Shown in pieces: positions 1 through 64,000 of a DNA stretch of 64,000 bases. The stretch is from Pseudomonadota bacterium (GTDB lineage Bacteria > Myxococcota_A > Polyangia > Fen-1088). The translations under genes and the position numbers were made by a program. Positions within the stretch are counted from its first letter, which is position 1. Each line of letters starts with the position of its first letter. The DNA lies in NCBI GenBank assembly GCA_017881245.1, contig JADGRC010000073.1, positions 1-64,000 of the forward strand, written 5' to 3'. Under the pieces are notes generated by a model. That model worked only from the letters and a program-made list of their open reading frames with translations, had not been told where the DNA came from and did not search any database.

Positions 1-382
1 CCGTGACCATGTCGGTGCCCGTGTCGTCCCCGTGGTCCGTGTACGCCTCGGCATTCGGAGCACCCGCCGCAACGTCCACTGGATCATTCGGTATCGGCCA
101 CTCGGCCCACGTCGGGTCGCTCCCGGCGGGGGCCATGCCCGCGCCGCCGCTGGCCATACCGTCGGTCCCGACTCCGCCCGCGCCCGCGCCACCGCTGGCC
201 ATGCCGCCGGTCCCGACTCCGCCGGCGCCCGCGCCCCCGCCGGCCGTGCCGCTAACATCGCCTGGTGCCGTCGAGGCGTCGTGCGCGTTGCCGAGGGAAT
301 GGGCAGAGTCGCCGCAGCCGATGGCGAGCCAGGCCGCAGGGAAGAGCACCGTCGGAAGGAGCAGCCGGTATCTCGAAGGCAT
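1..382 (-). CDS. Gly-rich lipoprotein, N-terminal part (cut by window edge)
   Basis: The gene runs off the left edge, so only the first 127 codons are visible. The ATG at 382 opens a typical lipoprotein signal peptide (RYRLLLPTVLFPAAWLAIGC), with a lipobox ending at Cys22, so the mature protein should be lipid-anchored. A low-complexity linker follows, built from GGAGAGGVGTGGMASGG-type units repeated twice. It then turns into a less biased sequence (DPTWAEWPIPNDPVDV) that may begin a globular domain. The same linker style occurs in the lipoproteins at 5829, 22983 and 45664. Function cannot be assigned without the missing C-terminus. Confidence 0.7.
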   Translation of the reverse strand, partial: MPSRYRLLLPTVLFPAAWLAIGCGDSAHSLGNAHDASTAPGDVSGTAGGGAGAGGVGTGGMASGGAGAGGVGTDGMASGGAGMAPAGSDPTWAEWPIPNDPVDVAAGAPNAEAYTDHGDDTGTDMVT

Positions 383-569
383 GCTGCACTTATGACCTGG
401 CTAAACGAAACGGGTCAAGCGCGGCACAGCGATTCACGGTCGCCAAGCGATGACCAGGGTCAGGCCCGGCAGCACCCCGAACGCACTCAGAAGCCGCCAG
501 TTCCCACCGCTTGGAGAGACGCTCGTTCATCTCCTGCAGCACGCGTGCTGAACATGAGCACGCCACCCG

Positions 570-603
570 TTGCCGCAGCTACAATATTGTCATACATTAT
601 AAT
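570..603 (+). promoter_or_regulatory. Putative promoter/operator of the brnTA-like pair
   Basis: An AT-rich island in GC-rich surroundings lies just before the toxin gene. It holds a perfect 10-bp palindrome, ACAATATTGT (581-590), a consensus -10 hexamer TATAAT (598-603), and a TTGCCG (570-575) that could serve as -35 to the overlapping TACATT at 593. The toxin GTG is at 608, so transcripts from these hexamers would be nearly leaderless; TACAAT at 580 would give a longer leader. The palindrome is a natural candidate operator for autoregulation by the ribbon-helix-helix antitoxin, which is known for BrnTA. This is inference. Confidence 0.45.
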
Positions 604-607
604 TCTG

Positions 608-874
608 GTGCGATTCGAATGGGACCCACGGAAGGCCGCCTCCAACCTCAAAAAACACGGCGTGGCCTTCGATGAGGCAAAGACGGCGTTCGACGACAAG
701 CTCGCCGCCTACTACCCGGACGCGCTGCACCCGGATCGGTTCGTCCTTATAGGGTTCTCCCGCCTTCAGCGGCTCCTCTACGTCGTTCACGCAGAGGTGG
801 GTTCCGACGCCATCCGCATCATCAGTGCACGAAAGGCGACCAGACATGAGAAGACCCACTACCAGAACGATTGA
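608..874 (+). CDS. brnT: BrnT-family ribonuclease toxin
   Basis: A protein of 88 residues that matches the BrnT/DUF497 family over its whole length: N-terminal VRFEWDPRKAASNLKKHGV, a middle FDEAKTAF, then a strand-rich core with IGFSRLQRLLYVVHAEV and a C-terminal IRIISARKATRHEKTHY. BrnT toxins are RelE-fold RNases that block translation until bound by the BrnA antitoxin. GTG at 608 is chosen because the family's conserved FEWD begins three residues later; in-frame sequence further upstream is not BrnT-like. The antitoxin gene overlaps the 3' end by 29 nt, the usual toxin-first order for this family. Confidence 0.85.
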   Translation: MRFEWDPRKAASNLKKHGVAFDEAKTAFDDKLAAYYPDALHPDRFVLIGFSRLQRLLYVVHAEVGSDAIRIISARKATRHEKTHYQND

Positions 875-1181
875 TCCCCTCGACACGCCCGTCGACTTCC
901 ATCGCTTTGGGCCGGTGAGGCGCAACGCGTTCGCGGGAGCGGGTGAGCGCGGAGGACCTTCCCTGCTTGCCCTCTGGGAGATGCCGGAGCTGTCCCCCCA
1001 TGCCGTGCTGCTTCGCCGTGGTCACCCCGGGCGGGGCAAGTCTCGGCCGACGATCGCCCGCTCGGTCCGGTTGCCCGCCGCGGTGTGGAAGGCGCTCGAA
1101 AGCAAGGCGCAATCGAAGCACGTGAACCTACATCAGGCGATGCGCGCCGCCCTACTCAGCTGGCTGGGCCGGCCGATCTGA
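846..1181 (+). CDS. brnA: BrnA-like antitoxin
   Basis: A protein of 111 residues starting at ATG 846, nine bases after AAAGG and inside the end of brnT. The C-terminal half has the BrnA layout: MPELSPHAVLLRRG, a basic linker, then a ribbon-helix-helix-like segment (ARSVRLPAAVWKALESKA) and a terminal helix ending LLSWL. The family binds the toxin and represses the operon. The first 45 residues are less typical, and a GTG at 825 is an alternative start. Position directly after brnT supports the call more than sequence similarity does. Confidence 0.7.
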   Translation: MRRPTTRTIDPLDTPVDFHRFGPVRRNAFAGAGERGGPSLLALWEMPELSPHAVLLRRGHPGRGKSRPTIARSVRLPAAVWKALESKAQSKHVNLHQAMRAALLSWLGRPI

Positions 1182-1482
1182 GTCTCGCTTCGGCGACGGA
1201 GGCTGGTGTGGACCAGCGCGCTCGGACCCGGCCTCCGACCGACACACGCGAGTCCGAACAATCCCTTCCAGATGACCGTCACAATTTCGTGATCGAACGA
1301 GGCTCCGCGGTCCAGCGGGGGCGTTGGTCCGACGTAGCCGACCGCCCCGCCACGGAGTTCGTCCGCCAATTTGTCGACCGACGCGACGGGGCGTGAGGCC
1401 CAAACCGCGGATTTGGACGAGCGATTTGGCAATTGAAGATCGCGTCTTCCACAGACCCCCCGTCGGGCCGTAAAATGCCCGT
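1182..1482. other. Intergenic stretch with no gene
   Basis: About 300 bases between brnA and the histidine kinase gene. Reading frames here do not resemble proteins. The last 60 bases are locally richer in A/T and hold a -10-like TAAAAT about 10 bases before the kinase start, but no convincing -35 was found. No repeat or hairpin stands out. Confidence 0.5.
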
Positions 1483-3138
1483 ATGTCTGATCGCGACGCC
1501 GATCCCGACCAGGAGCTTGCGGCGCTTCGGGCCGAACGAGATCGCCTCGCGGCGGAGCTGGAGCAGGCCCGACATTTTCGCAAGGCAGTGGAAGAGGCCC
1601 CCATCGGCATTGGTTGCATCGCAGCCGGCAAGGGAAGGTACGCGTTCGCAAACCGCGCCTTCGCCGACTTGATGGGACAGTCGCACGAGAGCATCTTGCA
1701 GCGCGATCCCTACCAGGTCTGGGTCGGCGCCGTTCATCCCGATGATTTTCCGGCGGAGCAAGCGGGAGTCGGGAAGATAGCCACCGGGGAGATCCCCCGG
1801 CACCAGAGCCAGAGCCGCCTGGTCCCCGGCGGGCGGGAGGCCCGATGGGTCAGGGCGGACCTGGTCGGATCGAGCTACGTGGATGGACGCCTGGAGCACG
1901 TGACCGCTTACCTGACCGACATCCACGAGGAGCAGCTCGCGAAACAGGCACGCGCGGATCTGGAGGCCCAGGTCCAGCGCGCCCAAAAGATGGAGGCGAT
2001 GGGTCGGCTGGTTGGAGGAATCGCCCACGATTTCAACAATCGCCTGGTCATCATCATGGGCTACTGCGAGCTTCTGAAGGCCGGCCTCGGGGCGCAACAT
2101 CCGCTTGCGGGGCACATCGATACCGTGCTGGCGAGCTCCCAGGGCGCCGCCGGTCTGACCCGCCAGTTGCTGGCCTACAGCCGGCGCCAGGTCCTGAACG
2201 CCGAGCCTTTCGACTTGAACGAGATGGTCGAGCGCATGCGCGGGCTCCTCAAGAGCGTGGCGGGCGATCGCATCGAGCTTCGGATTGCGCTTGCTGCCCA
2301 GTCGAGGGTCTTGGCCGATCCTGGGCAGGTCGAGCAGGTGATCATGAACCTCGCGCTCAACGCGCGCGACGCGATGGCGGCGACAGGCGGTGGCACGCTG
2401 GGTTTTGAAACGCGCGATGTCGTGGTCGCGGCCGGCGAGGAACGCGGGGTCATTCCGGGCGACTACGTCTCCCTGGCGGTGTCCGACACCGGCACGGGTA
2501 TTCCCGACGACGTTCTGCCGCGCATCTTCGAGCCGTTCTTCACGACGAAGGAGGCTGGACGGGGAACCGGACTTGGTCTCGCGATGGTCGAGGGAATCGT
2601 GAGACAAAGCGGCGGCCGGACCAGCGTCGACAGCCGTGTCGGCGTGGGTACCCGATTCAGGGTCCTCTTGCCGCGGGCCCCGGACACCGCCGTGCCGGCA
2701 CGTCATGTCGTCGAGAAACCCTTGCCTGCTCGAAATGGATTTGAAACGGTCCTCGTGTGCGACGACGACGACACGGTGCGAGAGCTGTTGACCGGCATCC
2801 TGACCCTTCGTGGGTACTCCATCCTGAAGGCGACCAACGGGCGCCAGGCGCTCGATGTGGCTCGGGAATATAGGGGCAAGATTCATCTTTTGTTGACGGA
2901 CCTGGCCATGCCGGGCGTCGGCGGAATCGAGCTGGCTGCCGAGTTACGCAGGCGCGATCCGGAGCTGAAGGTTCTCTACATCTCGGGTTACTCGGAGGAT
3001 GCCGATCGGGTGTCGATGTCACTTGGCCCACGGACGTACTTCGTCGCCAAGCCTTTCTTGCCCGGGGATCTCACGCGAGCCGTTTCAGCGATTCTCGAGG
3101 GACGCCCGTCAGCCGAGGCGCGCCCGCAGTCGTCCTGA
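1483..3138 (+). CDS. PAS-domain hybrid histidine kinase with receiver domain
   Basis: A 551-residue cytoplasmic sensor kinase without membrane segments. Order of parts: short N-terminal coiled coil (about 8-35), PAS fold (about 36-150), dimerization/phosphotransfer helix with the H-box GGIAHDFNN (His182), HATPase_c domain with N-box NLALNARDAM (Asn293), G1 box SDTGTGIP and G2 box GRGTGLGLAMV, then a receiver domain (about 421-540) with phospho-acceptor Asp473 in LLTDLAMPG and the conserved Lys523. All catalytic residues look intact. The kinase would pass phosphate from His182 to its own Asp473 or onward. No separate response regulator adjoins it, so its output is unknown; such orphan hybrids are common in myxobacteria. 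Confidence 0.93.
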   Translation: MSDRDADPDQELAALRAERDRLAAELEQARHFRKAVEEAPIGIGCIAAGKGRYAFANRAFADLMGQSHESILQRDPYQVWVGAVHPDDFPAEQAGVGKIATGEIPRHQSQSRLVPGGREARWVRADLVGSSYVDGRLEHVTAYLTDIHEEQLAKQARADLEAQVQRAQKMEAMGRLVGGIAHDFNNRLVIIMGYCELLKAGLGAQHPLAGHIDTVLASSQGAAGLTRQLLAYSRRQVLNAEPFDLNEMVERMRGLLKSVAGDRIELRIALAAQSRVLADPGQVEQVIMNLALNARDAMAATGGGTLGFETRDVVVAAGEERGVIPGDYVSLAVSDTGTGIPDDVLPRIFEPFFTTKEAGRGTGLGLAMVEGIVRQSGGRTSVDSRVGVGTRFRVLLPRAPDTAVPARHVVEKPLPARNGFETVLVCDDDDTVRELLTGILTLRGYSILKATNGRQALDVAREYRGKIHLLLTDLAMPGVGGIELAAELRRRDPELKVLYISGYSEDADRVSMSLGPRTYFVAKPFLPGDLTRAVSAILEGRPSAEARPQSS

Positions 3139-3213
3139 GGTTCTCCTGGCAAATCGACCTTCGTGCAACATTCGGCCGGCCGCAAATCCACCGCCGTCGC
3201 ATGCGGGGAATTG

Positions 3214-5160
3214 TCACGGAGCCCCGGCCGTCGTCAAAGTGACTTCGGAAATCACCACCTCCAGGAATCCGTCGGCACCAGCGGGACGATCAAGGTGGGC
3301 ACCGATTCGCAGGGGTCCGCGCGTCTGTTCTATCGAACCACGTACTGCGATTGCGTGGGAGTCGACCGACACGCCCCCAATCGTGACGCTGGCTCCGCCG
3401 GGCTCGGCGCCACGCCAGCCAAGCGACGCTTCCATTTGAAACGATCCCCGCGCGGACTTGATGTCGGGCAAGATGATCTCGGCGTCAACCCGGCCCTGCC
3501 CGGGTCCGATCCGCAGCACGGCGCCGGGCGGCGCTCCCCACACCGGTGATGGACCGCCCACCGACGTTCCCCCCCGCCACAGAGCCAACTCGGGGCGTCC
3601 GTCGACCTGCCACACCGTGGCTGCCCAGCGGTGTCGGGTCCTTAGCGCCGCGCCCCCACGACCGAGCGCCAGTGACCCGACGATCACGAATGCGACCGTG
3701 GCCGCGGTGGCGGCAAGCCCGCGAGGCGCGTCCGCGTCCGGAGCCTCGTCCCGCCCCGACGGCGGCCCCACCACGCTCGCGATGCGCGACCGGCGCGCGG
3801 CGATCCGCCACCACCGCTGGGCGACCAGGACAGCAGCGCCACCGAATCGCCACGCACCGAACCCCGCGATCGGAAATAGCAGCACCTCCGTCGTCACGCG
3901 GTAGCGCGGCTCGGCGACGAACAACGCGTAGGTCACCGCCAACGTCAACGCGAAAGGCAGTGGCACGAGGACGCTCCAACGCCGGTCGACCACCGCGAAG
4001 GCCAGGCCCGCGCATAGACAGAAGACGAACAGCAGGTAGTACCAATCCGCCAGCGCCGTGATCACGGGACGATGCTGGTTGAACCACGCGGCCGTCGCGG
4101 GCGGCACGACACCGGGTCGATAGACCGACCAGTAAAGCAACCCGCGCTCTGGCGCGAACAAGCGTTCGATGCGCAGCGCGACCATGGCGCACGTCCACGC
4201 TGGATCGAATTTCATGAATTGCACGGCCAACCGATACGCGACGCGATCGGTCTCGCGGTGTGGCTCCGTTAGAAAAGTCCGACCCGTCAACCGAAGGAAC
4301 ATCGCTCCGAGCGAGCGCGAATACGTCCCCTCCGTGTTGGGATCGTTTCCCATGAGAGCCGTGATGCCACCGTGGCTGTCGGTCAGGTAAAATTCGCCGC
4401 TCTGGCGACGGTTCCGCAATCCCCAGGGCAACAACAGCAAGACGGTGAGCGACATCGCCAGCGCCGTCCGACCGATGGTCGCTCGCAGTCCCACCCGTCG
4501 AACCCACCAATACGTCGCCGACAGGATCGCGAGAGGCAACGCCACGGCGCGAAAATACGCAGCGACGCCCATCGCCGCGCCGAATGCCGCCGACGCCAGC
4601 AGGGGTCGCGTATCCCCCCACGAGCAGAGCAGCGATAACGCCAGAAGGATGATCGCCGCCGTCGGAATATCGGTGCCGATGACGCTGGATAGGGCGATCC
4701 CAGCCGGCCAAAGCGCGTACCCCAACCCGGCCACCAGGGCGGCGCCCCCGGAGGACCGCGCCACGCCGGTAAGGTCCGGCTGCACGGGCAGCCCCGGTCG
4801 TCCCGGTTGCTCCGACAGCCCGGCTTGCCCAGGTTGCGAGCGCTGCCCGTTAACCAACAGCCTTGACGCGACGATATATAGGGGCCAGGCCGCGAGGCCC
4901 CCAAACAAAACTCCTAGCATTTTCGCCGCCAGGACTTCTCCACCAAGAGCGTGAAGCACGGCCAACAGCCAAATCAGCCCGGGCATGTAGACGAAGCCGG
5001 CGTCCAGATGGCCGAACTCCGCCAGATAGATCGCCGATTCACGGTACGTCGCGAAATCCCCGACCGGGATCGTGGGAACCGCCAACGTCCAGGCAAGCCG
5101 GACGGTCGTTGCAATCAGTGCGAGCATCAGGCCGATGCGCCATCGGCCCCCGTGACTCAT
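3214..5160 (-). CDS. GT39/PMT-like membrane glycosyltransferase with C-terminal soluble domain
   Basis: A 648-residue multi-spanning protein. The N-terminal region is typical of the GT39/ArnT-like (PMT_2) superfamily: first helix, then a periplasmic loop with the acidic motif VGDFATYRESA (Asp35) and VYMPGLIWLLAVLHALGG. Such enzymes use a polyprenyl-linked sugar to modify lipid or protein outside the membrane; the acceptor is unknown. About ten further helices follow up to residue 470. The last 170 residues form a soluble beta-rich domain (ARGSFQMEASLGW, VTIGGVSVDSHAI) that I do not recognise. Oddity: a collagen-like PG-rich insert at about residues 104-135. Its ATG overlaps the stop of the upstream peroxiredoxin gene by 4 bp, so the two are translated together. 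Confidence 0.75.
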   Translation of the reverse strand: MSHGGRWRIGLMLALIATTVRLAWTLAVPTIPVGDFATYRESAIYLAEFGHLDAGFVYMPGLIWLLAVLHALGGEVLAAKMLGVLFGGLAAWPLYIVASRLLVNGQRSQPGQAGLSEQPGRPGLPVQPDLTGVARSSGGAALVAGLGYALWPAGIALSSVIGTDIPTAAIILLALSLLCSWGDTRPLLASAAFGAAMGVAAYFRAVALPLAILSATYWWVRRVGLRATIGRTALAMSLTVLLLLPWGLRNRRQSGEFYLTDSHGGITALMGNDPNTEGTYSRSLGAMFLRLTGRTFLTEPHRETDRVAYRLAVQFMKFDPAWTCAMVALRIERLFAPERGLLYWSVYRPGVVPPATAAWFNQHRPVITALADWYYLLFVFCLCAGLAFAVVDRRWSVLVPLPFALTLAVTYALFVAEPRYRVTTEVLLFPIAGFGAWRFGGAAVLVAQRWWRIAARRSRIASVVGPPSGRDEAPDADAPRGLAATAATVAFVIVGSLALGRGGAALRTRHRWAATVWQVDGRPELALWRGGTSVGGPSPVWGAPPGAVLRIGPGQGRVDAEIILPDIKSARGSFQMEASLGWRGAEPGGASVTIGGVSVDSHAIAVRGSIEQTRGPLRIGAHLDRPAGADGFLEVVISEVTLTTAGAP

Positions 5161-5684
5161 CCGGCGGCGGCCCGCAGCGCGGCAAGCTCCTCGCGAACGG
5201 CATCCGCATGACCGGCCGATTTAACCCGCGGCCAGTGACGCGCGATCTTACCCATCGGGTTGATGATGACCGTCGACCGGATGACACCAAGAAACTTACG
5301 ACCGTAGAGCGTCTTTTCGCCCCAAGCTCCGTACGCCTGCATCACGGAGTGATCGGGATCCGACAACAGAGCCAGCTTCAGCTTGTGCTTGGCGATGAAC
5401 TTCCTGTGACTCTCCGGCGAGTCCGGACTGCAGCCGAGAACCACGGCGTCAAATCTTTCGAACTGCTTGATCCCGGCGGTGAACTCGCAAGCCTCCGTGG
5501 TGCAACCGGGCGTGTCGTCCTTGGGATAAAAATAGAGCACCACCCAGTGCCCTTTCAGGGCCGAGAGCTTGACGGTCGTATCGTCGTCTCGCTTCAGCGA
5601 AAAGGCCGGCGCGGTCTTTCCGACGACCAGTTGGGGTTGACCCGAATCGCCGCCTGAAGGTTCGCGTACCATGGGCAAGCTCAT
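5157..5684 (-). CDS. bcp: Bcp-type peroxiredoxin (thiol peroxidase)
   Basis: A 175-residue thioredoxin-fold peroxidase that reduces hydrogen peroxide and organic hydroperoxides in the cytoplasm. The signature YFYPKDDTPGCTTEAC carries the peroxidatic Cys (PGCT) and the resolving Cys five residues later, as in atypical 2-Cys Bcp/PrxQ enzymes. Conserved downstream parts include GCSPDSPESHRKFIAKHKL, LLSDPDHSVMQAYGAWG and STVIINPMGKI. The reading frame extends to an ATG at 5735, but that stretch is unlike the family; ATG 5684 or 5672 is more likely and neither has a strong ribosome binding site. It is the first gene of a two-gene operon with the GT39-like enzyme. Confidence 0.9.
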   Translation of the reverse strand: MSLPMVREPSGGDSGQPQLVVGKTAPAFSLKRDDDTTVKLSALKGHWVVLYFYPKDDTPGCTTEACEFTAGIKQFERFDAVVLGCSPDSPESHRKFIAKHKLKLALLSDPDHSVMQAYGAWGEKTLYGRKFLGVIRSTVIINPMGKIARHWPRVKSAGHADAVREELAALRAAAG

Positions 5685-5828
5685 ACCACTCGGCCCACGA
5701 CGATCAAGCCCGCGGCTCGACCGCGGTTCGACCATGGGAACGCGCGCAATACGACTTACGGTAGTGTTACCGCGCGCCCGAGCAGGGGTGCGTCAAGAGA
5801 TGCAACTGTCCATAGGAGTTTGTCACCA

Positions 5829-7001
5829 ATGAGGCGCCTTGTATTTGTTCTCTTCGTTGCTCTGCCCGCGGCCACGGGAATCACCCTGTCGTGCGTTCCC
5901 GCCGACCCAGCGTCGAGGGGCGGCGATGCGAGCGTGACGACGGGCGGCCCTGACGCGAGGCAAGGCAGCGGGGGTAACGGAACTGGATTGGGTGCCTTGT
6001 CAACGATGGGAGGCGGCGACGGCCTAGGCAGCGGAGGTGATGTGTCGAGCGGCGGGGTTACCGGAATGGGTGGTGGGACCGTGGCCGGAACCGGTGGAGC
6101 CGCGGCTGGAGGAAGCGACGGACAAGGCACGGGTGGTGGCACCGCGGCGGGTGGGCGAGCAAGCGGTGGAAATGGTGGCGGGACCGGTACCGGGGGACGG
6201 GGCACGGGCGGCGCCGGCGGGGGCAACGCCAGCGGTGGGAGAGGTGCCGGCGGTGCCAACACGGGCGGCAGCGCGACCGGCGGAGCGAATACGGGAGGCG
6301 CCGGCCCGACCGCCTGCAACCTGACGAATCACAGCGGAAACGGATCGTTCACCTACTACTGGTTTGGCCAGGGAACCGCGCGCGAGGGCAGCGGATACCG
6401 CACCGCCTGCGGCTACTACGGGACCGAGAACGGCCAGACCGACACGGTCCAAAACATCTCGAGCACCGGTACGGCGAACGCGACATATTTCGCCGCCGTT
6501 CCGGGAACGAGTGGATTCAACTCGTCGGCGCATTGTGGCGCGTGCGTGCAGATCACAGGACAGAACGGCAAGATGATCATCGCCACCATCGCCGACGAGT
6601 GCCCGTACGGCAGCGATGGCGGCAATTCGGTTTGCGCGAACAATCCGAACGGCCACCTGGATCTCAGCAAGGCGGCGTTCGACCAACTTGGTTACTCGGT
6701 TGGCAATCCGAGCGGTACGAATTGGAAGTACATCCCGTGCCCCATATCGGGAAATGTGATCGTTCGCCTGAAGACCGGGAATCCCAACGAGTTATTCGTG
6801 GAGAACTCCATCCTGGCCATCACCGGCGTGCAGGGCGCATCGCGCACGTCCTACGGCACATGGCACTTCGGCGCCAACCTGGCCTCGGGGCAGTCGATAA
6901 CTCTGACCGACGCCGCCGGGCGAACGCTGACCGTTCAACTGTCGAACACATCCCAGAACGTCAATCAGGACACCGGTAAACAGTTCCCAGCCTGCCAGTA
7001 G
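5829..7001 (+). CDS. Expansin-like lipoprotein (double-psi barrel plus CBM63-like domain)
   Basis: A 390-residue secreted lipoprotein. ATG 5829 follows AGGAG by about 11 bases. The signal peptide ends in a lipobox at Cys22 (ATGITLSC). Residues about 25-165 are a Gly/Thr/Ala-rich linker. The rest matches bacterial expansins: a barrel domain with the RTACGYYG and HCGACVQITG segments, the ADECPYGSDGG and GHLDLSKAAFDQLG motifs, then WKYIPCPISGNVIVRLKTGNPNELFVENS and a C-terminal beta domain resembling CBM63. Expansins loosen cellulose networks without hydrolysis. A 5+4+5 inverted repeat, CGGTAgtgtTACCG (5759-5772), lies upstream and could be an operator. Confidence 0.82.
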   Translation: MRRLVFVLFVALPAATGITLSCVPADPASRGGDASVTTGGPDARQGSGGNGTGLGALSTMGGGDGLGSGGDVSSGGVTGMGGGTVAGTGGAAAGGSDGQGTGGGTAAGGRASGGNGGGTGTGGRGTGGAGGGNASGGRGAGGANTGGSATGGANTGGAGPTACNLTNHSGNGSFTYYWFGQGTAREGSGYRTACGYYGTENGQTDTVQNISSTGTANATYFAAVPGTSGFNSSAHCGACVQITGQNGKMIIATIADECPYGSDGGNSVCANNPNGHLDLSKAAFDQLGYSVGNPSGTNWKYIPCPISGNVIVRLKTGNPNELFVENSILAITGVQGASRTSYGTWHFGANLASGQSITLTDAAGRTLTVQLSNTSQNVNQDTGKQFPACQ

Positions 7002-7021
7002 TACGGCAGACTCCGGACATC

Positions 7022-8320
7022 TTGACCGTTGACGCCGGCGCGCCCGAAGAGACCGGCGCAGCACATCAGACGCTTGGAGATGCTTCCCACCCGCCCCGTT
7101 TCTGGCGGTCGGCCGTTGTCATCGCGACCGGGATCTTCGTCACGGGGCTTGGCTGGCCCGGGTTGATTGGTCGGCTGCCGTTTGGCCTGTTGTTGAAAAA
7201 CACCCTGAGCCTTCCCCCCGAGAAGGTCGCAGCGTTCTGGGCGGTGGCCACGCTCGCTTGGTACCTGAAGCCCTTGGTGGGACTGGTATGCGACAGCATT
7301 CCGCTCTTCGGCACGCGCCGACGCGGGTATCTGATCGTCGGGGGGATCGCCGCAGTGATTGGTTGGGCGGCGTTCGCTGTCATCCCCCGGGCCTACGTGC
7401 CGTTTCTAATACTCATGACCGGACTCAATGTCGCGCTGGTCGTCATCAGCACGACCGTCGGCGGCATGCTGGTGGAGGAGGGGCAACGCCTGGGCGCGAC
7501 GGGACGCTTGAGCGCCATGCGTACCGGCCTCGAAGGTGTTATGTCGCTGGCGGCCGGGCCGCTCGGCGGGCTCCTGGCGGCGGCGCCGTTCGCGTGGACG
7601 AGTGGCAGCGGCGCGCTGGTCGTCGGCCTCGTCGTTCCGGTCACGTTGAGCCTGCATCGGGAACCGCGACGGGCCGTCAAGGACGTCGCGGTCTGGGCCG
7701 CGGCGGGAAAGCAGCTTCGCAGCATCGTGCGATCGAGGCCGATGTGGATGACGTCCATATTGTTGTTCCTCGTCTACCTGGCCCCGGGCCTTCAGACGCC
7801 GCTCCTTTTCTACCAACAAGATGTCTTGAAGCTGGACGTGCGATACATGGGCATCTTGCAGTTCGCCGGTGGCGCGGGCGTCCTCGGGGGCTCGGCGGTG
7901 TACTTGTGGCTTTGCCGTCGATTGCCACTCAGGCTGACCCTCATTGGCGGCATTCTGGTGAACGCGGCATCGGCGCTGCTTTACCTCGCCTACCGGTCTT
8001 CGACCGCGGCCCTCGTCATCGAAACCACGGTCGGCTTCGTCGGGGTGATGGGCACCCTTCCCCTGTACGATCTCGCGGTTCGCGCAACGCCCCGGGGCAG
8101 TGAGAGCTTCGGCTACGCGCTGATGATGAGCGTCCGCAACATCGCCGTATTTGGCGTTTCCGACGTCGTCGGCTCGCTGCTGTACGGGCGGTTTCACCTG
8201 GGGTTCGACAAGTTGGTCTGGATCAATGCCGGGTCCAGCGCCGCCGTGCTGCTGTTCGTGCCATTTCTGCCGGTTGCCTTGCTCGCATCGCGGGAGGGCA
8301 AGGTCCAGCCAGAAACCTAA
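7022..8320 (+). CDS. BT1/FBT-type major facilitator transporter
   Basis: A 432-residue inner-membrane protein with about 12 hydrophobic helices. The segment LAWYLKPLVGLVCDSIPLFGTRRRGY is diagnostic for the folate-biopterin transporter branch of the MFS, which has a KPLyGl..DsiPlfG signature. Known members carry folates, biopterin or S-adenosylmethionine; the bacterial substrates are mostly unknown. The start is a TTG 20 bases after the expansin stop with no clear ribosome binding site, so the N-terminus is uncertain. The next gene begins after 135 bases with its own promoter. Confidence 0.8.
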   Translation: MTVDAGAPEETGAAHQTLGDASHPPRFWRSAVVIATGIFVTGLGWPGLIGRLPFGLLLKNTLSLPPEKVAAFWAVATLAWYLKPLVGLVCDSIPLFGTRRRGYLIVGGIAAVIGWAAFAVIPRAYVPFLILMTGLNVALVVISTTVGGMLVEEGQRLGATGRLSAMRTGLEGVMSLAAGPLGGLLAAAPFAWTSGSGALVVGLVVPVTLSLHREPRRAVKDVAVWAAAGKQLRSIVRSRPMWMTSILLFLVYLAPGLQTPLLFYQQDVLKLDVRYMGILQFAGGAGVLGGSAVYLWLCRRLPLRLTLIGGILVNAASALLYLAYRSSTAALVIETTVGFVGVMGTLPLYDLAVRATPRGSESFGYALMMSVRNIAVFGVSDVVGSLLYGRFHLGFDKLVWINAGSSAAVLLFVPFLPVALLASREGKVQPET

Positions 8321-8386
8321 ATCAGGCCTGCGTGAGGCGCGACCGGGCCAAGATCACGACCTCGCAAACCGTACCGAGCTTTTTTC

Positions 8387-8415
8387 TTCCCAAGCAGGGA
8401 GGTTCGGCCTATGCT
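8387..8415 (+). promoter_or_regulatory. Possible sigma70-type promoter for the small K/T/E-rich protein
   Basis: TTCCCA (8387-8392) and TATGCT (8410-8415) are separated by 17 bases, each sharing four of six positions with the -35/-10 consensus. The predicted start site would lie about 35 bases before the ATG at 8456, which has the ribosome binding site AAAGGGAGA. Confidence 0.35.
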
Positions 8416-8455
8416 GCGCGCCCCGTTCGAACCACACAACAAAGGGAGAAATCAC

Positions 8456-8647
8456 ATGAAACTTGTTCGCACCGTATTCATCGCCATGGCCGTTCTGCTC
8501 CCCGTCTCCTGGACCGTTGCCAAGGCAGCGGATCCGGCTCCGGCCGCAGAGACCGACAAGAAGGACAAGAAGAGCAAGACCGAGAAGACGGAAAAGTCGG
8601 AAAAGACCACGAAGACAGAGAAGACCGAGAAGACGGAAAAAAAGTAG
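8456..8647 (+). CDS. Small secreted Lys/Thr/Glu-repeat protein
   Basis: A 63-residue protein. ATG 8456 lies eight bases after AAAGGGAGA. A standard Sec signal peptide (MKLVRTVFIAMAVLLPVSWTVAKA) is followed by a mature part of only about 40 residues. That part is almost entirely K, T, E, S and D in a KTEKTEKSEKTTKTEK pattern, with strong positive and negative charges alternating. Such a peptide would be disordered and periplasmic or secreted. I know no function. The repeat is built from AAGACCGAGAAGAC-type DNA units, so slippage may have lengthened it. Confidence 0.75.
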   Translation: MKLVRTVFIAMAVLLPVSWTVAKAADPAPAAETDKKDKKSKTEKTEKSEKTTKTEKTEKTEKK

Positions 8648-8760
8648 TTTCACGTCATTCGCGTCTGCACCTCGTCGAGGTGATTTCCGACCCCGCGGCG
8701 CCCACAAGGGCCGTGGGGTTTGTTATTTTCGGCAACGCCGTCCAGTCTTGGGGAAAGCCC

Positions 8761-9249
8761 ATGCCCGTACGCAAGTCGCCCACTCAAAACGATTCCGACC
8801 TCGCCGACGCGGCGTTCGTGTGCGATCTGGTCAAGGTGCGGGACCTTCTGGCCGCCGGCGCCGATCCGGACGTGCGGGACGACGACGGGCGTACCCCCCT
8901 GTTCTCGGCGGTGCTTGGCGGAAGCATCGGACTTGTCGGCCTGCTGCTAGAAGCAAAGGCCGACATCAACGCCCGTGACGGTCAGGGTTTCTCGGCGCTG
9001 CACTTCGCCGCGCAAGAGGACCTGCCCGAGATGGCACGCTTGCTGATATCCAAGGGCGCCGATGTGAACGCCGTCGACGAGGACGGCGCGTCGGTCCTGT
9101 GGCGCGCGATCTTCTCGTGGCGAAATCGTCCCGACATGATCCAGATCTTGATGGCGGCCGGCGCCAAGCCGGATGTGGCCAACAAGGCGGGCGAAAGCGC
9201 CCGCGATCTGGCGACCCGCCTGGGCATCGGCGCCTTCACGGCGAACTAA
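8761..9249 (+). CDS. Ankyrin-repeat protein
   Basis: A 162-residue soluble protein with about four ankyrin repeats. The clearest are AAGADPDVRDDDGRTPLFSAVLGGSIGLVGLLLEA and AKADINARDGQGFSALHFAAQEDLPEMARLLISKGADVNAVDEDG, in the canonical DxxGxTPLH..A spacing. The last repeat (AGAKPDVANKAGESARDLA) caps the domain. Ankyrin domains mediate protein binding; no catalytic part is present and no signal peptide is seen. The ATG at 8761 is placed by the start of coding bias. The partner is unknown. A copy of the hairpin repeat begins right at the stop codon. Confidence 0.88.
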   Translation: MPVRKSPTQNDSDLADAAFVCDLVKVRDLLAAGADPDVRDDDGRTPLFSAVLGGSIGLVGLLLEAKADINARDGQGFSALHFAAQEDLPEMARLLISKGADVNAVDEDGASVLWRAIFSWRNRPDMIQILMAAGAKPDVANKAGESARDLATRLGIGAFTAN

Positions 9250-9422
9250 GAGCGGCTTCGCCGCCGCAAGGGGCCTGGGAAGGCCCCCTGCGAGACCCCC
9301 TCGGAGTTGCTTGACGGCGAAGCCGGTCCAGCAAGCTGGACCTCCCCGTCCTTGGATCGGCCACTCTCTCGTCGGAGGTGAAACTTTGCCTCATTCGTCA
9401 ACATTCGATCGAGTAACGCATC
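9250..9422 (+). repeat. Interspersed hairpin element, copy A
   Basis: An intergenic element of about 173 nt between two converging genes, related to the copies at 50139, 54076 and 58710 (inverted). It has three hairpins: GCGGC-TTC-GCCGC (9252-9264), GGGGCCT-GGGA-AGGCCCC, and GGTCCAGC-AA-GCTGGACC (9325-9342). A tail follows with CTTGGA and TTTGCCTCATTCG, shared with the other copies. The rest of the gap to 9511 holds nothing recognisable. Confidence 0.6.
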
Positions 9423-9511
9423 CGGCGCGGCAATCACGCGCACTGTTCTGCTGCGGCGACAATCGAGCTGCGTGATCGCGGCGCTAGCCAGAACCCTGGG
9501 CCGCGACGGCG

Positions 9512-10210
9512 CTATTTGGCGGGCGCCTGCTGTTGTTGCTGCTGCTGCTGAAGTTTTTCATTGGCCGCGATCTGGACCTCGACCCGGCGGTTCTGTTTGC
9601 GCCCGTCCGCCGTGCTGTTGTCGGCAACCGGACGATCGTCCGCGTATCCACGGCCGACCATGCGTTGAGCGGCAACGCCATCCGTTCCCAGATTGGCGAT
9701 GACGGCCTCGGCGCGCTGGACCGACAGCTTCTGATTGGTCGCCTTCTTTCCCGTATTGTCGGTGTGGCCTTCAATCACCAGATCCGTGTCCGGATACTTC
9801 TTCAAAACCTGGGCAAACTGCGCGAGGTCGGTCTTCGACTGGGGTTTCAGCTCGGCCTTGTTCTTGTCGAATAGGATCGCGGAATTGAATCTGACGACCA
9901 GCTTGTCGCCCTGTCGATCGATGTTCGCTCCCTTGACCTTCTTCAGATCGGCTTCTTGCTTGTCCATGTAACGACCAATCAGCGCCCCCGACCCTGCCCC
10001 CACACCCGCGCCAATCGCACCACCAATCAATGCCCCCTTGCCACCCCCAGCCAGGGCTCCCAATCCCGCGCCCAGCAACGCGCCGCCGCCCCCTCCTATC
10101 GCGGCACCCTTCCCTTGGTTCGTCGCGCAGGCCGCTCCCGCCAGGAAGGCCGCGCACAGAACGGCTGCGGCCGCTCGATTTCCGATTCGGTTCACACTGC
10201 CATCGGTCAT
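9512..10210 (-). CDS. OmpA-family lipoprotein with glycine-zipper domain
   Basis: A 232-residue envelope protein. A signal peptide with lipobox at Cys28 (AAFLAGAAC) is followed by a glycine-zipper segment (about 32-80, GAAIGGGGGALLGAGLGALAGGG) of the kind that inserts in or lies on membranes. The C-terminal half is an OmpA-like peptidoglycan-binding domain with FDKNKAELKPQSKTDLAQFA, the core motif IEGHTDNTGKKATNQKLSVQRAEAV and GRGYADDRPVADN. It should tie the outer membrane to the cell wall. The tail is a run of eight glutamines followed by APAK. Closest in layout to the YiaD type. Transcribed away from the CNB-DUF1003 gene. Confidence 0.9.
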   Translation of the reverse strand: MTDGSVNRIGNRAAAAVLCAAFLAGAACATNQGKGAAIGGGGGALLGAGLGALAGGGKGALIGGAIGAGVGAGSGALIGRYMDKQEADLKKVKGANIDRQGDKLVVRFNSAILFDKNKAELKPQSKTDLAQFAQVLKKYPDTDLVIEGHTDNTGKKATNQKLSVQRAEAVIANLGTDGVAAQRMVGRGYADDRPVADNSTADGRKQNRRVEVQIAANEKLQQQQQQQQAPAK

Positions 10211-10323
10211 GGATTTCGTGCCTCCTTAAAGACATGCGCAATAGTAGCGCGCCGCCGCCCGTTCGGGCCGCCCGCACCACAAGACCGGGCGCGGCGCCGG
10301 CCAAACGGATAAAGTTGGAATAG

Positions 10324-11217
10324 ATGGCTGCAAAGCAAGAGATCCGTACCACCGCCGCCGCCACGCTGCTGGCGGAGGTACCGATCTTCCAGCTACTGGA
10401 TGACGAGGAACGCAGCCTGCTGGCCGCGGATCTGGACTTCGTTCGCTATGGAACGGGGGAAACGATCTTCAGCTACGGTGATCCGGGTGATTCCCTGTAC
10501 GTCATCAAGTCGGGAGAGGTCGAGGTCTTCTTCAAGGACGATACCGGGGAACGCATCGTGATCGAGACCGCCGGGAAAGGAGAGTTCTTCGGTGAGTTGT
10601 CGCTGCTCGACAATGGCCCACGCACCGCCTCGGTCGTCGTCACCCGGGATTTGGAAGCGTTGCGCGTCGACCGACGAGACCTTGACCACCTGTTGAGGCT
10701 GCACCCCGAGGCCGCGCTGGAGCTGTTGACCGCCATGGGGCGCCGCATGCGCATCACGGCCGAGCTGCTGCGGCACACAACGTCGCGAAACGTGAACCAG
10801 GAGATCGCGGACAGCCGTACGTCGATCCAAAAGGCCGCCGACTGGATCGCGTCGTTCAGCGGCAGCATCCCCTTTCTGATGATTCATTGCGTGTTTTTCC
10901 TCAGTTGGATCATCGTGAACATCGACTGGATTCCCGGTATCCCGGTGTTCGACCCCTACCCGTTCGGTCTGTTGACCATGGCGGTATCCCTAGAGGCGAT
11001 CATCCTTTCGGTCTTCGTGTTGTTGAGTCAGAATCGTCAAGTTGCCAAGGACCGCGTTCGCGGCGACATCGAATATGATGTCAACCTGAAAGCGGAACTG
11101 GAAATAGCGCACCTGCACGAAAAGGTGGATCGCCTGACGTCGGAGCTGTTGTCCCGTCTGGACAAGATAGAACAGGCGACACCCGGAGTCGGGGCCCGAG
11201 CAAACGGACAACGGTAA
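10324..11217 (+). CDS. Cyclic nucleotide-binding domain fused to DUF1003 membrane domain
   Basis: A 297-residue protein. Residues about 15-135 form a cNMP-binding fold with the phosphate-binding cassette FFGELSLLDNGPRTASVVV, close to the consensus FGE.aLl...pRtA. After a linker comes a DUF1003 module (about 170-270) with two hydrophobic helices, the conserved DPYPFGLLTMAVSLEAIILSVFVLLSQNRQ and EYDVNLKAELEI, and a C-terminal coiled coil. Nucleotide binding may therefore control a membrane function, but the role of DUF1003 is not established. The ATG follows the divergent OmpA gene by 113 bases. Confidence 0.88.
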   Translation: MAAKQEIRTTAAATLLAEVPIFQLLDDEERSLLAADLDFVRYGTGETIFSYGDPGDSLYVIKSGEVEVFFKDDTGERIVIETAGKGEFFGELSLLDNGPRTASVVVTRDLEALRVDRRDLDHLLRLHPEAALELLTAMGRRMRITAELLRHTTSRNVNQEIADSRTSIQKAADWIASFSGSIPFLMIHCVFFLSWIIVNIDWIPGIPVFDPYPFGLLTMAVSLEAIILSVFVLLSQNRQVAKDRVRGDIEYDVNLKAELEIAHLHEKVDRLTSELLSRLDKIEQATPGVGARANGQR

Positions 11218-11281
11218 CGCCCTAGTTGAAAGCGTATGTGGCCCGTTCAAGGTCGACCGAACTCGTGGAAGTTCGCGGGCG

Positions 11282-12139
11282 TCATCCGGTCGGCAGAACC
11301 AACCCCAGGATCCGAGCGCCGGCGAACAGATAAACCAGTGCGCCGACCGCTAGGAATGGCCCGAACGGAACCTCCACATGCCGCAAAGACGTCTTCCCCG
11401 CGTGACTCCTCGTCGCGAGCAAAATGGGAAGGCTGATCGCGGTTCCCACCACCGACGCCACGAACACCACGACCGGTAACGCCTTCCAGCCCAGCACCGC
11501 GCCCATCATGGCCAGGAGTTTTCCGTCGCCGAGGCCGAGCCCTTCTCGCTTCAAGACGTAGTAGTAAAAATCGGCGATCAGACGGACGAACAGGTAGCCC
11601 GCCGCCACGCCGATCAGACGCTGTTGCCATGACACGTCGTGCGCGGCGAATGCCGCCAGGAACAGCACCACCGTTCCTGGCAACGTGATGACGTCTGGCA
11701 GCCGTTTGGTGTCAAGGTCGATGAATCCCAGAACGACGAGCGTGCTTGCGAACGTGAAATAGACCGCGAACCGGCCCAGCCGCACGGCGACCAGCTCCCC
11801 GTCGTCGGCCCCCGTGAACTTCCAGAAAATCGCCGCAGCCAGCGCGGCCGTCAGGGCCTCGACGATTGGGTAGCGCGCGGAGATGCGCACACCACACCGG
11901 CGGCAACGACCGCGCAACAGCAGATAGGACAGCACGGGAACGTTGTCCCACGGGCGCACGGGCGCCTGACAAGACATGCAGCGCGATGGCGGCCGAACGA
12001 TGGATTCACCCCGCGGCACGCGCGCGATCACCACATTGAAAAAGCTTCCCCACACAGCCCCCAGGACAGCGGCGCACGCGATCGCCGCTGGCGTCGAAAG
12101 GAAGTCTGCGATCGCGTCCAAGCCCGGTCTCCAAGGCAA
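11282..12139 (-). CDS. pilD: Prepilin peptidase / N-methyltransferase
   Basis: An inner-membrane aspartic protease that removes leader peptides from type IV pilins and type II secretion pseudopilins and methylates the new N-terminus. It shows GAVWGSFFNVVIARVPRGESIVRPPSRC, the zinc-binding pairs CMSC and CRRCG around RPWDNVPVLSYLLLRG, and the two catalytic aspartates in GFIDLDTKRLPD and GLGDGKLLAMMG. The frame is open far upstream; I chose a TTG at 12139 (285 residues, normal for the family) because the hydrophobic domain begins there, with TTG 12121 as an alternative. No strong ribosome binding site marks either. The next gene diverges only 18 bases away. Confidence 0.9.
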   Translation of the reverse strand: MPWRPGLDAIADFLSTPAAIACAAVLGAVWGSFFNVVIARVPRGESIVRPPSRCMSCQAPVRPWDNVPVLSYLLLRGRCRRCGVRISARYPIVEALTAALAAAIFWKFTGADDGELVAVRLGRFAVYFTFASTLVVLGFIDLDTKRLPDVITLPGTVVLFLAAFAAHDVSWQQRLIGVAAGYLFVRLIADFYYYVLKREGLGLGDGKLLAMMGAVLGWKALPVVVFVASVVGTAISLPILLATRSHAGKTSLRHVEVPFGPFLAVGALVYLFAGARILGLVLPTG

Positions 12140-12157
12140 TGTTAAGGTTGCCGTCGG

Positions 12158-13126
12158 GTGTCTGGGAAACTTTTCACGCGGCGGCTGGCGCCGACGACGC
12201 TGGCACTGACCCTGCTGTGGCTCGGCCCCCTCGTCGGAGGCACCGGAGCCTGTCGCGGGCGGCGCGCCTTGACCCGCCCGATGGCGGCCGTGGACACGGC
12301 CGTCCGTCCCGAACGTTTCGCCTCCGCGCTTCGCAAGCTGGGACGAGCGCACTTCCGCTGTGTCGCGCGCTTTGACGCCGGCGCCGACAGTGGCGCCACG
12401 GAAAGCGTGACCACGGAAACCGATCTGTGGCTCGACGAGCAGGGCAATTGGCGGCTGGTGGAATTGAACGACAAGGACGGGGGGCGCGAGATCGTTTTGC
12501 ACGGACGGGAGCTGAGCGTCGCGCTACGCTATGGGAAGATGATTCGCCGCGCTGCCGAGGATCCCGAGCCGCAACGTTTGCTGGAAGAGGGCATCGGGGC
12601 GCCTTTTGCCGCTTGGGAGCTGCTGCGCAACGTCAGCACGGTCGACGATTTCGGCGAAGAGAGCCGGGCGGGTCGCAGGGTTCACATATACAAGCTGACC
12701 AAAGCGTCCCGACCGTTGCCGCCCGCGATGCCGATCGATGTAAACGACAGGCGTGCTTGGCGGCAGACCTTGTTTGCCGGGATCATCGACGGGACCGTCG
12801 CGATTGACGACACGACCGGCACGCCCTTGCAGGCCGACTTTCGGGCCCAATACAGCATGAGCCGGCCCAATGGAACCTCCGCCGGTGGAAGCGGGCCCGG
12901 CCGGCGCTTGCCACAAGGATCCGGGGAAGCGACGCCGATGCACGGCGGCGTGGAGGTCCACGCGTCGATCGAGGACATCGGACGTAGCCCGTCGATTGCG
13001 CGTCCAGAGGCCGAGGACACCCCAACCCGCCCGCGAACGGTTCCCGAGGAAAAGGCATTGTTGGGGGGACTGCCCCGATCGGCCCCCGCGCCGGTTCCTC
13101 CACCGCCCCTCAGAGGCCAACGGTGA
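12158..13126 (+). CDS. Putative lipoprotein of unknown function
   Basis: A 322-residue protein starting at GTG 12158. The N-terminus is a signal peptide with a lipobox-like GGTGAC. The middle (about 45-240) looks globular and beta-rich (HFRCVARFDAGADSG, TTETDLWLDEQGNWRLVELNDKDGGREIVLHG), as in bacterial lipoproteins that bind lipids or sense damage, but I recognise no family. The last 80 residues are low-complexity and proline-rich. Its stop overlaps the next start as GTGA, so the two are translationally coupled and probably act together. Confidence 0.6.
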   Translation: MSGKLFTRRLAPTTLALTLLWLGPLVGGTGACRGRRALTRPMAAVDTAVRPERFASALRKLGRAHFRCVARFDAGADSGATESVTTETDLWLDEQGNWRLVELNDKDGGREIVLHGRELSVALRYGKMIRRAAEDPEPQRLLEEGIGAPFAAWELLRNVSTVDDFGEESRAGRRVHIYKLTKASRPLPPAMPIDVNDRRAWRQTLFAGIIDGTVAIDDTTGTPLQADFRAQYSMSRPNGTSAGGSGPGRRLPQGSGEATPMHGGVEVHASIEDIGRSPSIARPEAEDTPTRPRTVPEEKALLGGLPRSAPAPVPPPPLRGQR

Positions 13127-14100
13127 CGACGAAACCGCCGGCGGATGGCGAAGGCGACGACCGCGTGCCGCACTCCGCCGATCCGCGCCCGGGCCGCCAC
13201 GGCGGAGACGAGCCGCGCGAAGCGGAGCTGATATCGTTTCCCCGCGGCGTTGCGCGCGGTGGCCGCGTAACCGAGCATCTGACTGCCAATCGCAGCCTGG
13301 TCGTGCGACGGTCATTGCTGGCGACCGCCGTCGGAGGCGTTGTTCCCATCCCGGTCATGGACGACTATTTGGCCGGACGCGTGCGGGCCGGCATGTTGAT
13401 GCAGATCGCCGATCGCCGAAAGGTAGACTTGGTTCCGTCCGCGGCCGAGCTGTTGGCGGACCCGCGTGAGGGGACGGCGGCGCGCAACGCGACGATGACC
13501 GCGGCCACATTGCTGGCGTTGAAACTGGCCTGGCGAAAGTTCTTCATCGTTCTTGGCGCGGGCAGACGCGCCGAGGAAATGGCCACGACGTTCCAGATGG
13601 GAACACTCTTCGATCATTTCTGCGCCAAGAGCCACGTGGGCGCGGGCCTCGACAGGACCGCCGCCATCCAGATCCGCGCCGCAACGTTCGCTTCGATTCG
13701 TGGCGCGGAGCGCGGGGCGCTCGTCGGAATATTCCGGGAAGGCGCCGAGGTGCTGGGGCGATCCATTGGGGAGGCCCCGGGCTGGGTATCACGACAGCTA
13801 CAACGGGCCGTGGAGCACTATGTGGCCTCCGGCGGGAACCCCGATGCCGTTCCCATGGACCTGCCAAGAGATCGGAGTGGTCGAACCCAGGATACGCGTG
13901 CCCCCAGCCCCAAGGACGCCACAAATGCCGCCGAGGCCGACGCCATCGATCCCGATGCGCGCTGGCTGGATCGAGCCGCGGCAGTTATCGAGGATCGCCT
14001 CGGCCGCCTGGGGAGCGGTTACCTCGAATCGCTGTTGTCAAGGTTCGACGACCACCTGGCGGCGCCGCGACCGGCGCCCCGACCAGTTGGGACGAAATAG
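13123..14100 (+). CDS. Conserved protein of unknown function with hydrophobic hairpin
   Basis: A 325-residue protein coupled to the preceding lipoprotein gene by a GTGA overlap. A charged N-terminus leads to SLVVRRSLLATAVGGVVPIPVMDDYLAGRVRAGMLMQIADRR, a segment reminiscent of DUF697/EcsC-type proteins in which a small hydrophobic hairpin precedes a helical bundle. A second hydrophobic stretch is ATLLALKLAWRKFFIVLGAGRRA. The rest is helical and hydrophilic. The resemblance is weak and I assign no function. Coupling suggests a membrane-associated partner for the lipoprotein. Confidence 0.6.
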   Translation: MTTKPPADGEGDDRVPHSADPRPGRHGGDEPREAELISFPRGVARGGRVTEHLTANRSLVVRRSLLATAVGGVVPIPVMDDYLAGRVRAGMLMQIADRRKVDLVPSAAELLADPREGTAARNATMTAATLLALKLAWRKFFIVLGAGRRAEEMATTFQMGTLFDHFCAKSHVGAGLDRTAAIQIRAATFASIRGAERGALVGIFREGAEVLGRSIGEAPGWVSRQLQRAVEHYVASGGNPDAVPMDLPRDRSGRTQDTRAPSPKDATNAAEADAIDPDARWLDRAAAVIEDRLGRLGSGYLESLLSRFDDHLAAPRPAPRPVGTK

Positions 14101-14168
14101 ATGCGTGCGACGACCTCGCGAGTTTGATACGATGCGCCTGAGATAGCGGGCCAAATCGGCGAAACTCA

Positions 14169-14876
14169 TTGGCGTCAAAGTCCAAAAAGACCAGCAAGAG
14201 TGCTGGCAGCAAAAGCAAGCAAGCGCCGGCCTCCGGCAGCAAGCCTGACAAAAGGGCCACCGGAAGGGCTAAGGGCACAGCGAGGAATTCGGCCGCGTCC
14301 GCCGGATCGTCCTCCACCGCGCGGGCCAAACGAGTGGTCAATCCGACCGGCAGGACTAAGGAGCGATCCCAGCGTCGGGGCAAGGCGCCGTTCGGCCCGA
14401 AGTCGGCGGGACGGGTAAAGGCACTTGGTTCAGGTGACGCGCGTGGCGAGACGCCACCGGACGCGAAGAGGCTCCGCCAGACCGCCGACTCGCTGAAGAC
14501 AGCGGTCGCGGCGGTTGATGCCGCCCTCGAAAAGAAGGCCTTGCTACCGGTTCTAATCAACGTCTCATCCCTGGCCAGCTACACCGACTTCATTGGCATC
14601 GTCAGTGGCCGAAGCGATCGGCAGGTGGACGCGATCGCCGACGGTATACTGGCCGCCATGAAGGCGCGGGGGCGATCGTTGCTTGGACAGGAAGGCGCCG
14701 GCAGCGGACGCTGGACGTTGCTGGACTTCGGAGACGTCGTGTTTCACGTATTTTACCATCCTGTGCGCGAGTTCTACGACCTCGAAAGCTTGTGGGTCGA
14801 CGCGCCACGCGTTCAGCTCCGAATTCCGCCCGAGGCGGTGATGGCGCAACCCGACGCTCTGTACGGCAACCTCTGA
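14169..14876 (+). CDS. rsfS: Ribosomal silencing factor RsfS with long basic N-terminal extension
   Basis: A 235-residue protein. The C-terminal 120 residues are the RsfS/Iojap domain, which binds ribosomal protein L14 and stops subunit joining in starvation: TAVAAVDAALEKKALLPVLINVSSLASYTDFIGIVSGRSDRQV, GAGSGRWTLLDFGDVVFHVF, REFYDLESLWVDAPRV. The first 95 residues are a Lys/Ser/Gly/Arg-rich, probably disordered extension not found in short homologues of about 110-130 residues. The TTG at 14169 is the first usable start, but a later start near codon 95 cannot be excluded. Followed directly by rlmH, a common bacterial gene pair. Confidence 0.92.
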   Translation: MASKSKKTSKSAGSKSKQAPASGSKPDKRATGRAKGTARNSAASAGSSSTARAKRVVNPTGRTKERSQRRGKAPFGPKSAGRVKALGSGDARGETPPDAKRLRQTADSLKTAVAAVDAALEKKALLPVLINVSSLASYTDFIGIVSGRSDRQVDAIADGILAAMKARGRSLLGQEGAGSGRWTLLDFGDVVFHVFYHPVREFYDLESLWVDAPRVQLRIPPEAVMAQPDALYGNL

Positions 14877-15295
14877 AGCTCGTCATCCTCGCGGTTGGCC
14901 GTATGCGCGATCGGCACCTCGGCGCCGTCTGTGATGACTACGTGGCGCGGGTACGACGTCACCTGCCGATGGAAATAATCGAGGTCGAGAACGACGACGC
15001 CTTGGTGCGGCGTATTCCGCCAGGGTCGGATGTGATCGCGTTGGAGCCCGGGGGCGAGTCTTGGGACACCGCGAAACTAACCACTTACATCCAAGACGGC
15101 ATGCTGCACGGTCGCAAGGCGGTGACCTTCCTGATCGGGGGCAGCGACGGTCTTCCGAAGGCGGCGGTCGACCGAGCGTCCCGTCGCCTGTCCTTGTCGG
15201 CCATGACTTTGCCTCACCGTCTGGCGCGGGTGATCGTGTGCGAACAGCTCTATCGCGCTCTGTCTATCGTGAAGGGCGAGCCTTACAACCGCTGA
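14873..15295 (+). CDS. rlmH: 23S rRNA pseudouridine-1915 N3-methyltransferase RlmH
   Basis: A SPOUT-fold methyltransferase that modifies helix 69 of 23S rRNA in assembled ribosomes. It is 140 residues long if translation begins at CTG 14873. The protein opens KLVILAVGRMRD and ends VIVCEQLYRALSIVKGEPYNR, both family hallmarks, with the SAM-binding knot around VTFLIGGSDGLP. No ATG, GTG or TTG lies in frame near this point; the nearest, at 14792, would add 27 unrelated residues read inside rsfS. CTG overlaps the rsfS stop as CTGA, which would allow coupled re-initiation. The product call is firm; the start codon is unusual. Confidence 0.9.
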   Translation: MKLVILAVGRMRDRHLGAVCDDYVARVRRHLPMEIIEVENDDALVRRIPPGSDVIALEPGGESWDTAKLTTYIQDGMLHGRKAVTFLIGGSDGLPKAAVDRASRRLSLSAMTLPHRLARVIVCEQLYRALSIVKGEPYNR

Positions 15296-15398
15296 CACGT
15301 CCGGGCAGCCCGCCCAGTTCCGGGGCGCGCCGGCCCTCCGGACACGCTCCCGACCTTCAGCGCGCGGATCGCGGACCAATGTTTTCCGCTGGTTTGCG

Positions 15399-15427
15399 TT
15401 GACTCTCGCGAGATCGACTGGGAAAAT
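15399..15427 (+). promoter_or_regulatory. Probable sigma70-type promoter of metK
   Basis: TTGACT (15399-15404), an optimal 17-base spacer and GAAAAT (15422-15427) make a good vegetative promoter about 70 bases before the metK ATG. The leader ends with AAAGGAG six bases before that ATG. I looked for a SAM-responsive riboswitch in the 200-base gap and saw no convincing one. Confidence 0.55.
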
Positions 15428-15495
15428 CCCGCGCCTCGCCGATTCCACGAATGCATTTTTTTGCGTCGATCTCGAACTGCAAAGGAGTCCCTGTC

Positions 15496-16764
15496 ATGTC
15501 CGAGTCTCTCTTCACATCCGAAAGCGTCACCGAGGGTCACCCCGACAAACTTTGCGACCAGGTATCCGACGGAATCCTGGACGCGCTGTTGAAGGGCGAC
15601 AAGGGCTCGCGGGTCGCTTGCGAGACGCTGACCAAGACCGGATTCGTCATGGTCGCCGGCGAGGTGACATCCGCCGCGCAGATCGACATCCCCAAGATCG
15701 TGCGCGGAGTGGTTAAGGAAATCGGCTACGACCATTCGGACATGGGCTTCGACTGGAAAACCTGCGGCATCATGGTCGCGCTCGAACAACAGTCGCCGGA
15801 CATCGCGCAGGGCGTGGACGGCAAGGGTGTCTATACGCGCGACGAGCAGGGCGCGGGCGATCAGGGCATGATGTTCGGATACGCGTGCGACGAAACGCCC
15901 GAGCTGATGCCTATGCCCATCGTGACGGCCCACAAGCTGGCCAAGCGACTGGCCGAGGTACGAAAGAAGGGCACGCTCGATTTTTTGCGCCCCGACGGCA
16001 AAAGCCAGGTCACTGTCCGTTACGATGGCGACAACCGCGTTTTGAGCATCGACGCGGTCGTCATTTCCACGCAGCACAGTGAGGACGTGAAATACAAGAC
16101 GCTGAAGGAATCGGTCATGGAGGAGGTCATCAGGCCAATCCTTCCCGGAGCGTTCGTGACGCCCAAGACCAAGTACTTCATCAATCCGACAGGACGGTTC
16201 GTGGTCGGCGGGCCGATGGGCGATTCGGGCCTGACGGGCCGCAAGATCATCGTCGACACCTACGGGGGCATGGGCCGACATGGCGGTGGCGCATTCTCGG
16301 GGAAGGATCCCTCGAAGGTCGACCGTTCGGCCTGCTACTACGCGCGGTATATCGCGAAGAACGTCGTTGCGGCCGGCCTGGCACGACGCTGCGAAATTCA
16401 AGTTGCGTATGCGATCGGCGTGGCCGAGCCGGTGTCGCTGTTGGTACACACGTTCGGGACGTCCACGATCGACGAAGATCGGCTGTCCGATCTGGTTCGA
16501 GCCCACTTCGACTGCCGCCCCGGCGCGCTGATCCGCGAGCTGAATCTGTTGCGCCCCATCTACCAGAAGACCGCGGCGTACGGCCATTTTGGCCGAAATG
16601 ATCCGGATTTCGCGTGGGAGAAAACGAACAAGGCCGATGCGTTGAAGTCGGCTGCGCGAAAGACATTCGCCCAGGGCGCGCACCTCAACGGCAGTCCGAA
16701 GGTGGGGAAGCCGACGGCGTCTCGGGCGCCACAAAAGAAACGGGCCGCGGCCGTCGCGATCTAA
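15496..16764 (+). CDS. metK: S-adenosylmethionine synthetase
   Basis: A 422-residue cytoplasmic enzyme making S-adenosylmethionine from methionine and ATP. It shows [25 protein letters not shown], the signature [12 protein letters not shown], the P-loop-like [17 protein letters not shown], and the C-terminal GHFGR. ATG 15496 is favoured over the upstream in-frame ATG at 15451 because it follows AAAGGAG and matches the family N-terminus. A basic tail of about 25 residues (KKRAAAVAI at the end) extends beyond normal MetK. With rsfS, rlmH and mtnA (44452) it belongs to the window's housekeeping set. Confidence 0.97.
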
Positions 16765-16903
16765 GCGCGCAACACGCCTCTGCGCCGTGGCCACACGAGC
16801 GGGTGAGTCTATTGGCGTGTGATTGCGACTTGCGTCGGAGTCGCGAGGGGCGGTTTGCCCTGAGGCGCCTGGGATCGTAGTGTGTCTTCGGCTCGGCCGT
16901 ACC

Positions 16904-17770
16904 ATGAATGACGTCGATTTCTCGTACGCGATGTTTCTGCTCCTGGGGGTCACGGTGGGTCTCTATGCCGCACGCGCCGTGGTTCGGGGCAGGGCCCGTC
17001 ACGAACGTTCGGACCGCGACGGTGGCAGCGTGTTCGTGGGCAAGACCTTCATGGAATTCGGCCTTTGGCTCATGGGTCCGGTGGTCGGGCTGCTCGGCCG
17101 GACGCGGGTGACACCGAACCAAGTCACGGCTTTGTCATTGGTGCCCGCGTTGGGCGCCGGCGTGGCGGTGTCTCAGGGGTGGTTTGGTCTTGGCTGTGTG
17201 TTGGCGACCTGCGCCGCGCTGGGCGACGTGGTCGACGGACTCCTTGCCCGTCAGCTGGGCTCGGCCTCGGACGCGGGGGAAGCAATCGACGCCTTCGTTG
17301 ACCGGTTCGGTGAGTCCTTCTTCATGGGCGGGTTGGTCATCTACTATCGTTTCTCTCCCGGCTTGTGCCTGCTGGCGATGGTCGCGCTATTGGCCGCGTT
17401 CATGGTGAGTTACTCGACCGCCAAAGCCGAGGCGCTGGGCGTGGCGCCGCCCCGTGGAACGATGCGAAGGGCCGAGCGCGCGGTCTACTTGATGTTCGCC
17501 TCCGCGCTGACTCCGCTGGTTAGTCTGTGGGCGGGCTCGGATGCACCTCTGATCGTGCGACAGGCGCCGATGATTTTGGCGCTGAGCTTGATTGGGGTCG
17601 TGGGCAATGTTTCCGTCGTGCGAAGATTGCGTGCGATCATTCGGGCAATCCACGTGCGCGACGGCGGAAACGGGCCTTCGGTGCGTCCGCCCCGTGGTGG
17701 GCCCGTGACCACGCCGTCGTCGCGCCTAATGACCGTCGCGGGCATCGACGAGTCTCCCTCGACCGGCTAG
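16904..17770 (+). CDS. CDP-alcohol phosphatidyltransferase family protein
   Basis: A 288-residue inner-membrane enzyme with about six helices. It has the complete catalytic signature D-x2-DG-x2-AR-x8-G-x3-D-x3-D, read as DVVDGLLARQLGSASDAGEAIDAFVD. These enzymes move a phosphatidyl group from CDP-diacylglycerol to an alcohol such as glycerol phosphate, inositol phosphate or serine. KAEALGVAPPRGTMRRAERAVYL resembles actinobacterial and myxobacterial phosphatidylinositol-type synthases, but the acceptor cannot be settled by eye. ATG 16904 is used; sequence before it does not look coding. Confidence 0.88.
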   Translation: MNDVDFSYAMFLLLGVTVGLYAARAVVRGRARHERSDRDGGSVFVGKTFMEFGLWLMGPVVGLLGRTRVTPNQVTALSLVPALGAGVAVSQGWFGLGCVLATCAALGDVVDGLLARQLGSASDAGEAIDAFVDRFGESFFMGGLVIYYRFSPGLCLLAMVALLAAFMVSYSTAKAEALGVAPPRGTMRRAERAVYLMFASALTPLVSLWAGSDAPLIVRQAPMILALSLIGVVGNVSVVRRLRAIIRAIHVRDGGNGPSVRPPRGGPVTTPSSRLMTVAGIDESPSTG

Positions 17771-17924
17771 CTGACTGGGCCGCTGTGTTGCTTGCGTTGG
17801 CGGCGATGGGCGCTCGGGCCTTCGGGTCGCGTCAGGTTTGAACCAGCGGCCCGCGATCGGTCCTCGTCCCGCCCAATTTGTTGGGCGACGGGAAAAATAC
17901 GTTTTGCGGATTGGACCTTGGCGC

Positions 17925-17930
17925 TAGAAT
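17925..17930 (+). promoter_or_regulatory. Possible -10 hexamer of the CBS-domain gene
   Basis: TAGAAT matches five of six -10 consensus bases and lies 28 bases before the ATG. The -35 (TTTTGC, 17 bases upstream) is poor. A hairpin CGCCCAA-TTTG-TTGGGCG (17870-17887) sits just upstream and may separate this gene from the one before. Confidence 0.3.
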
Positions 17931-17957
17931 CGGCCCACCAACTGGAAGGAGGGGTCG

Positions 17958-18389
17958 ATGGGGCTGTTACGTTTGGCTCAGGAAACGCCAGAAGTCGCGC
18001 CGGAATTGCCCGTTGCGGAGGCGGTGGCGATCATGACGACACGACGGGTAGGCGCGGTTGCGGTGACCCGTGGCCGCAAGATTCTGGGTGTCTTTACCGA
18101 ACGGGATCTCATGCGTCGCGTGGTATTCGAGCAGCGTGATCCGGCGACGACCGTGATCTCGGACGTCATGACCAGCCCGGTGCGCACCGTGCCGGACTCC
18201 ATGTCGATCGAAGAAGCGGCGGCGCTGATGCGGAAGGGTCACTTCCGGCACCTGGCCATCGTGGATGAAGGCGACAACCTGCTTGGCATGATCGGTCTTC
18301 GCTATCTGCAGTACGAGCTGCTTGCGGAGCTCGAACGCAAGATCGGGGGCCTGCAGAGTTACATCATGGTGGACGGTCCGGGCGGCTAG
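17958..18389 (+). CDS. Tandem CBS-domain protein
   Basis: A 143-residue protein made only of two CBS domains (about 10-70 and 75-135): VAIMTTRRVGAVAVTRGRKILGVFTERDLMRRVV and SPVRTVPDSMSIEEAAALMRKGHFRHLAIVDEGDNLLGMIG. CBS pairs bind adenosine nucleotides such as AMP, ATP or SAM and act as energy or ligand sensors. The start is well supported by AAGGAGG seven bases upstream of ATG 17958. Standing alone, it probably regulates a partner encoded elsewhere. Confidence 0.93.
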   Translation: MGLLRLAQETPEVAPELPVAEAVAIMTTRRVGAVAVTRGRKILGVFTERDLMRRVVFEQRDPATTVISDVMTSPVRTVPDSMSIEEAAALMRKGHFRHLAIVDEGDNLLGMIGLRYLQYELLAELERKIGGLQSYIMVDGPGG

Positions 18390-18439
18390 ACCGCGACTAG
18401 ATTCTGGCCTCGAAGCGTCACCCTCGTGCTGCGAGGCGA

Positions 18440-19432
18440 CTAGCCTTGCCGGGCGCCAGGAAGGGGAACGGACGTGGCCCGCCTCGAGAGGTTGGCGTCT
18501 GAAAAGTGATCGGCGAATGAGCCGGTTGAAGTGGCGGCACACGCGATCCGATAGCGCTCACAGCGTTCGATCATCTCGTTCGTGCTCTTCGGCATCGCAA
18601 CCCGTGCGCGCGCGATGTAACCCGCGAGATCCTTGCACTGCTTGATCAAAGTCAGTCCCTGCGACGCCGCTAGCTCGTCGGCCGGGGCTCGCGCGGGGGC
18701 CAAGCGCGGCTCGAAAGCCGCGAGACGTTCGCCGGTCACGACAAACGACGCCCAGACATCAAAGATATCCTCCTCGGTGCGTAGCGTCTCGCATTTAACC
18801 TTGGCGGCCGCGGCAAACTCACGGACCAGCGGCTCGACCCCGACGAACATCGGGAGACGACCCAAGGCGCCAATCAGCCCGTCGGCGATGCGGTCGATCC
18901 CACGCATGGCTTGGGCGATCTTGATGTAGCGGCTCTTGTAAAATTCCTCGATGGGAAAGGCGAAGGCCTTGAACGGCTCGCCCCACAGCTCGTCGATGCC
19001 CTCGTCACCGCTGCGATGCAGGACCATCTTCCCCAGAACGAGGGCCTCCTGTAAATGTTCTCCGCACTGACGCATGAGCGCGTTGTCGGGCAAGATGGTG
19101 ACGCCGCACGTCTGGATGTCCACCAATTTGGTGAAGATATCGGCGGCTCTGTTGAACAGGGCGCCGGCCAGCATGGCCCCCTTGACGCGCCGTCGCTGGC
19201 CATCGCTCTCACGTTCGAAAGCTGTGCGCGCCTCTTCGAGGCGAGTACTCGGCACATTCAAGCCGTGCTCCACGTGGTTGAACAGTCGACGAGTCGACGC
19301 TTCGATCAATCGTTTTTTCGCGAGGAGTGTGTCCGCCGGAACGTCGTACGCCTTGATCCAGTAGCCGTCGTAGTAGACGCGCCACAGACCGTCGGTGAAT
19401 CGTTTTGTGCCTGCTGCTAGTTCGCCATCCAT
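18440..19432 (-). CDS. Protein of unknown function
   Basis: A 330-residue soluble protein with no signal peptide or membrane segment. Recognisable only as a compact, mostly helical sequence: FTDGLWRVYYDGYWIKAYDVPADTLLAKKRLIEASTRRLFNHVEHGLN near the start, then LFNRAADIFTKLVDIQTCGVTILPDNALMRQCGEHL and KAFAFPIEEFYKSRYIKIAQAMRGIDRIAD. The even codon bias and ATG at 19432 argue for a real gene. I do not recognise the family. It follows, in the same direction, an operon of Ser/Thr kinase and EEP-domain protein after 222 bases, so a link is possible but not shown. Confidence 0.7.
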   Translation of the reverse strand: MDGELAAGTKRFTDGLWRVYYDGYWIKAYDVPADTLLAKKRLIEASTRRLFNHVEHGLNVPSTRLEEARTAFERESDGQRRRVKGAMLAGALFNRAADIFTKLVDIQTCGVTILPDNALMRQCGEHLQEALVLGKMVLHRSGDEGIDELWGEPFKAFAFPIEEFYKSRYIKIAQAMRGIDRIADGLIGALGRLPMFVGVEPLVREFAAAAKVKCETLRTEEDIFDVWASFVVTGERLAAFEPRLAPARAPADELAASQGLTLIKQCKDLAGYIARARVAMPKSTNEMIERCERYRIACAATSTGSFADHFSDANLSRRATSVPLPGARQG

Positions 19433-19654
19433 CGCGCCATCCCCATCGCCCCCTCGCGCGAGAGCAGCGATTCGCGCTCACATTTTACAACTCGGCCACC
19501 GATTGTGTGGCTTGGTCCATGAATTCATTTACGAAGAAACAAGTACAAGACCGCGTGGTGCCCTTGCCGGAAATGCGACGGAGACATGTGCGAAATAATG
19601 TCGTGGGCCGCCAGGTCCAGCTCCTGTGGGTCGTCCTTCGAGACCGACCCGCGA

Positions 19655-20812
19655 TCAGAGTGTCGTATCACATACGATGGCGGCGTGGTCCGAGACTGGA
19701 TGCCCTTCGGCGTCGCGAGGATTGACCACCGTCGCCCAAACCGGACGGAGCCCCTTGCCCGCGAACCAATCGAGGCGAGCGGGCAAGCGGGCGTGCCACC
19801 GCCGCAGCATCCGGCGTACGATCCAGACCAGGACCCGTCCCCCCGAGCGTCGCAATTTTTCCACCGCGTAGGGGTCGTTGAAATCGTAGTGATAGGTGGC
19901 GAGGCGGCGGTCATTGAAGCCATCGACGGTGTAGCCGCGGGCGGCGAGTAGATCGAACAGGGGTCGTTCGCCACCGAGATCGGGCATCATGTAGGCATCG
20001 ATCGTGCGCCGAAGACCGGACAGAGCGAGCTTGCCAAGGACGTCGCGAGCCAGCGCGAGCGACGACGATAGATCGTGGGTCGAACAATTGAAGTCGCCGC
20101 CGACGATCGCGGGTAGCGAGCCTTCCGCGCGGTGGAGAACCGCACCGAGTTGGCTCGCGCGCTGGCGTGGGCTGGCGTTCGAATCGAAGTGACAGGCGGC
20201 GACGACGAACGGACCAGACAAAGTCTCGATCTCGACCAGGACCGCCCGTTTGCGACCAAGGCGTCGCTCGGACGATGAGAACTTGTCGCGCAATTCAGGT
20301 AGATCGACATTTTCGGCGCGTAGAAGAGCGGCGCGACTGAAAATGGCGGTCCCCGCGAGCGCGCTGGTATTGGTAGCTCCCGCGCGGTTTTCGCCCCAAT
20401 CGTCCTCCAACGCCAAGTACGACGGCCCGAACACGTAACTCATGCCCAGTGCCGAGGCCAGATCGCGCGCGACGTTGCGATTGTGCGAGCGACCGAGTCC
20501 ACAGTCGATCTCGCTCAGCAAGAGTACATCCGCCATCGAGAGGATCGGATCATCCCGCAGCGCGCCCAGGATCGCATCGAACCGAGCGCCCCGCTGGATG
20601 TTCCAGGCGACGAGCCGCAAGGTCCCGGCGCGCGCGGCGGGGCGGGGCGCGTGGTCGCCACGTTCGACGCCGGTGGTTACGCGTTCCACCTCGTCTCGAA
20701 TCCGTGGCCATAGCGCCGATCGCTCAAGCGCGCGCCGATCACGCATGGCCCGCAGAGCCGGGTAGTGCCGCGCGAGATCGTGTTCGATCGGCTGCAGACG
20801 CAGGAACGCCAA
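19655..20812 (-). CDS. Endonuclease/exonuclease/phosphatase (EEP) family protein
   Basis: A 385-residue protein with a DNase I-like fold: LRLVAWNIQRGARFDAILGAL (metal-binding Asn), DVLLLSEIDCGLGRSHNRNVARDLA (metal-binding Glu), VVAACHFDSNASPRQRASQL (catalytic His), VGGDFNCSTHDLSSSL (GDFN motif), and the C-terminal GHPVSDHAAIVCD with the final Asp-His pair. All the catalytic positions of the superfamily are present. Substrate could be nucleic acid, a phosphoinositide or a sphingolipid. No signal peptide. Its ATG is 3 bases after the Ser/Thr kinase stop, so both lie on one transcript. Confidence 0.88.
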   Translation of the reverse strand: MAFLRLQPIEHDLARHYPALRAMRDRRALERSALWPRIRDEVERVTTGVERGDHAPRPAARAGTLRLVAWNIQRGARFDAILGALRDDPILSMADVLLLSEIDCGLGRSHNRNVARDLASALGMSYVFGPSYLALEDDWGENRAGATNTSALAGTAIFSRAALLRAENVDLPELRDKFSSSERRLGRKRAVLVEIETLSGPFVVAACHFDSNASPRQRASQLGAVLHRAEGSLPAIVGGDFNCSTHDLSSSLALARDVLGKLALSGLRRTIDAYMMPDLGGERPLFDLLAARGYTVDGFNDRRLATYHYDFNDPYAVEKLRRSGGRVLVWIVRRMLRRWHARLPARLDWFAGKGLRPVWATVVNPRDAEGHPVSDHAAIVCDTTL

Positions 20813-20815
20813 CTT

Positions 20816-22735
20816 CTACTCCACGGCTGGATACTGCGAGTCGGAGGTCCGTCCAACCGCCGGATAGGTCGAACGGGGTTCGGCGGCGGGTGGTGCTGTC
20901 GCCGGCCGTTCTTCAACAGCGGTCGAGGACCGCTTGAGATTCCGCGCGCCCGTGTGTCTGTGTCCGGGAGGACGAGTCGGTTGGTGAGCGCCTCGAAGCT
21001 CCGCGGCGCGGCCCGTCCCCGCCAGACCAGCCGAGGGCCGAGCGGCGGGCGCGCGTACCAGACCAGCCGAGGGCACGGCTGGCGGCGCCGGCGGCAGGCC
21101 AGCCGAGGGCACGGCGGCCGGTGCGCGTGCCAGGCCAGCCGAGGGCCGAGCCGGCAGCGCCGGCGCCACGAAGGTGGGTGCGGGGCGGAGACGTTCCGCG
21201 TTCGTTGACGTTGACGCCGGCGCGGGAGCCGCGGGAACCGCATTTTCGATCGCCGATGTCCCTGGCGCGGGTTTCAAACGCGACCAGAACGCCGCAAGGA
21301 CGACGACGGTGACCGTCAACACCAGCAGCGCGCCCAGCCAGAAGCGAGACGTTCGAATTCTCGGGGGGTTGTCGAGACTGTCGCTCGTCCCCCAGTTCAC
21401 GAGGTCTGATCCAGCCGCCGGATGGGCGTTGGCCACGACCCCCGAGATCACAGGTGAAATCGAAACGATCTGCGCAGGCGGGGGTTGGGTACTGGTGGAC
21501 TGCGACGGTTGCACGTCAAGCAGCGCCGGCGCGGCTGGCCGTTCAGATCTCCGTTCAGACCCCTCGGACGACAACGGCTGGGTTCGACCCCCCCGCGACA
21601 TGGGCGTTGTCTCGGCATTCGCCGACACCAGCGGTCGCTGGCTGCCGCCGTAGGAAAGCGGCTGGGTCACGAAGACACGGTCGGGCCGAGGGAGCCAGGT
21701 GGAAGAAGCCGCCACCGCAATCGGCGCTGTCAGGGTGTCCTTCGGCGAATGCACGCGGCCGTAGTAGTCCGCCCAAAGAGACTGGTGCTTGGAGGAAGCA
21801 AACGGGAAGAGGGCCTTGCCGAGCAGATACACCGACGGATATCGGTCGGCGGGACGTTCCCTCATCGCCGTCAGGATGACAGTCTCGAATTCCGGCGGCA
21901 GATCAGGACGAAGCTCGCTCGGACGAGGAAATTGGAAACGAGCGACGCTGCCCAATACGTCGATCGCGGATTCCCCCTCGAACGGGCGGCGTCCGATCAC
22001 GCTCTGGTAGAGAATCACGCCGAGCGCATATTGGTCGCTTCGTTCGCCGGCCGGAAAATCCGAAAGCTGCTCCGGCGAGATGTAGTGGACGGTACCGACC
22101 AGATCACCGTCTTGCGTTTGACCGACAAAAGACGGTGGCCCCGCCCCGATCGGCTTGACGATACCGAAATCGAGCACGGTCGGAACGATGTTGCCGACCT
22201 TGTCCCTGGCAAGGAAAATGTTTCCCGGCTTGAGATCGCGGTGAATCAGACCTTGCTCGTGCAGCTCCGAGATGGCCGCGCAGATCGCAAGCATGATGCC
22301 CGCCGTCTGCTCGACCGTCAGACGCGTCCGCGTGAGGGCGCTGGCGAGATCCTCGCCCTCCAGGTACTCCATGACAAAGAAGGGCAGGCCCTCGTAACTT
22401 CCAGAATCGAAGATCTTGACCACGTGGGGGTGGCTGATCCGCGCGGCAGCCTTCGCTTCTTTCAAGAACCGCGCCTGCGCGAGCGGGTGGTCCACCCATT
22501 CGGGCGCCAGCGTCTTGAGGGCGCGCAGCATGCCGAGATCGACGTGCTCGGCCCGGTAGACGATGCCCATACCACCGCGCCCTATCAGGTCGACGATGCG
22601 ATACTTTCCAAGAACAGTTCCAAAGGGAAGGCTTCCCACCTCGGTTCCGTCGCGCGGCGCATCGGGGGATACCGGCGGTCGGTTCTCTCCCTTGGCCGGA
22701 TCGTTGTCGCCGCCCCCTGCCATTCCAGGCGACAT
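20816..22735 (-). CDS. Transmembrane Ser/Thr protein kinase
   Basis: A 639-residue eukaryote-like kinase. The catalytic domain (about 43-320) has IGRGGMGIVYRAEH, ATP-anchoring Lys74, HRDLKPGNIF with catalytic Asp167, and DFG Asp189, so it should be active. After a Ser/Pro-rich linker, one membrane helix (about 465-490, FWLGALLVLTVTVVVLAAF) leads to an extracytoplasmic tail with four imperfect PSAGL repeats (ARPSAGLARAPAAVPSAGL and onward). The tail has no recognised sensor fold. The gene heads a kinase-EEP pair. Myxobacteria encode many such kinases; its target is unknown. Confidence 0.92.
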   Translation of the reverse strand: MSPGMAGGGDNDPAKGENRPPVSPDAPRDGTEVGSLPFGTVLGKYRIVDLIGRGGMGIVYRAEHVDLGMLRALKTLAPEWVDHPLAQARFLKEAKAAARISHPHVVKIFDSGSYEGLPFFVMEYLEGEDLASALTRTRLTVEQTAGIMLAICAAISELHEQGLIHRDLKPGNIFLARDKVGNIVPTVLDFGIVKPIGAGPPSFVGQTQDGDLVGTVHYISPEQLSDFPAGERSDQYALGVILYQSVIGRRPFEGESAIDVLGSVARFQFPRPSELRPDLPPEFETVILTAMRERPADRYPSVYLLGKALFPFASSKHQSLWADYYGRVHSPKDTLTAPIAVAASSTWLPRPDRVFVTQPLSYGGSQRPLVSANAETTPMSRGGRTQPLSSEGSERRSERPAAPALLDVQPSQSTSTQPPPAQIVSISPVISGVVANAHPAAGSDLVNWGTSDSLDNPPRIRTSRFWLGALLVLTVTVVVLAAFWSRLKPAPGTSAIENAVPAAPAPASTSTNAERLRPAPTFVAPALPARPSAGLARAPAAVPSAGLPPAPPAVPSAGLVRAPAARPSAGLAGTGRAAELRGAHQPTRPPGHRHTGARNLKRSSTAVEERPATAPPAAEPRSTYPAVGRTSDSQYPAVE

Positions 22736-22982
22736 TACTACAGGCCATGGAGCCGAAGGGTCCGCGAAAGACGAGAAGGTAAGGCCATACCCCGCACAAT
22801 CACGGATTCGCGCACCTGGAAACTCCAGCGAAGATCCGGGCGGATCTGGAAAATTAGGGGACGGTTCTCAGAAAACTGATGCGCTCCGCGGCGAGCTCGT
22901 CCCGGGCACGCGCATTATTGGTCCCCTCGGCGTCCCGAACAACCGACACATGTTTGGCGTCCGGGTTGCAAGCGAGGGTGAA

Positions 22983-23876
22983 ATGCTTCACATCACTCGT
23001 AGGCGCCCGCGTCTTCCCATCCACTCTTGCCGCTCTTGCCGCTCTTGGATTTTGTCTCGCGTCCTGTTGGTAAGCTGCGCGACAGCATGTTGTTCCGGCA
23101 GGCCCTCTCCGATCGGCGGGCCGGGTGCTACGGGAGGAATCCACGGATCTGGCGGAAGCACTGCCCCGACGGGCAGCGGTGGCCACCTGGTCGACGCCGG
23201 CGGATCGACCGGGGGCAACGGTGGCCGCATGGTCGACCCGGGTGGATCGACCGGGGGCGACGGCGGCCGCATGGTCGACGCCGGCGGATCGACCGGGGGC
23301 GACGGCGGCCGCATGGTCGACGCCGGCGGATCGACCGGGGGCAGCGGCGACCCGACGGGCAACGGTGGCCGCATGGTCGACGCGGGCGGATCGACCGGGG
23401 GTAGCGGTGGACGACAAGCCGCCTCGGGTGGTTCGGGTGGCAGCGACGCAGGGGTCCCAGGGAATCCCGACGGCAACCGCGATGCGGTCGATGCCAAAGG
23501 TGACAGCGTGGGACAAGACGCCGCGGCGGGTGTCTCGTTCGTTACCGTGCAAGCAATCTTCGTCAAAAGCTGTGTCAGGTGTCACGATCCGGCGCATCCC
23601 ATCGTGCCTGAGGCCCCGACCTTCGTCGAGATGCCCCTGACGCCCGCGACCGCTTATGCAGCCCTGGTCAACAAGCCGGCGTCCGAGACTTGCGGCGGAA
23701 TGCGGGTGACGCCTGGCGACGCGAGCCGCAGCTACCTCTATCACAAGGTCACCGACGCCACGCCTTGCGACGGCAAACGCATGCCCCACCCCGGAATGCT
23801 GGCCAACGGACCTCCGCTACCGGACCAGGACATCGCCACGATCGCGGCCTGGATCAACGCGGGCGCGAAGCCCTGA
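22983..23876 (+). CDS. c-type cytochrome lipoprotein with tandem Gly-rich repeats
   Basis: A 297-residue exported protein. The N-terminus (MLHITRRRPRLPIH, then SWILSRVLLVSCATACC) is a plausible lipoprotein signal. Residues about 60-145 are five near-copies of the 14-residue unit GGRMVDAGGSTGGD. The C-terminal domain begins with FVTVQAIFVKSCVRCHDPAH, a heme-attachment CxxCH in the usual context of planctomycete/myxobacterial 'cytochrome c domain' proteins, and ends with GKRMPHPGMLANGPPLPDQDIATIAAWINAGAKP, which supplies the distal Met and last helix. It probably carries electrons at the cell surface. The frame is open far upstream, but ATG 22983 is the first start followed by an export signal. 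Confidence 0.8.
   Translation: MLHITRRRPRLPIHSCRSCRSWILSRVLLVSCATACCSGRPSPIGGPGATGGIHGSGGSTAPTGSGGHLVDAGGSTGGNGGRMVDPGGSTGGDGGRMVDAGGSTGGDGGRMVDAGGSTGGSGDPTGNGGRMVDAGGSTGGSGGRQAASGGSGGSDAGVPGNPDGNRDAVDAKGDSVGQDAAAGVSFVTVQAIFVKSCVRCHDPAHPIVPEAPTFVEMPLTPATAYAALVNKPASETCGGMRVTPGDASRSYLYHKVTDATPCDGKRMPHPGMLANGPPLPDQDIATIAAWINAGAKP
23178..23411 (+). repeat. 42-bp tandem repeat inside the cytochrome gene
   Basis: Units around GGCCGCATGGTCGACG recur with their ATG at 23229, 23271 and 23313 (exactly 42 bases apart) and 23373 (one unit carries an 18-base insertion). A first copy with CTG in place of ATG is at 23187. Near identity of the units suggests recent expansion by slippage or unequal recombination. 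Confidence 0.85.
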
Positions 23877-24005
23877 CCACCAGGTCGTCAGGCAAAACGC
23901 TATTCTTCGATTCATTCGTCCGCTTTTGCGGGGTACTATCGGCGACCCATGAGCAACATGTTAGGAAATAAGTAGCGGCGATCCCCCTGCCAGCGCGGTC
24001 GTGAC

Positions 24006-26585
24006 GTGAGACAGCTGCTCCTGTGTTCGGTCGCCTTGTTCTTCGGAACCACGCTGCTCGCCGCCGAACCCGGGCGCCGGACGGTCAATTTCAACCGCGA
24101 GTGGAAGTTCCTTCTGGGCGATCATCCCGGTGCGGAGGCCCCCGGCAGCGACGACAAATATTGGGACGACGTAGGACTGCCGCATTCCTTTAGCATTCCG
24201 TACTTCGCCGCCCCGCAGTTTTATGTTGGCACCGGCTGGTATCGGAAGCACTTCGACGTCCCGACCAACTGGGTCGGCAAACGGTTGTCCCTTGAATTTG
24301 ACGGCGCGTTTCAGGACGCGGAAGTCTTCGTAAACGGCCGACGGCTAAGTGAGCACACGGGCGGCTACACGGGATTTTCCGTGGACATCACGGGCGTGGT
24401 GAAGACCGGCGCCAACGTCGTCGCCGTGCGTGTCGACAACCGGTGGAATCCGCGGCTCGCCCCGCGCGCAGGCGAGCACGTCTTTAGTGGCGGTATTTAC
24501 CGCGACGTGCGGCTGGTCGCGACCGGGAGACTGCACGTCACTTGGTATGGCACGTTCGTTACCACGCCGCGGATCTCGAAAGAGTCCGTAACGGCGAACG
24601 TAAAGACGGAGGTCCGTAACGACAGCGCCTTCGCGAAGACGTGTCTGCTGAAAACGGTCCTCCTTGATCCCGACGGAAAAACGGTCGCGAGCATGTCCAC
24701 CACGCGATCGGTGCCCGCGGGCACGACCGTGACGTTCGATCAAACCAGCGACCCCATCGCCGGACCGAAGTTGTGGCATCCCGACCATCCGTTCCTATAC
24801 AGAGCGGTGAGCGAAGTTTACGAAGGCAGGGCGATGTCGGATCAATTCGCAACGACGTTTGGTTTGCGTTGGTTCAAGTGGACGTCGGACCAGGGATTTT
24901 TTCTGAACGGCGAGCATTACTATTTCAAGGGCGCGAACGCGCACCAGGACCACGCGGGGTGGGGCGACGCCGTGACGGACAGCGGGTTCTTCCGCGACGT
25001 GAAGATGGTGAAGGACGCGGGGTTCGATTTCATCCGCGGCTCGCACTACCCGCATGCCCCGGCGTTTGCGGATGCGTGCGACAGGCTGGGCGTGTTGTTT
25101 TGGTCGGAAAACAGTTTCTGGGGCACGGCCGGCTTCAAGAGTCCCTGGAGCAGCAGCGCCTATCCGCCAGAGTCTGAAAATCAGCCCGGGTTCAAGCAAA
25201 GTGTCAAGGACAGCCTGCGCGACATGATTCGCATCAATCGCAACCATCCAAGCATCATCGCGTGGAGCATGGACAACGAGGTGTTCTTCACGGAGGAGTC
25301 GACGCTGCCCGCCGTCAGGACTTTCCTGAAGGAACTGGTGGCATATTCGCACGAGCTCGATCCGACGCGGCCGGCGGCCATCGGCGGCTGCCAGCGCGGC
25401 GCCCTGAACAAGCTCGGTGACATTGCCGGCTACAACGGCGACGGCGCACGGCTGTTCATCAATCCCGGCCTTCCCAACCTGGTGACCGAGTACGGATCGA
25501 CGATGGTCGACCGGCCGGGCACATACGCGCCAGGCTGGGGCGATCTCGTCGAAGACCCAAACGACGACGCGCGGCCATTGGTCTGGCGCCATCCGTGGCG
25601 CAGCGGCGAAGTGCTTTGGTGCGCGTTCGATCACGGCAGCATCGCCGGGCGGCGCTTCGGCGCGATGGGAATGGTCGACTACTTCCGGCTGCCGAAGCGC
25701 CAGTGGTACTGGTATCGGAACGAGTACCGGCAAATTCCGCCGCCGGCCTGGCCCGCGCCCGGCACTCCCGCCGGGTTGAGAATTGCGGCCGACAAGACAA
25801 CCCTGAACTCGGCTGACGGCACCGACGATGCGCAGATCGTCGTCACCGTCATCGACAAGGAGGGTAGGGCATTGAGCAATTCGCCTCCGGTCACGCTGGC
25901 AATTGCCTCCGGTCCGGGTGAATTTCCAACCGGCCCTTCAATCACGTTTGCGGCGGAGTCCGACATCACCATCCGCGATGGCCAGGCGGCGATGGAGTTT
26001 CGTTCTTATCATGCGGGCGAGACTCTGATCCGTGCCACCTCGCCCGGACTCAAGGACGCTACAGTCACCATCATTTCCTTGGGCGAGTCGAAATTCGTTC
26101 CCCGGGTCACCCCGCCCGTGAAACCGCGTCCCTATGTACGCTTCGAAGGACACGCACCGGGGACCGGAACGGGGACGAATTCAGCGTTTGGCCTGAACAA
26201 CCCAACCAAGGCCAGCAGCGAGACATCCGACCACGACGCCGGCCTCGCCAACGACGGCAATCCCACCACCTTTTGGCAGGCGCGGGACGCGGCGGCCGAC
26301 GCCTGGTGGCAGGTGGACCTGGAGCGCGTCGTCGCGGTGTCGCAAACGCGGCTCGGCTTTCCATCCGAGGGCGACTGCCCTTATAGAATCGAGTTTTCCA
26401 ACGACCAGATCCACTGGACGCTGGGCGTGGACCGAACCCGCAATCGCAGCACCGACAAGACGCGCACGGATGCTGTCACGCCGGCAATCACCGGGCGATT
26501 CGTTCGGGTGACGTTCACGGAAGTGCCCGCCGGAAAGCTCGCCGCCTTGGCCGAGATAGAGGTTATCGGACGAGTCGCGCAGTAG
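24006..26585 (+). CDS. Secreted glycoside hydrolase family 2 (beta-galactosidase type)
   Basis: An 859-residue exported enzyme. Signal peptide (MRQLLLCSVALFFGTTLLAA), sugar-binding jelly roll (about 25-190, FNREWKFLLGD, VGTGWYRKHFDV), immunoglobulin-like domain, then a TIM barrel with acid/base Glu425 in WSMDNEVFF and nucleophile Glu495 in LVTEYGS. FKGANAHQDHAGWG and NRNHPSIIAWS are family signatures. A further beta domain (about 590-690) and a C-terminal discoidin/F5-8C-like domain (about 705-859, HDAGLANDGNPTTFWQARD, WWQVDLERVVAVSQTRL) probably bind carbohydrate. It would hydrolyse beta-galactosides or related links. The start is GTG 24006. Confidence 0.92.
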   Translation: MRQLLLCSVALFFGTTLLAAEPGRRTVNFNREWKFLLGDHPGAEAPGSDDKYWDDVGLPHSFSIPYFAAPQFYVGTGWYRKHFDVPTNWVGKRLSLEFDGAFQDAEVFVNGRRLSEHTGGYTGFSVDITGVVKTGANVVAVRVDNRWNPRLAPRAGEHVFSGGIYRDVRLVATGRLHVTWYGTFVTTPRISKESVTANVKTEVRNDSAFAKTCLLKTVLLDPDGKTVASMSTTRSVPAGTTVTFDQTSDPIAGPKLWHPDHPFLYRAVSEVYEGRAMSDQFATTFGLRWFKWTSDQGFFLNGEHYYFKGANAHQDHAGWGDAVTDSGFFRDVKMVKDAGFDFIRGSHYPHAPAFADACDRLGVLFWSENSFWGTAGFKSPWSSSAYPPESENQPGFKQSVKDSLRDMIRINRNHPSIIAWSMDNEVFFTEESTLPAVRTFLKELVAYSHELDPTRPAAIGGCQRGALNKLGDIAGYNGDGARLFINPGLPNLVTEYGSTMVDRPGTYAPGWGDLVEDPNDDARPLVWRHPWRSGEVLWCAFDHGSIAGRRFGAMGMVDYFRLPKRQWYWYRNEYRQIPPPAWPAPGTPAGLRIAADKTTLNSADGTDDAQIVVTVIDKEGRALSNSPPVTLAIASGPGEFPTGPSITFAAESDITIRDGQAAMEFRSYHAGETLIRATSPGLKDATVTIISLGESKFVPRVTPPVKPRPYVRFEGHAPGTGTGTNSAFGLNNPTKASSETSDHDAGLANDGNPTTFWQARDAAADAWWQVDLERVVAVSQTRLGFPSEGDCPYRIEFSNDQIHWTLGVDRTRNRSTDKTRTDAVTPAITGRFVRVTFTEVPAGKLAALAEIEVIGRVAQ

Positions 26586-26588
26586 GGA

Positions 26589-28241
26589 CTACGGCGTGAA
26601 CACGCGCGTCCAGCTGAACACCGCCGCGGTCGAGGGGTCGACCGTCAACTTGACCCAGTCCTTGAAGTTGGTCGAGCCGTCGACCGTGATGCGCGTCAGA
26701 TTCGGCACTGGGAACGCCACCGGGTGCATGATGCCGGTCGCACTCGTTGGATCGGCGAGCGGATGGTCGGACTCGTACAGATGTGAATCGCCGTTGAACA
26801 GAAGCACCGGCTTGCCGTAGGCAACGGTCAACGTGGCGAGTTGCTGGACAAAGGCATCGTACCCGTTAAGCCCGTCGCCACCCGCAATGAAGGCGGCCGG
26901 ATCCCACATGTCGGCCTGCAAACCAATCACGATTCCCGCGGAGCCATCCGTCGTGGCCTGCGCGAATGCCCGGGCGAGCCAGCGGCTGTTGGCGGCGTTG
27001 CGCTTCGCGACCTCATCCGCTTGAGCGGCGGGGTTCGAAAATGTTCCCGTCCAGGGCAGAAGATCGTTGTTTGACCCCGGAAGGTTCAAGGTCACGAACA
27101 GGACGTTGGCCTGTTCCCACAACACGTTCTCGACGAAGGCCGCGTCATCTGGGTAGAGCGGATCGAAAGCCAGCGCCTGCGAGACGACGTTCTTCTGGAC
27201 CCCGCCGATGGTCTTGCCGGGATTCGGGAAGAAGAGCTGCCGGTCCTTGGCCAGCTCGTCGGGCGGGTATCCGCTGCTCGATTCCTTGGGCTTGTGACAG
27301 TCGGTCCATTCGTTGTCGCCCGGCGTGTAGACGAAGGGATCGGCGAACGACTGGAAGAACCCGAAGACCATCGAATTCCAGGCGGCCGTGCAGGGCATAC
27401 TGCCCGAGTGGATGTCGCCGAGGAAGAGCGCCAGGTCAACGTCCGGATCGGCGTTGACCTGGGCGATGAACGATGGCGCCGACGCCGCCAGCGCGGTGCT
27501 GTAGGGCCAGTCGCCGAACACGGCTAAAGTGGTCGTGCTCTTTGAACAGGTCACGGTCGCCGTCAAGGTGTCGGTGCACGCGGGGGTCGGATCGCCGTCG
27601 GAGACGGTGAGGGTGATGGTCACGGGACCCGCCGTCGTGCAGGTGAACGTCGGCGCTTTCGCCGTGGTGCTGTCAAAGGACCCGGAACTCGCGCTCCAGA
27701 CGTAGGAGACGGCCGAGGGGCCGTTGTCCGCGTCGTGGCTCTTCCCGTCGAGCGCGATACTGCCGCCGACGGTGATCTCGGTCGGGTTTGCACCGATGCC
27801 GTCGGCAACCGGGCACACGTTGATCGTGCCGTTCACCATAACGCTTCCCGATCGCGCACCCTGGTGGCAAGTGAGGTGGACATTGACCGGCACGGTTACA
27901 CGGGCGGCAATGTTGAACGTGGCCGATCCACCGCACGTGGTCCCGTCGGTGGCGGTCGCCGACAGCGCGATGCCGTAGGGCCCCCCCACGGGGATCCCGT
28001 CAATGGTGACCGAGATTGAAGCGCTGTGGCTGACGTCGATCGTCGCCGATCTACTGAAGCCGCCCGGCCCTGTGATTTCGTAGCTGGCGACGTTAAACGT
28101 CAGACCCGGCGTCCCGTCGATGTGCAGGCCGAACGAACCCACCTCGATCGGCCTGGAGCCGAGATCGTCGCCGCACGCGCCGAAAAGAGTCAGACCGGAT
28201 ACAGCCGCCGCCAAGAGAGTTGCCTTCGCGCGTCGAATCAT
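26589..28241 (-). CDS. Lipoprotein with PKD-like and calcineurin-type phosphoesterase domains
   Basis: A 550-residue protein starting at ATG 28241. Signal peptide with lipobox SGLTLFGACGDD. Residues about 30-150 are beta-rich, followed by a PKD-like Ig fold (VSYVWSASSGSFDSTTAKAPTFTCTTAGPVTITLTVSDGD). From about 245 a metallophosphoesterase fold begins with the metal-ligand blocks LAVFGDWPYST, ALFLGDIHSGS and YTPGDNEWTDCH, and ends with LLFNGDSHLYESDHPL. Known relatives include purple-acid-phosphatase-like secreted proteins. The substrate is unknown. It converges on the GH2 gene with only 3 bases between the stops and no hairpin terminator. Confidence 0.82.
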   Translation of the reverse strand: MIRRAKATLLAAAVSGLTLFGACGDDLGSRPIEVGSFGLHIDGTPGLTFNVASYEITGPGGFSRSATIDVSHSASISVTIDGIPVGGPYGIALSATATDGTTCGGSATFNIAARVTVPVNVHLTCHQGARSGSVMVNGTINVCPVADGIGANPTEITVGGSIALDGKSHDADNGPSAVSYVWSASSGSFDSTTAKAPTFTCTTAGPVTITLTVSDGDPTPACTDTLTATVTCSKSTTTLAVFGDWPYSTALAASAPSFIAQVNADPDVDLALFLGDIHSGSMPCTAAWNSMVFGFFQSFADPFVYTPGDNEWTDCHKPKESSSGYPPDELAKDRQLFFPNPGKTIGGVQKNVVSQALAFDPLYPDDAAFVENVLWEQANVLFVTLNLPGSNNDLLPWTGTFSNPAAQADEVAKRNAANSRWLARAFAQATTDGSAGIVIGLQADMWDPAAFIAGGDGLNGYDAFVQQLATLTVAYGKPVLLFNGDSHLYESDHPLADPTSATGIMHPVAFPVPNLTRITVDGSTNFKDWVKLTVDPSTAAVFSWTRVFTP

Positions 28242-28898
28242 GAACAGTGCCTCCGTTTTAGGTCCGCAGATGCGACGGCACACTATCGGGCCACGTTTGT
28301 CGGACGGGCGACAGTTCGGCAACGATTCGGCCTTGCGGCCTTGCGGTCTGAGGGCGAGTTCCTGGCGATTTCCTGCGCTTCTGCGCCGGCTGCTGTGAAT
28401 GCGAAACAGCGAACCCTAAGAGGACCCTAAGAGGGCGAGCGGATAGCGCTCCCCAGCGCCAACCGCTCGCCCTTCCCCCTGCCCCTTTTTCCCCCACCTT
28501 CCACCGACACCACCCATCCGTCTTTACCTTCGCCCCCGTTCCCGCCTCCGCTTTAGTCTAAGGAAAAGCCAACTCCTGCTCTTGCGATCCCCCACGGACA
28601 GGCCTTGGAACAGCAAGCGGCATACCAGGGCATTCGACCCGGAAAGACAGCCGTTGGAAGTTCGCGTCCCCTTCGAGGACGTTCAAGATTGATCAGGTTG
28701 TGCAGAAAAGGGTTGATCGAGCTGTGCAACCGGAACGGGGAAGGTGGGCATCGGGCATCAACCTCCGCACGGCGAGGTGTCGCCGCACGAATCCCAGAAC
28801 CGTGTCGCGCGCGGTCAAAACGACGCGTCAATCCCCTGGGGGACAACGTGCCGCAGGCCCGATGATGGACACGCGCCGCACGATCCGGGCGACGTTAG
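28242..28898. other. Gene-free region with a long hairpin and short repeats
   Basis: About 650 bases with no convincing coding sequence, in contrast to the dense surroundings. It contains a long inverted repeat (28432-28473), a twice-repeated ACCCTAAGAGG just before it (28412-28434), a pyrimidine-rich tract (about 28471-28555), and two imperfect 17-base direct repeats starting TTGATC and ending TGTGCA at 28689 and 28713. The left end should hold the promoter of the phosphoesterase gene. The right end runs into broken gene fragments, so the region is probably decaying. Confidence 0.5.
28432..28473. other. Long hairpin (inverted repeat)
   Basis: AGGGCGAGCGG pairs perfectly with CCGCTCGCCCT (11 bp) around an inner stem GCGCT-CCCC-AGCGC. 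A pyrimidine-rich run with a short T tract (CCCCTTTTTCCCCC) begins about 20 bases later on the plus strand. It could be a transcription terminator or a relic; no plus-strand gene ends close upstream. Confidence 0.5.
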
Positions 28899-29012
28899 CC
28901 CGACCGGCATCTCGCCGATCTCGTCCAGAAAGACCGTGCCCCCCGACGCGGCCTCCAGCAACCCGGCCTTGGCTTGCTTGGCGTCGGTGAAGGCGCCTTT
29001 CTCATAGCCGAG
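28899..29012 (-). pseudogene. Fragment of a sigma54-dependent activator (AAA+ domain)
   Basis: On the minus strand the sequence encodes [20 protein letters not shown], then [19 protein letters not shown]. This is the core of the sigma54 interaction domain: the GAFTGA loop (here GAFTDA) that touches sigma54, followed by the Walker B strand with FLDEIGE. Similarity stops abruptly on both sides: the Walker A part is missing beyond 29012, and the expected LQ.KLLRVLQ is replaced by unrelated sequence. Only about 38 of 240 domain residues remain, so this is a gene remnant, not a functional regulator. Confidence 0.75.
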
Positions 29013-29655
29013 CCGGCATCGATATCGAGCTGATTTCCAGCCGGGAGGAAGCGCATCTGCTCGCGCTGGCGGCGCTGGACGGGACGCCGGACCACATTCG
29101 GTCGCTTCTGATCGACGTGGGCCCGGATGGAGCGCGGGTGATTTTGGCCTCCGGGGACCAGGCGCTTGCGTTTTGGGAGTTGCGTCTGGAGCTGAGGCAG
29201 GTGGCGGAGCCCTGGCCGCCGCCCGTGAGACCGGCGACAAGGTTCTCTGGAATCATCTCTGGAGCGCCTTGCGGACGCGCGTGCGCGAGTTGGTGTCTGC
29301 GACGCGCCCGGGCGCACCCCGGGGCGGGGTTGACTCGGTCGTGGCCGTCGCGGGAACCGCGGCCACCGTGGTTGGCTTCGCGGCCGATGGCGGAACCCGA
29401 GTGACCGGCGCCGAGATCAGCCGGGCCATCGAACGGCTATTACCGGATTCCGGTAGCGGGCGGCGACAACGCCCCGATCCAGGATGGAAGGATCTGAAGT
29501 TGGCGGGCGCGGTGTTTCTCGAAGCGATATTGGACCGGCTCGGCCCAACCACCGTCGAGGCCGTGGATCTAAGGTTGGCGGACGGCGTGATCGGCGGTTT
29601 GGCGCGCAGGAGTACCAGCGAGGAAAACCCCCGCCGGCACTCGGGCGACTACTGA
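29012..29655 (+). pseudogene. Truncated and frameshifted Ppx/GppA phosphatase gene
   Basis: The plus strand encodes the later part of an exopolyphosphatase/GppA-like protein. The first part reads [20 protein letters not shown] and [19 protein letters not shown], corresponding to the family's EA.L and DiGgGS region, with GGS degraded to PDG. At about 29209 the frame shifts by one base: [10 protein letters not shown] continues as [18 protein letters not shown] in the next frame. The rest carries VVAVAGTAATVVGFA and KLAGAVFLEAILDRLGPTTVE, then LADGVIGGLA, ending normally at 29655. The N-terminal ATPase half is absent, cut at the junction with the sigma54 fragment. The altered phosphate-binding motif and truncation argue that it is dead. 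Confidence 0.7.
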
Positions 29656-30089
29656 GCCACCGTCACGGCAAGCTGGCGTGTCTTGTCTGGTTCCGGAAGC
29701 TTGGCTGCCTCCGTGAACCGTTCGACGTGCCAGGAGAGTGATGCGCGGCGACTGACCACCGCGCACATCGATTGGTTCTTAGGGATTTCCAGCCAGCCGC
29801 GGGCCGGCATCACCACCGAAGACATCTGTGTCCCGTCGGTAAAGCAGTCCGCCGCCGTGCCATCGTGCCGGGGAACCCGGAAAACCACGACCGGCCCGCT
29901 CCGATCGCTGTGCAAGTGAAGCAACCGCGCCGGCCCGGCGACGATCAGGCGCGGCTCGGGATCCGACACGATCAACGTCTGGCGAAAATCGGCATGATCC
30001 GACCGCCAACCTCCCATCCGACCTGCACAACCACCCACTCCAAGAACCAATAAGACAAGACAAGCCCGACGACTAAGTTCCACCACCAT
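29649..30089 (-). CDS. Small putative lipoprotein
   Basis: A 146-residue protein. ATG 30089 is placed by a strong purine-rich site, GAGGGGGAG, a few bases upstream. Signal peptide RACLVLLVLGVGGC gives a lipobox. The mature domain is beta-rich (TLIVSDPEPRLIVAGPARLLHLHSDRSGPVVVFRV) with two cysteines that could form a disulfide (ADCF and SMCA). No family is recognised. Its 3' end overlaps the stop of the convergent Ppx/GppA remnant by 7 bases. Confidence 0.65.
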   Translation of the reverse strand: MVVELSRRACLVLLVLGVGGCAGRMGGWRSDHADFRQTLIVSDPEPRLIVAGPARLLHLHSDRSGPVVVFRVPRHDGTAADCFTDGTQMSSVVMPARGWLEIPKNQSMCAVVSRRASLSWHVERFTEAAKLPEPDKTRQLAVTVAQ

Positions 30090-30130
30090 TTCGGCTCCCC
30101 CTCGACTAATTGAAATTAACAAAACTCGTT

Positions 30131-30144
30131 ACAGTGCTCACTGT
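30131..30144. promoter_or_regulatory. Inverted repeat, possible operator
   Basis: ACAGTG-CT-CACTGT is a perfect 6+2+6 inverted repeat in an unusually A/T-rich stretch (about 30105-30190). It lies about 42 bases before the small lipoprotein's start and between it and the divergent VOC gene. Size and symmetry suit a dimeric repressor. The regulator is unknown. Confidence 0.4.
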
Positions 30145-30358
30145 ACTCAGAAAACTTCAAAAGAAAATATCTTTCTCGTCAATTCGACGTAACTTCTTGC
30201 GACGGTGACTCGTTGTCGTTCAAGCTACGGACGATCTCGACCATTCTTCTCAGGGATTTCTCTCGGTATTCCAGAAATCGTCCGCCGGCGTAGATGGGGC
30301 GCCATTGTCCTGTTCCTGGAACCGGGGGAGTGTTAGGAATCGGCCTGGGGGACACACC

Positions 30359-30844
30359 ATGGCAAAAGCAAAGAGCGCGGTTCCTGAGGGCTACCACACG
30401 GTAACGGCGTCGCTGGTCCTGGACGACAGTGCCAAGGCGATCGAATGGTACAAGCGCGCGTTCGGGGCAGAGGAACGCGCGCGCAGTATCGGCCCGGATG
30501 GGAGGATCATGCACGCGGAGATCCAAATCGGTGATTCGCGCGTGATGCTCAACGACGCGATGATGGGCGGCAAGAGCGCTCGCGAATTCGGGGGCTCGCC
30601 CGCAAGCCTGTGGATCTATGTTACGGACTGCGACGACTTCTACAATCGGGCCGTCGCGTCGGGCGCCCAGCCGATGATGCCGCTCGCCGACATGTTCTGG
30701 GGCGATCGGTTCGGGGCCATCATCGATCCCTTCGGCTATCGCTGGTCGATCGCGACGCGCGCGGAAGACCTGACCGTCGACGAGATCCAACAGCGGGAGG
30801 CGGCCTGGTTGAAGGAATTCGCCGCCAAGGGCGGCAAGTTCTGA
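30359..30844 (+). CDS. VOC (glyoxalase/PhnB-like) family protein
   Basis: A 161-residue cytoplasmic protein with the paired beta-alpha-beta-beta-beta modules of the vicinal-oxygen-chelate fold. The sequence VTASLVLDDSAKAIEWYKRAFGAEE, IMHAEIQIGDSRVMLNDAMMG, ASLWIYVTDCDDFYNRAVASGAQ and FWGDRFGAIIDPFGYRWSIAT is typical of the PhnB-like (DUF1428/3-demethylubiquinone-like) group, including the terminal DPFGh.W motif. These small proteins occur as glyoxalases, resistance proteins or of unknown role. ATG 30359 follows a purine-rich leader (CTGGGGGAC). It stands alone. Confidence 0.88.
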   Translation: MAKAKSAVPEGYHTVTASLVLDDSAKAIEWYKRAFGAEERARSIGPDGRIMHAEIQIGDSRVMLNDAMMGGKSAREFGGSPASLWIYVTDCDDFYNRAVASGAQPMMPLADMFWGDRFGAIIDPFGYRWSIATRAEDLTVDEIQQREAAWLKEFAAKGGKF

Positions 30845-31035
30845 CGCGGTCTACGCGAACCTGAACCGCAGCTTGGCGGCCCAATCCGATCTATCCCAGG
30901 ATGGAGGCGTGTCGACGGATCGACAAGGTGATGCCCTGCCTCGCGATCGCGGTGCTGGAGGCGCCGGTCGCGTGGGCGGGGGGACGGGGCCGGGCGCGAC
31001 ATTTACGAACGATCCCCAGCCCGCGACAGGAAGGG

Positions 31036-33108
31036 TCAAGCGATCCAGCAGTGTGCCTTCATCAAGGGCTGCGTCGTTCCCGCAGCCGACGGATAACAAT
31101 AGTTGCCCAACGCGCGGAGCACGCATTCCACCAGGCCATCCGGGGCCACGCCGCCATCCACAAGGGTCAGCGCGACGGGGACCCCGGCGTCGTCGAACGT
31201 GACCTGAATCGGTTCTCTTGAGATAAAGCAACAGTCAAATGGAACCGCGGGCGACGGATCCTCGGTGGGCGTTCTTCCTCCATCACCACAGAGCGACGAC
31301 AACGCGTCCAACGCAGTCGGGGTCGCAGGAGCCCGATCGCCGACCAGAACCAGCGCGTCGAGCGAAGACCGTCCGGTATCGGCGCTAGGCGCGAGATCCA
31401 CGCCGGCGGCGGCGTCGAAATTCGCGGACACGGCGCGCCCGTGATCGCAGGCGGCCAGCATCATGGACAGCGCAACACCCGACAGCAGACTTCCGCGTCG
31501 GTGCGCGTGCACGGGCGTGCCACGAGCTTGCGACACGGCCGTCTCGATGTCGCGCAGTGCGCGGGCGCATGAGGCGCGCAGCTCATTGTCGAGCGCTCCC
31601 ACACCATCGCGCTCCGCGGCGATAAAGTCGGCCACCAACTGGCGATTTAGCGTCCGCGCCGCCGCGGCCGCTCCCCTCAGCACACGAACCTGATCGGTGT
31701 TCCAACGTCGAGTCACGTCGCGGTACGTCTCGGTGGCGGTTGCGATATCAGCGCCCGGAACCAGGCGACGTGCGATTCCCAGGTTGTATCCCAGGTCATA
31801 AAGGGCGATGGGAACGGAGTACTCCTCCAACCGGGTGGGAAAAGCGGTGACCGCATCGGCGAGAAGCGCGGTCCGCGGATCCTCGAAGCGGTAGCGACGC
31901 AGCAGCATTCCCCCTTCCAGCAAGCCGCGGGCCTGGACGCGATTGAAATACGAGCTGCCCTTTCGGACGTCGAGGGGCAACAAGTGAACGGGAGCATGGC
32001 GAACGTCGCCGAGCGCGTCGATCTCCTTTTCGAGCGAAGCGAACGTGAAGGTCGGTCCCAAGATCAGAGCGTTACAGACCGAAAAGACGCCCGCGCCCGC
32101 CAGACGGGCGAGCGCCAGCGGGCCCGCATGATGAGAGGCATTGCGCCCCAGAGCCACCAGTTGCCGACCGGAGTACCCGTCGATGCCGACGTAGGCACGG
32201 ACCAGCCCCAGATCGACAAGGGCGGACACCACCTCGTCCGTGCAAACGTCCGCGCGCATTTGCAGCGAGAACGCGATGCGGTCGACAGCGCGGGCACGGA
32301 GCGCCGTCGACAGCGCGCGGCACCAAGCGTGGGCCGCCTCGGGTTCCATGGGCAGAAGATTGTCGTCCATGAAATTGAACGCGCGGACATTGTGCCCGTG
32401 ATAGAGCCGAGCCATCTCGTCGGCCAATTCAGTGGTGGCCTGACGCGCGTAACGTGGGCCGCCGGCAGCCTCGGCGGCATCGCTCACGCCAGCGACGCAG
32501 CAGTAGGAACAGTGGGCTTCGCACCCGCGGCTGCCGACCATGTCGGCGGCCGGAAACCCAAGATGTACCGGCATCGGCGACTGCGGGTCGGTTGGGTCAG
32601 AGACCCCGCTGCCGGTCACAATTGCGTCCACCACGGCAGGAGCACCCCGACGCACGTCCCCGGCGAGGTCCCGAAACACCACGCCCGGTACTTCCTCCAG
32701 AACGGTCTGGTCGAGACGTCGCTCGGGACGCTCCCGCAGGAGCGCCGCAAGGGCGGGCTCGCCCGCGAACCGCACAACCACGTCAATGGCGGTGACTTCG
32801 CGCAACAGATCCTCCGCGTTCAGAGTAGCGAAGTGACCGCCCACCACGATCTGTCCCTCGTACCCACGCAGGCGCAACATCTCGACCAACGTCGCCGACG
32901 CCAGCGCGGATTCACCCGTTTGCATGGACACGCCACAGATTCTCGGGCTGGCCTTCATGACCGCCCCGATGACGGCCTCGATGTCCACGAAGCCGCCAAA
33001 AGGAAGGATCTCGGCGCCAAACCCCGCCAGCCTCACGGCTGCCGCCAATCGCCCGAGCGTGTGGTTCTGGACCTGCGGCAAGATCAAGCCAATAAGCGCA
33101 ACGTCCAT
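31036..33108 (-). CDS. B12-binding radical SAM protein with lipoprotein-like C-terminal extension
   Basis: A 690-residue protein in three parts. Residues about 1-150 form a B12-binding-like Rossmann domain (ALIGLILPQVQNHTLGRLA, GQIVVGGHFATLNAEDLL); the cobalamin His motif appears as QNHTLG. Residues about 190-430 are a radical SAM domain with the [4Fe-4S] motif C196-x3-C200-x2-C203 (GCEAHCSYC), preceded by MVGSRG. From residue 533 the sequence becomes a classic lipoprotein signal (VHAHRRGSLLSGVALSMMLAAC, lipobox Cys554) followed by a 137-residue Cys-containing domain (DCCFISREPIQVTFDDAG, ALGNYCYPSA). A GTG at 31512 could start that part separately. The substrate is unknown. Confidence 0.8.
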   Translation of the reverse strand: MDVALIGLILPQVQNHTLGRLAAAVRLAGFGAEILPFGGFVDIEAVIGAVMKASPRICGVSMQTGESALASATLVEMLRLRGYEGQIVVGGHFATLNAEDLLREVTAIDVVVRFAGEPALAALLRERPERRLDQTVLEEVPGVVFRDLAGDVRRGAPAVVDAIVTGSGVSDPTDPQSPMPVHLGFPAADMVGSRGCEAHCSYCCVAGVSDAAEAAGGPRYARQATTELADEMARLYHGHNVRAFNFMDDNLLPMEPEAAHAWCRALSTALRARAVDRIAFSLQMRADVCTDEVVSALVDLGLVRAYVGIDGYSGRQLVALGRNASHHAGPLALARLAGAGVFSVCNALILGPTFTFASLEKEIDALGDVRHAPVHLLPLDVRKGSSYFNRVQARGLLEGGMLLRRYRFEDPRTALLADAVTAFPTRLEEYSVPIALYDLGYNLGIARRLVPGADIATATETYRDVTRRWNTDQVRVLRGAAAAARTLNRQLVADFIAAERDGVGALDNELRASCARALRDIETAVSQARGTPVHAHRRGSLLSGVALSMMLAACDHGRAVSANFDAAAGVDLAPSADTGRSSLDALVLVGDRAPATPTALDALSSLCGDGGRTPTEDPSPAVPFDCCFISREPIQVTFDDAGVPVALTLVDGGVAPDGLVECVLRALGNYCYPSAAGTTQPLMKAHCWIA

Positions 33109-33307
33109 GTTAACCCCCGGGGTGGTTGGTTCGGTCCGGCCCGCTCGTCACCGTTCGCCCCTTCTGTGGCGGCATAACGATAGTAGCCAAATTCCCACTC
33201 GCCTGGTGCCTCCTCGCAACAGATACTCCGGACGGACTCCCCGAACACGGTGGAGCGCGCAGCGGCGGAAGAGGCTTGATTCAGGACAGCGTCGGTTTCA
33301 CCTCGGG

Positions 33308-33730
33308 TTAGCTGCGTCTTGGTCGATCGGCGAGTCGGACGACAAAACGCAGGCCCGACCAGACGTCGTCGATCGCGCAGACTTTGTTGTCGACCAGGCC
33401 CGTCCCAAGACCGATCGCGCGCACGCTTGCTTCGGTCAAGTCCGTGGCGACTCCCGATAGCCTCTTCGGCCACGAGATCCACAAACCCCCGGCGAAGTCC
33501 AACTTCTCACGAAGGGAGGCGAGGCCCGTCTCAAGGTCGCGGGTGCTTCGCGCGAAGAACACGATGACGTCGAAAGGACCGTTTCGCCTTTTCGCATCGA
33601 CGGTGGTGACGCCTTCCGGCAACTCGCCCAGCGTCGCCAAAAAGTTGGAGGGCGCTCCCGCGAGTCCCAAGCGCGAACCTGCCTTGAGCCCCAATTTGCG
33701 CGGCAGAGGCGTTCCCGAGTAACCGGCCAT
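33308..33730 (-). CDS. DUF3052 family protein
   Basis: A 140-residue soluble protein that fits DUF3052: MAGYSGTPLPRKLGLKAGSR, LPEGV, FDVIVFFARSTRDLETGLASLREKLDFAGGLWISWPKRLSG, and TEASVRAIGLGTGLVDNKVCAIDDVWSGLRFVVR. The family is common in actinobacteria and myxobacteria; no activity is known to me. A thioesterase gene precedes it in the same direction by 10 bases, so they probably share a transcript. Confidence 0.85.
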   Translation of the reverse strand: MAGYSGTPLPRKLGLKAGSRLGLAGAPSNFLATLGELPEGVTTVDAKRRNGPFDVIVFFARSTRDLETGLASLREKLDFAGGLWISWPKRLSGVATDLTEASVRAIGLGTGLVDNKVCAIDDVWSGLRFVVRLADRPRRS

Positions 33731-33740
33731 CGGTGCGCGA

Positions 33741-34169
33741 CTACTTGTTTAGGACGGCGACGGTCAACCGACTGACGCAGATGAGCGCGCCGGCGTCTTC
33801 CGACTCGATCCGAATGTCCCAGACGTGCGTTCGCCTGCCAAGGTGAATGGGGCGAACGGTCCCAACGACGAAGCCACTTTTGATGCCCTTCACATGATTC
33901 GCGTTGATTTCGATGCCCACCATGCTTTCGGTCTCGGGATTGATCCGGAGCATCGACGCGTAACTGCCGAGCGTCTCCGCCAGGACGCAGGACGCGCCCC
34001 CGTGAAGGAGCCCGAGCGGCATCCGCGTCCGCTCGTCGACGGGCATGCGCGCGCGGAGAAAGTCCGCGCCAACCTCCACGATCTCGATCCCCATCAACGT
34101 GGCCAGGTGCGCCGGCCCGTCGACCATCGCCTTGAATTCCGAAAGCCCGATCTCCTTGAACCAGATCAT
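33741..34169 (-). CDS. Hotdog-fold thioesterase (PaaI/DUF4442-like)
   Basis: A 142-residue single-domain hotdog protein, probably hydrolysing acyl- or aryl-CoA thioesters. Key parts are RMPLGLLHGGASCVLAETLGSYASML, with the HGG motif and the catalytic acidic residue in AET, and INANHVKGIKSGFVVGTVRPIHLGRRTHVWDIRIES. The frame starts at 34205, but ATG 34169 (MIWFKEIGLSEF) matches the family N-terminus better. It lies 10 bases upstream of the DUF3052 gene. Substrate not predictable. Confidence 0.88.
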   Translation of the reverse strand: MIWFKEIGLSEFKAMVDGPAHLATLMGIEIVEVGADFLRARMPVDERTRMPLGLLHGGASCVLAETLGSYASMLRINPETESMVGIEINANHVKGIKSGFVVGTVRPIHLGRRTHVWDIRIESEDAGALICVSRLTVAVLNK

Positions 34170-34226
34170 GTGACTTCTGCCTTCCATGCTTCCATTCGCG
34201 CGCAAACGGCGCCCCTGGTCCGGTCG

Positions 34227-36122
34227 TCAGGGGTTGGTGGGTGTATCCGAAACCGGAGGTGACAGCTGAATCGTTCCGGGTGGAAGCTGATCAATTCCCT
34301 GCGACAAACTGCGCACGCGCTTGGCGCTTTCCTTGAAAACATCGCGAGAGCTTGCACCCAACCCGTGGGATTTGCCGCCGGCCGCGCGCTCGGAGTGCGT
34401 CACGACACGATCCCGGGTCGGCTCCGGCTTGGGCGTCGCTGGTGATTCCGCGCGCGGGGCGACGGGGGGTACCGTCGGCGCAACCGTTGGCGTTACCGAC
34501 GCCGGGGGTGCTTCGATTCCTGCGGGAGTGGTGGCGGGCGCCACGGGCGGCGATGCGGCGGTGCGCGCTGATGACTTGTGGGGGGGGGCTGAGGTTCCCG
34601 ACGGGGACACCGGCAGCGCCCCAGGCGCCGGTACGACGGGAGGCGCAGGCGCCGCGGGAACGGCCGCCCGCGTGGCAGGCTTTTCGGTTCCCGACATCTC
34701 CAGCGCCCCCAGCACCTGGTCCAGCCAACCAAAGTGCCGAGCGGCCGCGTAGCCTCCCCCGCCCAGCAGCAACAGCACCAGGAACGTAGGCAGTGCCCTG
34801 CTCTTCTTCCTCCGGAATCGCTCGGGCGGCGCGTCGTCCGCCGCCCCTTCGGGAATGGACAGTTCCTCGATGAGACGTCGCGATGAGCGCTGTGGCGTCA
34901 TTACGCGTCCCCTGGCTTCCAGGTCCAATTCCACGCGCTCCACGACACGTCGGCCTGAGCGCGCGACGCCCAGCTCTTGGCCGACCGCCGACTCGTTTGT
35001 CGCGCGCCCGAGATCGACCGTGCGACGGGTCAACCGTGGACCGGATCCCTCGACCGCCGTGAACTCGGCGAGATCCGTTCGCTCGGCGGCCAGATCGTCT
35101 TCGTGCGCGTCCCCCAGAACCACCGCGTTGCCTTCGAGCAATTCGCCGCCACTTCGCGACGCTGTATCGTCGACGACGGGCTGGCCGCGTCCGATGGGCG
35201 GGACGCCGTCCCGTCGACCAAGCTCAGCCAAGTACTGCTTCAGCTCGGTTTGCCCGACGCCCCCGTACAACGACCTAAGCAGACGTTCGAGGTCGAGGAG
35301 CATTTCATCCGCCGTCTGATAGCGCTCGTCGGGCGAAAATCTCATGGCCCGCGTGATCACGCTACCGAGCTCCGGTCCCAAATCGGGACGCGCGCGCCCC
35401 GGTGCCTTGAAGTCGGCACGCTGGACCCGCAAAAGGGTCTCGAGATCCGTCGATGCGTCGAACGGACGCTCGCCCACCGACACGACGTACAGCAACGTGC
35501 CCAAAGAGAAGACATCGGACCGACAATCGATCGGTTTGCCGAGGCCCTGTTCGGGGGACATGAAGGCGACCTTACCTTTGACCACGCCGGTCCCCGTGTG
35601 TTCCCGCTTGTTCATCGCCTTGGCGATGCCGAAGTCCGCGAGCTTCACCTCGCCATGCTCGCTTATTAGAACGTTGTTTGGGCTCACGTCGCGATGAACA
35701 ATCCCCAGCGGCACCCCGTCGGGACCGCGCTTGGCATGAGCGTACGCGAGCGCCCGACACACCTCGGTCACCACGAAAAGGCCAAGGCCGGGGGGCAACC
35801 GAAACCCCGTGGCCTTTCCGCGCTGGAGCACATGGCCGAGATCCCATCCGTCTATGAGCTCCAGGACCAGAAAATATCGCCCCCCCGCGAGTCCCAGATC
35901 CAGCACCTGCACAATGTTGCTGTGCGTGAGGCTCATCGAAATGTGAGCCTCGTCGATCAGCATGTTGCGGAACTGCGGATCCGAGTAAACCGAGCCGAGG
36001 ATTCGCTTGAGCACGACGGGCTTTTGAAAGCCTTCATGCCCTTGCTGTGATGCCAAGAAAATCTCGGCCATTCCGCCGTTGGCGAGTTTACGAACGACGG
36101 TGTAGCGGCCGTGCTGTGCCAT
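34227..36122 (-). CDS. Transmembrane Ser/Thr protein kinase (myxobacterial HRDVSPNN type)
   Basis: A 631-residue kinase starting at ATG 36122 (MAQHGRYTVVRKL). Catalytic features: LANGGMAEIFLA glycine loop, Lys39 in VVLKRIL, HRDVSPNNVLI with catalytic Asp145, and ADFG Asp163. The HRDVSPNN variant of HRDLKPxN is frequent in myxobacterial kinases. After the kinase fold (about 7-270) comes a variable acidic linker, one membrane helix (about 475-495, LPTFLVLLLLGGGGYAAA), and a Pro/Ala-rich extracytoplasmic tail. No known sensor domain. The open frame extends about 70 codons upstream without kinase-like sequence. Confidence 0.92.
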   Translation of the reverse strand: MAQHGRYTVVRKLANGGMAEIFLASQQGHEGFQKPVVLKRILGSVYSDPQFRNMLIDEAHISMSLTHSNIVQVLDLGLAGGRYFLVLELIDGWDLGHVLQRGKATGFRLPPGLGLFVVTEVCRALAYAHAKRGPDGVPLGIVHRDVSPNNVLISEHGEVKLADFGIAKAMNKREHTGTGVVKGKVAFMSPEQGLGKPIDCRSDVFSLGTLLYVVSVGERPFDASTDLETLLRVQRADFKAPGRARPDLGPELGSVITRAMRFSPDERYQTADEMLLDLERLLRSLYGGVGQTELKQYLAELGRRDGVPPIGRGQPVVDDTASRSGGELLEGNAVVLGDAHEDDLAAERTDLAEFTAVEGSGPRLTRRTVDLGRATNESAVGQELGVARSGRRVVERVELDLEARGRVMTPQRSSRRLIEELSIPEGAADDAPPERFRRKKSRALPTFLVLLLLGGGGYAAARHFGWLDQVLGALEMSGTEKPATRAAVPAAPAPPVVPAPGALPVSPSGTSAPPHKSSARTAASPPVAPATTPAGIEAPPASVTPTVAPTVPPVAPRAESPATPKPEPTRDRVVTHSERAAGGKSHGLGASSRDVFKESAKRVRSLSQGIDQLPPGTIQLSPPVSDTPTNP

Positions 36123-36222
36123 GATGAAATTCGCTCGGGAATCTAGCATGGACGGCGGACGAAGCGGCCGTCGCCGGTCGGCGGCAGCCGGCGGCGAAAC
36201 CTGCTCGCCGGACCGCCGTTCG

Positions 36223-38913
36223 TCAGCGCGTACGGCGGCGACGGCCGACGACGAGGACCGCCAGCGCCAACAACACGGAGGACCCGATGCCGGTCGACCA
36301 CGGGCGCCCGTCCGCGACACCGCAGGCACACCCACCTCCCGTGTTCTTGGCCTGCGTTCTCACGTGACCACAGGTGTCGCCGTACTCGCAAAATGGCAAG
36401 TTGTCGGGAGTCTTCACGCAGGTGAAACAGCCGTTGCTGGGGCAGACAACGTTGGCGCAAGGGTCGGGCGTACACTCACCCGTCGCCGGCGCGCAGAACG
36501 GGCACGTCTTGGCCGCGCACATGTCGGGCTTGCATGTGCCGCTCGTGTAATCGCAGTACTCAACCGGGCCGCACACCACGCCGTGGCAGTTGAAGGGAAC
36601 GCACTGCCCCGCGACACACTTCTCGTTCGCCGCACAAGACGGACAATCGAGGTTCACGCACTTGCCGCCCGAGCAATACTGGCTCCCCTCGCACTGAACT
36701 CCCGCGCACTTGTCTTTCACGCACTGACGGTTGATGCATAGCTGGCCGGCCGGACAGGCGAGCAGCGAGCTGTTCCCGCAATCCAGGCACGACCCCCGCA
36801 TGCAGGTCTGACCACTCAGGCACGTGACTTTGTAGCAGAGGTCCACGCAGCTGCCGGTGTCGTTGTCGCACTTCTGGTCGGCGCCGCAGTGCACGTTCTT
36901 GCAGCGATTGGGGACGCAGTAGGACTGGATGCAGTCATAACCCGGCGGACACTGAAACTCGCCCGGCCTGCACAAAAGGCCGCATGAGCCTTCGCGGCAA
37001 CCGAAGCCGCTCGGGCACATCGCCATGTTGTCCCCTACTCCGTCGCAGTCGTCGTCCTTCCCGTTGCAGATTTCGGGTTGCGGCAACACGCAACCATCGC
37101 ATTGAACACCCTCGACTCCTTTGCAGACCTTCTTGCCGGCGCGACACTGACCGCCGGAATCAACCTGGGCCTGGGTCAGGCCCGGACACAAACACGAGTC
37201 CCCGACCCCCGGAAAAACCCCGTCATCGACCAGGCCGTTGCAGTCGTCGTCCTTCCCGTTGCAGATCTCCGGCATCGGCTGCGACGTCGCGTCGCATACG
37301 ATCTTGCCGCCCACGCACTTCGTTACCCCCTTGGTGCAGCCCTGCCCCTGGATGCCGCAGTCCACGCCGACCCCCTGCGCGGGCCCGAGGCCATCGTCGA
37401 CCAAGCCGTTGCAATCGTCGTCGATGTTGTTGCACACCTCGGTCGCGATCGGAGCCCCGGACAGGTTGCACGTGACGCTCATCTTGTCGGGTGAACACTC
37501 GTAGACACCGATGCGGCGACACGTGCCGGTCAGGCCGTTGTTGCAGGCACCACCCACGTCAAATCCTTCGTCCACGTCGCCATTGCAATTATTGTCGATG
37601 CCGTCGCAGATCTCGGCCGGGATCGGACAATTGGCGCTCGCGGCGCCCGTACCGCAGGCGTTGGGCGGGAAACCCTCGTCGATCAATCCGTCACAGTCGT
37701 CGTCGATACAGTTCGGTATCTCCACGGCGCAGTGTTTCGGCATCGGGTGTGCCGGGGTGAGGGGGGTGAGGTCCAAAGGACAGGCGTTCTTGACACCCTC
37801 GTCGATTTGCCCGTTGCAATTGTCGTCGACGCCATTGCAGATCTCCGCTGGCGGCACGGTCTCGGCGATGATTCCGACCACCGCCGCCTTGGCCGCGTTG
37901 GCGTCGTTCAGAGACACGCGAATCGCGGCGGTGGTACCCCCGGCGGCCGCAATCCGATCCGCGGCCGCCAGATCGGCGGCCGGAAGGCCATTGTCCGTGA
38001 TCATGTACGTCTTGATCTGCGACGTGCGAAACAATTGGCAGGCCTGCGCCACGGGATGATACGGTTCAAACGCCGCACCTCCCATGCAGGTGGTGAGACT
38101 GAACGTGTTGTCGGGCGCCGTCGCCACGTCACAGGTGTCGGCACCATCGGTAATTAGGATGACTACGTTCTTGCGGCACATGTTTCGCGGCGGTGGGTCG
38201 TTCGGCTTGACGACGCCATCGAAGTACATGCGGGCGTAGAATAACGACCGCCCGAGCGGTGTGTTCCCTTGCGCGTGAAGTTCCGGATCCGTCACGGCCC
38301 CGTTGGTGATGGGCAACTCCACGTTGTCGATCCACTGATAGATCGCTGGAATATTGGCGTCGGGCGGGTCGAAATTCGCGGCAACCGGCGTGACGCCGGG
38401 CGCCGCGGTCGTGACGCCGACCCTCAAGACCTGTGCCGCCCCCGTGTTGAACCAAGGGCCAAACGTCATCTCGTTGTTGAGGTTGGACGTCATCAGGCAA
38501 CCCGTGGAGTACGCTGCCGCCGGCTGCCGATTCGGAGTCGTGACGGTCTGAGCGGGCGTCACGACATAATGGCCCACCGAGCAGGCGTTGACGTTGAAGG
38601 TGTTTGATACCGTCTGCGGAAACGACATCAAGCCGAAGTTCGCTTCATCAGTGCCCACCTGCGCGAGTGCCGCGCGGAGCGCGCTCTTCAAATTATAGAT
38701 TCGACTGGTGGTGCCCGCGGCCGCCGTGCAGATATTCGTCGCCTCCCCGCGACTGGTCCCCCCCGCGTCCTCTCGCATCGAGCCTGAGGTGTCGAAGATG
38801 AACATGATGTTCGGTCGCAACGACTGCGCGTTCGCGGCAGAGGCGACCGACGCCAGCAGACCAAACACGATGAGACGAATCGAACCCGAACGAACCACCT
38901 GACGAACCGTCAT
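36223..38913 (-). CDS. VWA-domain surface protein with six MopE-type motifs and MYXO-CTERM-like tail
   Basis: An 896-residue secreted protein. Signal peptide (IRLIVFGLLASVASAANA), then a von Willebrand A domain (about 35-330) with the metal-binding MIDAS start NIMFIFDTSGSMRED. Next are six putative metal-binding motifs of the MopE kind, for example EICNGVDDNCNGQIDEG and EVCNNIDDDCNGLVDDG, with spacing and Asp/Cys/Asn pattern conserved. A Cys-rich stretch of EGF-like size follows (KCDNDTGSCVDLCYKVTCLSGQTC). The end, CACGVADGRPWSTGIGSSVLLALAVLVVGRRRR, fits the MYXO-CTERM surface-sorting pattern. Probably a metal-dependent surface adhesin or enzyme; substrate unknown. Confidence 0.88.
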   Translation of the reverse strand: MTVRQVVRSGSIRLIVFGLLASVASAANAQSLRPNIMFIFDTSGSMREDAGGTSRGEATNICTAAAGTTSRIYNLKSALRAALAQVGTDEANFGLMSFPQTVSNTFNVNACSVGHYVVTPAQTVTTPNRQPAAAYSTGCLMTSNLNNEMTFGPWFNTGAAQVLRVGVTTAAPGVTPVAANFDPPDANIPAIYQWIDNVELPITNGAVTDPELHAQGNTPLGRSLFYARMYFDGVVKPNDPPPRNMCRKNVVILITDGADTCDVATAPDNTFSLTTCMGGAAFEPYHPVAQACQLFRTSQIKTYMITDNGLPAADLAAADRIAAAGGTTAAIRVSLNDANAAKAAVVGIIAETVPPAEICNGVDDNCNGQIDEGVKNACPLDLTPLTPAHPMPKHCAVEIPNCIDDDCDGLIDEGFPPNACGTGAASANCPIPAEICDGIDNNCNGDVDEGFDVGGACNNGLTGTCRRIGVYECSPDKMSVTCNLSGAPIATEVCNNIDDDCNGLVDDGLGPAQGVGVDCGIQGQGCTKGVTKCVGGKIVCDATSQPMPEICNGKDDDCNGLVDDGVFPGVGDSCLCPGLTQAQVDSGGQCRAGKKVCKGVEGVQCDGCVLPQPEICNGKDDDCDGVGDNMAMCPSGFGCREGSCGLLCRPGEFQCPPGYDCIQSYCVPNRCKNVHCGADQKCDNDTGSCVDLCYKVTCLSGQTCMRGSCLDCGNSSLLACPAGQLCINRQCVKDKCAGVQCEGSQYCSGGKCVNLDCPSCAANEKCVAGQCVPFNCHGVVCGPVEYCDYTSGTCKPDMCAAKTCPFCAPATGECTPDPCANVVCPSNGCFTCVKTPDNLPFCEYGDTCGHVRTQAKNTGGGCACGVADGRPWSTGIGSSVLLALAVLVVGRRRRTR

Positions 38914-39195
38914 AATTACACCCCGCTCGATCCGAGGCTTGGCCGTTCGGTCGAGAACAAGTCAGATAAGGAATTGCCGACGTGGAAAATCACGATATTT
39001 CTAGAGAACCTCATTTTAGCCGACCCGGAAGGAAAACAGAAGTGCTCAAAACCTGATGAGCCTGATGCAGCCGGATGTCCTGAGGGGACCGAAAGCCGGA
39101 TCCCGGAAGCCGGATGACCCACCCCGCCCCACATCCACGCGACCTTTCGGTCACCGGTCGGCGGCGACGGCGACGCCCGCGCATCCGACCCCGCC

Positions 39196-41901
39196 TCACG
39201 AGGCCCACCAAAACGACAATTTGGCGAGCAGGGTGTCCACCGCGGGCGCGTTGCCGATCGCGGACAACCGCAAAGCGGCCTGCGATGATCCCAGGAATAT
39301 GTCGGGCGTCTGGGATCGACTGTAAACGATGAACAGAGTCGAGCCCAGGCGGTACTCCCAACGCAGGACCACGTTGACGTTCAACGCGGCCGACTCCGAA
39401 TCCGCGTCGGTTGGCCCGGCGGCCAACGGCGCCAAGTTGGCGGCGCGGACATGGGCGACGCTGCGAGGGGCGCCGCGAAAGTCCGTGTAGTGCTCCGCGG
39501 CAAGGAAGAGCTGGGCGAAAGTCTGCAACGACAAGCGTGGCGTGAATGTGTAGCCGATCCTCAGGGTAACGCTGGCACTTCGCCCCAGCAAACGTCCGAA
39601 GATGCGCGGGTCGGCCGGATTCTCCGAGTAATTCTCGTTCGAGTGCCAGACGAACCTCTGCTCGCCGCTGCTGTACTTGGCCTGGGGCGTGAGCTCCACG
39701 GCAAACTGCGGCAGCAAACGGAGAATCAGCGGTGCCTGCGCATCCACCGAGACTCCGTTCGCGAGGAATCGCACCTCGCTTTTCAATCCGACACCGAAAC
39801 GCGCGGTCGGATCGCTCACAATATCAATCTTGCCCCCGACGAACCGCGCGCGCTCGAGCGCCGATCCGTCCCTGATCTCCCGGTCGTCGAAATATGAAGG
39901 ACCTGCCTCAAGTGACGCTCGAAGATTCCAGAACCCCTTCGTGCGAAAGGCCAAGCCAAGTTCGACAAGCATTCCCAAATCCAGACCATCCAGGTTGCGA
40001 CGCATGGACAAGTCGAGCCGCAGGTGTCGTTCCAGCGTGAGCCGCCCGGGATCCAGATTGCGCAATTCGAGGCCCACCTTGCCCTCGTGCAGGTTCTGGC
40101 GGGCCATGTACCCCAGATCGTTGTACATCAGCCGCCTGCCCAGGCCCGTGTAGATCCCCTCCGCAAGGAAGGTGCGACCGCCTTCCTTGGCCAGTCGCAC
40201 CCAGCCGCCGATGTCGCGGTCCCCGGACCCGATGGAAGTGCCGTCCCACTGGAGCTCGGGGCGACCTTCGCGGACAGCACTTCCGACCAATTGCCCCGAG
40301 GCAACATAATCCGCCTTGGGTGATCGCCAGGTGGCATCCAGGCCACCGACGGTGGCGTCGCGAAAACAGCGGATGCCGGGTGCCACCACCTCTCCCGTGG
40401 GACAGACCCTGCCGGCGCCGGTGTCCTCGAAGCGCGTGGTGGCGGTGGCAACCACGCCGATCTGCGTCCGGGCGCCGATCTCGCGGCGCAGGCGAAACAC
40501 GTTGAACGCGGTCAGGGGTTCGACCGTGTGGCGCAGGGGACCCGTGAGCGGAAGGCCTGCCTGCCGGTCAAAATTCTGGACTTCGAAATCGTTTCGCGAG
40601 GACAGCGCCGACAACAGGCCCACCGTCCAGGCATCACGAAAACGGCCGGAGAACTTCAGCGCTCCGTAGATTGTCGCTGCTCTGGGCACCTCGACCAACC
40701 GCGCCTCGACGCCGCTGGGGTCATTCCTGAGCATTGGCTCAGACAGGGAACTGCCAAGTTGAATTCGGACGAACCGCTGCCCGTCGAGTGTCGGCAAAGG
40801 CGGCGAACTTCCGATGCGGCGGGAGTAAAGGACGCCAAGCGGCGTCGCGAAAAGGTCCGCGCCCTCCAGAAAGAGTGGCCGCTTCTCTGGATATTGAATC
40901 TCGTAGTTGTTCAGATTTAGGATCAGTTGGTCGGCCTCGACCTGCGCGAAATCCGGGTTGATGGCGGCATCTAGCGTCAGGGACTGGGTCACGTGGAGCT
41001 TCAAATCGAGGCCAGCCGAGGCGGCCGCGTCGATTCCGTGATTGACAAGGGACGCGTCCGCGGATTGGCGGCGCACTTCCCCGAGGACGAATGGCCGCAA
41101 CTCGACGGTGCCACCGGGCGCCAGGTGCCGCAAATCCGTGAGGCGCCCGAAAAATGGAATCGGCGTCGCCGCATCGCGGGGGATATACGGCCAATCGTCT
41201 TTTTCTTGCGAGACGCCAATGAATCGAGACGCCCAGAGTCCCCAGTCTTGGACCGGCAGGCCAGGCGTGAAACGCAGGACGCGAAAGGGAATGCGCAACT
41301 CCGCCGACCAGCCCCGAGGCGTCAGGGCCGTCCGCGCTTCCCAGTTTTCGTCCCACTCCAGGCCCCATGTGGTGCCATCGTGCAGGATGCCGTCGGATAG
41401 GACCCCTTTGACGTTCACCGCGAAGACGTACGCGGTACGGGCGTCTCGGCGGCTGTCGATCTCCACCCACACCCAGTCACTTTCCGAATCCTCGTCTCGG
41501 CGGGTCAGGCGACCGACGACGGGGGTCCGCACCTGATCGCAATCGAACCCAAAATAGACGGCCTCGTCGTCGTAGACGACCCGCAAGGTCGTGTGCTCCG
41601 ACGGAGGCTTTCCGTCGTAGGGCACCTGCTGGGTGAAATCCGAAGTGCCCGGAGACGAGGCCCACGCCGGATCGTCCAACCGGCCGTCCAGCACGGGTGG
41701 CGACGAAACGCGAACCGCGCCTAGCCTGGGCAAGATCTCCGAAGGGGCGCGCAGAGGGGTTTCAGGGCGGGCCGCCCTCGGCGCCGCGTGAAGGCTACCG
41801 GACGCGACGGGCGTTGATGCCGCACCCTCGGCATTGACGCGGCCTGACTGGCACGCGATCGCGATCAACAGTGCGGCAGCCACCCATGAGCGCAAGGTCA
41901 C
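39196..41901 (-). CDS. Outer-membrane DUF5916 protein with carbohydrate-binding-like N-terminus
   Basis: A 901-residue exported protein. Signal peptide (MTLRSWVAAALLIAIACQS), then a CBM9-like jelly roll (PPVLDGRLDDPAWASSPGTSDFTQQVPYDGKPPSEHTTLRVVYDDEAVYFGF) and WSAELRIPFRVLRF. A long beta-barrel region follows (about 270-901) in the DUF5916 style, including LTLDAAINPDFAQVEAD, LNLNNYEIQYPEKRPLFLEGADLF and many alternating strands. The terminal LSFWWAS resembles an outer-membrane C-terminal signature. Seen in Bacteroidota, Gemmatimonadota and myxobacteria; the substrate is not established. No neighbour suggests a pathway. Confidence 0.85.
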   Translation of the reverse strand: MTLRSWVAAALLIAIACQSGRVNAEGAASTPVASGSLHAAPRAARPETPLRAPSEILPRLGAVRVSSPPVLDGRLDDPAWASSPGTSDFTQQVPYDGKPPSEHTTLRVVYDDEAVYFGFDCDQVRTPVVGRLTRRDEDSESDWVWVEIDSRRDARTAYVFAVNVKGVLSDGILHDGTTWGLEWDENWEARTALTPRGWSAELRIPFRVLRFTPGLPVQDWGLWASRFIGVSQEKDDWPYIPRDAATPIPFFGRLTDLRHLAPGGTVELRPFVLGEVRRQSADASLVNHGIDAAASAGLDLKLHVTQSLTLDAAINPDFAQVEADQLILNLNNYEIQYPEKRPLFLEGADLFATPLGVLYSRRIGSSPPLPTLDGQRFVRIQLGSSLSEPMLRNDPSGVEARLVEVPRAATIYGALKFSGRFRDAWTVGLLSALSSRNDFEVQNFDRQAGLPLTGPLRHTVEPLTAFNVFRLRREIGARTQIGVVATATTRFEDTGAGRVCPTGEVVAPGIRCFRDATVGGLDATWRSPKADYVASGQLVGSAVREGRPELQWDGTSIGSGDRDIGGWVRLAKEGGRTFLAEGIYTGLGRRLMYNDLGYMARQNLHEGKVGLELRNLDPGRLTLERHLRLDLSMRRNLDGLDLGMLVELGLAFRTKGFWNLRASLEAGPSYFDDREIRDGSALERARFVGGKIDIVSDPTARFGVGLKSEVRFLANGVSVDAQAPLILRLLPQFAVELTPQAKYSSGEQRFVWHSNENYSENPADPRIFGRLLGRSASVTLRIGYTFTPRLSLQTFAQLFLAAEHYTDFRGAPRSVAHVRAANLAPLAAGPTDADSESAALNVNVVLRWEYRLGSTLFIVYSRSQTPDIFLGSSQAALRLSAIGNAPAVDTLLAKLSFWWAS

Positions 41902-42025
41902 CGGTGGGCGAGCTTATAGCGCGTCCGCGCGCGCCGACAGTTCTCACTGCCTCACGGCCCTCACGGCCTCACCGCCTCATCTGCCTCGACTGCGTCGCCC
42001 GCCGCGCCTGACAGAGCGCTCGGCG

Positions 42026-42445
42026 TCAGTGGCAGAACATTTCACATACGAGGTCGGCCACGCCGGCCACGCACGCTTCGGTCTCCGCGAGACAGTGGCC
42101 ATCCACGAAACAGTGTTGCTCGCAGCCGCAGTAGGAGTCGCCTGTCGGACAGTACCGGGCAGTGCAAGCAGCCAGAGCCTGGTACGTTGTCTGCGCGGCG
42201 GGCGATCCCTCGGCGATGCAGTTTTGCACGCAGGGCTGGTCGACTTCGCTCGCGCAGGAGGCCACGCATTTGCGAATGTCCTGGCAGGTGTTGGCGGTTG
42301 CCCCGACACCCACCCCGGCGTCCTTGGTGGCGTCGAACCCAGGCTTGGTTCCGCCAGAGCAGCCCGCGAACACCATTGTCGCCAGGCTGTAAACCAGAAG
42401 GCCGCGCGACCGGCTTCGCATGCCCCTGACAATCCGGGAGGACAT
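42026..42445 (-). CDS. Small Cys-rich lipoprotein
   Basis: A 139-residue protein. Signal peptide with lipobox TMVFAGC, then a short linker and a domain with 16 cysteines (TCQDIRKCVASCASEVDQPC, VQNCIAEG, DSYCGCEQHCFVDGHCLAETEACVAGVADLVCEMFC). The spacing suggests several disulfides and a small extracellular module. No known family. The start ATG 42445 lies 3 bases after the stop of the M11-like peptidase gene, so it is cotranscribed and may be a partner or inhibitor. Confidence 0.72.
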   Translation of the reverse strand: MSSRIVRGMRSRSRGLLVYSLATMVFAGCSGGTKPGFDATKDAGVGVGATANTCQDIRKCVASCASEVDQPCVQNCIAEGSPAAQTTYQALAACTARYCPTGDSYCGCEQHCFVDGHCLAETEACVAGVADLVCEMFCH

Positions 42446-42448
42446 GGA

Positions 42449-44284
42449 TCACCCCCCGCGGGACCGCCGTCGGGCCAGAAGGAACATCAGCGCCGTGATC
42501 GCGCTCGCGAGCCCCGAGGTCGCCCCGACCCCTTCCGCGTCCATCGAACAAGCACAGCCACCCGTGACCGTGTCATTGAGACCAACCGCCGCGTCGTTCT
42601 CGGTTGAACCAGTGCCGAGCCCAGGGACAACCTGTCCCCCGCTTCCCATCGCTACTCCCCCTGTCCCGACTCCGGCACCACCCGAGCTCGCAATACCGGC
42701 ACCGCCGGTCGCGCTCGGCCCCGCGGTGGTTCCCCCCGTGGCGATGGTGGTGGCGCCGCTCGCGCCACCAGTACCAACCGGCTGTACCGTGCCGACAGGC
42801 GTCGCCGTATTGTCCACGCAAGATTCCGGACCCGCTCCAGGACCGGTGAACGGTGAATCATCCAGGCAGGTCGGAGCGGTCGTCCCGCCCACAATCTCGA
42901 CCGTGATGGTCGCCTGCGTGGGGCCCACGGCCGTCGCCGTGATGTTGACACCCCCCGCCGGGTCCGAGAACGTCTGTCCCACCGCGAGCGCCGCATCCGC
43001 GAAACCCGCGGCGACCCCGGTCGTCGTATTGGGTGTCATGTCGATGATGTAGGGGTGGATCGCCCGCTTGGTCGAGGCCACAATATCATTCGCGATGTGC
43101 AGCAAAATACGAGGTGATAAGGCCGTCCCTCCGCCCAATGTCCCGTCGAAATCCAAACCCGTCCGCAGCTCAACGAAATAGTAGTCCAATGTCTCGATGG
43201 TGGCGGCGCCCCCGCCCCCTGAGCGCATGATCGTGCGCGGCTTGGGCGCCTTGATCTGTAGAAACTGAACCCCATCGCAACGCATCTCGAAGGGAAGCAG
43301 GGTGAACGTACCACTGGCTGCGACGTTGACGCCGTTACAACCCCCGAACCAGCCTTGATAGCCTTTTTGCCAGGCGTTCATGTGCTTGCAGCCGCTGCCC
43401 ATCGGATCGAACGGATCTCCGTATTCCGATGCCGTACATGTCATCGTGTCGTCGGCCAGCGGCACCCCCGCGCAGCGGATGGACGACGAATGTTGCATGC
43501 CAAAGTTGTGTCCGGGTTCCTGAACCAGGACCACGCACCCGCTGGCGCCGTTGTACCAGGTATCGCGCGACGGTTTCGCGGCGGTGCCCACGGACGCAAG
43601 TCCCGCCCACTTGCAAGAGGCCTGCTTGCTTCCGAAGTACCACAGGTAGTGCTGAAATGTTCCGGGAATCATGGGCCGCAACATATTGGCCAAACTGGTC
43701 GTGTCGGTCGTTGCGCAGGTGGACAAGGCCGACGCTGTCAACGGCCCAAGAACCTGGGTCGTGATGTTCTGGCGGCCATACGAGGCGTACAGGTAGTAGT
43801 TTCGAATCGAGTTGGGGTCGGTCACCATGCGCGCCATAACCGTGTCCGCGGTGATATTGACGCCGCCACCCAGGTCAATCAGCACGAACGCGAACGATCG
43901 GTCCGTGAAGGCGGGTCCCGCGCGCAACGCCGACGTGCGTTCCTCGATCGGGGGTGAAACCACCTGGAACGACGTCACCCGAACGCCATCGGAGGTTTCA
44001 CTGCCCCAAACCTTGAGCTCGACCCCGGGAACCAGGTCCGACATGTCCCGATCGAACAAGAGCGGGCGTTCCGTCCCGGACGGCGCGCGGAGCGCATACC
44101 GCGTTTCACCGTTGCCGTCGGAATCGTCCGACGTGTACACGGCCAGCTCACCTCTCAGGGAGCCATCCTCGATCTGGAATCCTTCATTGGGACGGCCCTC
44201 TGTGCAACCCGGCAGGACCGCCAACGCGGTGAGAAACGGCGATAGCGCGACGACGGAGGTGATGCGGCGGCGGCCGGTGTTCAT
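42449..44284 (-). CDS. M11 (gametolysin-like) peptidase family protein with altered zinc motif and MYXO-CTERM-like tail
   Basis: A 611-residue exported protein. N-terminal signal with possible lipobox VLPGC (Cys27), a beta-rich prodomain (about 45-120), then a peptidase-like domain. Its zinc region reads VQEPGHNFGMQH (255-265); metzincin-type M11 members have HExxHNxGMxH, so the first His is Gln255 while Glu256, His259 and His265 remain. The downstream DPMGSGCKHMNAWQK fits the Met-turn area of the family. After beta domains comes a Gly/Thr-rich linker and a tail GGCACSMDAEGVGATSG + hydrophobic helix + RRRSRGG, a MYXO-CTERM-like signal. It may be weakly active or inactive. First gene before the Cys-rich lipoprotein. 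Confidence 0.82.
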   Translation of the reverse strand: MNTGRRRITSVVALSPFLTALAVLPGCTEGRPNEGFQIEDGSLRGELAVYTSDDSDGNGETRYALRAPSGTERPLLFDRDMSDLVPGVELKVWGSETSDGVRVTSFQVVSPPIEERTSALRAGPAFTDRSFAFVLIDLGGGVNITADTVMARMVTDPNSIRNYYLYASYGRQNITTQVLGPLTASALSTCATTDTTSLANMLRPMIPGTFQHYLWYFGSKQASCKWAGLASVGTAAKPSRDTWYNGASGCVVLVQEPGHNFGMQHSSSIRCAGVPLADDTMTCTASEYGDPFDPMGSGCKHMNAWQKGYQGWFGGCNGVNVAASGTFTLLPFEMRCDGVQFLQIKAPKPRTIMRSGGGGAATIETLDYYFVELRTGLDFDGTLGGGTALSPRILLHIANDIVASTKRAIHPYIIDMTPNTTTGVAAGFADAALAVGQTFSDPAGGVNITATAVGPTQATITVEIVGGTTAPTCLDDSPFTGPGAGPESCVDNTATPVGTVQPVGTGGASGATTIATGGTTAGPSATGGAGIASSGGAGVGTGGVAMGSGGQVVPGLGTGSTENDAAVGLNDTVTGGCACSMDAEGVGATSGLASAITALMFLLARRRSRGG

Positions 44285-44451
44285 GATGGGACCTCGTCAG
44301 CGAACTGCTCGTCGGGCGGCGTTTATCCTACAAGCGCACACATACAAGCCCTTCCCCAAAGTTACGCGCGTTCGTTCGCTCGTTAGAGACGCTGACCCAC
44401 TTAATTGGATCAGTCAATCCAACACATCGGCGGATGATCGAAAAAATCACG

Positions 44452-45471
44452 TCAAAAAGCGTAAGGGGCGGTCCAGACGCCCGTGTCCGTGACCACCGCC
44501 GTGACCAAACGCGCGGGGGTAACGTCGAACACGGGGTTTCGTGCGCCCACACCGTCGGGCAACACGCGACGTCCCTCGATGCTCGCGACTTCCTCGACGT
44601 CCCGGAGCTCGATGGGAATCTCGGCTCCATTTTCTGTCGAGCGGTCAACGGTCGTCTGTGGCGCCGCGACGTAGAAGGGAACTCCGAAGGTGGAGGCCGC
44701 GGCCGCCAGCCCCACGGTGCCGATCTTGTTCGCGACGTCGCCATTTCGAGCGATGCGATCCGCGCCAACGACGACCGCGGCGATCTCGCCCCGCGACAGA
44801 AAGTGCGCCGCCGCGCCGTCGATGATCACCTCGACCGGTATTCCATCCTGTGCCAATTCCCACGTCGTCAGACGCGCTCCCTGCAGCCACGGTCGCGTTT
44901 CGTCGCACAACACGGAAATTCGTTTTCCCGCCGCGACCGCCGCGCGCACGATGCCCAATGCCGTTCCGTAGCCCGCGGTGGCCAACCCACCGGCGTTGCA
45001 ATGGGTGAGAATGGTTCCTTCGGCGGGCAGCAAGGCAGCGCCGCGGTTGCCGATCTCGCGGCACGCGGCGAGGTCTTCCTTCCAGATCAGTTGCGCCTCG
45101 ACCACGGGATCGCGCTCCATGGTCAACGCGTTGGCCATCCTGTGCACGGCCACTGCCAGATTTGCGGCGGTCGGTCTTGCCTCCACGATCGCGCGCATCC
45201 GGCGGCGCAACTCGACCGACGGGAGTCCCAGCCGGGCCATGAGAGCGACGGCAAAGGCCCCGGCGCAACCGATTGCCGGGGCGCCGCGCACCTCCATCTC
45301 GCGAATGGCCCGAACGATATCGTCCGCGTCATCGTAGCCCGTCCAGACCTCTTCGTGGGGCAGACGGCGCTGGTCGAGCAGCACCACGCGATCGTGAAGC
45401 CAAAATACCGGCGACAGGACGTCCGGATGCCCGGGCGGTCGTTGCCGGGGACCTAGTCGGACCGCCGCCAT
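44452..45471 (-). CDS. mtnA: S-methyl-5-thioribose-1-phosphate isomerase
   Basis: A 339-residue enzyme of the methionine salvage pathway, converting 5-methylthioribose 1-phosphate to the ribulose form. Signatures: EMEVRGAPAIGCAGAFAVAL, ILTHCNAGGLATAGYGTALG (catalytic Cys), CDETRPWLQGARLTTWEL, and VGADRIARNGDVANKIGT (catalytic Asp). The frame runs 70 codons further upstream through Arg/Trp-rich junk; ATG 45471 (MAAVRLG) matches homologues. The rest of the methionine salvage pathway is not in the window. Its substrate ultimately derives from SAM made by metK (15496). Confidence 0.95.
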   Translation of the reverse strand: MAAVRLGPRQRPPGHPDVLSPVFWLHDRVVLLDQRRLPHEEVWTGYDDADDIVRAIREMEVRGAPAIGCAGAFAVALMARLGLPSVELRRRMRAIVEARPTAANLAVAVHRMANALTMERDPVVEAQLIWKEDLAACREIGNRGAALLPAEGTILTHCNAGGLATAGYGTALGIVRAAVAAGKRISVLCDETRPWLQGARLTTWELAQDGIPVEVIIDGAAAHFLSRGEIAAVVVGADRIARNGDVANKIGTVGLAAAASTFGVPFYVAAPQTTVDRSTENGAEIPIELRDVEEVASIEGRRVLPDGVGARNPVFDVTPARLVTAVVTDTGVWTAPYAF

Positions 45472-45516
45472 GTAGCGGATCCTAGCCTGTTTCAAGCGGA
45501 GGCGTCTACATCGAGT

Positions 45517-45543
45517 CCAGCGGGACCAGCGGGACCAGCGGGG
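45517..45543. repeat. Short 9-bp tandem repeat upstream of mtnA
   Basis: CCAGCGGGA occurs three times in a row (last copy ends in G), followed by a degenerate CAGCGGGT. Slippage-prone and without evident role. Confidence 0.5.
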
Positions 45544-45663
45544 TTTCAGCGGGTTCCAGCGCGGCCAGCCACGGAGCGGCGTCGTCGAAAACATCTCCAC
45601 CGGCACGGTCCGCGCAACGGATGTGATTGACAGCGGACCGAATCGCGCCGTGAATGGTACACT

Positions 45664-46677
45664 ATGAGGCACGCGTTCCACGGAACCTCGCGCGGCGGGT
45701 TCCTGGCGGTGATCGCGTTGGCTGGTTGTCTGGTCGACAGGTCCGGTCTGGGCCTGAGCAGCGGTGCCGGGGGAACCGTTGGCGTGGGGATTCTCGCTGA
45801 TTCGTCGGGCAGGAGCGGCGGAGGTTCCGGCAACGCGGTCGACCGAGGCGGGATGGCAAGCGGCGGCGGACCGAGTTCGATCGGCACCGGAGGAACCCGA
45901 ACGATGGGTGATTCATCGGACGTGGACGCCGGAGGTCCGACGGACATGCGAGACCCGTTGGTCGGAGCTGGTGGCGTCGCCGAACCGCAAGCCTCCGCCG
46001 GAGGGATGGGGGCAGGCGGACCAGGTACCGGGGGAATCGGAGGTCCTGTGCCAGCGATGGACGGCGCGGGGGGAGCCGCCCTGTCGAAGGCGTGCACGAC
46101 CTGCGCGCGGGCGGGGGGCGCTTGTGAACCAACGACGGGCGCATGCGCTTTTGATTGCTCCGGTCCCGGAGCCTGTGGCGCCGCGATCAAGTGCCCCTCG
46201 GGGATTCCCTGTCACATCACCTGCGGGGCATCCGCGTGCGGGAGCGACGTCGATTGTTCCGGAGCCACGGGCTGCGAGATCGCGTGTGCGGGAGACCGAT
46301 CGTGTGCTGGTAACATCCGCTGTGCCGGGACTGCGTGCGTCCTGTCGTGCGCGGGCCCATCATCATGCGCCGGAACGATCGCGGGAAACGCCGCCACGGC
46401 AACCATCTCGTGCACGGGCGACGACAGCTGCGGGGGCGCCATCCAGTGTCACGGAAATCAGACACAACTGGAATGTTCGGGCCGATCGTCGTGCAAGGGC
46501 GCGATCATGAGCGACGCGGCGAAGATCGTCGTGGCCTGCGGGGGGGCCGCGTCGTGCGCGGCAGCGATCTCGTGCGGCGGCGCCTCCTGCGGTATCACCT
46601 GCGGCGGCGCGGGCAGTTGTGCGAAGTCCGTCTGCTGCAACGCCGCCATCTGTGGCAATCCGCGAATGTGTAAGTGA
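45664..46677 (+). CDS. Lipoprotein with Gly-rich linker and repeated cysteine ladder
   Basis: A 337-residue protein from ATG 45664. Signal peptide with lipobox VIALAGC, then a Gly/Ser/Thr-rich linker to about residue 135. The remaining 200 residues hold about 32 cysteines in a regular alternation of motifs like CAGDRSCAGNIRC, CAGPSSCAGTI, CTGDDSCGGAIQC, CSGRSSCKGAI and CGGAASCAAAISC, with periods close to 20 residues. Repeats of this size with inward Cys and small residues suggest a stacked beta-solenoid or a disulfide ladder. Function unknown; lipid anchoring suggests an outer-surface role. Confidence 0.75.
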   Translation: MRHAFHGTSRGGFLAVIALAGCLVDRSGLGLSSGAGGTVGVGILADSSGRSGGGSGNAVDRGGMASGGGPSSIGTGGTRTMGDSSDVDAGGPTDMRDPLVGAGGVAEPQASAGGMGAGGPGTGGIGGPVPAMDGAGGAALSKACTTCARAGGACEPTTGACAFDCSGPGACGAAIKCPSGIPCHITCGASACGSDVDCSGATGCEIACAGDRSCAGNIRCAGTACVLSCAGPSSCAGTIAGNAATATISCTGDDSCGGAIQCHGNQTQLECSGRSSCKGAIMSDAAKIVVACGGAASCAAAISCGGASCGITCGGAGSCAKSVCCNAAICGNPRMCK

Positions 46678-46704
46678 ACCGCTCGCGGATCCGCACGTCC
46701 GAGG

Positions 46705-48213
46705 TCAGTTACCTTGCAGAAATTTCCTGAGGATCTCGTTTACTCCCCGGGGATTGGCCTTGCCGCCGGTCTCTTTCATCACGGCACCAACAAAGAATCC
46801 TATCAACTTGCCCTCACCCGCCCGGTACCGCGCGATCTCGGCGGGATGCGCGTCAAGCACGCGGCGACAAGCCTCCTGCAGAGTGCCGCTGTCGGACACT
46901 TGGGCCAGGCCCTCCGCCGCGACGATGTCCGCCGCCCTACGGCGCTCGGTCCACATGCGCGCGAAGACCTCCTTGCCCTGCTTTCCCGACAGCACGCCCG
47001 ATTCGACCAAGGCCACCAGTTCGACCAGCGCCGACGGGAGCACGGGCAAGTCCCCGGCACCTAGGCGGCGTGGATCGTCCACGCGTGCCAAGACCTCGTT
47101 GATCAACCAGTTGGCCACCTTCTTCGCCGTGACACCGATGGTCGCTCCGACCGTCACGGCAGCGTCGAAATAGTCGGCGATCTCTCTTTCGCCGACCAGG
47201 ACCCCCGCATCTTGTGGGGACAGGCCGCCCGAGCCCGTGTATCGGTCAAACCGATCCTCAGGAATCTCGGGCAGCGAAGCCCGCGCGTCGGCTAAAAATT
47301 TTTCATCGATCACCAACGGAGGCAGATCCGGCTCGGGGAAATACCGGTAGTCGTGCGCCTGCTCTTTTGAGCGCATCGAGATCGTGACTCCGTTCGCCGC
47401 GTCCCACAGGCGCGTCTCCTGGACGACCCGAAGGCCGCGATCCAGCAACGCCGCTTGCCGCCGCACCTCGTGTTCGATCGCGTCGCGCACGTTCTTGAAC
47501 GAATTGATGTTCTTGAGCTCGGCCTTCGTCCCCAGCTTCGTCTCGCCCCGCAGGCGCAAAGACACGTTCGCATCGCAGCGAAGCGACCCTTCCTCCATAT
47601 TCCCGTCGCAAATGCCCAACGTTCGCACAAGCGCCCGCAGGGCCCGCACGTACTCCGCGGCCTCTTCCGCCGAGCGCACGTCCGGCTCGCTGACTATCTC
47701 GCACAGACCGACACCGGAACGGTTGTAGTCGACGAAGCTGAAGCCGCCCGCCGCGTGGACGCTTTTTCCCGCGTCCTCTTCCAGGTGAATCCGGACCAAA
47801 CGGACCTTCTTGGTTTCTCCGCGCACGCGAAACCTGACGATGCCCCCTTCGCAGATCGGCTCGTCGAACTGCGACAGCTGAAAGCCCTTCGGCATGTCGG
47901 GGTAGAAGAAATGCTTACGCGCGAAACGGCATCGCCCGCGGATGCGACTGCCAACCGCCAGCCCCAGGCGGACGGCCGCGCGCACGACCGCCTCGTTCAG
48001 AACCGGCAGCGTGCCCGGCATTCCCAGGCACACGGGATCCGTGGCGGCGTTCGGCTCGGCGCCGTACGCAGACGACGACCAGGAGAATATCTTGCTGCGC
48101 GTGGTGAGCTGCGCATGCACCTCCAGCCCGATGACGATCTCGTATTTTCCGAAGCCCGTTGCGGGTTCGCCGGCGTCAGGCAAAGTCGAATATCCCGGGG
48201 TTGCGTCGTTCAC
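46705..48213 (-). CDS. gatB: Aspartyl/glutamyl-tRNA amidotransferase subunit B
   Basis: A 502-residue subunit of the GatCAB complex that phosphorylates misacylated Asp-tRNA(Asn) or Glu-tRNA(Gln) and delivers ammonia to it. It shows YEIVIGLEVHAQLTTRSKIFSW, FFYPDMPKGFQLSQFDEPIC, VDYNRSGVGLCEIVSEPD, GSLRCDANVSLRLRG and KNINSFKNVRDAIEHEV. The GTG at 48213 overlaps the gatA stop as GTGA. The QqyY-type tail (VGAVMKETGGKANPRGVNEIL) is intact. Last gene of gatCAB. Confidence 0.97.
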   Translation of the reverse strand: MNDATPGYSTLPDAGEPATGFGKYEIVIGLEVHAQLTTRSKIFSWSSSAYGAEPNAATDPVCLGMPGTLPVLNEAVVRAAVRLGLAVGSRIRGRCRFARKHFFYPDMPKGFQLSQFDEPICEGGIVRFRVRGETKKVRLVRIHLEEDAGKSVHAAGGFSFVDYNRSGVGLCEIVSEPDVRSAEEAAEYVRALRALVRTLGICDGNMEEGSLRCDANVSLRLRGETKLGTKAELKNINSFKNVRDAIEHEVRRQAALLDRGLRVVQETRLWDAANGVTISMRSKEQAHDYRYFPEPDLPPLVIDEKFLADARASLPEIPEDRFDRYTGSGGLSPQDAGVLVGEREIADYFDAAVTVGATIGVTAKKVANWLINEVLARVDDPRRLGAGDLPVLPSALVELVALVESGVLSGKQGKEVFARMWTERRRAADIVAAEGLAQVSDSGTLQEACRRVLDAHPAEIARYRAGEGKLIGFFVGAVMKETGGKANPRGVNEILRKFLQGN

Positions 48214-49727
48214 GGCGCACCTTCGACCGGCACCACTGGATCCGCCGGCAATCGTCTGTGCCAATCCGTCCGCGCCTCGTACGCCCCGGCCGCGCGAAAC
48301 AGGGCCTCCTCTCCGAGGGGCGGAGCGATGATCTGCAACCCGACAGGCAAATTCGCACGCGTGAATCCGCAACACTGGGACGACGCGGGCACACCGGCCA
48401 GATTCGGCGCGACCGTCATCACGTCGGCCAAGTACATCTGCAGCGGGTCCTCGGTCTTCTCCCCGAACTTGAACGCGGGAACCGGCGACGTAGGCGTGAC
48501 CAGAACGTCGCAAAGCGAAAACGCGGCAGCGAAGTCGTCGGCGACCTTGCGGCGAGCCTTCAGCGCCTGGTTGTAATACGCGTCGTAATATCCGGAGCGC
48601 AGCACGTATGTCCCGAGCATGATCCGGCGCTTGGGTTCCGGGCCGAAGCCTTCGCCGCGCGTGAGGGTGTAAAGCTCATCGAGCGATCGCGCGTCCGGGG
48701 TTCTGTAGCCATAGCGGATGCCGTCGTACCGCGCGAGGTTCGACGACGCCTCCGCCGTGCAGATGAGGTAGTACGTCGCGATTGCGTATTTCGTGTGGGG
48801 CAGCGAGACCGGCACGATCTTGGCGCCCGCGCGCCCGAATTCGTCGACGGCGGCGCGCACCGCGCCCTCGATCTCGGGATCCATGCCGGCGCCGAAGTAT
48901 TCGGCCGGAACCCCCACGCGCAGGCCGGCAACACCGGCGCGGGCGGCTTCACGATAACGGCCGACCGGGGAAGGCACGCTGGTCGCGTCGCGCGGATCGA
49001 GACCAGCAATCACCTCGAGCAACGCCGCCGCGTCATCCACCGTGCGGCCGAAGGGTCCCGGGTGATCCAACGACGAGGCAAAGGCAATCACGCCAAAGCG
49101 AGACACACGCCCGTAAGTCGGCTTCACGCCGACCACCCCGCACATGGCCGCCGGCTGCCGGATCGAACCGCCTGTATCTGTCCCAAGCGATCCCGCGCAA
49201 AGCGAAGCGGCCACGGCCGCCGCCGAGCCACCCGAGGATCCGCCCGGAACATGCGCCAGCGACCAGGGGTTCCGGACTGGCCCACGCGAACTGTTCTCGG
49301 TCGACGATCCCATCGCGAATTCGTCCATGTTCAGCTTGCCAAGCATCACCGCACCCGCGTCCGCAAGCCGTTGCGATGCCGTCGATTCATAGGGCGGCAC
49401 GAAACCGCGCAAGATCTTCGAACCGCACGTGGTCTCGATTCCACGGGTCACGAAGATGTCCTTAAGCGCGATCGGAACGCCCGCAAGCGGTCCGACGTCC
49501 TCGCCAGCGGCGATCCTCCGATCAATATCGTCCGCCCGCCGCCGCGCCCCCTCGCTGTCCACCAGCAGGAACGCCCCAAGCGCGCGGTCGAGGCGTGCCA
49601 CGCGGTCGAGATACGCCTCGGTCAAGTCGCGCGCCTTGAACTTGCGGGCACGCACCCCCTCGGCCAGCCGCGCGATGCCGGCGCCCCGAACGTCGCGCGC
49701 GTCTACGGCGTCGCTCGGCAATTCCAC
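48210..49727 (-). CDS. gatA: Aspartyl/glutamyl-tRNA amidotransferase subunit A
   Basis: A 505-residue amidase-signature enzyme that releases ammonia from glutamine or asparagine for GatB. The Ser-cisSer-Lys triad is intact: Lys89 (PIALKDIFV), Ser164 (PGGSSGGS) and nucleophile Ser188 (GTDTGGSIRQPA). KPTYGRVSRFGVIAFASSLD is a strong family match. The start is GTG 49727, immediately after the gatC stop. Paired with gatB by a GTGA overlap, so stoichiometric translation is likely. Confidence 0.97.
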   Translation of the reverse strand: MELPSDAVDARDVRGAGIARLAEGVRARKFKARDLTEAYLDRVARLDRALGAFLLVDSEGARRRADDIDRRIAAGEDVGPLAGVPIALKDIFVTRGIETTCGSKILRGFVPPYESTASQRLADAGAVMLGKLNMDEFAMGSSTENSSRGPVRNPWSLAHVPGGSSGGSAAAVAASLCAGSLGTDTGGSIRQPAAMCGVVGVKPTYGRVSRFGVIAFASSLDHPGPFGRTVDDAAALLEVIAGLDPRDATSVPSPVGRYREAARAGVAGLRVGVPAEYFGAGMDPEIEGAVRAAVDEFGRAGAKIVPVSLPHTKYAIATYYLICTAEASSNLARYDGIRYGYRTPDARSLDELYTLTRGEGFGPEPKRRIMLGTYVLRSGYYDAYYNQALKARRKVADDFAAAFSLCDVLVTPTSPVPAFKFGEKTEDPLQMYLADVMTVAPNLAGVPASSQCCGFTRANLPVGLQIIAPPLGEEALFRAAGAYEARTDWHRRLPADPVVPVEGAP

Positions 49728-50042
49728 CTAGCCCTCCTCCACCGTCCCGGTGACGGGAACGATGCGCGGGACCTGGAAAAAATTCTGGTCGCGGCGCGGC
49801 GCATTTCGCAGAGCCTCGTCCACGGACAACGGGGGTTCCTCGACGTCGGGCCGCAAGGGGCAATCGAAGGGCACCGCATGGGTCATGGGCTCCGTCGATG
49901 TCGTATCCAGCTCCCGCAACGCATCGATGTGCCCCAGGATCGCGTCAAGATCCCGCGTCATTCTGACGATTTCCGCGTCGGTGAGAGCCAACCGCGCCAG
50001 TACGGCGATTTCTCGGACTTCTTCCGGGCGGATGCGCGACAT
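49728..50042 (-). CDS. gatC: Aspartyl/glutamyl-tRNA amidotransferase subunit C
   Basis: A 104-residue clamp protein that stabilises GatA-GatB. It shows RIRPEEVREIAVLARLALTDAEIVRMTRDLDAILGHIDAL and LRPDVEEPPLSVDEALRNAPRRDQNFFQVPRIV, both typical. It heads the gatC-gatA-gatB operon from ATG 50042. The promoter should lie in the 300-base gap that also holds a copy of the hairpin repeat. Confidence 0.96.
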   Translation of the reverse strand: MSRIRPEEVREIAVLARLALTDAEIVRMTRDLDAILGHIDALRELDTTSTEPMTHAVPFDCPLRPDVEEPPLSVDEALRNAPRRDQNFFQVPRIVPVTGTVEEG

Positions 50043-50138
50043 CGGGTCCCTTAACTACCAGAATATGGCCGCAAGTGCAGAGGAGCTGTATGATGGGGGG
50101 TCTTTGGACGCAACCAAAATGCCCCGCATGCCACCTAA

Positions 50139-50314
50139 CGCGCCTTCGGCGCTCGCGGGAAGGGGCGGACCCCTCCCCGCGGACCCCTCCCGACGGATCC
50201 CTAAGCCGTCGATCCCGGCGCAGCTAAGCTGCGCCTCCCGGTGCTTGGAAAAGCTCTGCGATCGCCATTCGGAAAAGTTGCCTCATTTGCTCAGATTTCG
50301 ATCGGGTAAGGCAC
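50139..50314 (+). repeat. Interspersed hairpin element, copy B
   Basis: About 176 nt between the divergent gatC and lipoprotein genes. Hairpins: GCGCC-TTC-GGCGC (50140-50152), AGGGG-CGGA-CCCCT, and GCGCAGC-TAA-GCTGCGC (50218-50234). The tail includes GTGCTTGGAAAAGCT, GCGATCGCCATTCGG and GTTGCCTCATT. It differs from copy C mainly by one duplicated GCGGACCCCTCCC. The remaining parts of the gap (50043-50138, 50315-50343) show no feature besides an A/T-rich stretch before gatC. Confidence 0.7.
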
Positions 50315-50343
50315 CTGTTGCTGCCCTATCGCGGAAGGACCCT

Positions 50344-51369
50344 ATGTCGGCGCCGCCGGATGCGCGGCGTCTCGGCTGGGCGTTGCCCGCGCTGGCGGGA
50401 GCCCTATGGACCCTAGCGGCTTGCGACGGTGCCATTCCCTCGGTCGATGCGTCGACGCCGGTCAGCGCTCGCACTTCGGCGGTCTCCCTGCGAATCGACG
50501 TTTCGCCGCAAAGTCCGGCGTCCTTGCCGGACTCCTTGCCGGCGTCGTTGAGCGTCTTGGCATTTCGCGCCGTGTTTTCCGGCATGGCCGCGGCCGAGAT
50601 CTTGGGGATGGTCGATCCGCTGGCGGCGGACGCGCCACTCCATGATTGCCAGGTGCGCGACGTCGACCAGGCGGCCGCGGCGCTGGTGGCGCGCGGCGAC
50701 GCTATCGAGCTCGAGGAACTGGCCGGTATTGGGGTTTCCGTCGCCGGCGACAACGCCGTCGAGATTCGACCCTCTCCCCGTCTTTATCCCGATCTGGCCG
50801 CGACCATCGGCGGTGTGGTCGGCGAGGCTGGACCCCTCGGACTGTCGTCCGTCCCCCAGGAGGTGCGCGTCCGGGGCGGGATGACGGTCGTGCCCAGCCC
50901 GAATCCTTCCCGAGACTCGTCCCGGAACCTGTCCGGGGACTTGGCGGGTGACCTGTCGGGCGACGGATTGGACTTGGCAGTCGTCGGTGTTCCCGCCACC
51001 GGTTGGATCAAGACGGTAAATGGCAGTGTCCCGCGCGATGGAATGCTGATTCCGATCAGCGCCGATTTGAATCTGAACCTCACCCCGACCGAGGTGACCG
51101 AAACATCCATCGAGCTGCGGCCTTTTGGCGCGACGGTCGCGTTGACCTGCGTCGTCCCGTCGAACAGCGTTCCGGCCAGCGGTCAGATTCCCTTTACGGT
51201 GTCCCGACAAGCGCTCGACGCGCTGGTCTCGGCGGCTCGGGCGACACCGGGCGCGCCCATCGCCGCCGCGTTGGATCTCGTTCGTCGTTCAGGCAAGCAA
51301 ATGCCCCTGTCCGCGACCCGCGTCTCGTTAGAGGTGCGGACGTCGACTTTCGTGGAGCTGCGCCCGTGA
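50344..51369 (+). CDS. Putative lipoprotein of unknown function
   Basis: A 341-residue protein from ATG 50344. Signal peptide with lipobox GALWTLAAC. Most of the chain looks beta-rich and symmetric: an N-terminal unit (SVLAFRAVFSGMAAAEILGMVDPL), a central low-complexity insert (NPSRDSSRNLSGDLAGDLSGDG), and a C-terminal unit (DLNLNLTPTEVTETSIELRPFGATVALTCVVPSNSV). Short SLPDSLPASL repeats sit near residue 60. No known family. Its stop overlaps the start of a PilZ protein (GTGA), linking it to cyclic-di-GMP signalling. Confidence 0.62.
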   Translation: MSAPPDARRLGWALPALAGALWTLAACDGAIPSVDASTPVSARTSAVSLRIDVSPQSPASLPDSLPASLSVLAFRAVFSGMAAAEILGMVDPLAADAPLHDCQVRDVDQAAAALVARGDAIELEELAGIGVSVAGDNAVEIRPSPRLYPDLAATIGGVVGEAGPLGLSSVPQEVRVRGGMTVVPSPNPSRDSSRNLSGDLAGDLSGDGLDLAVVGVPATGWIKTVNGSVPRDGMLIPISADLNLNLTPTEVTETSIELRPFGATVALTCVVPSNSVPASGQIPFTVSRQALDALVSAARATPGAPIAAALDLVRRSGKQMPLSATRVSLEVRTSTFVELRP

Positions 51370-51728
51370 GCAACGCGCATGTCCGACGCGACATGCGCAA
51401 GCATTCTCGGCAGCCCGTCGAGTTGCCAGTTCTGGTGAGCGACGCCATGAATCGGGTCAAGGCCGGCATCCAGTTCGAGACGACCGAACTGTCGGCCGGT
51501 GGGGCGTTTCTGCGCTCCGACTTGCTCTTCGAAGTGGGCGAGATCCTGAACCTCCAGATCGAGATTGCCCCCAGTCGTCGCATCTCGGCCGTCGGTCGCG
51601 TCGTTCGGGTATCGCGGGGGAATGCTCAGGACGGGCAGAATCGTATGGCCGGAATGGGCATTGAATTCGTCGATCTGTCTCCCGCGGACCGCCTCGCCCT
51701 GGAAGCACGCTTCGCTGAGACTCCCTGA
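51366..51728 (+). CDS. PilZ-domain protein
   Basis: A 120-residue protein of one PilZ domain: RKHSRQPVELPVLV holds the Arg-rich RxxxR-type motif, followed by TTELSAGGAFLRS, the D/NxSxxG motif with Glu at the first position, and GMGIEFVDLSPADRLALE. PilZ domains bind cyclic di-GMP, although the variant motif may weaken that. The GTG start overlaps the upstream lipoprotein stop as GTGA, so translation is coupled. Confidence 0.85.
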   Translation: MSNAHVRRDMRKHSRQPVELPVLVSDAMNRVKAGIQFETTELSAGGAFLRSDLLFEVGEILNLQIEIAPSRRISAVGRVVRVSRGNAQDGQNRMAGMGIEFVDLSPADRLALEARFAETP

Positions 51729-51758
51729 ACCTGGCGCCAAGCCCGAGGTCCCATTCAC

Positions 51759-52169
51759 ATGGCCGAGACCCTGGATGAGCTGACGTACAACTACGAGGAG
51801 GATGGGACGCTCGTCCGAAAGGAATTGGACCGAGCGGTCCTGACCAAGGGTGGCTGGGTGACCATGATGTTTCTGTTCCAGGAACTGGATAGAAAGAGCG
51901 GCAAGTTTCGAGCGCCGAAGATGGCCATCGTTCGTTTCAAGAAGAGCAAGGGCAGCTATCGCAAACAGTCGTCATTCAACATCTCGAGCGAGAAGCAGGC
52001 GCGCCAGATCGTGGCGGTCTTCGAGGACTGGTACCCGAAGATCGCGACAGTGTCCGAGGCCGAGGCCGCGGCCGCGCGCGGCTCAGATACCTCCGCCGGG
52101 GAGGTCGACGATTCCGAGGCTGCTCAGGATAATGCGCCCGAGCCCGCCGACCACGAAGACGAAACCTGA
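51759..52169 (+). CDS. Conserved protein of unknown function
   Basis: A 136-residue soluble protein. A well-structured part (about 1-95) reads LDELTYNYEEDGTLVRKELDRAVLTKGGWVTMMFLFQELDRKSGKF, APKMAIVRFKKSKGSYRKQSSFNISSEKQARQIVAVFEDWYPKI, with clear alternation of strands and a final helix; the last 40 residues are acidic and probably disordered. I believe similar proteins occur in other myxobacteria, without known role. The next gene starts 8 bases after its stop. Confidence 0.72.
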   Translation: MAETLDELTYNYEEDGTLVRKELDRAVLTKGGWVTMMFLFQELDRKSGKFRAPKMAIVRFKKSKGSYRKQSSFNISSEKQARQIVAVFEDWYPKIATVSEAEAAAARGSDTSAGEVDDSEAAQDNAPEPADHEDET

Positions 52170-52177
52170 TAGGGCCC

Positions 52178-53206
52178 GTGATCGCAGCGTTCGTCAATCC
52201 GCGGTCTCGGGCCAACCGGAAGAATCCGCTTCTCGCTGCACGCCTCGCGCGCGCTCTCGGTGACGCGGGCCGGGTGATCGCGCCGTCATCCCTGCAGGCG
52301 CTCGACGAAGAAACACGCGCCCTGGCAGCCGATCCGCCGACCGTCATAGCCGTGCATGGAGGCGACGGGACGTTACACAAGACCCTGACCGCCCTGTTGC
52401 GAGCCTTCGACCAGAGTGCCCTGCCGCCGATTGCAATTCTGGGCGGGGGCACCATGAATGTGGTCGCCAGTTCGCTTGGGATTCGTACCCGCGCAGTCCC
52501 GTTTTTGGCGCACCTCGGCGATCTCGACAGGGCCGGGCGCTCGCCCGCCCTCATCTACCGGCGCTGCCTCCGCATTGGCGACCACGTCGGGTTCGTATTC
52601 GGCAATGGTGTTCTGGCCAACTTTCTGGTCGAGTATTACGCGGGGCGCCAATACGGCCCGGCGCGGGCGATATGGCTGCTCGGGCGACTGTTTCTATCGG
52701 CCCTCATTCAAGGGCCGTTCGTACGCAGGGTGTTCAAACGGTTCCGTGGCGTGGTGGTCGTCAATGGGCAGACGTTGGATTTTCCGGACCTGATGGCGGT
52801 GGGCGCCGGCACGGTTCGGGAGGTGGGCCTCGGATTCAAGCTCCTCCACCAGGCGGACGATGATCCAGATCGCTTTGCCGTCCTCGCCATCCACGCCGGT
52901 GCGCGAGCGCTGGTTTCCGACCTGGCCTCCGTGCGCAGGGGCCGCGGCATATCACCCGCACACGCGTTCAGCACGGTCGCTTCCAACGTGGAGATAAGAC
53001 CCTTTGAGCCCAACACACCCTACACGATCGACGGGGACATCTATCGGGCCGGGGAATGCCTGTGCATCGAGTTGGGACCACGAGTGGCCTTCGTCGACCC
53101 CCGCCAGCGCGAGCAGGGCGAACGCGACGAACAGGGCAAATCGGGCAAACATGACAAATCAGGCAAACAGACCCGTGGGGGCGAGAGTCCAAGCTCAAGC
53201 TCATAG
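52178..53206 (+). CDS. Diacylglycerol/lipid kinase-family protein
   Basis: A 342-residue enzyme with the DAGK catalytic fold: FVNPRSRANRKNP at the start, the nucleotide-binding VIAVHGGDGTLHKTL (GGDGT motif) and PIAILGGGTMNVVASSLGI (G-GT-N motif), then GNGVLANFLVEYY and a C-terminal beta-sandwich ending FEPNTPYTIDGD. It phosphorylates a lipid such as diacylglycerol or a sphingosine-type lipid. GTG 52178 lies 8 bases after the previous stop. The tail (about 310-342) is a basic/acidic repeat, GKSGKHDKSGKQ, extra to the family. Confidence 0.9.
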   Translation: MIAAFVNPRSRANRKNPLLAARLARALGDAGRVIAPSSLQALDEETRALAADPPTVIAVHGGDGTLHKTLTALLRAFDQSALPPIAILGGGTMNVVASSLGIRTRAVPFLAHLGDLDRAGRSPALIYRRCLRIGDHVGFVFGNGVLANFLVEYYAGRQYGPARAIWLLGRLFLSALIQGPFVRRVFKRFRGVVVVNGQTLDFPDLMAVGAGTVREVGLGFKLLHQADDDPDRFAVLAIHAGARALVSDLASVRRGRGISPAHAFSTVASNVEIRPFEPNTPYTIDGDIYRAGECLCIELGPRVAFVDPRQREQGERDEQGKSGKHDKSGKQTRGGESPSSSS

Positions 53207-53281
53207 CGGCTCCCCGCGTTCGCGCGAACGCCGCATTTCGTTGCGACGTTCGGCTCGCGAGGCTACGATGGATGTTTCGCC

Positions 53282-54073
53282 ATGAGTACGTCATTCCCGC
53301 TCGACGGAATGCGTGTCCGCTTCGCCGGCGACACGAACGTCGGCATGAAGCGCGCGCACAACGAGGATTCGTTGTACTTGCCAGAGTTCGAGCGGTTGGC
53401 CATCGTCGCCGACGGCATGGGTGGACACGCATCGGGCGAGGTGGCCAGCAAGCTGGCGGTTGAAACGATCGCGGGTTTCTTCAGGACCACCCAAGACGAG
53501 CAGCAGTTGACGTGGCCGTTCAAGATGGACCGTGGGCACAGATACGACGTCAACCGCCTCATCACGGCCATCAAACTGGCGAACCTGAAAATCCACGAAC
53601 AAGCGCAGCGCGACCCCAATTGCCACGGCATGGGCACGACCGTGATCTCGACGTTGTTTCTGGATGATGCCCTGATAGTCGGCCACGTGGGGGACAGCCG
53701 CCTCTACCGCCGGCGCGATGGTGCGTTCGAACAGCTGACCGAGGATCACTCGCTCCTGAACGACTACATCAAGATGAAACATTTAACCCCCGCGGAAATC
53801 GCCGCGTTCCCGCACAAGAACGTGATTGTCCGGGCGCTCGGAATGCGCGACACCGTCCAGGTGGACGTCTACGTGGACACGCCTCGAATGGGCGACGTGT
53901 ACGTACTGTGCTCCGACGGGCTGTCCGGCATGGTGTCCGACGAGCAGATCGCCGACATCGCCGGCACCGACAGAGATCTAGACAGCATCTGTGAGGAACT
54001 GATCAGCCTAGCGAACCGCAACGGGGGCCTCGACAACGTGACCGTCGTGGCTGCCCGCATCGAGAATGCCTGA
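53282..54073 (+). CDS. PP2C-type Ser/Thr protein phosphatase
   Basis: A 263-residue metal-dependent phosphatase. It has the PP2C motifs in order: TNVGMKRAHNEDSLYL, AIVADGMGGHASGEVAS (metal-binding Asp), GMGTTVISTLFLDDALIVGHVGDSRLYR, QLTEDHSL, VLCSDGLSGMVSDEQI and GGLDNVTVVAARI (final Asp). All metal ligands are present. It would reverse phosphorylation by Ser/Thr kinases such as those at 20816 and 34227, though not clustered with either. The ATG at 53282 lacks a strong ribosome binding site. Confidence 0.95.
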   Translation: MSTSFPLDGMRVRFAGDTNVGMKRAHNEDSLYLPEFERLAIVADGMGGHASGEVASKLAVETIAGFFRTTQDEQQLTWPFKMDRGHRYDVNRLITAIKLANLKIHEQAQRDPNCHGMGTTVISTLFLDDALIVGHVGDSRLYRRRDGAFEQLTEDHSLLNDYIKMKHLTPAEIAAFPHKNVIVRALGMRDTVQVDVYVDTPRMGDVYVLCSDGLSGMVSDEQIADIAGTDRDLDSICEELISLANRNGGLDNVTVVAARIENA

Positions 54074-54075
54074 TC

Positions 54076-54243
54076 ACGCGCCTTCGGCGCTTCGCGGGAA
54101 GGGGCGGACCCCTCCCGACGGATCCCTAAGCCGTCGATCCCGGCGCAGCAAAGCTGCGCCTCTGGGTGCTTGAAAAGCTACCGCGATCGCCATCCGGAAA
54201 CTTGCCTCATTCGTTTACATTTTCGTCCGGGTAAGGCATCTGG
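54076..54243 (+). repeat. Interspersed hairpin element, copy C
   Basis: About 168 nt between the convergent PP2C and ABC transporter genes. Hairpins: GCGCC-TTC-GGCGC, AGGGG-CGGA-CCCCT, and GCGCAGC-AAA-GCTGCGC (54143-54159), then the tail GTGCTTGAAAAGCT, GCGATCGCCATCCGG and TTGCCTCATTCG. Nearly the same as copy B. The rest of the gap, 54244-54398, shows nothing recognisable. Confidence 0.7.
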
Positions 54244-54398
54244 AACGCCTGTGTCACGGCTTACCTCGAGAATGCCTCCAAGAAGTGCGACTACCCGTGA
54301 TCACACGGGCACGGAAATCCTAGTAAATCCTCGCGTCGAATCTGGAGGCACACCGAAAGGCCCGCGGTTTTCAGCGCCTCCATTCGGAAGCCCGTACA

Positions 54399-56288
54399 TC
54401 ACGTCGTGATTGCCTTGGCGGAAACCCCAGCCGATGGCGTGGGCAGGCCGCTTCCGGCGGGAGTCGGACGCTCGCCCGTCTGAAGTCGCCAGAGCGCCGC
54501 GTACGGCCCGCCGGCCGCGCGCAGATCGTCGTGGGTCCCCTGCTCGACGATACGTCCGTCCTCGAGCACGTAGATGAAGTCGGCGTTGCGCACGGTGGAT
54601 AGGCGGTGAGCGATAATGATACTGGTTCGACCCACGACCACGCGGTCAAGTGATCGCAAGATGGCGGCCTCGGTTTCGTTGTCGACCGCGCTCGTGGCCT
54701 CGTCGAGCACCAGGATGGGGGGATTCTTCAGGATCGCGCGCGCGAGCGCGATTCGCTGCCGCTGGCCGCCCGACAACTTCTGACCGCGCTCGCCGACCTG
54801 CGTGTCGTAACCGCTTGGCATCGCCGACACAAAGTCGTGCGCCTCCGCGGTGACGGCGGCCGCGACGATCGCCGCGCGCGGAACATCGGGGACGCCATAG
54901 GCGATGTTTTCGGCGACCGTGGCGTCGGCCAGAAAGCTGTCCTGCGCCACGTAGCCGATGGCCCGACGCAGGTCCTCCAGATCCAACTCCCCGAGCGGTC
55001 GTCCGTCCAGCCGGATTGTGCCTCGCCGCGGTTCATGAAACCGCAACAGCAACTTTACGAGCGTGCTCTTTCCGCCGCCTGTGCCGCCCACGAAAGCCAC
55101 GGCGTGACCAGGCGGAATGGTAAGCGTGATGTCGCTCAGTGTGGCGTGCAGCGTGGGCTTCGTTGTGGACTGGGCCCCGCCGTCGTAGGCGAAGTCGACG
55201 TGATCGAACGCAATCTCGCCCACCACCGCCGTCGCCGGCAGGCGCGCGCCCCCATAAGGGATCGCGATCGGCGTCTGCACCAGATCCATCACCCGCTTTA
55301 TCGACGCGGTGGAACGTTGATACAGATCGCTCAGCTCGGCGAGCCGAGTCATGGGCCAAAGCAAACGCTGCGTGAGATACACGAGCACTGAGTAGCTGCC
55401 CACCCCCAGCCTGCCCTGCAGCGCCATGAAGCCCCCGTACAATAGCGTGACGGTGAAGCCGGCCAGGATGGCCATGCGGATGATCGGTGTGATCGCGGCC
55501 GACAAGCGGATCGCCTCGCGATTGGCGCTTCGGTAACCATCCGACGCGTCTTGGATTCGTTCGGCCTCGAAGGCCTCAGCGGTGTAGGCCTTGATCGTGG
55601 CCACGCCGAGCAGGTTGTTGTTCAGCCGGGCATTCAACCCGCCCGATGCTTCCCGGACCCGCGCGTAACGGGGGGCCAGCCGGCGCTGAAACCAAAATGC
55701 CCCGTAGATGATCACCGGCACGGGCAAGAGCGCCAGCAAGGCGATCCGCGGCGCGAGCGCGAAAAACACGGCGCCGACCAGCAGGGAGCCCGTGACGATC
55801 TGAATCAGATCGTTCGCGCCACCGTTCAAGAAACGCTCCATTTGGTTGATGTCGTCGTTCAGGATCGACATCAGGTTTCCGGTGCGCACGTTCTCGAACC
55901 ACGTCATTTCCAGCTTCTGAATGTGCCGGTATGCCTCCATGCGCAGCTCGTGTTGCAGGTTCTGGGCGAGATTCCGCCAGCGCACGTCGTAGAGGTACTG
56001 AAACAACGACTCGCCAACCCAGATCACGACCGTCACCACGGCTAGGCCTATGATCTGCGTACGGGGATCGCTAACGCCGAAGCGCGACAGGAAGGAATCC
56101 TTCCGGTGCACGACGACATCGACGGCAACCCCGATCAGAACCTCGGGCAAGACGTCGAAGAACTTGTTCAGGACCGAGCACAACGACGCCAACCAAACGT
56201 CACGACGGTACTGTCGCGCGTAGGCAAACAAACGGCGAAACGGGTGGAGGGCTGGGTCTGCGTGAACAAGCGGAGCGGCGGGCGGCAT
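54399..56288 (-). CDS. ABC exporter, fused permease-ATPase (MsbA-like)
   Basis: A 629-residue half-transporter. Six membrane helices in the N-terminal 330 residues, with VRTGNLMSILNDDINQMERFLNGGANDLI, an exporter-type coupling region. The ATPase has Walker A VGGTGGGKSTLVKLL, Q-loop YVAQDSFL, signature LSGGQRQRIALARAIL, Walker B ILVLDEATSAVDN and switch His IIAHRLSTVRNAD. It works as a homodimer or with another half, moving lipids, peptides or drugs out of the cell; the substrate cannot be told. It neighbours ugd, so an envelope role is possible. Confidence 0.93.
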   Translation of the reverse strand: MPPAAPLVHADPALHPFRRLFAYARQYRRDVWLASLCSVLNKFFDVLPEVLIGVAVDVVVHRKDSFLSRFGVSDPRTQIIGLAVVTVVIWVGESLFQYLYDVRWRNLAQNLQHELRMEAYRHIQKLEMTWFENVRTGNLMSILNDDINQMERFLNGGANDLIQIVTGSLLVGAVFFALAPRIALLALLPVPVIIYGAFWFQRRLAPRYARVREASGGLNARLNNNLLGVATIKAYTAEAFEAERIQDASDGYRSANREAIRLSAAITPIIRMAILAGFTVTLLYGGFMALQGRLGVGSYSVLVYLTQRLLWPMTRLAELSDLYQRSTASIKRVMDLVQTPIAIPYGGARLPATAVVGEIAFDHVDFAYDGGAQSTTKPTLHATLSDITLTIPPGHAVAFVGGTGGGKSTLVKLLLRFHEPRRGTIRLDGRPLGELDLEDLRRAIGYVAQDSFLADATVAENIAYGVPDVPRAAIVAAAVTAEAHDFVSAMPSGYDTQVGERGQKLSGGQRQRIALARAILKNPPILVLDEATSAVDNETEAAILRSLDRVVVGRTSIIIAHRLSTVRNADFIYVLEDGRIVEQGTHDDLRAAGGPYAALWRLQTGERPTPAGSGLPTPSAGVSAKAITT

Positions 56289-56333
56289 GGATTATGGACC
56301 AACGAATAAAATGAACGACCACGGAAAGGGCTG

Positions 56334-57668
56334 TCAGGCCGTAGTCCCGGGGGACGCCTTGCGGGATCTGCCGCGGCCGATCCCTTCATAGGTGAAGCCG
56401 GCGGCGCGAACCTCGGCCGGATCCCAAACGTTTCGCCCATCGAAAATGACCGGCTGACTCATGGCCTTCTTGAGGCGCTCAAAGCTCGGGCGACGGAACT
56501 CGTTCCACTCCGTCACCAGCACCAAGGCGTCCGCTCCCTCGACGGTCTCGTAGTTCCCCTCCTCGAATCGGATACGATCACCGTAGAGCTTGCGAACCCC
56601 CGGTATGGCCACCGGATCGGTCGCCACGACCTCGGCGCCAGCCCCCAGCAACTGATCGATTAACGTGAGCGCCGGAGCCTCGCGAATGTCATCAGTCCCC
56701 GGCTTGAAGGCGAGGCCCCAGACGGCGATTCGCTTGCCCCGCAGGTTGCTACCGAAGTAGGCCAATACCTTTTCGCCCAGTCGTTGCTTCTGCGTCTCAT
56801 TGACCGCGACGACCGCTTCCAGTATCCGCAAGGAGTACCCTGCCTGCTGCCCGGTGCTGATGCAGGCTCGCAGATCCTTCGGAAAACAGCTGCCCCCGAA
56901 TCCAGGACCCGCGAACAGAAATTTGGGGCCGATGCGCGCGTCCGACCCCATGCCCTTTCGGACCAATTCGATATCGCAGCCCAGGATCTCGCACAGGTTC
57001 GCCAGATCATTCATGAACGAAATTCTCGTCGCCAACATCGAATTGGCGGCGTACTTGGTGAGCTCGGCCGACCGACGGTCCATGACCATCATCCGGTCGC
57101 TCGTGCGCGTGAAGGGAGCGTACAGGTTTCGCAAGCATTCGATGGCACGCTTGTCCTCTGCGCCGACGATCACGCGGTCCGGCTTCATGAAGTCGTTGAC
57201 GGCGTCGCCCTCCTTCAAGAACTCGGGATTGGATGCCACGGCGAATTCTTGCCGCGTCCGCTTCACCATCAGGGCCTCGATCTTGTCCCCGGTTCCCACG
57301 GGTACGGTGGATTTGGTGACCACGACCGCCCAGCCGGTCAGCGCGTCCGCGATGCTCTCGGCCGCCTTGAAGATGAACGACAGGTCGGCCGAGCCATCGG
57401 CGCCCGGGGGTGTTCCGACGGCCAACAAGACAACCTCCGCCCCCGCGACACCGCGCGAGATGTCGGTGGTGAACTGCAAGCGGCCCTCGGCGGCGTTCCG
57501 CGCCACCAGCTTGTCCAGGCCCGGCTCGTAGATCGGCAGCTCGCCCCGGTTCAACCCATCTATCTTGTTCCGATCGACGTCGCAGCAGACGACGTCATTC
57601 CCCATGTCCGAGAACCCGGCGCCCGCGACAAGGCCCACGTAACCGGTTCCGATGACGCAGATTTTCAT
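56334..57668 (-). CDS. ugd: UDP-glucose 6-dehydrogenase
   Basis: A 444-residue enzyme oxidising UDP-glucose to UDP-glucuronate with two NAD+. MKICVIGTGYVGLVAGAGFSDMGNDVVCCDVD is the NAD-binding start (ATG 57668 preferred over the in-frame ATG at 57680). KSTVPVGTGDKIEA, SNPEFLKEGDAVNDFMKPDRVIVG, the catalytic GFGGSCFPKDL (Cys) and GLAFKPGTDDIREAPAL are all present. UDP-glucuronate feeds capsule, lipopolysaccharide and exopolysaccharide synthesis. It diverges from the sugar nucleotidyltransferase at 57704 across 35 bases. Confidence 0.96.
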   Translation of the reverse strand: MKICVIGTGYVGLVAGAGFSDMGNDVVCCDVDRNKIDGLNRGELPIYEPGLDKLVARNAAEGRLQFTTDISRGVAGAEVVLLAVGTPPGADGSADLSFIFKAAESIADALTGWAVVVTKSTVPVGTGDKIEALMVKRTRQEFAVASNPEFLKEGDAVNDFMKPDRVIVGAEDKRAIECLRNLYAPFTRTSDRMMVMDRRSAELTKYAANSMLATRISFMNDLANLCEILGCDIELVRKGMGSDARIGPKFLFAGPGFGGSCFPKDLRACISTGQQAGYSLRILEAVVAVNETQKQRLGEKVLAYFGSNLRGKRIAVWGLAFKPGTDDIREAPALTLIDQLLGAGAEVVATDPVAIPGVRKLYGDRIRFEEGNYETVEGADALVLVTEWNEFRRPSFERLKKAMSQPVIFDGRNVWDPAEVRAAGFTYEGIGRGRSRKASPGTTA

Positions 57669-57703
57669 CGCGAAAGGCATACCATGATAGCTTTCGGAAC
57701 TCG

Positions 57704-58690
57704 ATGAAGGTGATGCTGCTGGCGGCGGGCCGTAGCACGCGGCTTGGCGCTCTGGGCCGGACGCTGCCGAAACCGTTGGCGCCGATCTGTGGTTACCCCG
57801 CTATTTTGTTCGGTTTGGCGGCATGCGCGCGTGCGGGCCTGACCGAAGTGATCGTGAACCTGCATCACCATGGGGATCTCATTCGAAGCACGCTCGGCGA
57901 CGGCAGCGCCATGGGGGTCCGCGTGACCTACTCGGATGAAATCGACTTGCTGGGCACGGGCGGCGGGTTGGCCCGCGCTCGACCGTTGCTCGGTACCGGC
58001 TCCGTCGTGGTCATGAATGCCAAGGTGGTCGCCAACGTGAACCTGCAGGCGCTGATCGCTGCTCACGAAGCGTCCGGCGCCGATGCAACATTGGTCTTGC
58101 GTGACGATCCGGCCGCGCGCACCTGGGGCGCGATTTCCTCCGACGAGGACGGGCGCGTGGTCGGCATCCTCGACGCCACCTCGCCGCTCGTGCCCCGCGG
58201 GAAGATCATCGAGCGGATGTTCACCGGAATTCAGATAGTCGGTCGGCAGGTGTTGGATCGGCTGCATCCGGTGCCGTCCGATTCCGTGCGCGATGGGTAT
58301 ATCCCGGCATTGCAAGACGGCGCCGATATCCGGGCAGTCGTGCTACCCGGGTATTTCGCGGAGCATTCGACGCCGGAACGTTACCTAGCGGGCAATCTTG
58401 CGCTGTTGCGTGACCCCCACCTCATCAGCCATCCGCCAGGGCCCCTGACCGGAATCGATCCCCATGCCAACATTGATCCCCGCGCCCACGTCATCGCCCC
58501 CGTTCGCATCGAAGCCGACGCGGTGATCGAGGCCAATGCCATCGTCGGCCCGGAGGTCGTTGTGGGCCGAGGCGCAATCGTCCGCTCGGGCGCCCATGTT
58601 TCCCACGCCGTCCTGTGGCCCGCCGCCGAAGTCGAGGGCAAGGTGGATAGCGCCGTCCTCCAGCCTCGTGACCCGGCCGCGTTGCTGTGA
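57704..58690 (+). CDS. Sugar-phosphate nucleotidyltransferase with left-handed beta-helix
   Basis: A 328-residue protein. The N-terminal NTP-transferase fold opens MKVMLLAAGRSTRLGALGRTLPKPLAPICGYP (G-x-G-T/S-R and PKP motifs) and continues with YSDEIDLLGTGGGLARARPLLG. The C-terminus has hexapeptide-type repeats (DPHANIDPRAHVIAPVRIEADAVIEANAIVGPEVVVGRGAIV). Similar to GDP-mannose pyrophosphorylase or MurU-like enzymes; the sugar is not predictable. One oddity: the usual metal Asp region is VVMNAKVV rather than the usual ..NgD. Lies next to ugd. Confidence 0.87.
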   Translation: MKVMLLAAGRSTRLGALGRTLPKPLAPICGYPAILFGLAACARAGLTEVIVNLHHHGDLIRSTLGDGSAMGVRVTYSDEIDLLGTGGGLARARPLLGTGSVVVMNAKVVANVNLQALIAAHEASGADATLVLRDDPAARTWGAISSDEDGRVVGILDATSPLVPRGKIIERMFTGIQIVGRQVLDRLHPVPSDSVRDGYIPALQDGADIRAVVLPGYFAEHSTPERYLAGNLALLRDPHLISHPPGPLTGIDPHANIDPRAHVIAPVRIEADAVIEANAIVGPEVVVGRGAIVRSGAHVSHAVLWPAAEVEGKVDSAVLQPRDPAALL

Positions 58691-58709
58691 TTTTGCCGGC
58701 GGGCCTCGA

Positions 58710-58912
58710 TAGTCGGGCGCTAAATAAGGCAACTTCTCCGAAGGCCGATCATAAGGCTTTTCCAAGCATCGGGAGGCGTGGCAAAGCCGCACCCCACGCA
58801 GGAAGACCTGCCTGGGGACCCCGCGCCACGCCGGCGTTGACGGCCTGCGGGGGAGCACATGAGGGGGACACCCGGGGGGACACCCCCTCATGGCGGCGAA
58901 GCCGCTCTGGCG
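58710..58912 (-). repeat. Interspersed hairpin element, copy D (inverted)
   Basis: About 200 nt, in reverse orientation, between the convergent nucleotidyltransferase and transposase genes. Read on the minus strand it begins AGAGCGGCTTCGCCGCC, the same first hairpin as copy A. A strong inverted repeat GAGGGGG...CCCCCTC follows, then an imperfect GTGCGGC-TTT-GCCACGC, and the tail CTCCCGATGCTTGGAAAAGC, TTCGGAGAAGTTGCC. It is the most divergent copy in its middle part. Confidence 0.6.
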
Positions 58913-58928
58913 AGAAAGACCGGCCCCG

Positions 58929-60035
58929 TCAGCCGCGGGGCGGAGTTGCTCCAACCCGGTGACCGCCAACTTCGGGATGCTCTGCCAGGGAACCGGGGGC
59001 ACGACCGGCGGCCAGGCGGAACCGGGGGCTGCCCGGCCCACCCCACGGTTTGTCGTCCACGAGCCCGGTTCCGTAGCGCTGATGCGTCGTTTGATAACGG
59101 CCCGCCACGACCACGACCCTGTCCGGATACAGATACAGGGCGCCCACCAACCCGACCGCCTCGGCGGGCATCGCGTACGACTGATCTTCGTGCAGCACGG
59201 CGGCGCGCGGTCCAACGACGATGGGAACACGAAGGGCCAAGGCCTCAGGCGTGGTTTTCAACGGACGCAGGCGCTGCCGCTCCTCGGCCAACAAAACAGC
59301 AGGGGTTTGGTTATCGAGCTGGGCACCCTCCACGGAAACGGTGTTGTTGGTTTTCGCGACCCAGTCCTTAAGTTGGCGCTCGAGATCGACTTCGCCCGCA
59401 AAAGAGCGGTCTTTGAAGAAGCTGTTCTTGACCCAGTTTCCAAGGTTGGTCCCGAATCCGCGATCCGCGCCGCGGCGTGCCCGCACTTCCACCCCCAGGC
59501 CAAGTTGGATGGCCGCGTACGCGAAGGACGGATCCCATTCAAGGACCTGTCCATCCGCATCGGTTCTGGTGGCGACGGGCTTGGACCTATCAAAAGCCGC
59601 CAGCAGAGCAACGCCACCCATCAGTTCATAGTGACGGACCAACGACCGAACCAGAGTCTCGACGCCCTGGTCCGGCATCAGGGACACGTGGGAAAACCGT
59701 GAGTATTCCAGGCGCGAGGCCAGAAATGCGAGGGACCGGGTTTGCCCATCCATGAAACGGACATCGACCTGGCCAAGGCCATGCCGTATGACTTCGCCGG
59801 GAATTTTGTCCTGGTGACCAAGCGGCCGACTCCGCCGAGGTCTCAAACTGGCGATCACCGCGTAAAGAGCGCTTTTGCCGCCATCGTAGCCGGCGGCCTT
59901 TGCCCCGCGAACGATCTCGAGGGATTTCATCTTGGGGTTGGCGAGCAGCAGGTCCACCACAAAAGACCGAAATGGCTGCGCCTTTGAAGGCCTGCCAACC
60001 CCCCGACCTGAGCTACGCCCTATCTGGGATTCCAT
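58929..60035 (-). CDS. IS21-type IstA transposase, probably degenerate
   Basis: A 368-residue protein resembling the IS21 IstA integrase. The N-terminus has a helix-turn-helix (SLEIVRGAKAAGYDGGKSALYAVI); the core has GQVDVRFMDGQTRSLAFLASRLEYSRFSHVSLM, LVRHYELMGGVALLAAFDRSKPVAT and FKDRSFAGEVDLERQLKDWVAKTNN. Two of the three DDE acids can be matched (VDVRF and AFDRS), but the DKGKVE-type motif that supplies the Glu reads DRGFGTNLGNWV. There is no istB helper gene. Terminal-type repeats lie upstream at 60046. Likely an immobile remnant. Confidence 0.72.
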   Translation of the reverse strand: MESQIGRSSGRGVGRPSKAQPFRSFVVDLLLANPKMKSLEIVRGAKAAGYDGGKSALYAVIASLRPRRSRPLGHQDKIPGEVIRHGLGQVDVRFMDGQTRSLAFLASRLEYSRFSHVSLMPDQGVETLVRSLVRHYELMGGVALLAAFDRSKPVATRTDADGQVLEWDPSFAYAAIQLGLGVEVRARRGADRGFGTNLGNWVKNSFFKDRSFAGEVDLERQLKDWVAKTNNTVSVEGAQLDNQTPAVLLAEERQRLRPLKTTPEALALRVPIVVGPRAAVLHEDQSYAMPAEAVGLVGALYLYPDRVVVVAGRYQTTHQRYGTGLVDDKPWGGPGSPRFRLAAGRAPGSLAEHPEVGGHRVGATPPRG

Positions 60036-60045
60036 GTCGTCGCCC

Positions 60046-60087
60046 TACACGCAAAACCTGATGTCATACACGCAAAACCTGATGTCT
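60046..60087. repeat. 21-bp tandem repeat, possible end of the IS21-type element
   Basis: TACACGCAAAACCTGATGTC occurs twice in tandem (60046-60066 and 60067-60087), just outside the transposase start. IS21 elements carry multiple short repeats at their ends as transposase-binding sites. No matching copy was found beyond the 3' side of the gene, so the other end seems lost. Confidence 0.6.
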
Positions 60088-60169
60088 TTTGCCCGCGATT
60101 GTTCGTCCCGTCAAGTACTTTCTGCCTGACTACTCTCGCCCCTGAACGGGTTTGTGAAACGCGATGCGT

Positions 60170-61246
60170 CTAGGCGTCGTGTAGCGGCGAGAGAGCTAAA
60201 TCACGGCGTGCGTCCCTACGCTCGACCGCTAGATCGACCAGCCTGTCCACCAGATCGGGAAGCGGCAACCCTGACGCCTCCCACATCTTGGGATACCCAG
60301 AAAGCGAGGTGAATCCGGGCAGGGTGTTCACCTCGTTGACGAAGAGCTCGCCGGTCTTGCGGTCCAGGAAGAAATCGACTCGCGCCATGCTCGAAAGTTC
60401 CAAGGCCCGAAATGTGGCGATGCTGAGCGCGCGGATGCGCTCGATCCGCGCGGCGGTGAGATCGGCGGGAATCTGGAAGACCGCCCCGTTGGGGTCCACG
60501 TACTTCGCGTCGTAAGAGTAAAAACCATCCTTGTGCGTCAGCACGATTTCGCCCGGTGTGGACGCGATCGGATCGTCGTTGCCCAGCACCGCACACTCGA
60601 TTTCCCGAGCGTCAATGGCCCGTTCCAACAGCACCTTCCGATCGAATCGCAAGGCCGCCATCAGGGCGGGGCCCAAATCACTCGGGCGGGCGACGCGCGC
60701 GACGCCAACCGAAGAGCCGGCGTTGGCGGGTTTGCAGAACAGGGGATAGCCAAGATCGGCCCCCTTCACGAGACACGCGCTCGGGTCACGAGAAAAGTCG
60801 TGCGCCCTTACCAGACGGAAGTCCACGACGGGGATCCCCGCGTCGCGAAGCAGGCGCTTGGCCACTTCCTTGTCCATCCCGATCGCAGAACCCAGCACCC
60901 CGGCACCGACATAGGCCACGTCGGCCAGCTCCAAAAGTCCCTGAACGGTTCCGTCCTCGCCATAGGTCCCGTGCAACATGGGAATGACGACGTCGCCCGG
61001 TCGCAGGATGCCGGTGTCGACGACGGGCGCGCGATCGTCGAGGCGCACGTGACGAGGATCGCCGTGCGCCCCGTCCAACGTGGCGGGAGATTCCAACCTC
61101 CATCGGCCACCCTTGTCGATGCCGACCAGCACCGGTTCGTACCGATCGCGGTCGAGCGCACGGTACACGTTGCGCGCGGAGAGCACGGAGATCTCGTGCT
61201 CGGCGGATCGGCCGCCAAACAGGATGACCAAACGGACGGCGGTCAT
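60170..61246 (-). CDS. ddl: D-alanine-D-alanine ligase
   Basis: A 358-residue ATP-grasp enzyme joining two D-alanines for peptidoglycan. It shows LVILFGGRSAEHEISVLSARNV, MLHGTYGEDGTVQGLLEL, YVGAGVLGSAIGMDKEVAKRLL, PLFCKPANAGSSVGVARV, TGELFVNEVNTLPGFTSLSGYPKMWEA. ATG 61246 overlaps the stop of the upstream peptide transporter (ATGA), so both are coupled. The frame is open upstream but starts here by homology. Linking a peptide importer to ddl may tie amino-acid supply to wall synthesis. Confidence 0.97.
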   Translation of the reverse strand: MTAVRLVILFGGRSAEHEISVLSARNVYRALDRDRYEPVLVGIDKGGRWRLESPATLDGAHGDPRHVRLDDRAPVVDTGILRPGDVVIPMLHGTYGEDGTVQGLLELADVAYVGAGVLGSAIGMDKEVAKRLLRDAGIPVVDFRLVRAHDFSRDPSACLVKGADLGYPLFCKPANAGSSVGVARVARPSDLGPALMAALRFDRKVLLERAIDAREIECAVLGNDDPIASTPGEIVLTHKDGFYSYDAKYVDPNGAVFQIPADLTAARIERIRALSIATFRALELSSMARVDFFLDRKTGELFVNEVNTLPGFTSLSGYPKMWEASGLPLPDLVDRLVDLAVERRDARRDLALSPLHDA

Positions 61247-62694
61247 TTTTCCCCGAGCACGGCGTGCAAGGGACGATTGAAAGCCCGTATCGCGAGTCCC
61301 GCCCCCACACCGAGGACGGTGAGCAGGAGGAAGAACGCCTCCTTCGGCCAACGGGTGTAAAGCACTCCGATCGCGCCGCTCAGAAAATTTCCGAGGAAGC
61401 TGGAGGCCAGCCACATCCCCATCATCATGGACACGATTCGCGCCGGGGATACCTTGGTGACCAACGACAATCCGATGGGGGAAAGATAGAGTTCACCGAC
61501 CGTCAGAAGCAACACGCACAGCATGGGCCAGGCGGGGCTTCCTTTTCCATCGCCGATGAGCCGCGCGCCCACGATCATCACGATGAAGGACAGGCCGAGA
61601 ATCACACAACCAATGGCCATCTTGGTGACGCTGGTGGGCTCCGTGCCTCGACGCGACTGCCGCATCCAAAACATATCCAGCACGGGCGCGAAGAGAATAA
61701 TCATGAGGGGGTTGAACGATTGAAACCAGGTCGATGGAATCTGGAACCCAAATACCTTGGGCCAAACCGTCTGAGAATCCGCCCAGCTTTGCATGGTGTT
61801 ACCCTGCTGTTCGTAGACGGCCCAGAACACCACGTTCAACGCGCACAGCAAGATCAGCGCCCCCACGCGCTTTCTTTCGTCGGAATCGAGCGGCTGCTTC
61901 TCGGTTTTGTGGGCCGCCCTTCGCTTGCTGAGATCGTCGGACGCCAGGTGCTTTCCCCCGGCCAAATAGACGGCGAGACCGAGGAGCATACCCACGCCCG
62001 CGGCGGCGAAACCGTAGTGCCAGCCGAAGACTGCGGCCAGAGTGCCGCACACCAAGTTGGAGATGAAAGCGCCGAGGTTGATTCCCATGTAGAAAATGGT
62101 GTAGGCGCCGTCCCGCCGCGGGTCCCCGGGCGGATAGAGCCCCCCGACCTGCGTCGACACGTTGGGTTTGAACGCACCGTTCCCCAAAATGAGCAACACC
62201 AAGGCGACAAAGAACGAGCTTTCGACCGCCATCACGAAATGGCCGAGGGCCATGAGAACAGCACCCACGATGACGGTCCGCCTCTGACCGAGCCACCGAT
62301 CCGCGAGCAGGCCCCCGAAAAAGGGGGTCGCGTACACGAGCCCGGTGTAGGTGCCGTACAAAATCGATGCGGCCTCGGCCGGATGTTGTGGAAACCATCC
62401 CTGAAGGACGCTCCAGAACAATATGTCGTGCGGATTGCCCGGGACCAAAGCGCAGGGCGGCGCGTTCTGGCGGCAACCCTGCAGCGCCTCGCGCAACGTG
62501 ACGAAAAGGTAGTTTGCCATGTAAAGCTTGAGCAAACCCCTCATGCCGTAGTAGCTGAACCGCTCCCACATTTCGGTGAAGAACAGGATCACCAGGCCAG
62601 GAGGATGCCGGAAGCGCTCCTCGAACGCGGTCATCGGAACGGGGCGATCCGTGGAGGTCGAGGCGGGGGTTGAGGACTCAGGCATCGACAACAA
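61243..62694 (-). CDS. POT-family peptide/proton symporter
   Basis: A 483-residue inner-membrane carrier of di- and tripeptides with about 14 helices. Family marks: the ExxER motif in FTEMWERFSYYGMRGLLKLYM, GGLLADRWLGQRRTVIVGAVLMALG, and the PTR2 signature region FYMGINLGAFISNLVCGTLAAVFGWHYGF. The C-terminal GELYLSPIGLSLVTKVSP is typical too. It takes up peptides with protons. Translationally coupled to ddl (ATGA overlap), so imported D-amino acids or cell-wall peptides are possible substrates. Confidence 0.94.
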   Translation of the reverse strand: MLSMPESSTPASTSTDRPVPMTAFEERFRHPPGLVILFFTEMWERFSYYGMRGLLKLYMANYLFVTLREALQGCRQNAPPCALVPGNPHDILFWSVLQGWFPQHPAEAASILYGTYTGLVYATPFFGGLLADRWLGQRRTVIVGAVLMALGHFVMAVESSFFVALVLLILGNGAFKPNVSTQVGGLYPPGDPRRDGAYTIFYMGINLGAFISNLVCGTLAAVFGWHYGFAAAGVGMLLGLAVYLAGGKHLASDDLSKRRAAHKTEKQPLDSDERKRVGALILLCALNVVFWAVYEQQGNTMQSWADSQTVWPKVFGFQIPSTWFQSFNPLMIILFAPVLDMFWMRQSRRGTEPTSVTKMAIGCVILGLSFIVMIVGARLIGDGKGSPAWPMLCVLLLTVGELYLSPIGLSLVTKVSPARIVSMMMGMWLASSFLGNFLSGAIGVLYTRWPKEAFFLLLTVLGVGAGLAIRAFNRPLHAVLGEK

Positions 62695-62773
62695 ACGTTA
62701 CACCGATGAACGAAGACGGCAAATACCCCAGGGCACAGAACCGGGACAGAGGACTCGCGAGGCTATCGGGTAT

Positions 62774-63955
62774 TCATTTCTTGCCGGGAGCCGCAGCCGT
62801 CGCTGCCCGGGCGTCAACTAGATCTCCGCGCAAGGGGATCGATCCCACCACGCGATTGACCAGCGCCTGCACGTCCTTCGGATCCTCGGCGTCCAGATCC
62901 AAATCCTCGCGCAGATGCCACAGCACGCGTCCGTCGGCGGCATTCACCAGAGTCATGCTCAGGTACATCTGGTCGCCGCCAAACAATTCGTCCTCGTGCT
63001 GAACTTGTCCTTCGTGCGTGTACGCGGGGCCGTCGAGGGGAACCATGAAGCCCACCCCGAAACCGACACCGACATGGGGACCGCCGGAGCCGTAAACCCG
63101 TCTGGGGCCGCCTGCCGCGATTGGCCTCGGCCCCGGTCCGCGGCCCACCGGCGTCGGTCCACGCGTGGCGCCCGCCGCCGACATACCGGGGGCGGGCCCA
63201 CGACCAGCGATGGGTGGTGCGCCGCGCATGGGTGGCGCGGCGACAGAACTGGTATTGCTGCCGCCGTTCCGGCCCGGCTGGCCACCGCCGCGGCCTCCAC
63301 TCTTGCTTTCCGCAAGAACGGCTAAGACGATGAGTGCGATCACGACGACGAAGAAAATGATCTGCGCCGCGCGTTTGCCATCGGATGTGGTGACCCCCTT
63401 GAGGTTGACGTACAGCAGGGAATCCGACCGGGTCGCCCAGCCGATCTTCGCCGCCAAATCGGGAGCGATTATTTCCGCTGTCGTCAGGGATCCCTGTTGG
63501 GCGCCCGCCGGACCGTTGGCGAATTGCAGGATGCTGTTCGCCATTGCCGCCAACTCGTCGCGGCCCACCAAGACCTGCCCGTCCTGACCGACAACACCGT
63601 CCCAACGCGCCGACAAATCCAGATCGTAGCCGCGCTGACGAAACGCCTCCGTGGAGAATTTTACCACCTCGCCGAAGACCGCCTGCCGCAGCGCCTCGGA
63701 TTTCGCGGGATCGTTGTCGCCCACTTGGTCCAACACCATGAACACGTCCGGGGGCAGCAGGGCGATCCGAATCGGCGTGTACGTCCGCGCCGCGAACGAT
63801 GGCTCGATGGCCGGTCTTGGCCCGGTGGCACAGCTCGCCGACCAGGCGGTGACCGCCACCGTGATCGCAAGGCCGGAATGCCGCAACAGGGTGAGCGGGG
63901 AATGCGATGGACGCGATGACACGACGGCCGAGCCTAGCGCAACGTTCAACCTCAC
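62774..63955 (-). CDS. Putative lipoprotein with hydrophobic helix, function unknown
   Basis: A 393-residue protein. The N-terminus (LAITVAVTAWSASC) ends with a lipobox-like Cys; the GTG start at 63955 leaves a long n-region, so a downstream TTG may be the true start. Residues about 55-200 form a globular domain (IRIALLPPDVFMVLDQVGDND, KIGWATRSDSLLYVNLKGV) reminiscent of periplasmic lipoproteins that assemble surface structures. A hydrophobic helix follows (IIFFVVVIALIVLAVLA), then a Gly/Pro/Arg-rich stretch, then a C-terminal domain (YLSMTLVNAADGRVLWHLREDLDLDAEDPKDVQ). No family assigned. Confidence 0.62.
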   Translation of the reverse strand: MRLNVALGSAVVSSRPSHSPLTLLRHSGLAITVAVTAWSASCATGPRPAIEPSFAARTYTPIRIALLPPDVFMVLDQVGDNDPAKSEALRQAVFGEVVKFSTEAFRQRGYDLDLSARWDGVVGQDGQVLVGRDELAAMANSILQFANGPAGAQQGSLTTAEIIAPDLAAKIGWATRSDSLLYVNLKGVTTSDGKRAAQIIFFVVVIALIVLAVLAESKSGGRGGGQPGRNGGSNTSSVAAPPMRGAPPIAGRGPAPGMSAAGATRGPTPVGRGPGPRPIAAGGPRRVYGSGGPHVGVGFGVGFMVPLDGPAYTHEGQVQHEDELFGGDQMYLSMTLVNAADGRVLWHLREDLDLDAEDPKDVQALVNRVVGSIPLRGDLVDARAATAAAPGKK

Positions 63956-64000
63956 GCGCTAACGCATCTGACGCTGATCGGATTGTATCTCGTTCGTCGG

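Follow-up and report, generated by a model that had tools for sequence, protein, structure and literature searches.

Multi-hairpin repeats located at gene 3' ends in an uncultured myxobacterial lineage form a dispersed, modular family

Interspersed repeats are common in bacteria, and how they choose their sites and whether they are relevant to the transcripts that carry them is an old open question. The BOX repeats of Streptococcus pneumoniae (boxA-boxB(n)-boxC) are modular, with an internal module that is tandemly duplicated, and produce a stable structure in the transcript. In Escherichia coli, strong hairpins and REPs located within 15 nt of a stop codon are reported to stall ribosomes and slow termination (PMC12306157), and flanking open reading frames are reported to often take their TAG stop codon from a GTAG REP (PMC3733652), so that behavior at gene ends has precedents among bacterial repeats. 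An effect on the stability of the upstream mRNA is attributed to ERIC elements (PMC2229807).

The window analyzed here is a 64,000-nt stretch of DNA from a Myxococcota MAG (G000; 6.17 Mb in 534 contigs, 92.8% complete, 5.5% contamination); all genomes compared with it are MAGs as well, some with N gaps inside the hairpins. The sequence set consisted of blastn matches with their flanks, the unselected contigs C1-C20 and several long contigs, and a profile built from 44 copies was run over 710 kb of G000 sequence. Genes were called with a purpose-written codon-bias caller, which yielded 572 genes on the sample, with gene starts and small genes being rough.

The original prediction was that the window holds four copies of a structured element, each an ordered string of hairpins, three of them between converging genes and one between diverging genes, with no coding sequence to explain them. 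All four copies are present, at coordinates good to a few nucleotides; the same order of blocks is found in each, the gene orientations match the codon-bias calls, and neither a known insertion sequence (IS) nor a decayed gene accounts for them. Copy A (9250..9428, plus strand, subfamily A) directly follows an ankyrin-repeat gene that ends in TAA (9247-9249) and is convergent with an OmpA-family gene that ends at 9512. On the plus strand, it consists of hairpin 1 (GCGGC-TTC-GCCGC, 9252..9264), hairpin 2 (CGCAAGGGGCCT/AGGCCCCCTGCG, 9265..9292), hairpin 3 (GGTCCAGC/GCTGGACC, 9325..9342), which is followed by a conserved CTCC..CCTTGGA tail, and a weak terminal hairpin (TTGCCTCA...AACGCA, 9386..9420) that constitutes the right end of the element. 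Copy B (50138..50322, plus strand, subfamily C) lies between the diverging genes and is preceded by a CTAA that is not the stop of any gene. Copy C (54076..54247, plus strand, also subfamily C) begins 4 nt beyond a PP2C phosphatase gene with the stop TGA (54071-54073) and is convergent with an ABC transporter gene; its hairpin 1 is GCGCC-TTC-GGCGC (54078..54090, plus strand) and its hairpin 3 is GGCGCAGC-AAA-GCTGCGCC (54142..54160, plus strand), and the 3' arm of hairpin 2 is partially deleted. Copy D (58718..58908, minus strand, subfamily D), between convergent genes, is a diverged subtype in which hairpin 3 holds a nested GGGGTCCCC..GTGGGGT hairpin.

The full unit of the family is ~180 nt long. 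Hairpin 1 is GCGGC-TTC-GCCGC or GCGCC-TTC-GGCGC, hairpin 2 is a GC-rich stem of 10-12 bp, and a conserved linker (e.g. GAGACCCCCACGGAGTTGCTCGACGGCGAGGCC) connects the latter to hairpin 3, which is GGTCCAGC/GCTGGACC or a variant thereof followed by CTCCC.GT.CTTGGA; beyond the CTTGGA tail, ~35 nt lead to a weak terminal pairing (TTGCCTCA...TAAGGCA, a TGCC..GGCA hairpin) that ends in TCTAG. The unit is modular: the module of hairpins 1-2 is present one to three times per unit (two or three times in C330, C505, C377, C532, C297 and C483), the duplicated module being terminal rather than central, a second hairpin is optionally nested within hairpin 3 (C13, C69, C20, C361 and others), and the right half is missing from many copies. 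In an alignment of 25 copies, 93.5% of the cells pair in the predicted stems compared to 36-50% in controls in which the pairing partner was slid, and 14 of the 30 stem pairs show two-sided changes, although these counts overstate the number of independent changes because the covariation partly reflects a handful of subfamily-level events. The folding z-scores of two single copies are -2.8 and -2.6. Just 3' of hairpin 3, an ACCTCC/GCCTCC motif is conserved (e.g. window 9339-9345). It is similar to the anti-Shine-Dalgarno end of 16S rRNA, which might allow pairing with ribosome-binding sites or might be coincidental. Inspected by eye, the element consensus (e.g. window 9250-9428) remains open over much of its length in two of its three forward frames, so that insertion in the other frames would lengthen a protein instead of terminating it.

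The family is dispersed across the genome. Searches of G000 with single copies using blastn gave 57 matches for copy A, 36 for copy C (down to E=1e-62 on other contigs) and 13 for copy D, and 78 distinct elements were located after merging the matches. The unselected sample of ~211 kb (C1-C20) contains 3 copies, which translates into about 90 per 6.17 Mb, a guess on the low side given that the assembly fragments at repeats; from the blastn searches, the locally built profile and this sample, the family size is estimated at about 90-120 elements per genome. Thus, the copies are not confined to the window, and the expectation of a genome-wide family was correct, with the predicted "hundreds per genome" being somewhat high. 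Given these matches, the folding z-scores and the covariation, the copies in the window are not a product of chance. Members of a subfamily are up to 97-99% identical between unlinked loci. An exact-pattern scan of GTDB species genomes produced matches on two contigs of 'Myxococcales bacterium isolate fen_1088'. Two loci (L049 and L114, on contigs C343 and C18, respectively) contain 92%-identical ends of dnaB, each followed by a D-type element; by their sequence, these are probably strain variants or redundancy of the MAG, and the possibility of a larger mobile unit was rejected given that both are simply the end of dnaB.

The strongest feature of the family, overlooked in the original prediction, is that the element starts 1 nt after the upstream stop codon. 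When the copies were mapped to gene ends, 51 of the 67 left ends had a same-strand gene end upstream by the codon-bias calls; in 40 of these 51, the left end is located between -1 and +2 nt from the stop codon, and in 33 it is exactly 1 nt after it. The stops at anchored copies are mainly TAG and TAA, although TGA is the most common stop genome-wide (57%). CTAG or CTAA also precedes several copies that are away from any gene end, and accordingly, this word may be part of the unit or of its target. A CTAG/CTAR target word combined with exclusion from genes was considered as the sole cause of the placement and rejected: non-coding CTAR sites number 68 at stops and 284 elsewhere, an excess of about four to one, so that the word predicts ~19% of the copies at stops, far below the observed fraction. 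Gradual loss of off-stop copies was rejected as well: 27 of the 39 copies with at least 95% left-part identity to another copy are located at stops compared to 6 of the 13 most diverged ones (p=0.19), that is, young copies are no less frequent at stops than old ones, and the anchor is already present in young copies.

Comparison with the sister genome G001, which belongs to the same genus, shares ~77% identical DNA and aligns across the window, reveals empty sites. Copies B, C and D are absent from the orthologous places in G001, and site A falls in an NN gap; at five examined loci, G001 lacks the element, cleanly so at two stop codons. The G001 PP2C gene at the copy C locus ends in TAG, with another gene directly after it. 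The ABC transporter gene that adjoins copy C (window 54399-56288) is located in G001 on another contig, C690, away from the PP2C gene, and thus the copy C junction has also been rearranged. The genes for SecF and for the beta subunit of 2-oxoacid:ferredoxin oxidoreductase (OFOR-beta), which are followed by an element on C20 and C462, respectively, have element-free orthologs in G001 and in more distant relatives that retain the same C-terminus, with an ordinary stop; hence, the element sits exactly at the native stop and the protein is not truncated. Provision of the stop by truncation of the gene was rejected for SecF, OFOR-beta and PP2C, the orthologs of which end at the same residue. The copies of G001 itself follow other stops and mostly belong to another subfamily; in the case of pcnB, an element is located at the stop in both G000 and G001, the subfamilies being different. 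Four G001 loci (L151, L152, L158 and L165) have NN scaffold gaps inside or beside hairpin elements, which implies that short-read assemblies probably lose many copies.

Divergent relatives of the family exist in other genera. A covariance model of the repeat, a search that had been suggested together with the original prediction, was run against 116 relatives, with the best 40 or fewer candidates scored per genome. Under this scoring, the model yielded 12 matches in G001, weaker matches in two other genera of the same taxonomic family, g2 (G002, G008 and G011) and g5 (G005), and two borderline genomes elsewhere in the class. The best matches in other genera differ in sequence but still contain hairpins 2 and 3 and the CTCC tail. 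In G005, 8 of the 13 places found with blastn coincide with or closely follow a coding stop, for the most part TGA, and the best copies in G008 and G011 are similarly located; a Fic-like gene common to G005 and G008 carries an element after its stop in both genomes. Thus, the copies in other genera keep the layout and the place at the gene end, that is, order and position outlive sequence. One G005 copy begins 6 nt after the 3' end of tRNA-Cys, where there is no stop codon. At three G005 loci (L251, L257 and L259), related or similar multi-hairpin repeats adjoin the 3' ends of tRNA genes, hinting that the common denominator is transcript 3' ends rather than stop codons.

The interpretation that we favor, with a probability of roughly 0.6, is that the four copies belong to a non-autonomous, modular, REP/BOX-like repeat family that spreads into gene 3' ends and forms an mRNA 3'-end structure. 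Under this scenario, the element, moved in trans by some enzyme, would insert at a stop codon or directly behind it, in most cases within a short convergent gap, leaving the upstream protein unchanged, and would become the start of the 3' untranslated region, with three to four predicted stable hairpins from ~1 nt after the stop. The copies would then diversify by module, through tandem duplication of hairpins 1-2, acquisition of the nested hairpin in hairpin 3 and loss of the right half, with compensatory changes maintaining the stems as the copies diverge. The transcribed element might act as an mRNA 3'-end barrier or as a processing or termination signal and, by analogy with the E. coli hairpins (PMC12306157), may slow termination on the upstream gene.

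The main rival of this interpretation is a selected 3'-end or terminator element: the copies would be bidirectional terminators or 3'-processing signals maintained by selection between convergent genes and homogenized by gene conversion, their mobility being incidental. This reading, which we regard as possible if unlikely, draws on the gene context, which counts for the favored interpretation as well: 35 of the 50 elements with both neighbors known lie between convergent genes, compared to 18% of gene pairs, and often occupy the whole gap. It also gains from the apparent position of the hairpin chain at the transcript 3' end, from the copy downstream of tRNA-Cys, and from the genes that carry an element in two genomes (pcnB, with different subfamilies, and the Fic-like gene). 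However, the element is not a general terminator, as only about 12 of the 83 convergent pairs in the sample carry one, the orthologous 3' ends of the sister manage without one, and 97-99% identity between unlinked loci requires copying. Furthermore, no U-tract follows any element hairpin in the intrinsic terminator scan, which detected no terminator-like site in copies B, C and D and gave a total number of matches at chance level; the suggestion of bidirectional terminators thus agrees with the convergent placement, but the U-tract that characterizes intrinsic terminators is missing.

As for the way in which the placement arises under the favored interpretation, the insertion mechanism itself, as opposed to a target word in the DNA, might steer the element to stop codons or transcript 3' ends. 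We consider such targeting decidedly doubtful; strong selection for a 3'-end function could likewise concentrate copies at stops. Taken together, the spacing of 1 nt in the youngest copies, the abutment to stops across genera, be these TAG/TAA or TGA, the unaltered proteins and the lack of a target duplication would suggest integration by a route linked to RNA or to the ribosome.

A classical MITE, moved by a DDE transposase (e.g. of the IS630 type, with TA or CTAG targets) the parent IS of which is missing from the MAG, is very unlikely. The element is often bounded by CTAG/CTAA at its left end and by CTAG at its right end, which would fit such an origin, as RUP, ERIC and similar MITEs target TA (PMC2229807), and IS copies get lost from MAGs. 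The ends, however, carry no clear inverted repeats: in the inspected alignment, the left GAGCGGC shows only scattered identity to the reverse complement of the right end, GATGCCTT. There is no sign of target duplication either, the two 4-mers of a copy matching no better than shuffled pairs (46 letters against a shuffled mean of 46.1; permutation p=0.57), and the element in G005 abuts TGA, without CTAG. No parent element was seen, and no related autonomous IS was detected near the copies in this fragmented MAG, in which the Y1_Tnp family was searched; a candidate parent between two inverted right ends on C218 was rejected because the region contains ordinary genes.

Assignment to REPs in the strict sense fares no better. 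The elements are high-copy, extragenic and close to gene 3' ends (~78 elements, 40 of 51 at a stop), but the REP head, GTAG/GGAG or CGTC next to a palindrome, was not found at the element boundaries: in G000, the left boundary is CTAG, CTAA or GTAA followed by A or C, and in G005 it is mostly TGA. The REP-associated transposase proposed to reside nearby did not materialize: the Y1_Tnp (IS200/RAYT) search found nothing in G001, G002, G005 and G008, with some doubt left by the incompleteness of these MAGs, and in G000 only a decayed fragment of 34 positions. The only Y1 trace found in G000, at locus L096 (C482, about 7279-7380), is what is left of a decayed IS200-type transposase with a SDHVHMLISIPPKYAVAQ motif. 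What stands of the "mobile REP/MITE-like" designation is the kind of element, in view of the dispersal, the subfamilies of up to 97-99% identity and the empty sister sites. Integron attC sites, which have RYYYAAC/GTTRRRY core boxes and form cassette arrays, were rejected: the right end, GGTAAGGCATCTAG, shows no GTTRRRY, the copies are solitary, and in the sister genome the genes occupy their places in the absence of any copy. A multicopy gene for a trans-acting structured RNA is exceedingly improbable, given the variable number of modules, the frequent truncation on the right, the lack of a promoter-like region common to the copies, the ties to stop codons that belong to unrelated genes and the outcome of the Rfam 15 search of the window, 0 matches at the gathering score, although the hairpins covary, in which respect alone the suggestion of a structured RNA holds, and the single-stranded linkers are conserved.

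With these observations, a deep, uncultured lineage of myxobacteria gains a class of repeats, one that may otherwise cause assembly gaps. The combination of presence and absence between sister species, strong stem covariation, placement at stops with near single-nucleotide precision and relatives in several genera should make insertion targeting separable from 3'-end selection. No description of the family was found in the open-access literature searched, including searches specific to myxobacteria.

Among the known systems, the family resembles REP/BIME (PMC2817692, PMC3733652) in that both consist of palindromes scattered over intergenic regions close to gene 3' ends, mostly where the neighboring genes are convergent or co-directional, with stems kept by compensatory change. 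It differs in its length of ~180 nt with three to four different hairpins, as opposed to a single palindrome of 20-40 nt, in the CTAR/TGA plus A or C that takes the place of the GTAG/CGTC head, and in that no intact RAYT was found in the element-bearing genomes searched (G000, G001, G002, G005 and G008). With ERIC/RU-1, NEMIS/Correia and RUP, as presented in PMC2229807, the family shares a length of 100-200 nt, base-paired transcripts and insertion downstream of genes; unlike the present elements, in which none of these features was found, those repeats are described there as having terminal inverted repeats, mostly TA ends and some target duplications. The CIR repeats of Caulobacter (PMC2229807) also comprise at least two independent hairpin arms and a linker, without end-to-end pairing, but belong to a different phylum and contain a GANTC motif, and the passages on them mention no anchoring to stop codons. 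The likeness to BOX lies in the modular organization and the tandemly duplicated module; no sequence relation was found, it is hairpins 1-2 that are duplicated here, with at most three occurrences, and the unit has a fixed position at stop codons. The composite hairpin chain, the near-fixed 1-nt spacing and the apparent lack of a RAYT match neither the ribosome-stalling hairpins nor the stop-supplying REPs. Thus, repeats at gene ends are known in other bacteria, whereas this family and its strict placement appear to be new.
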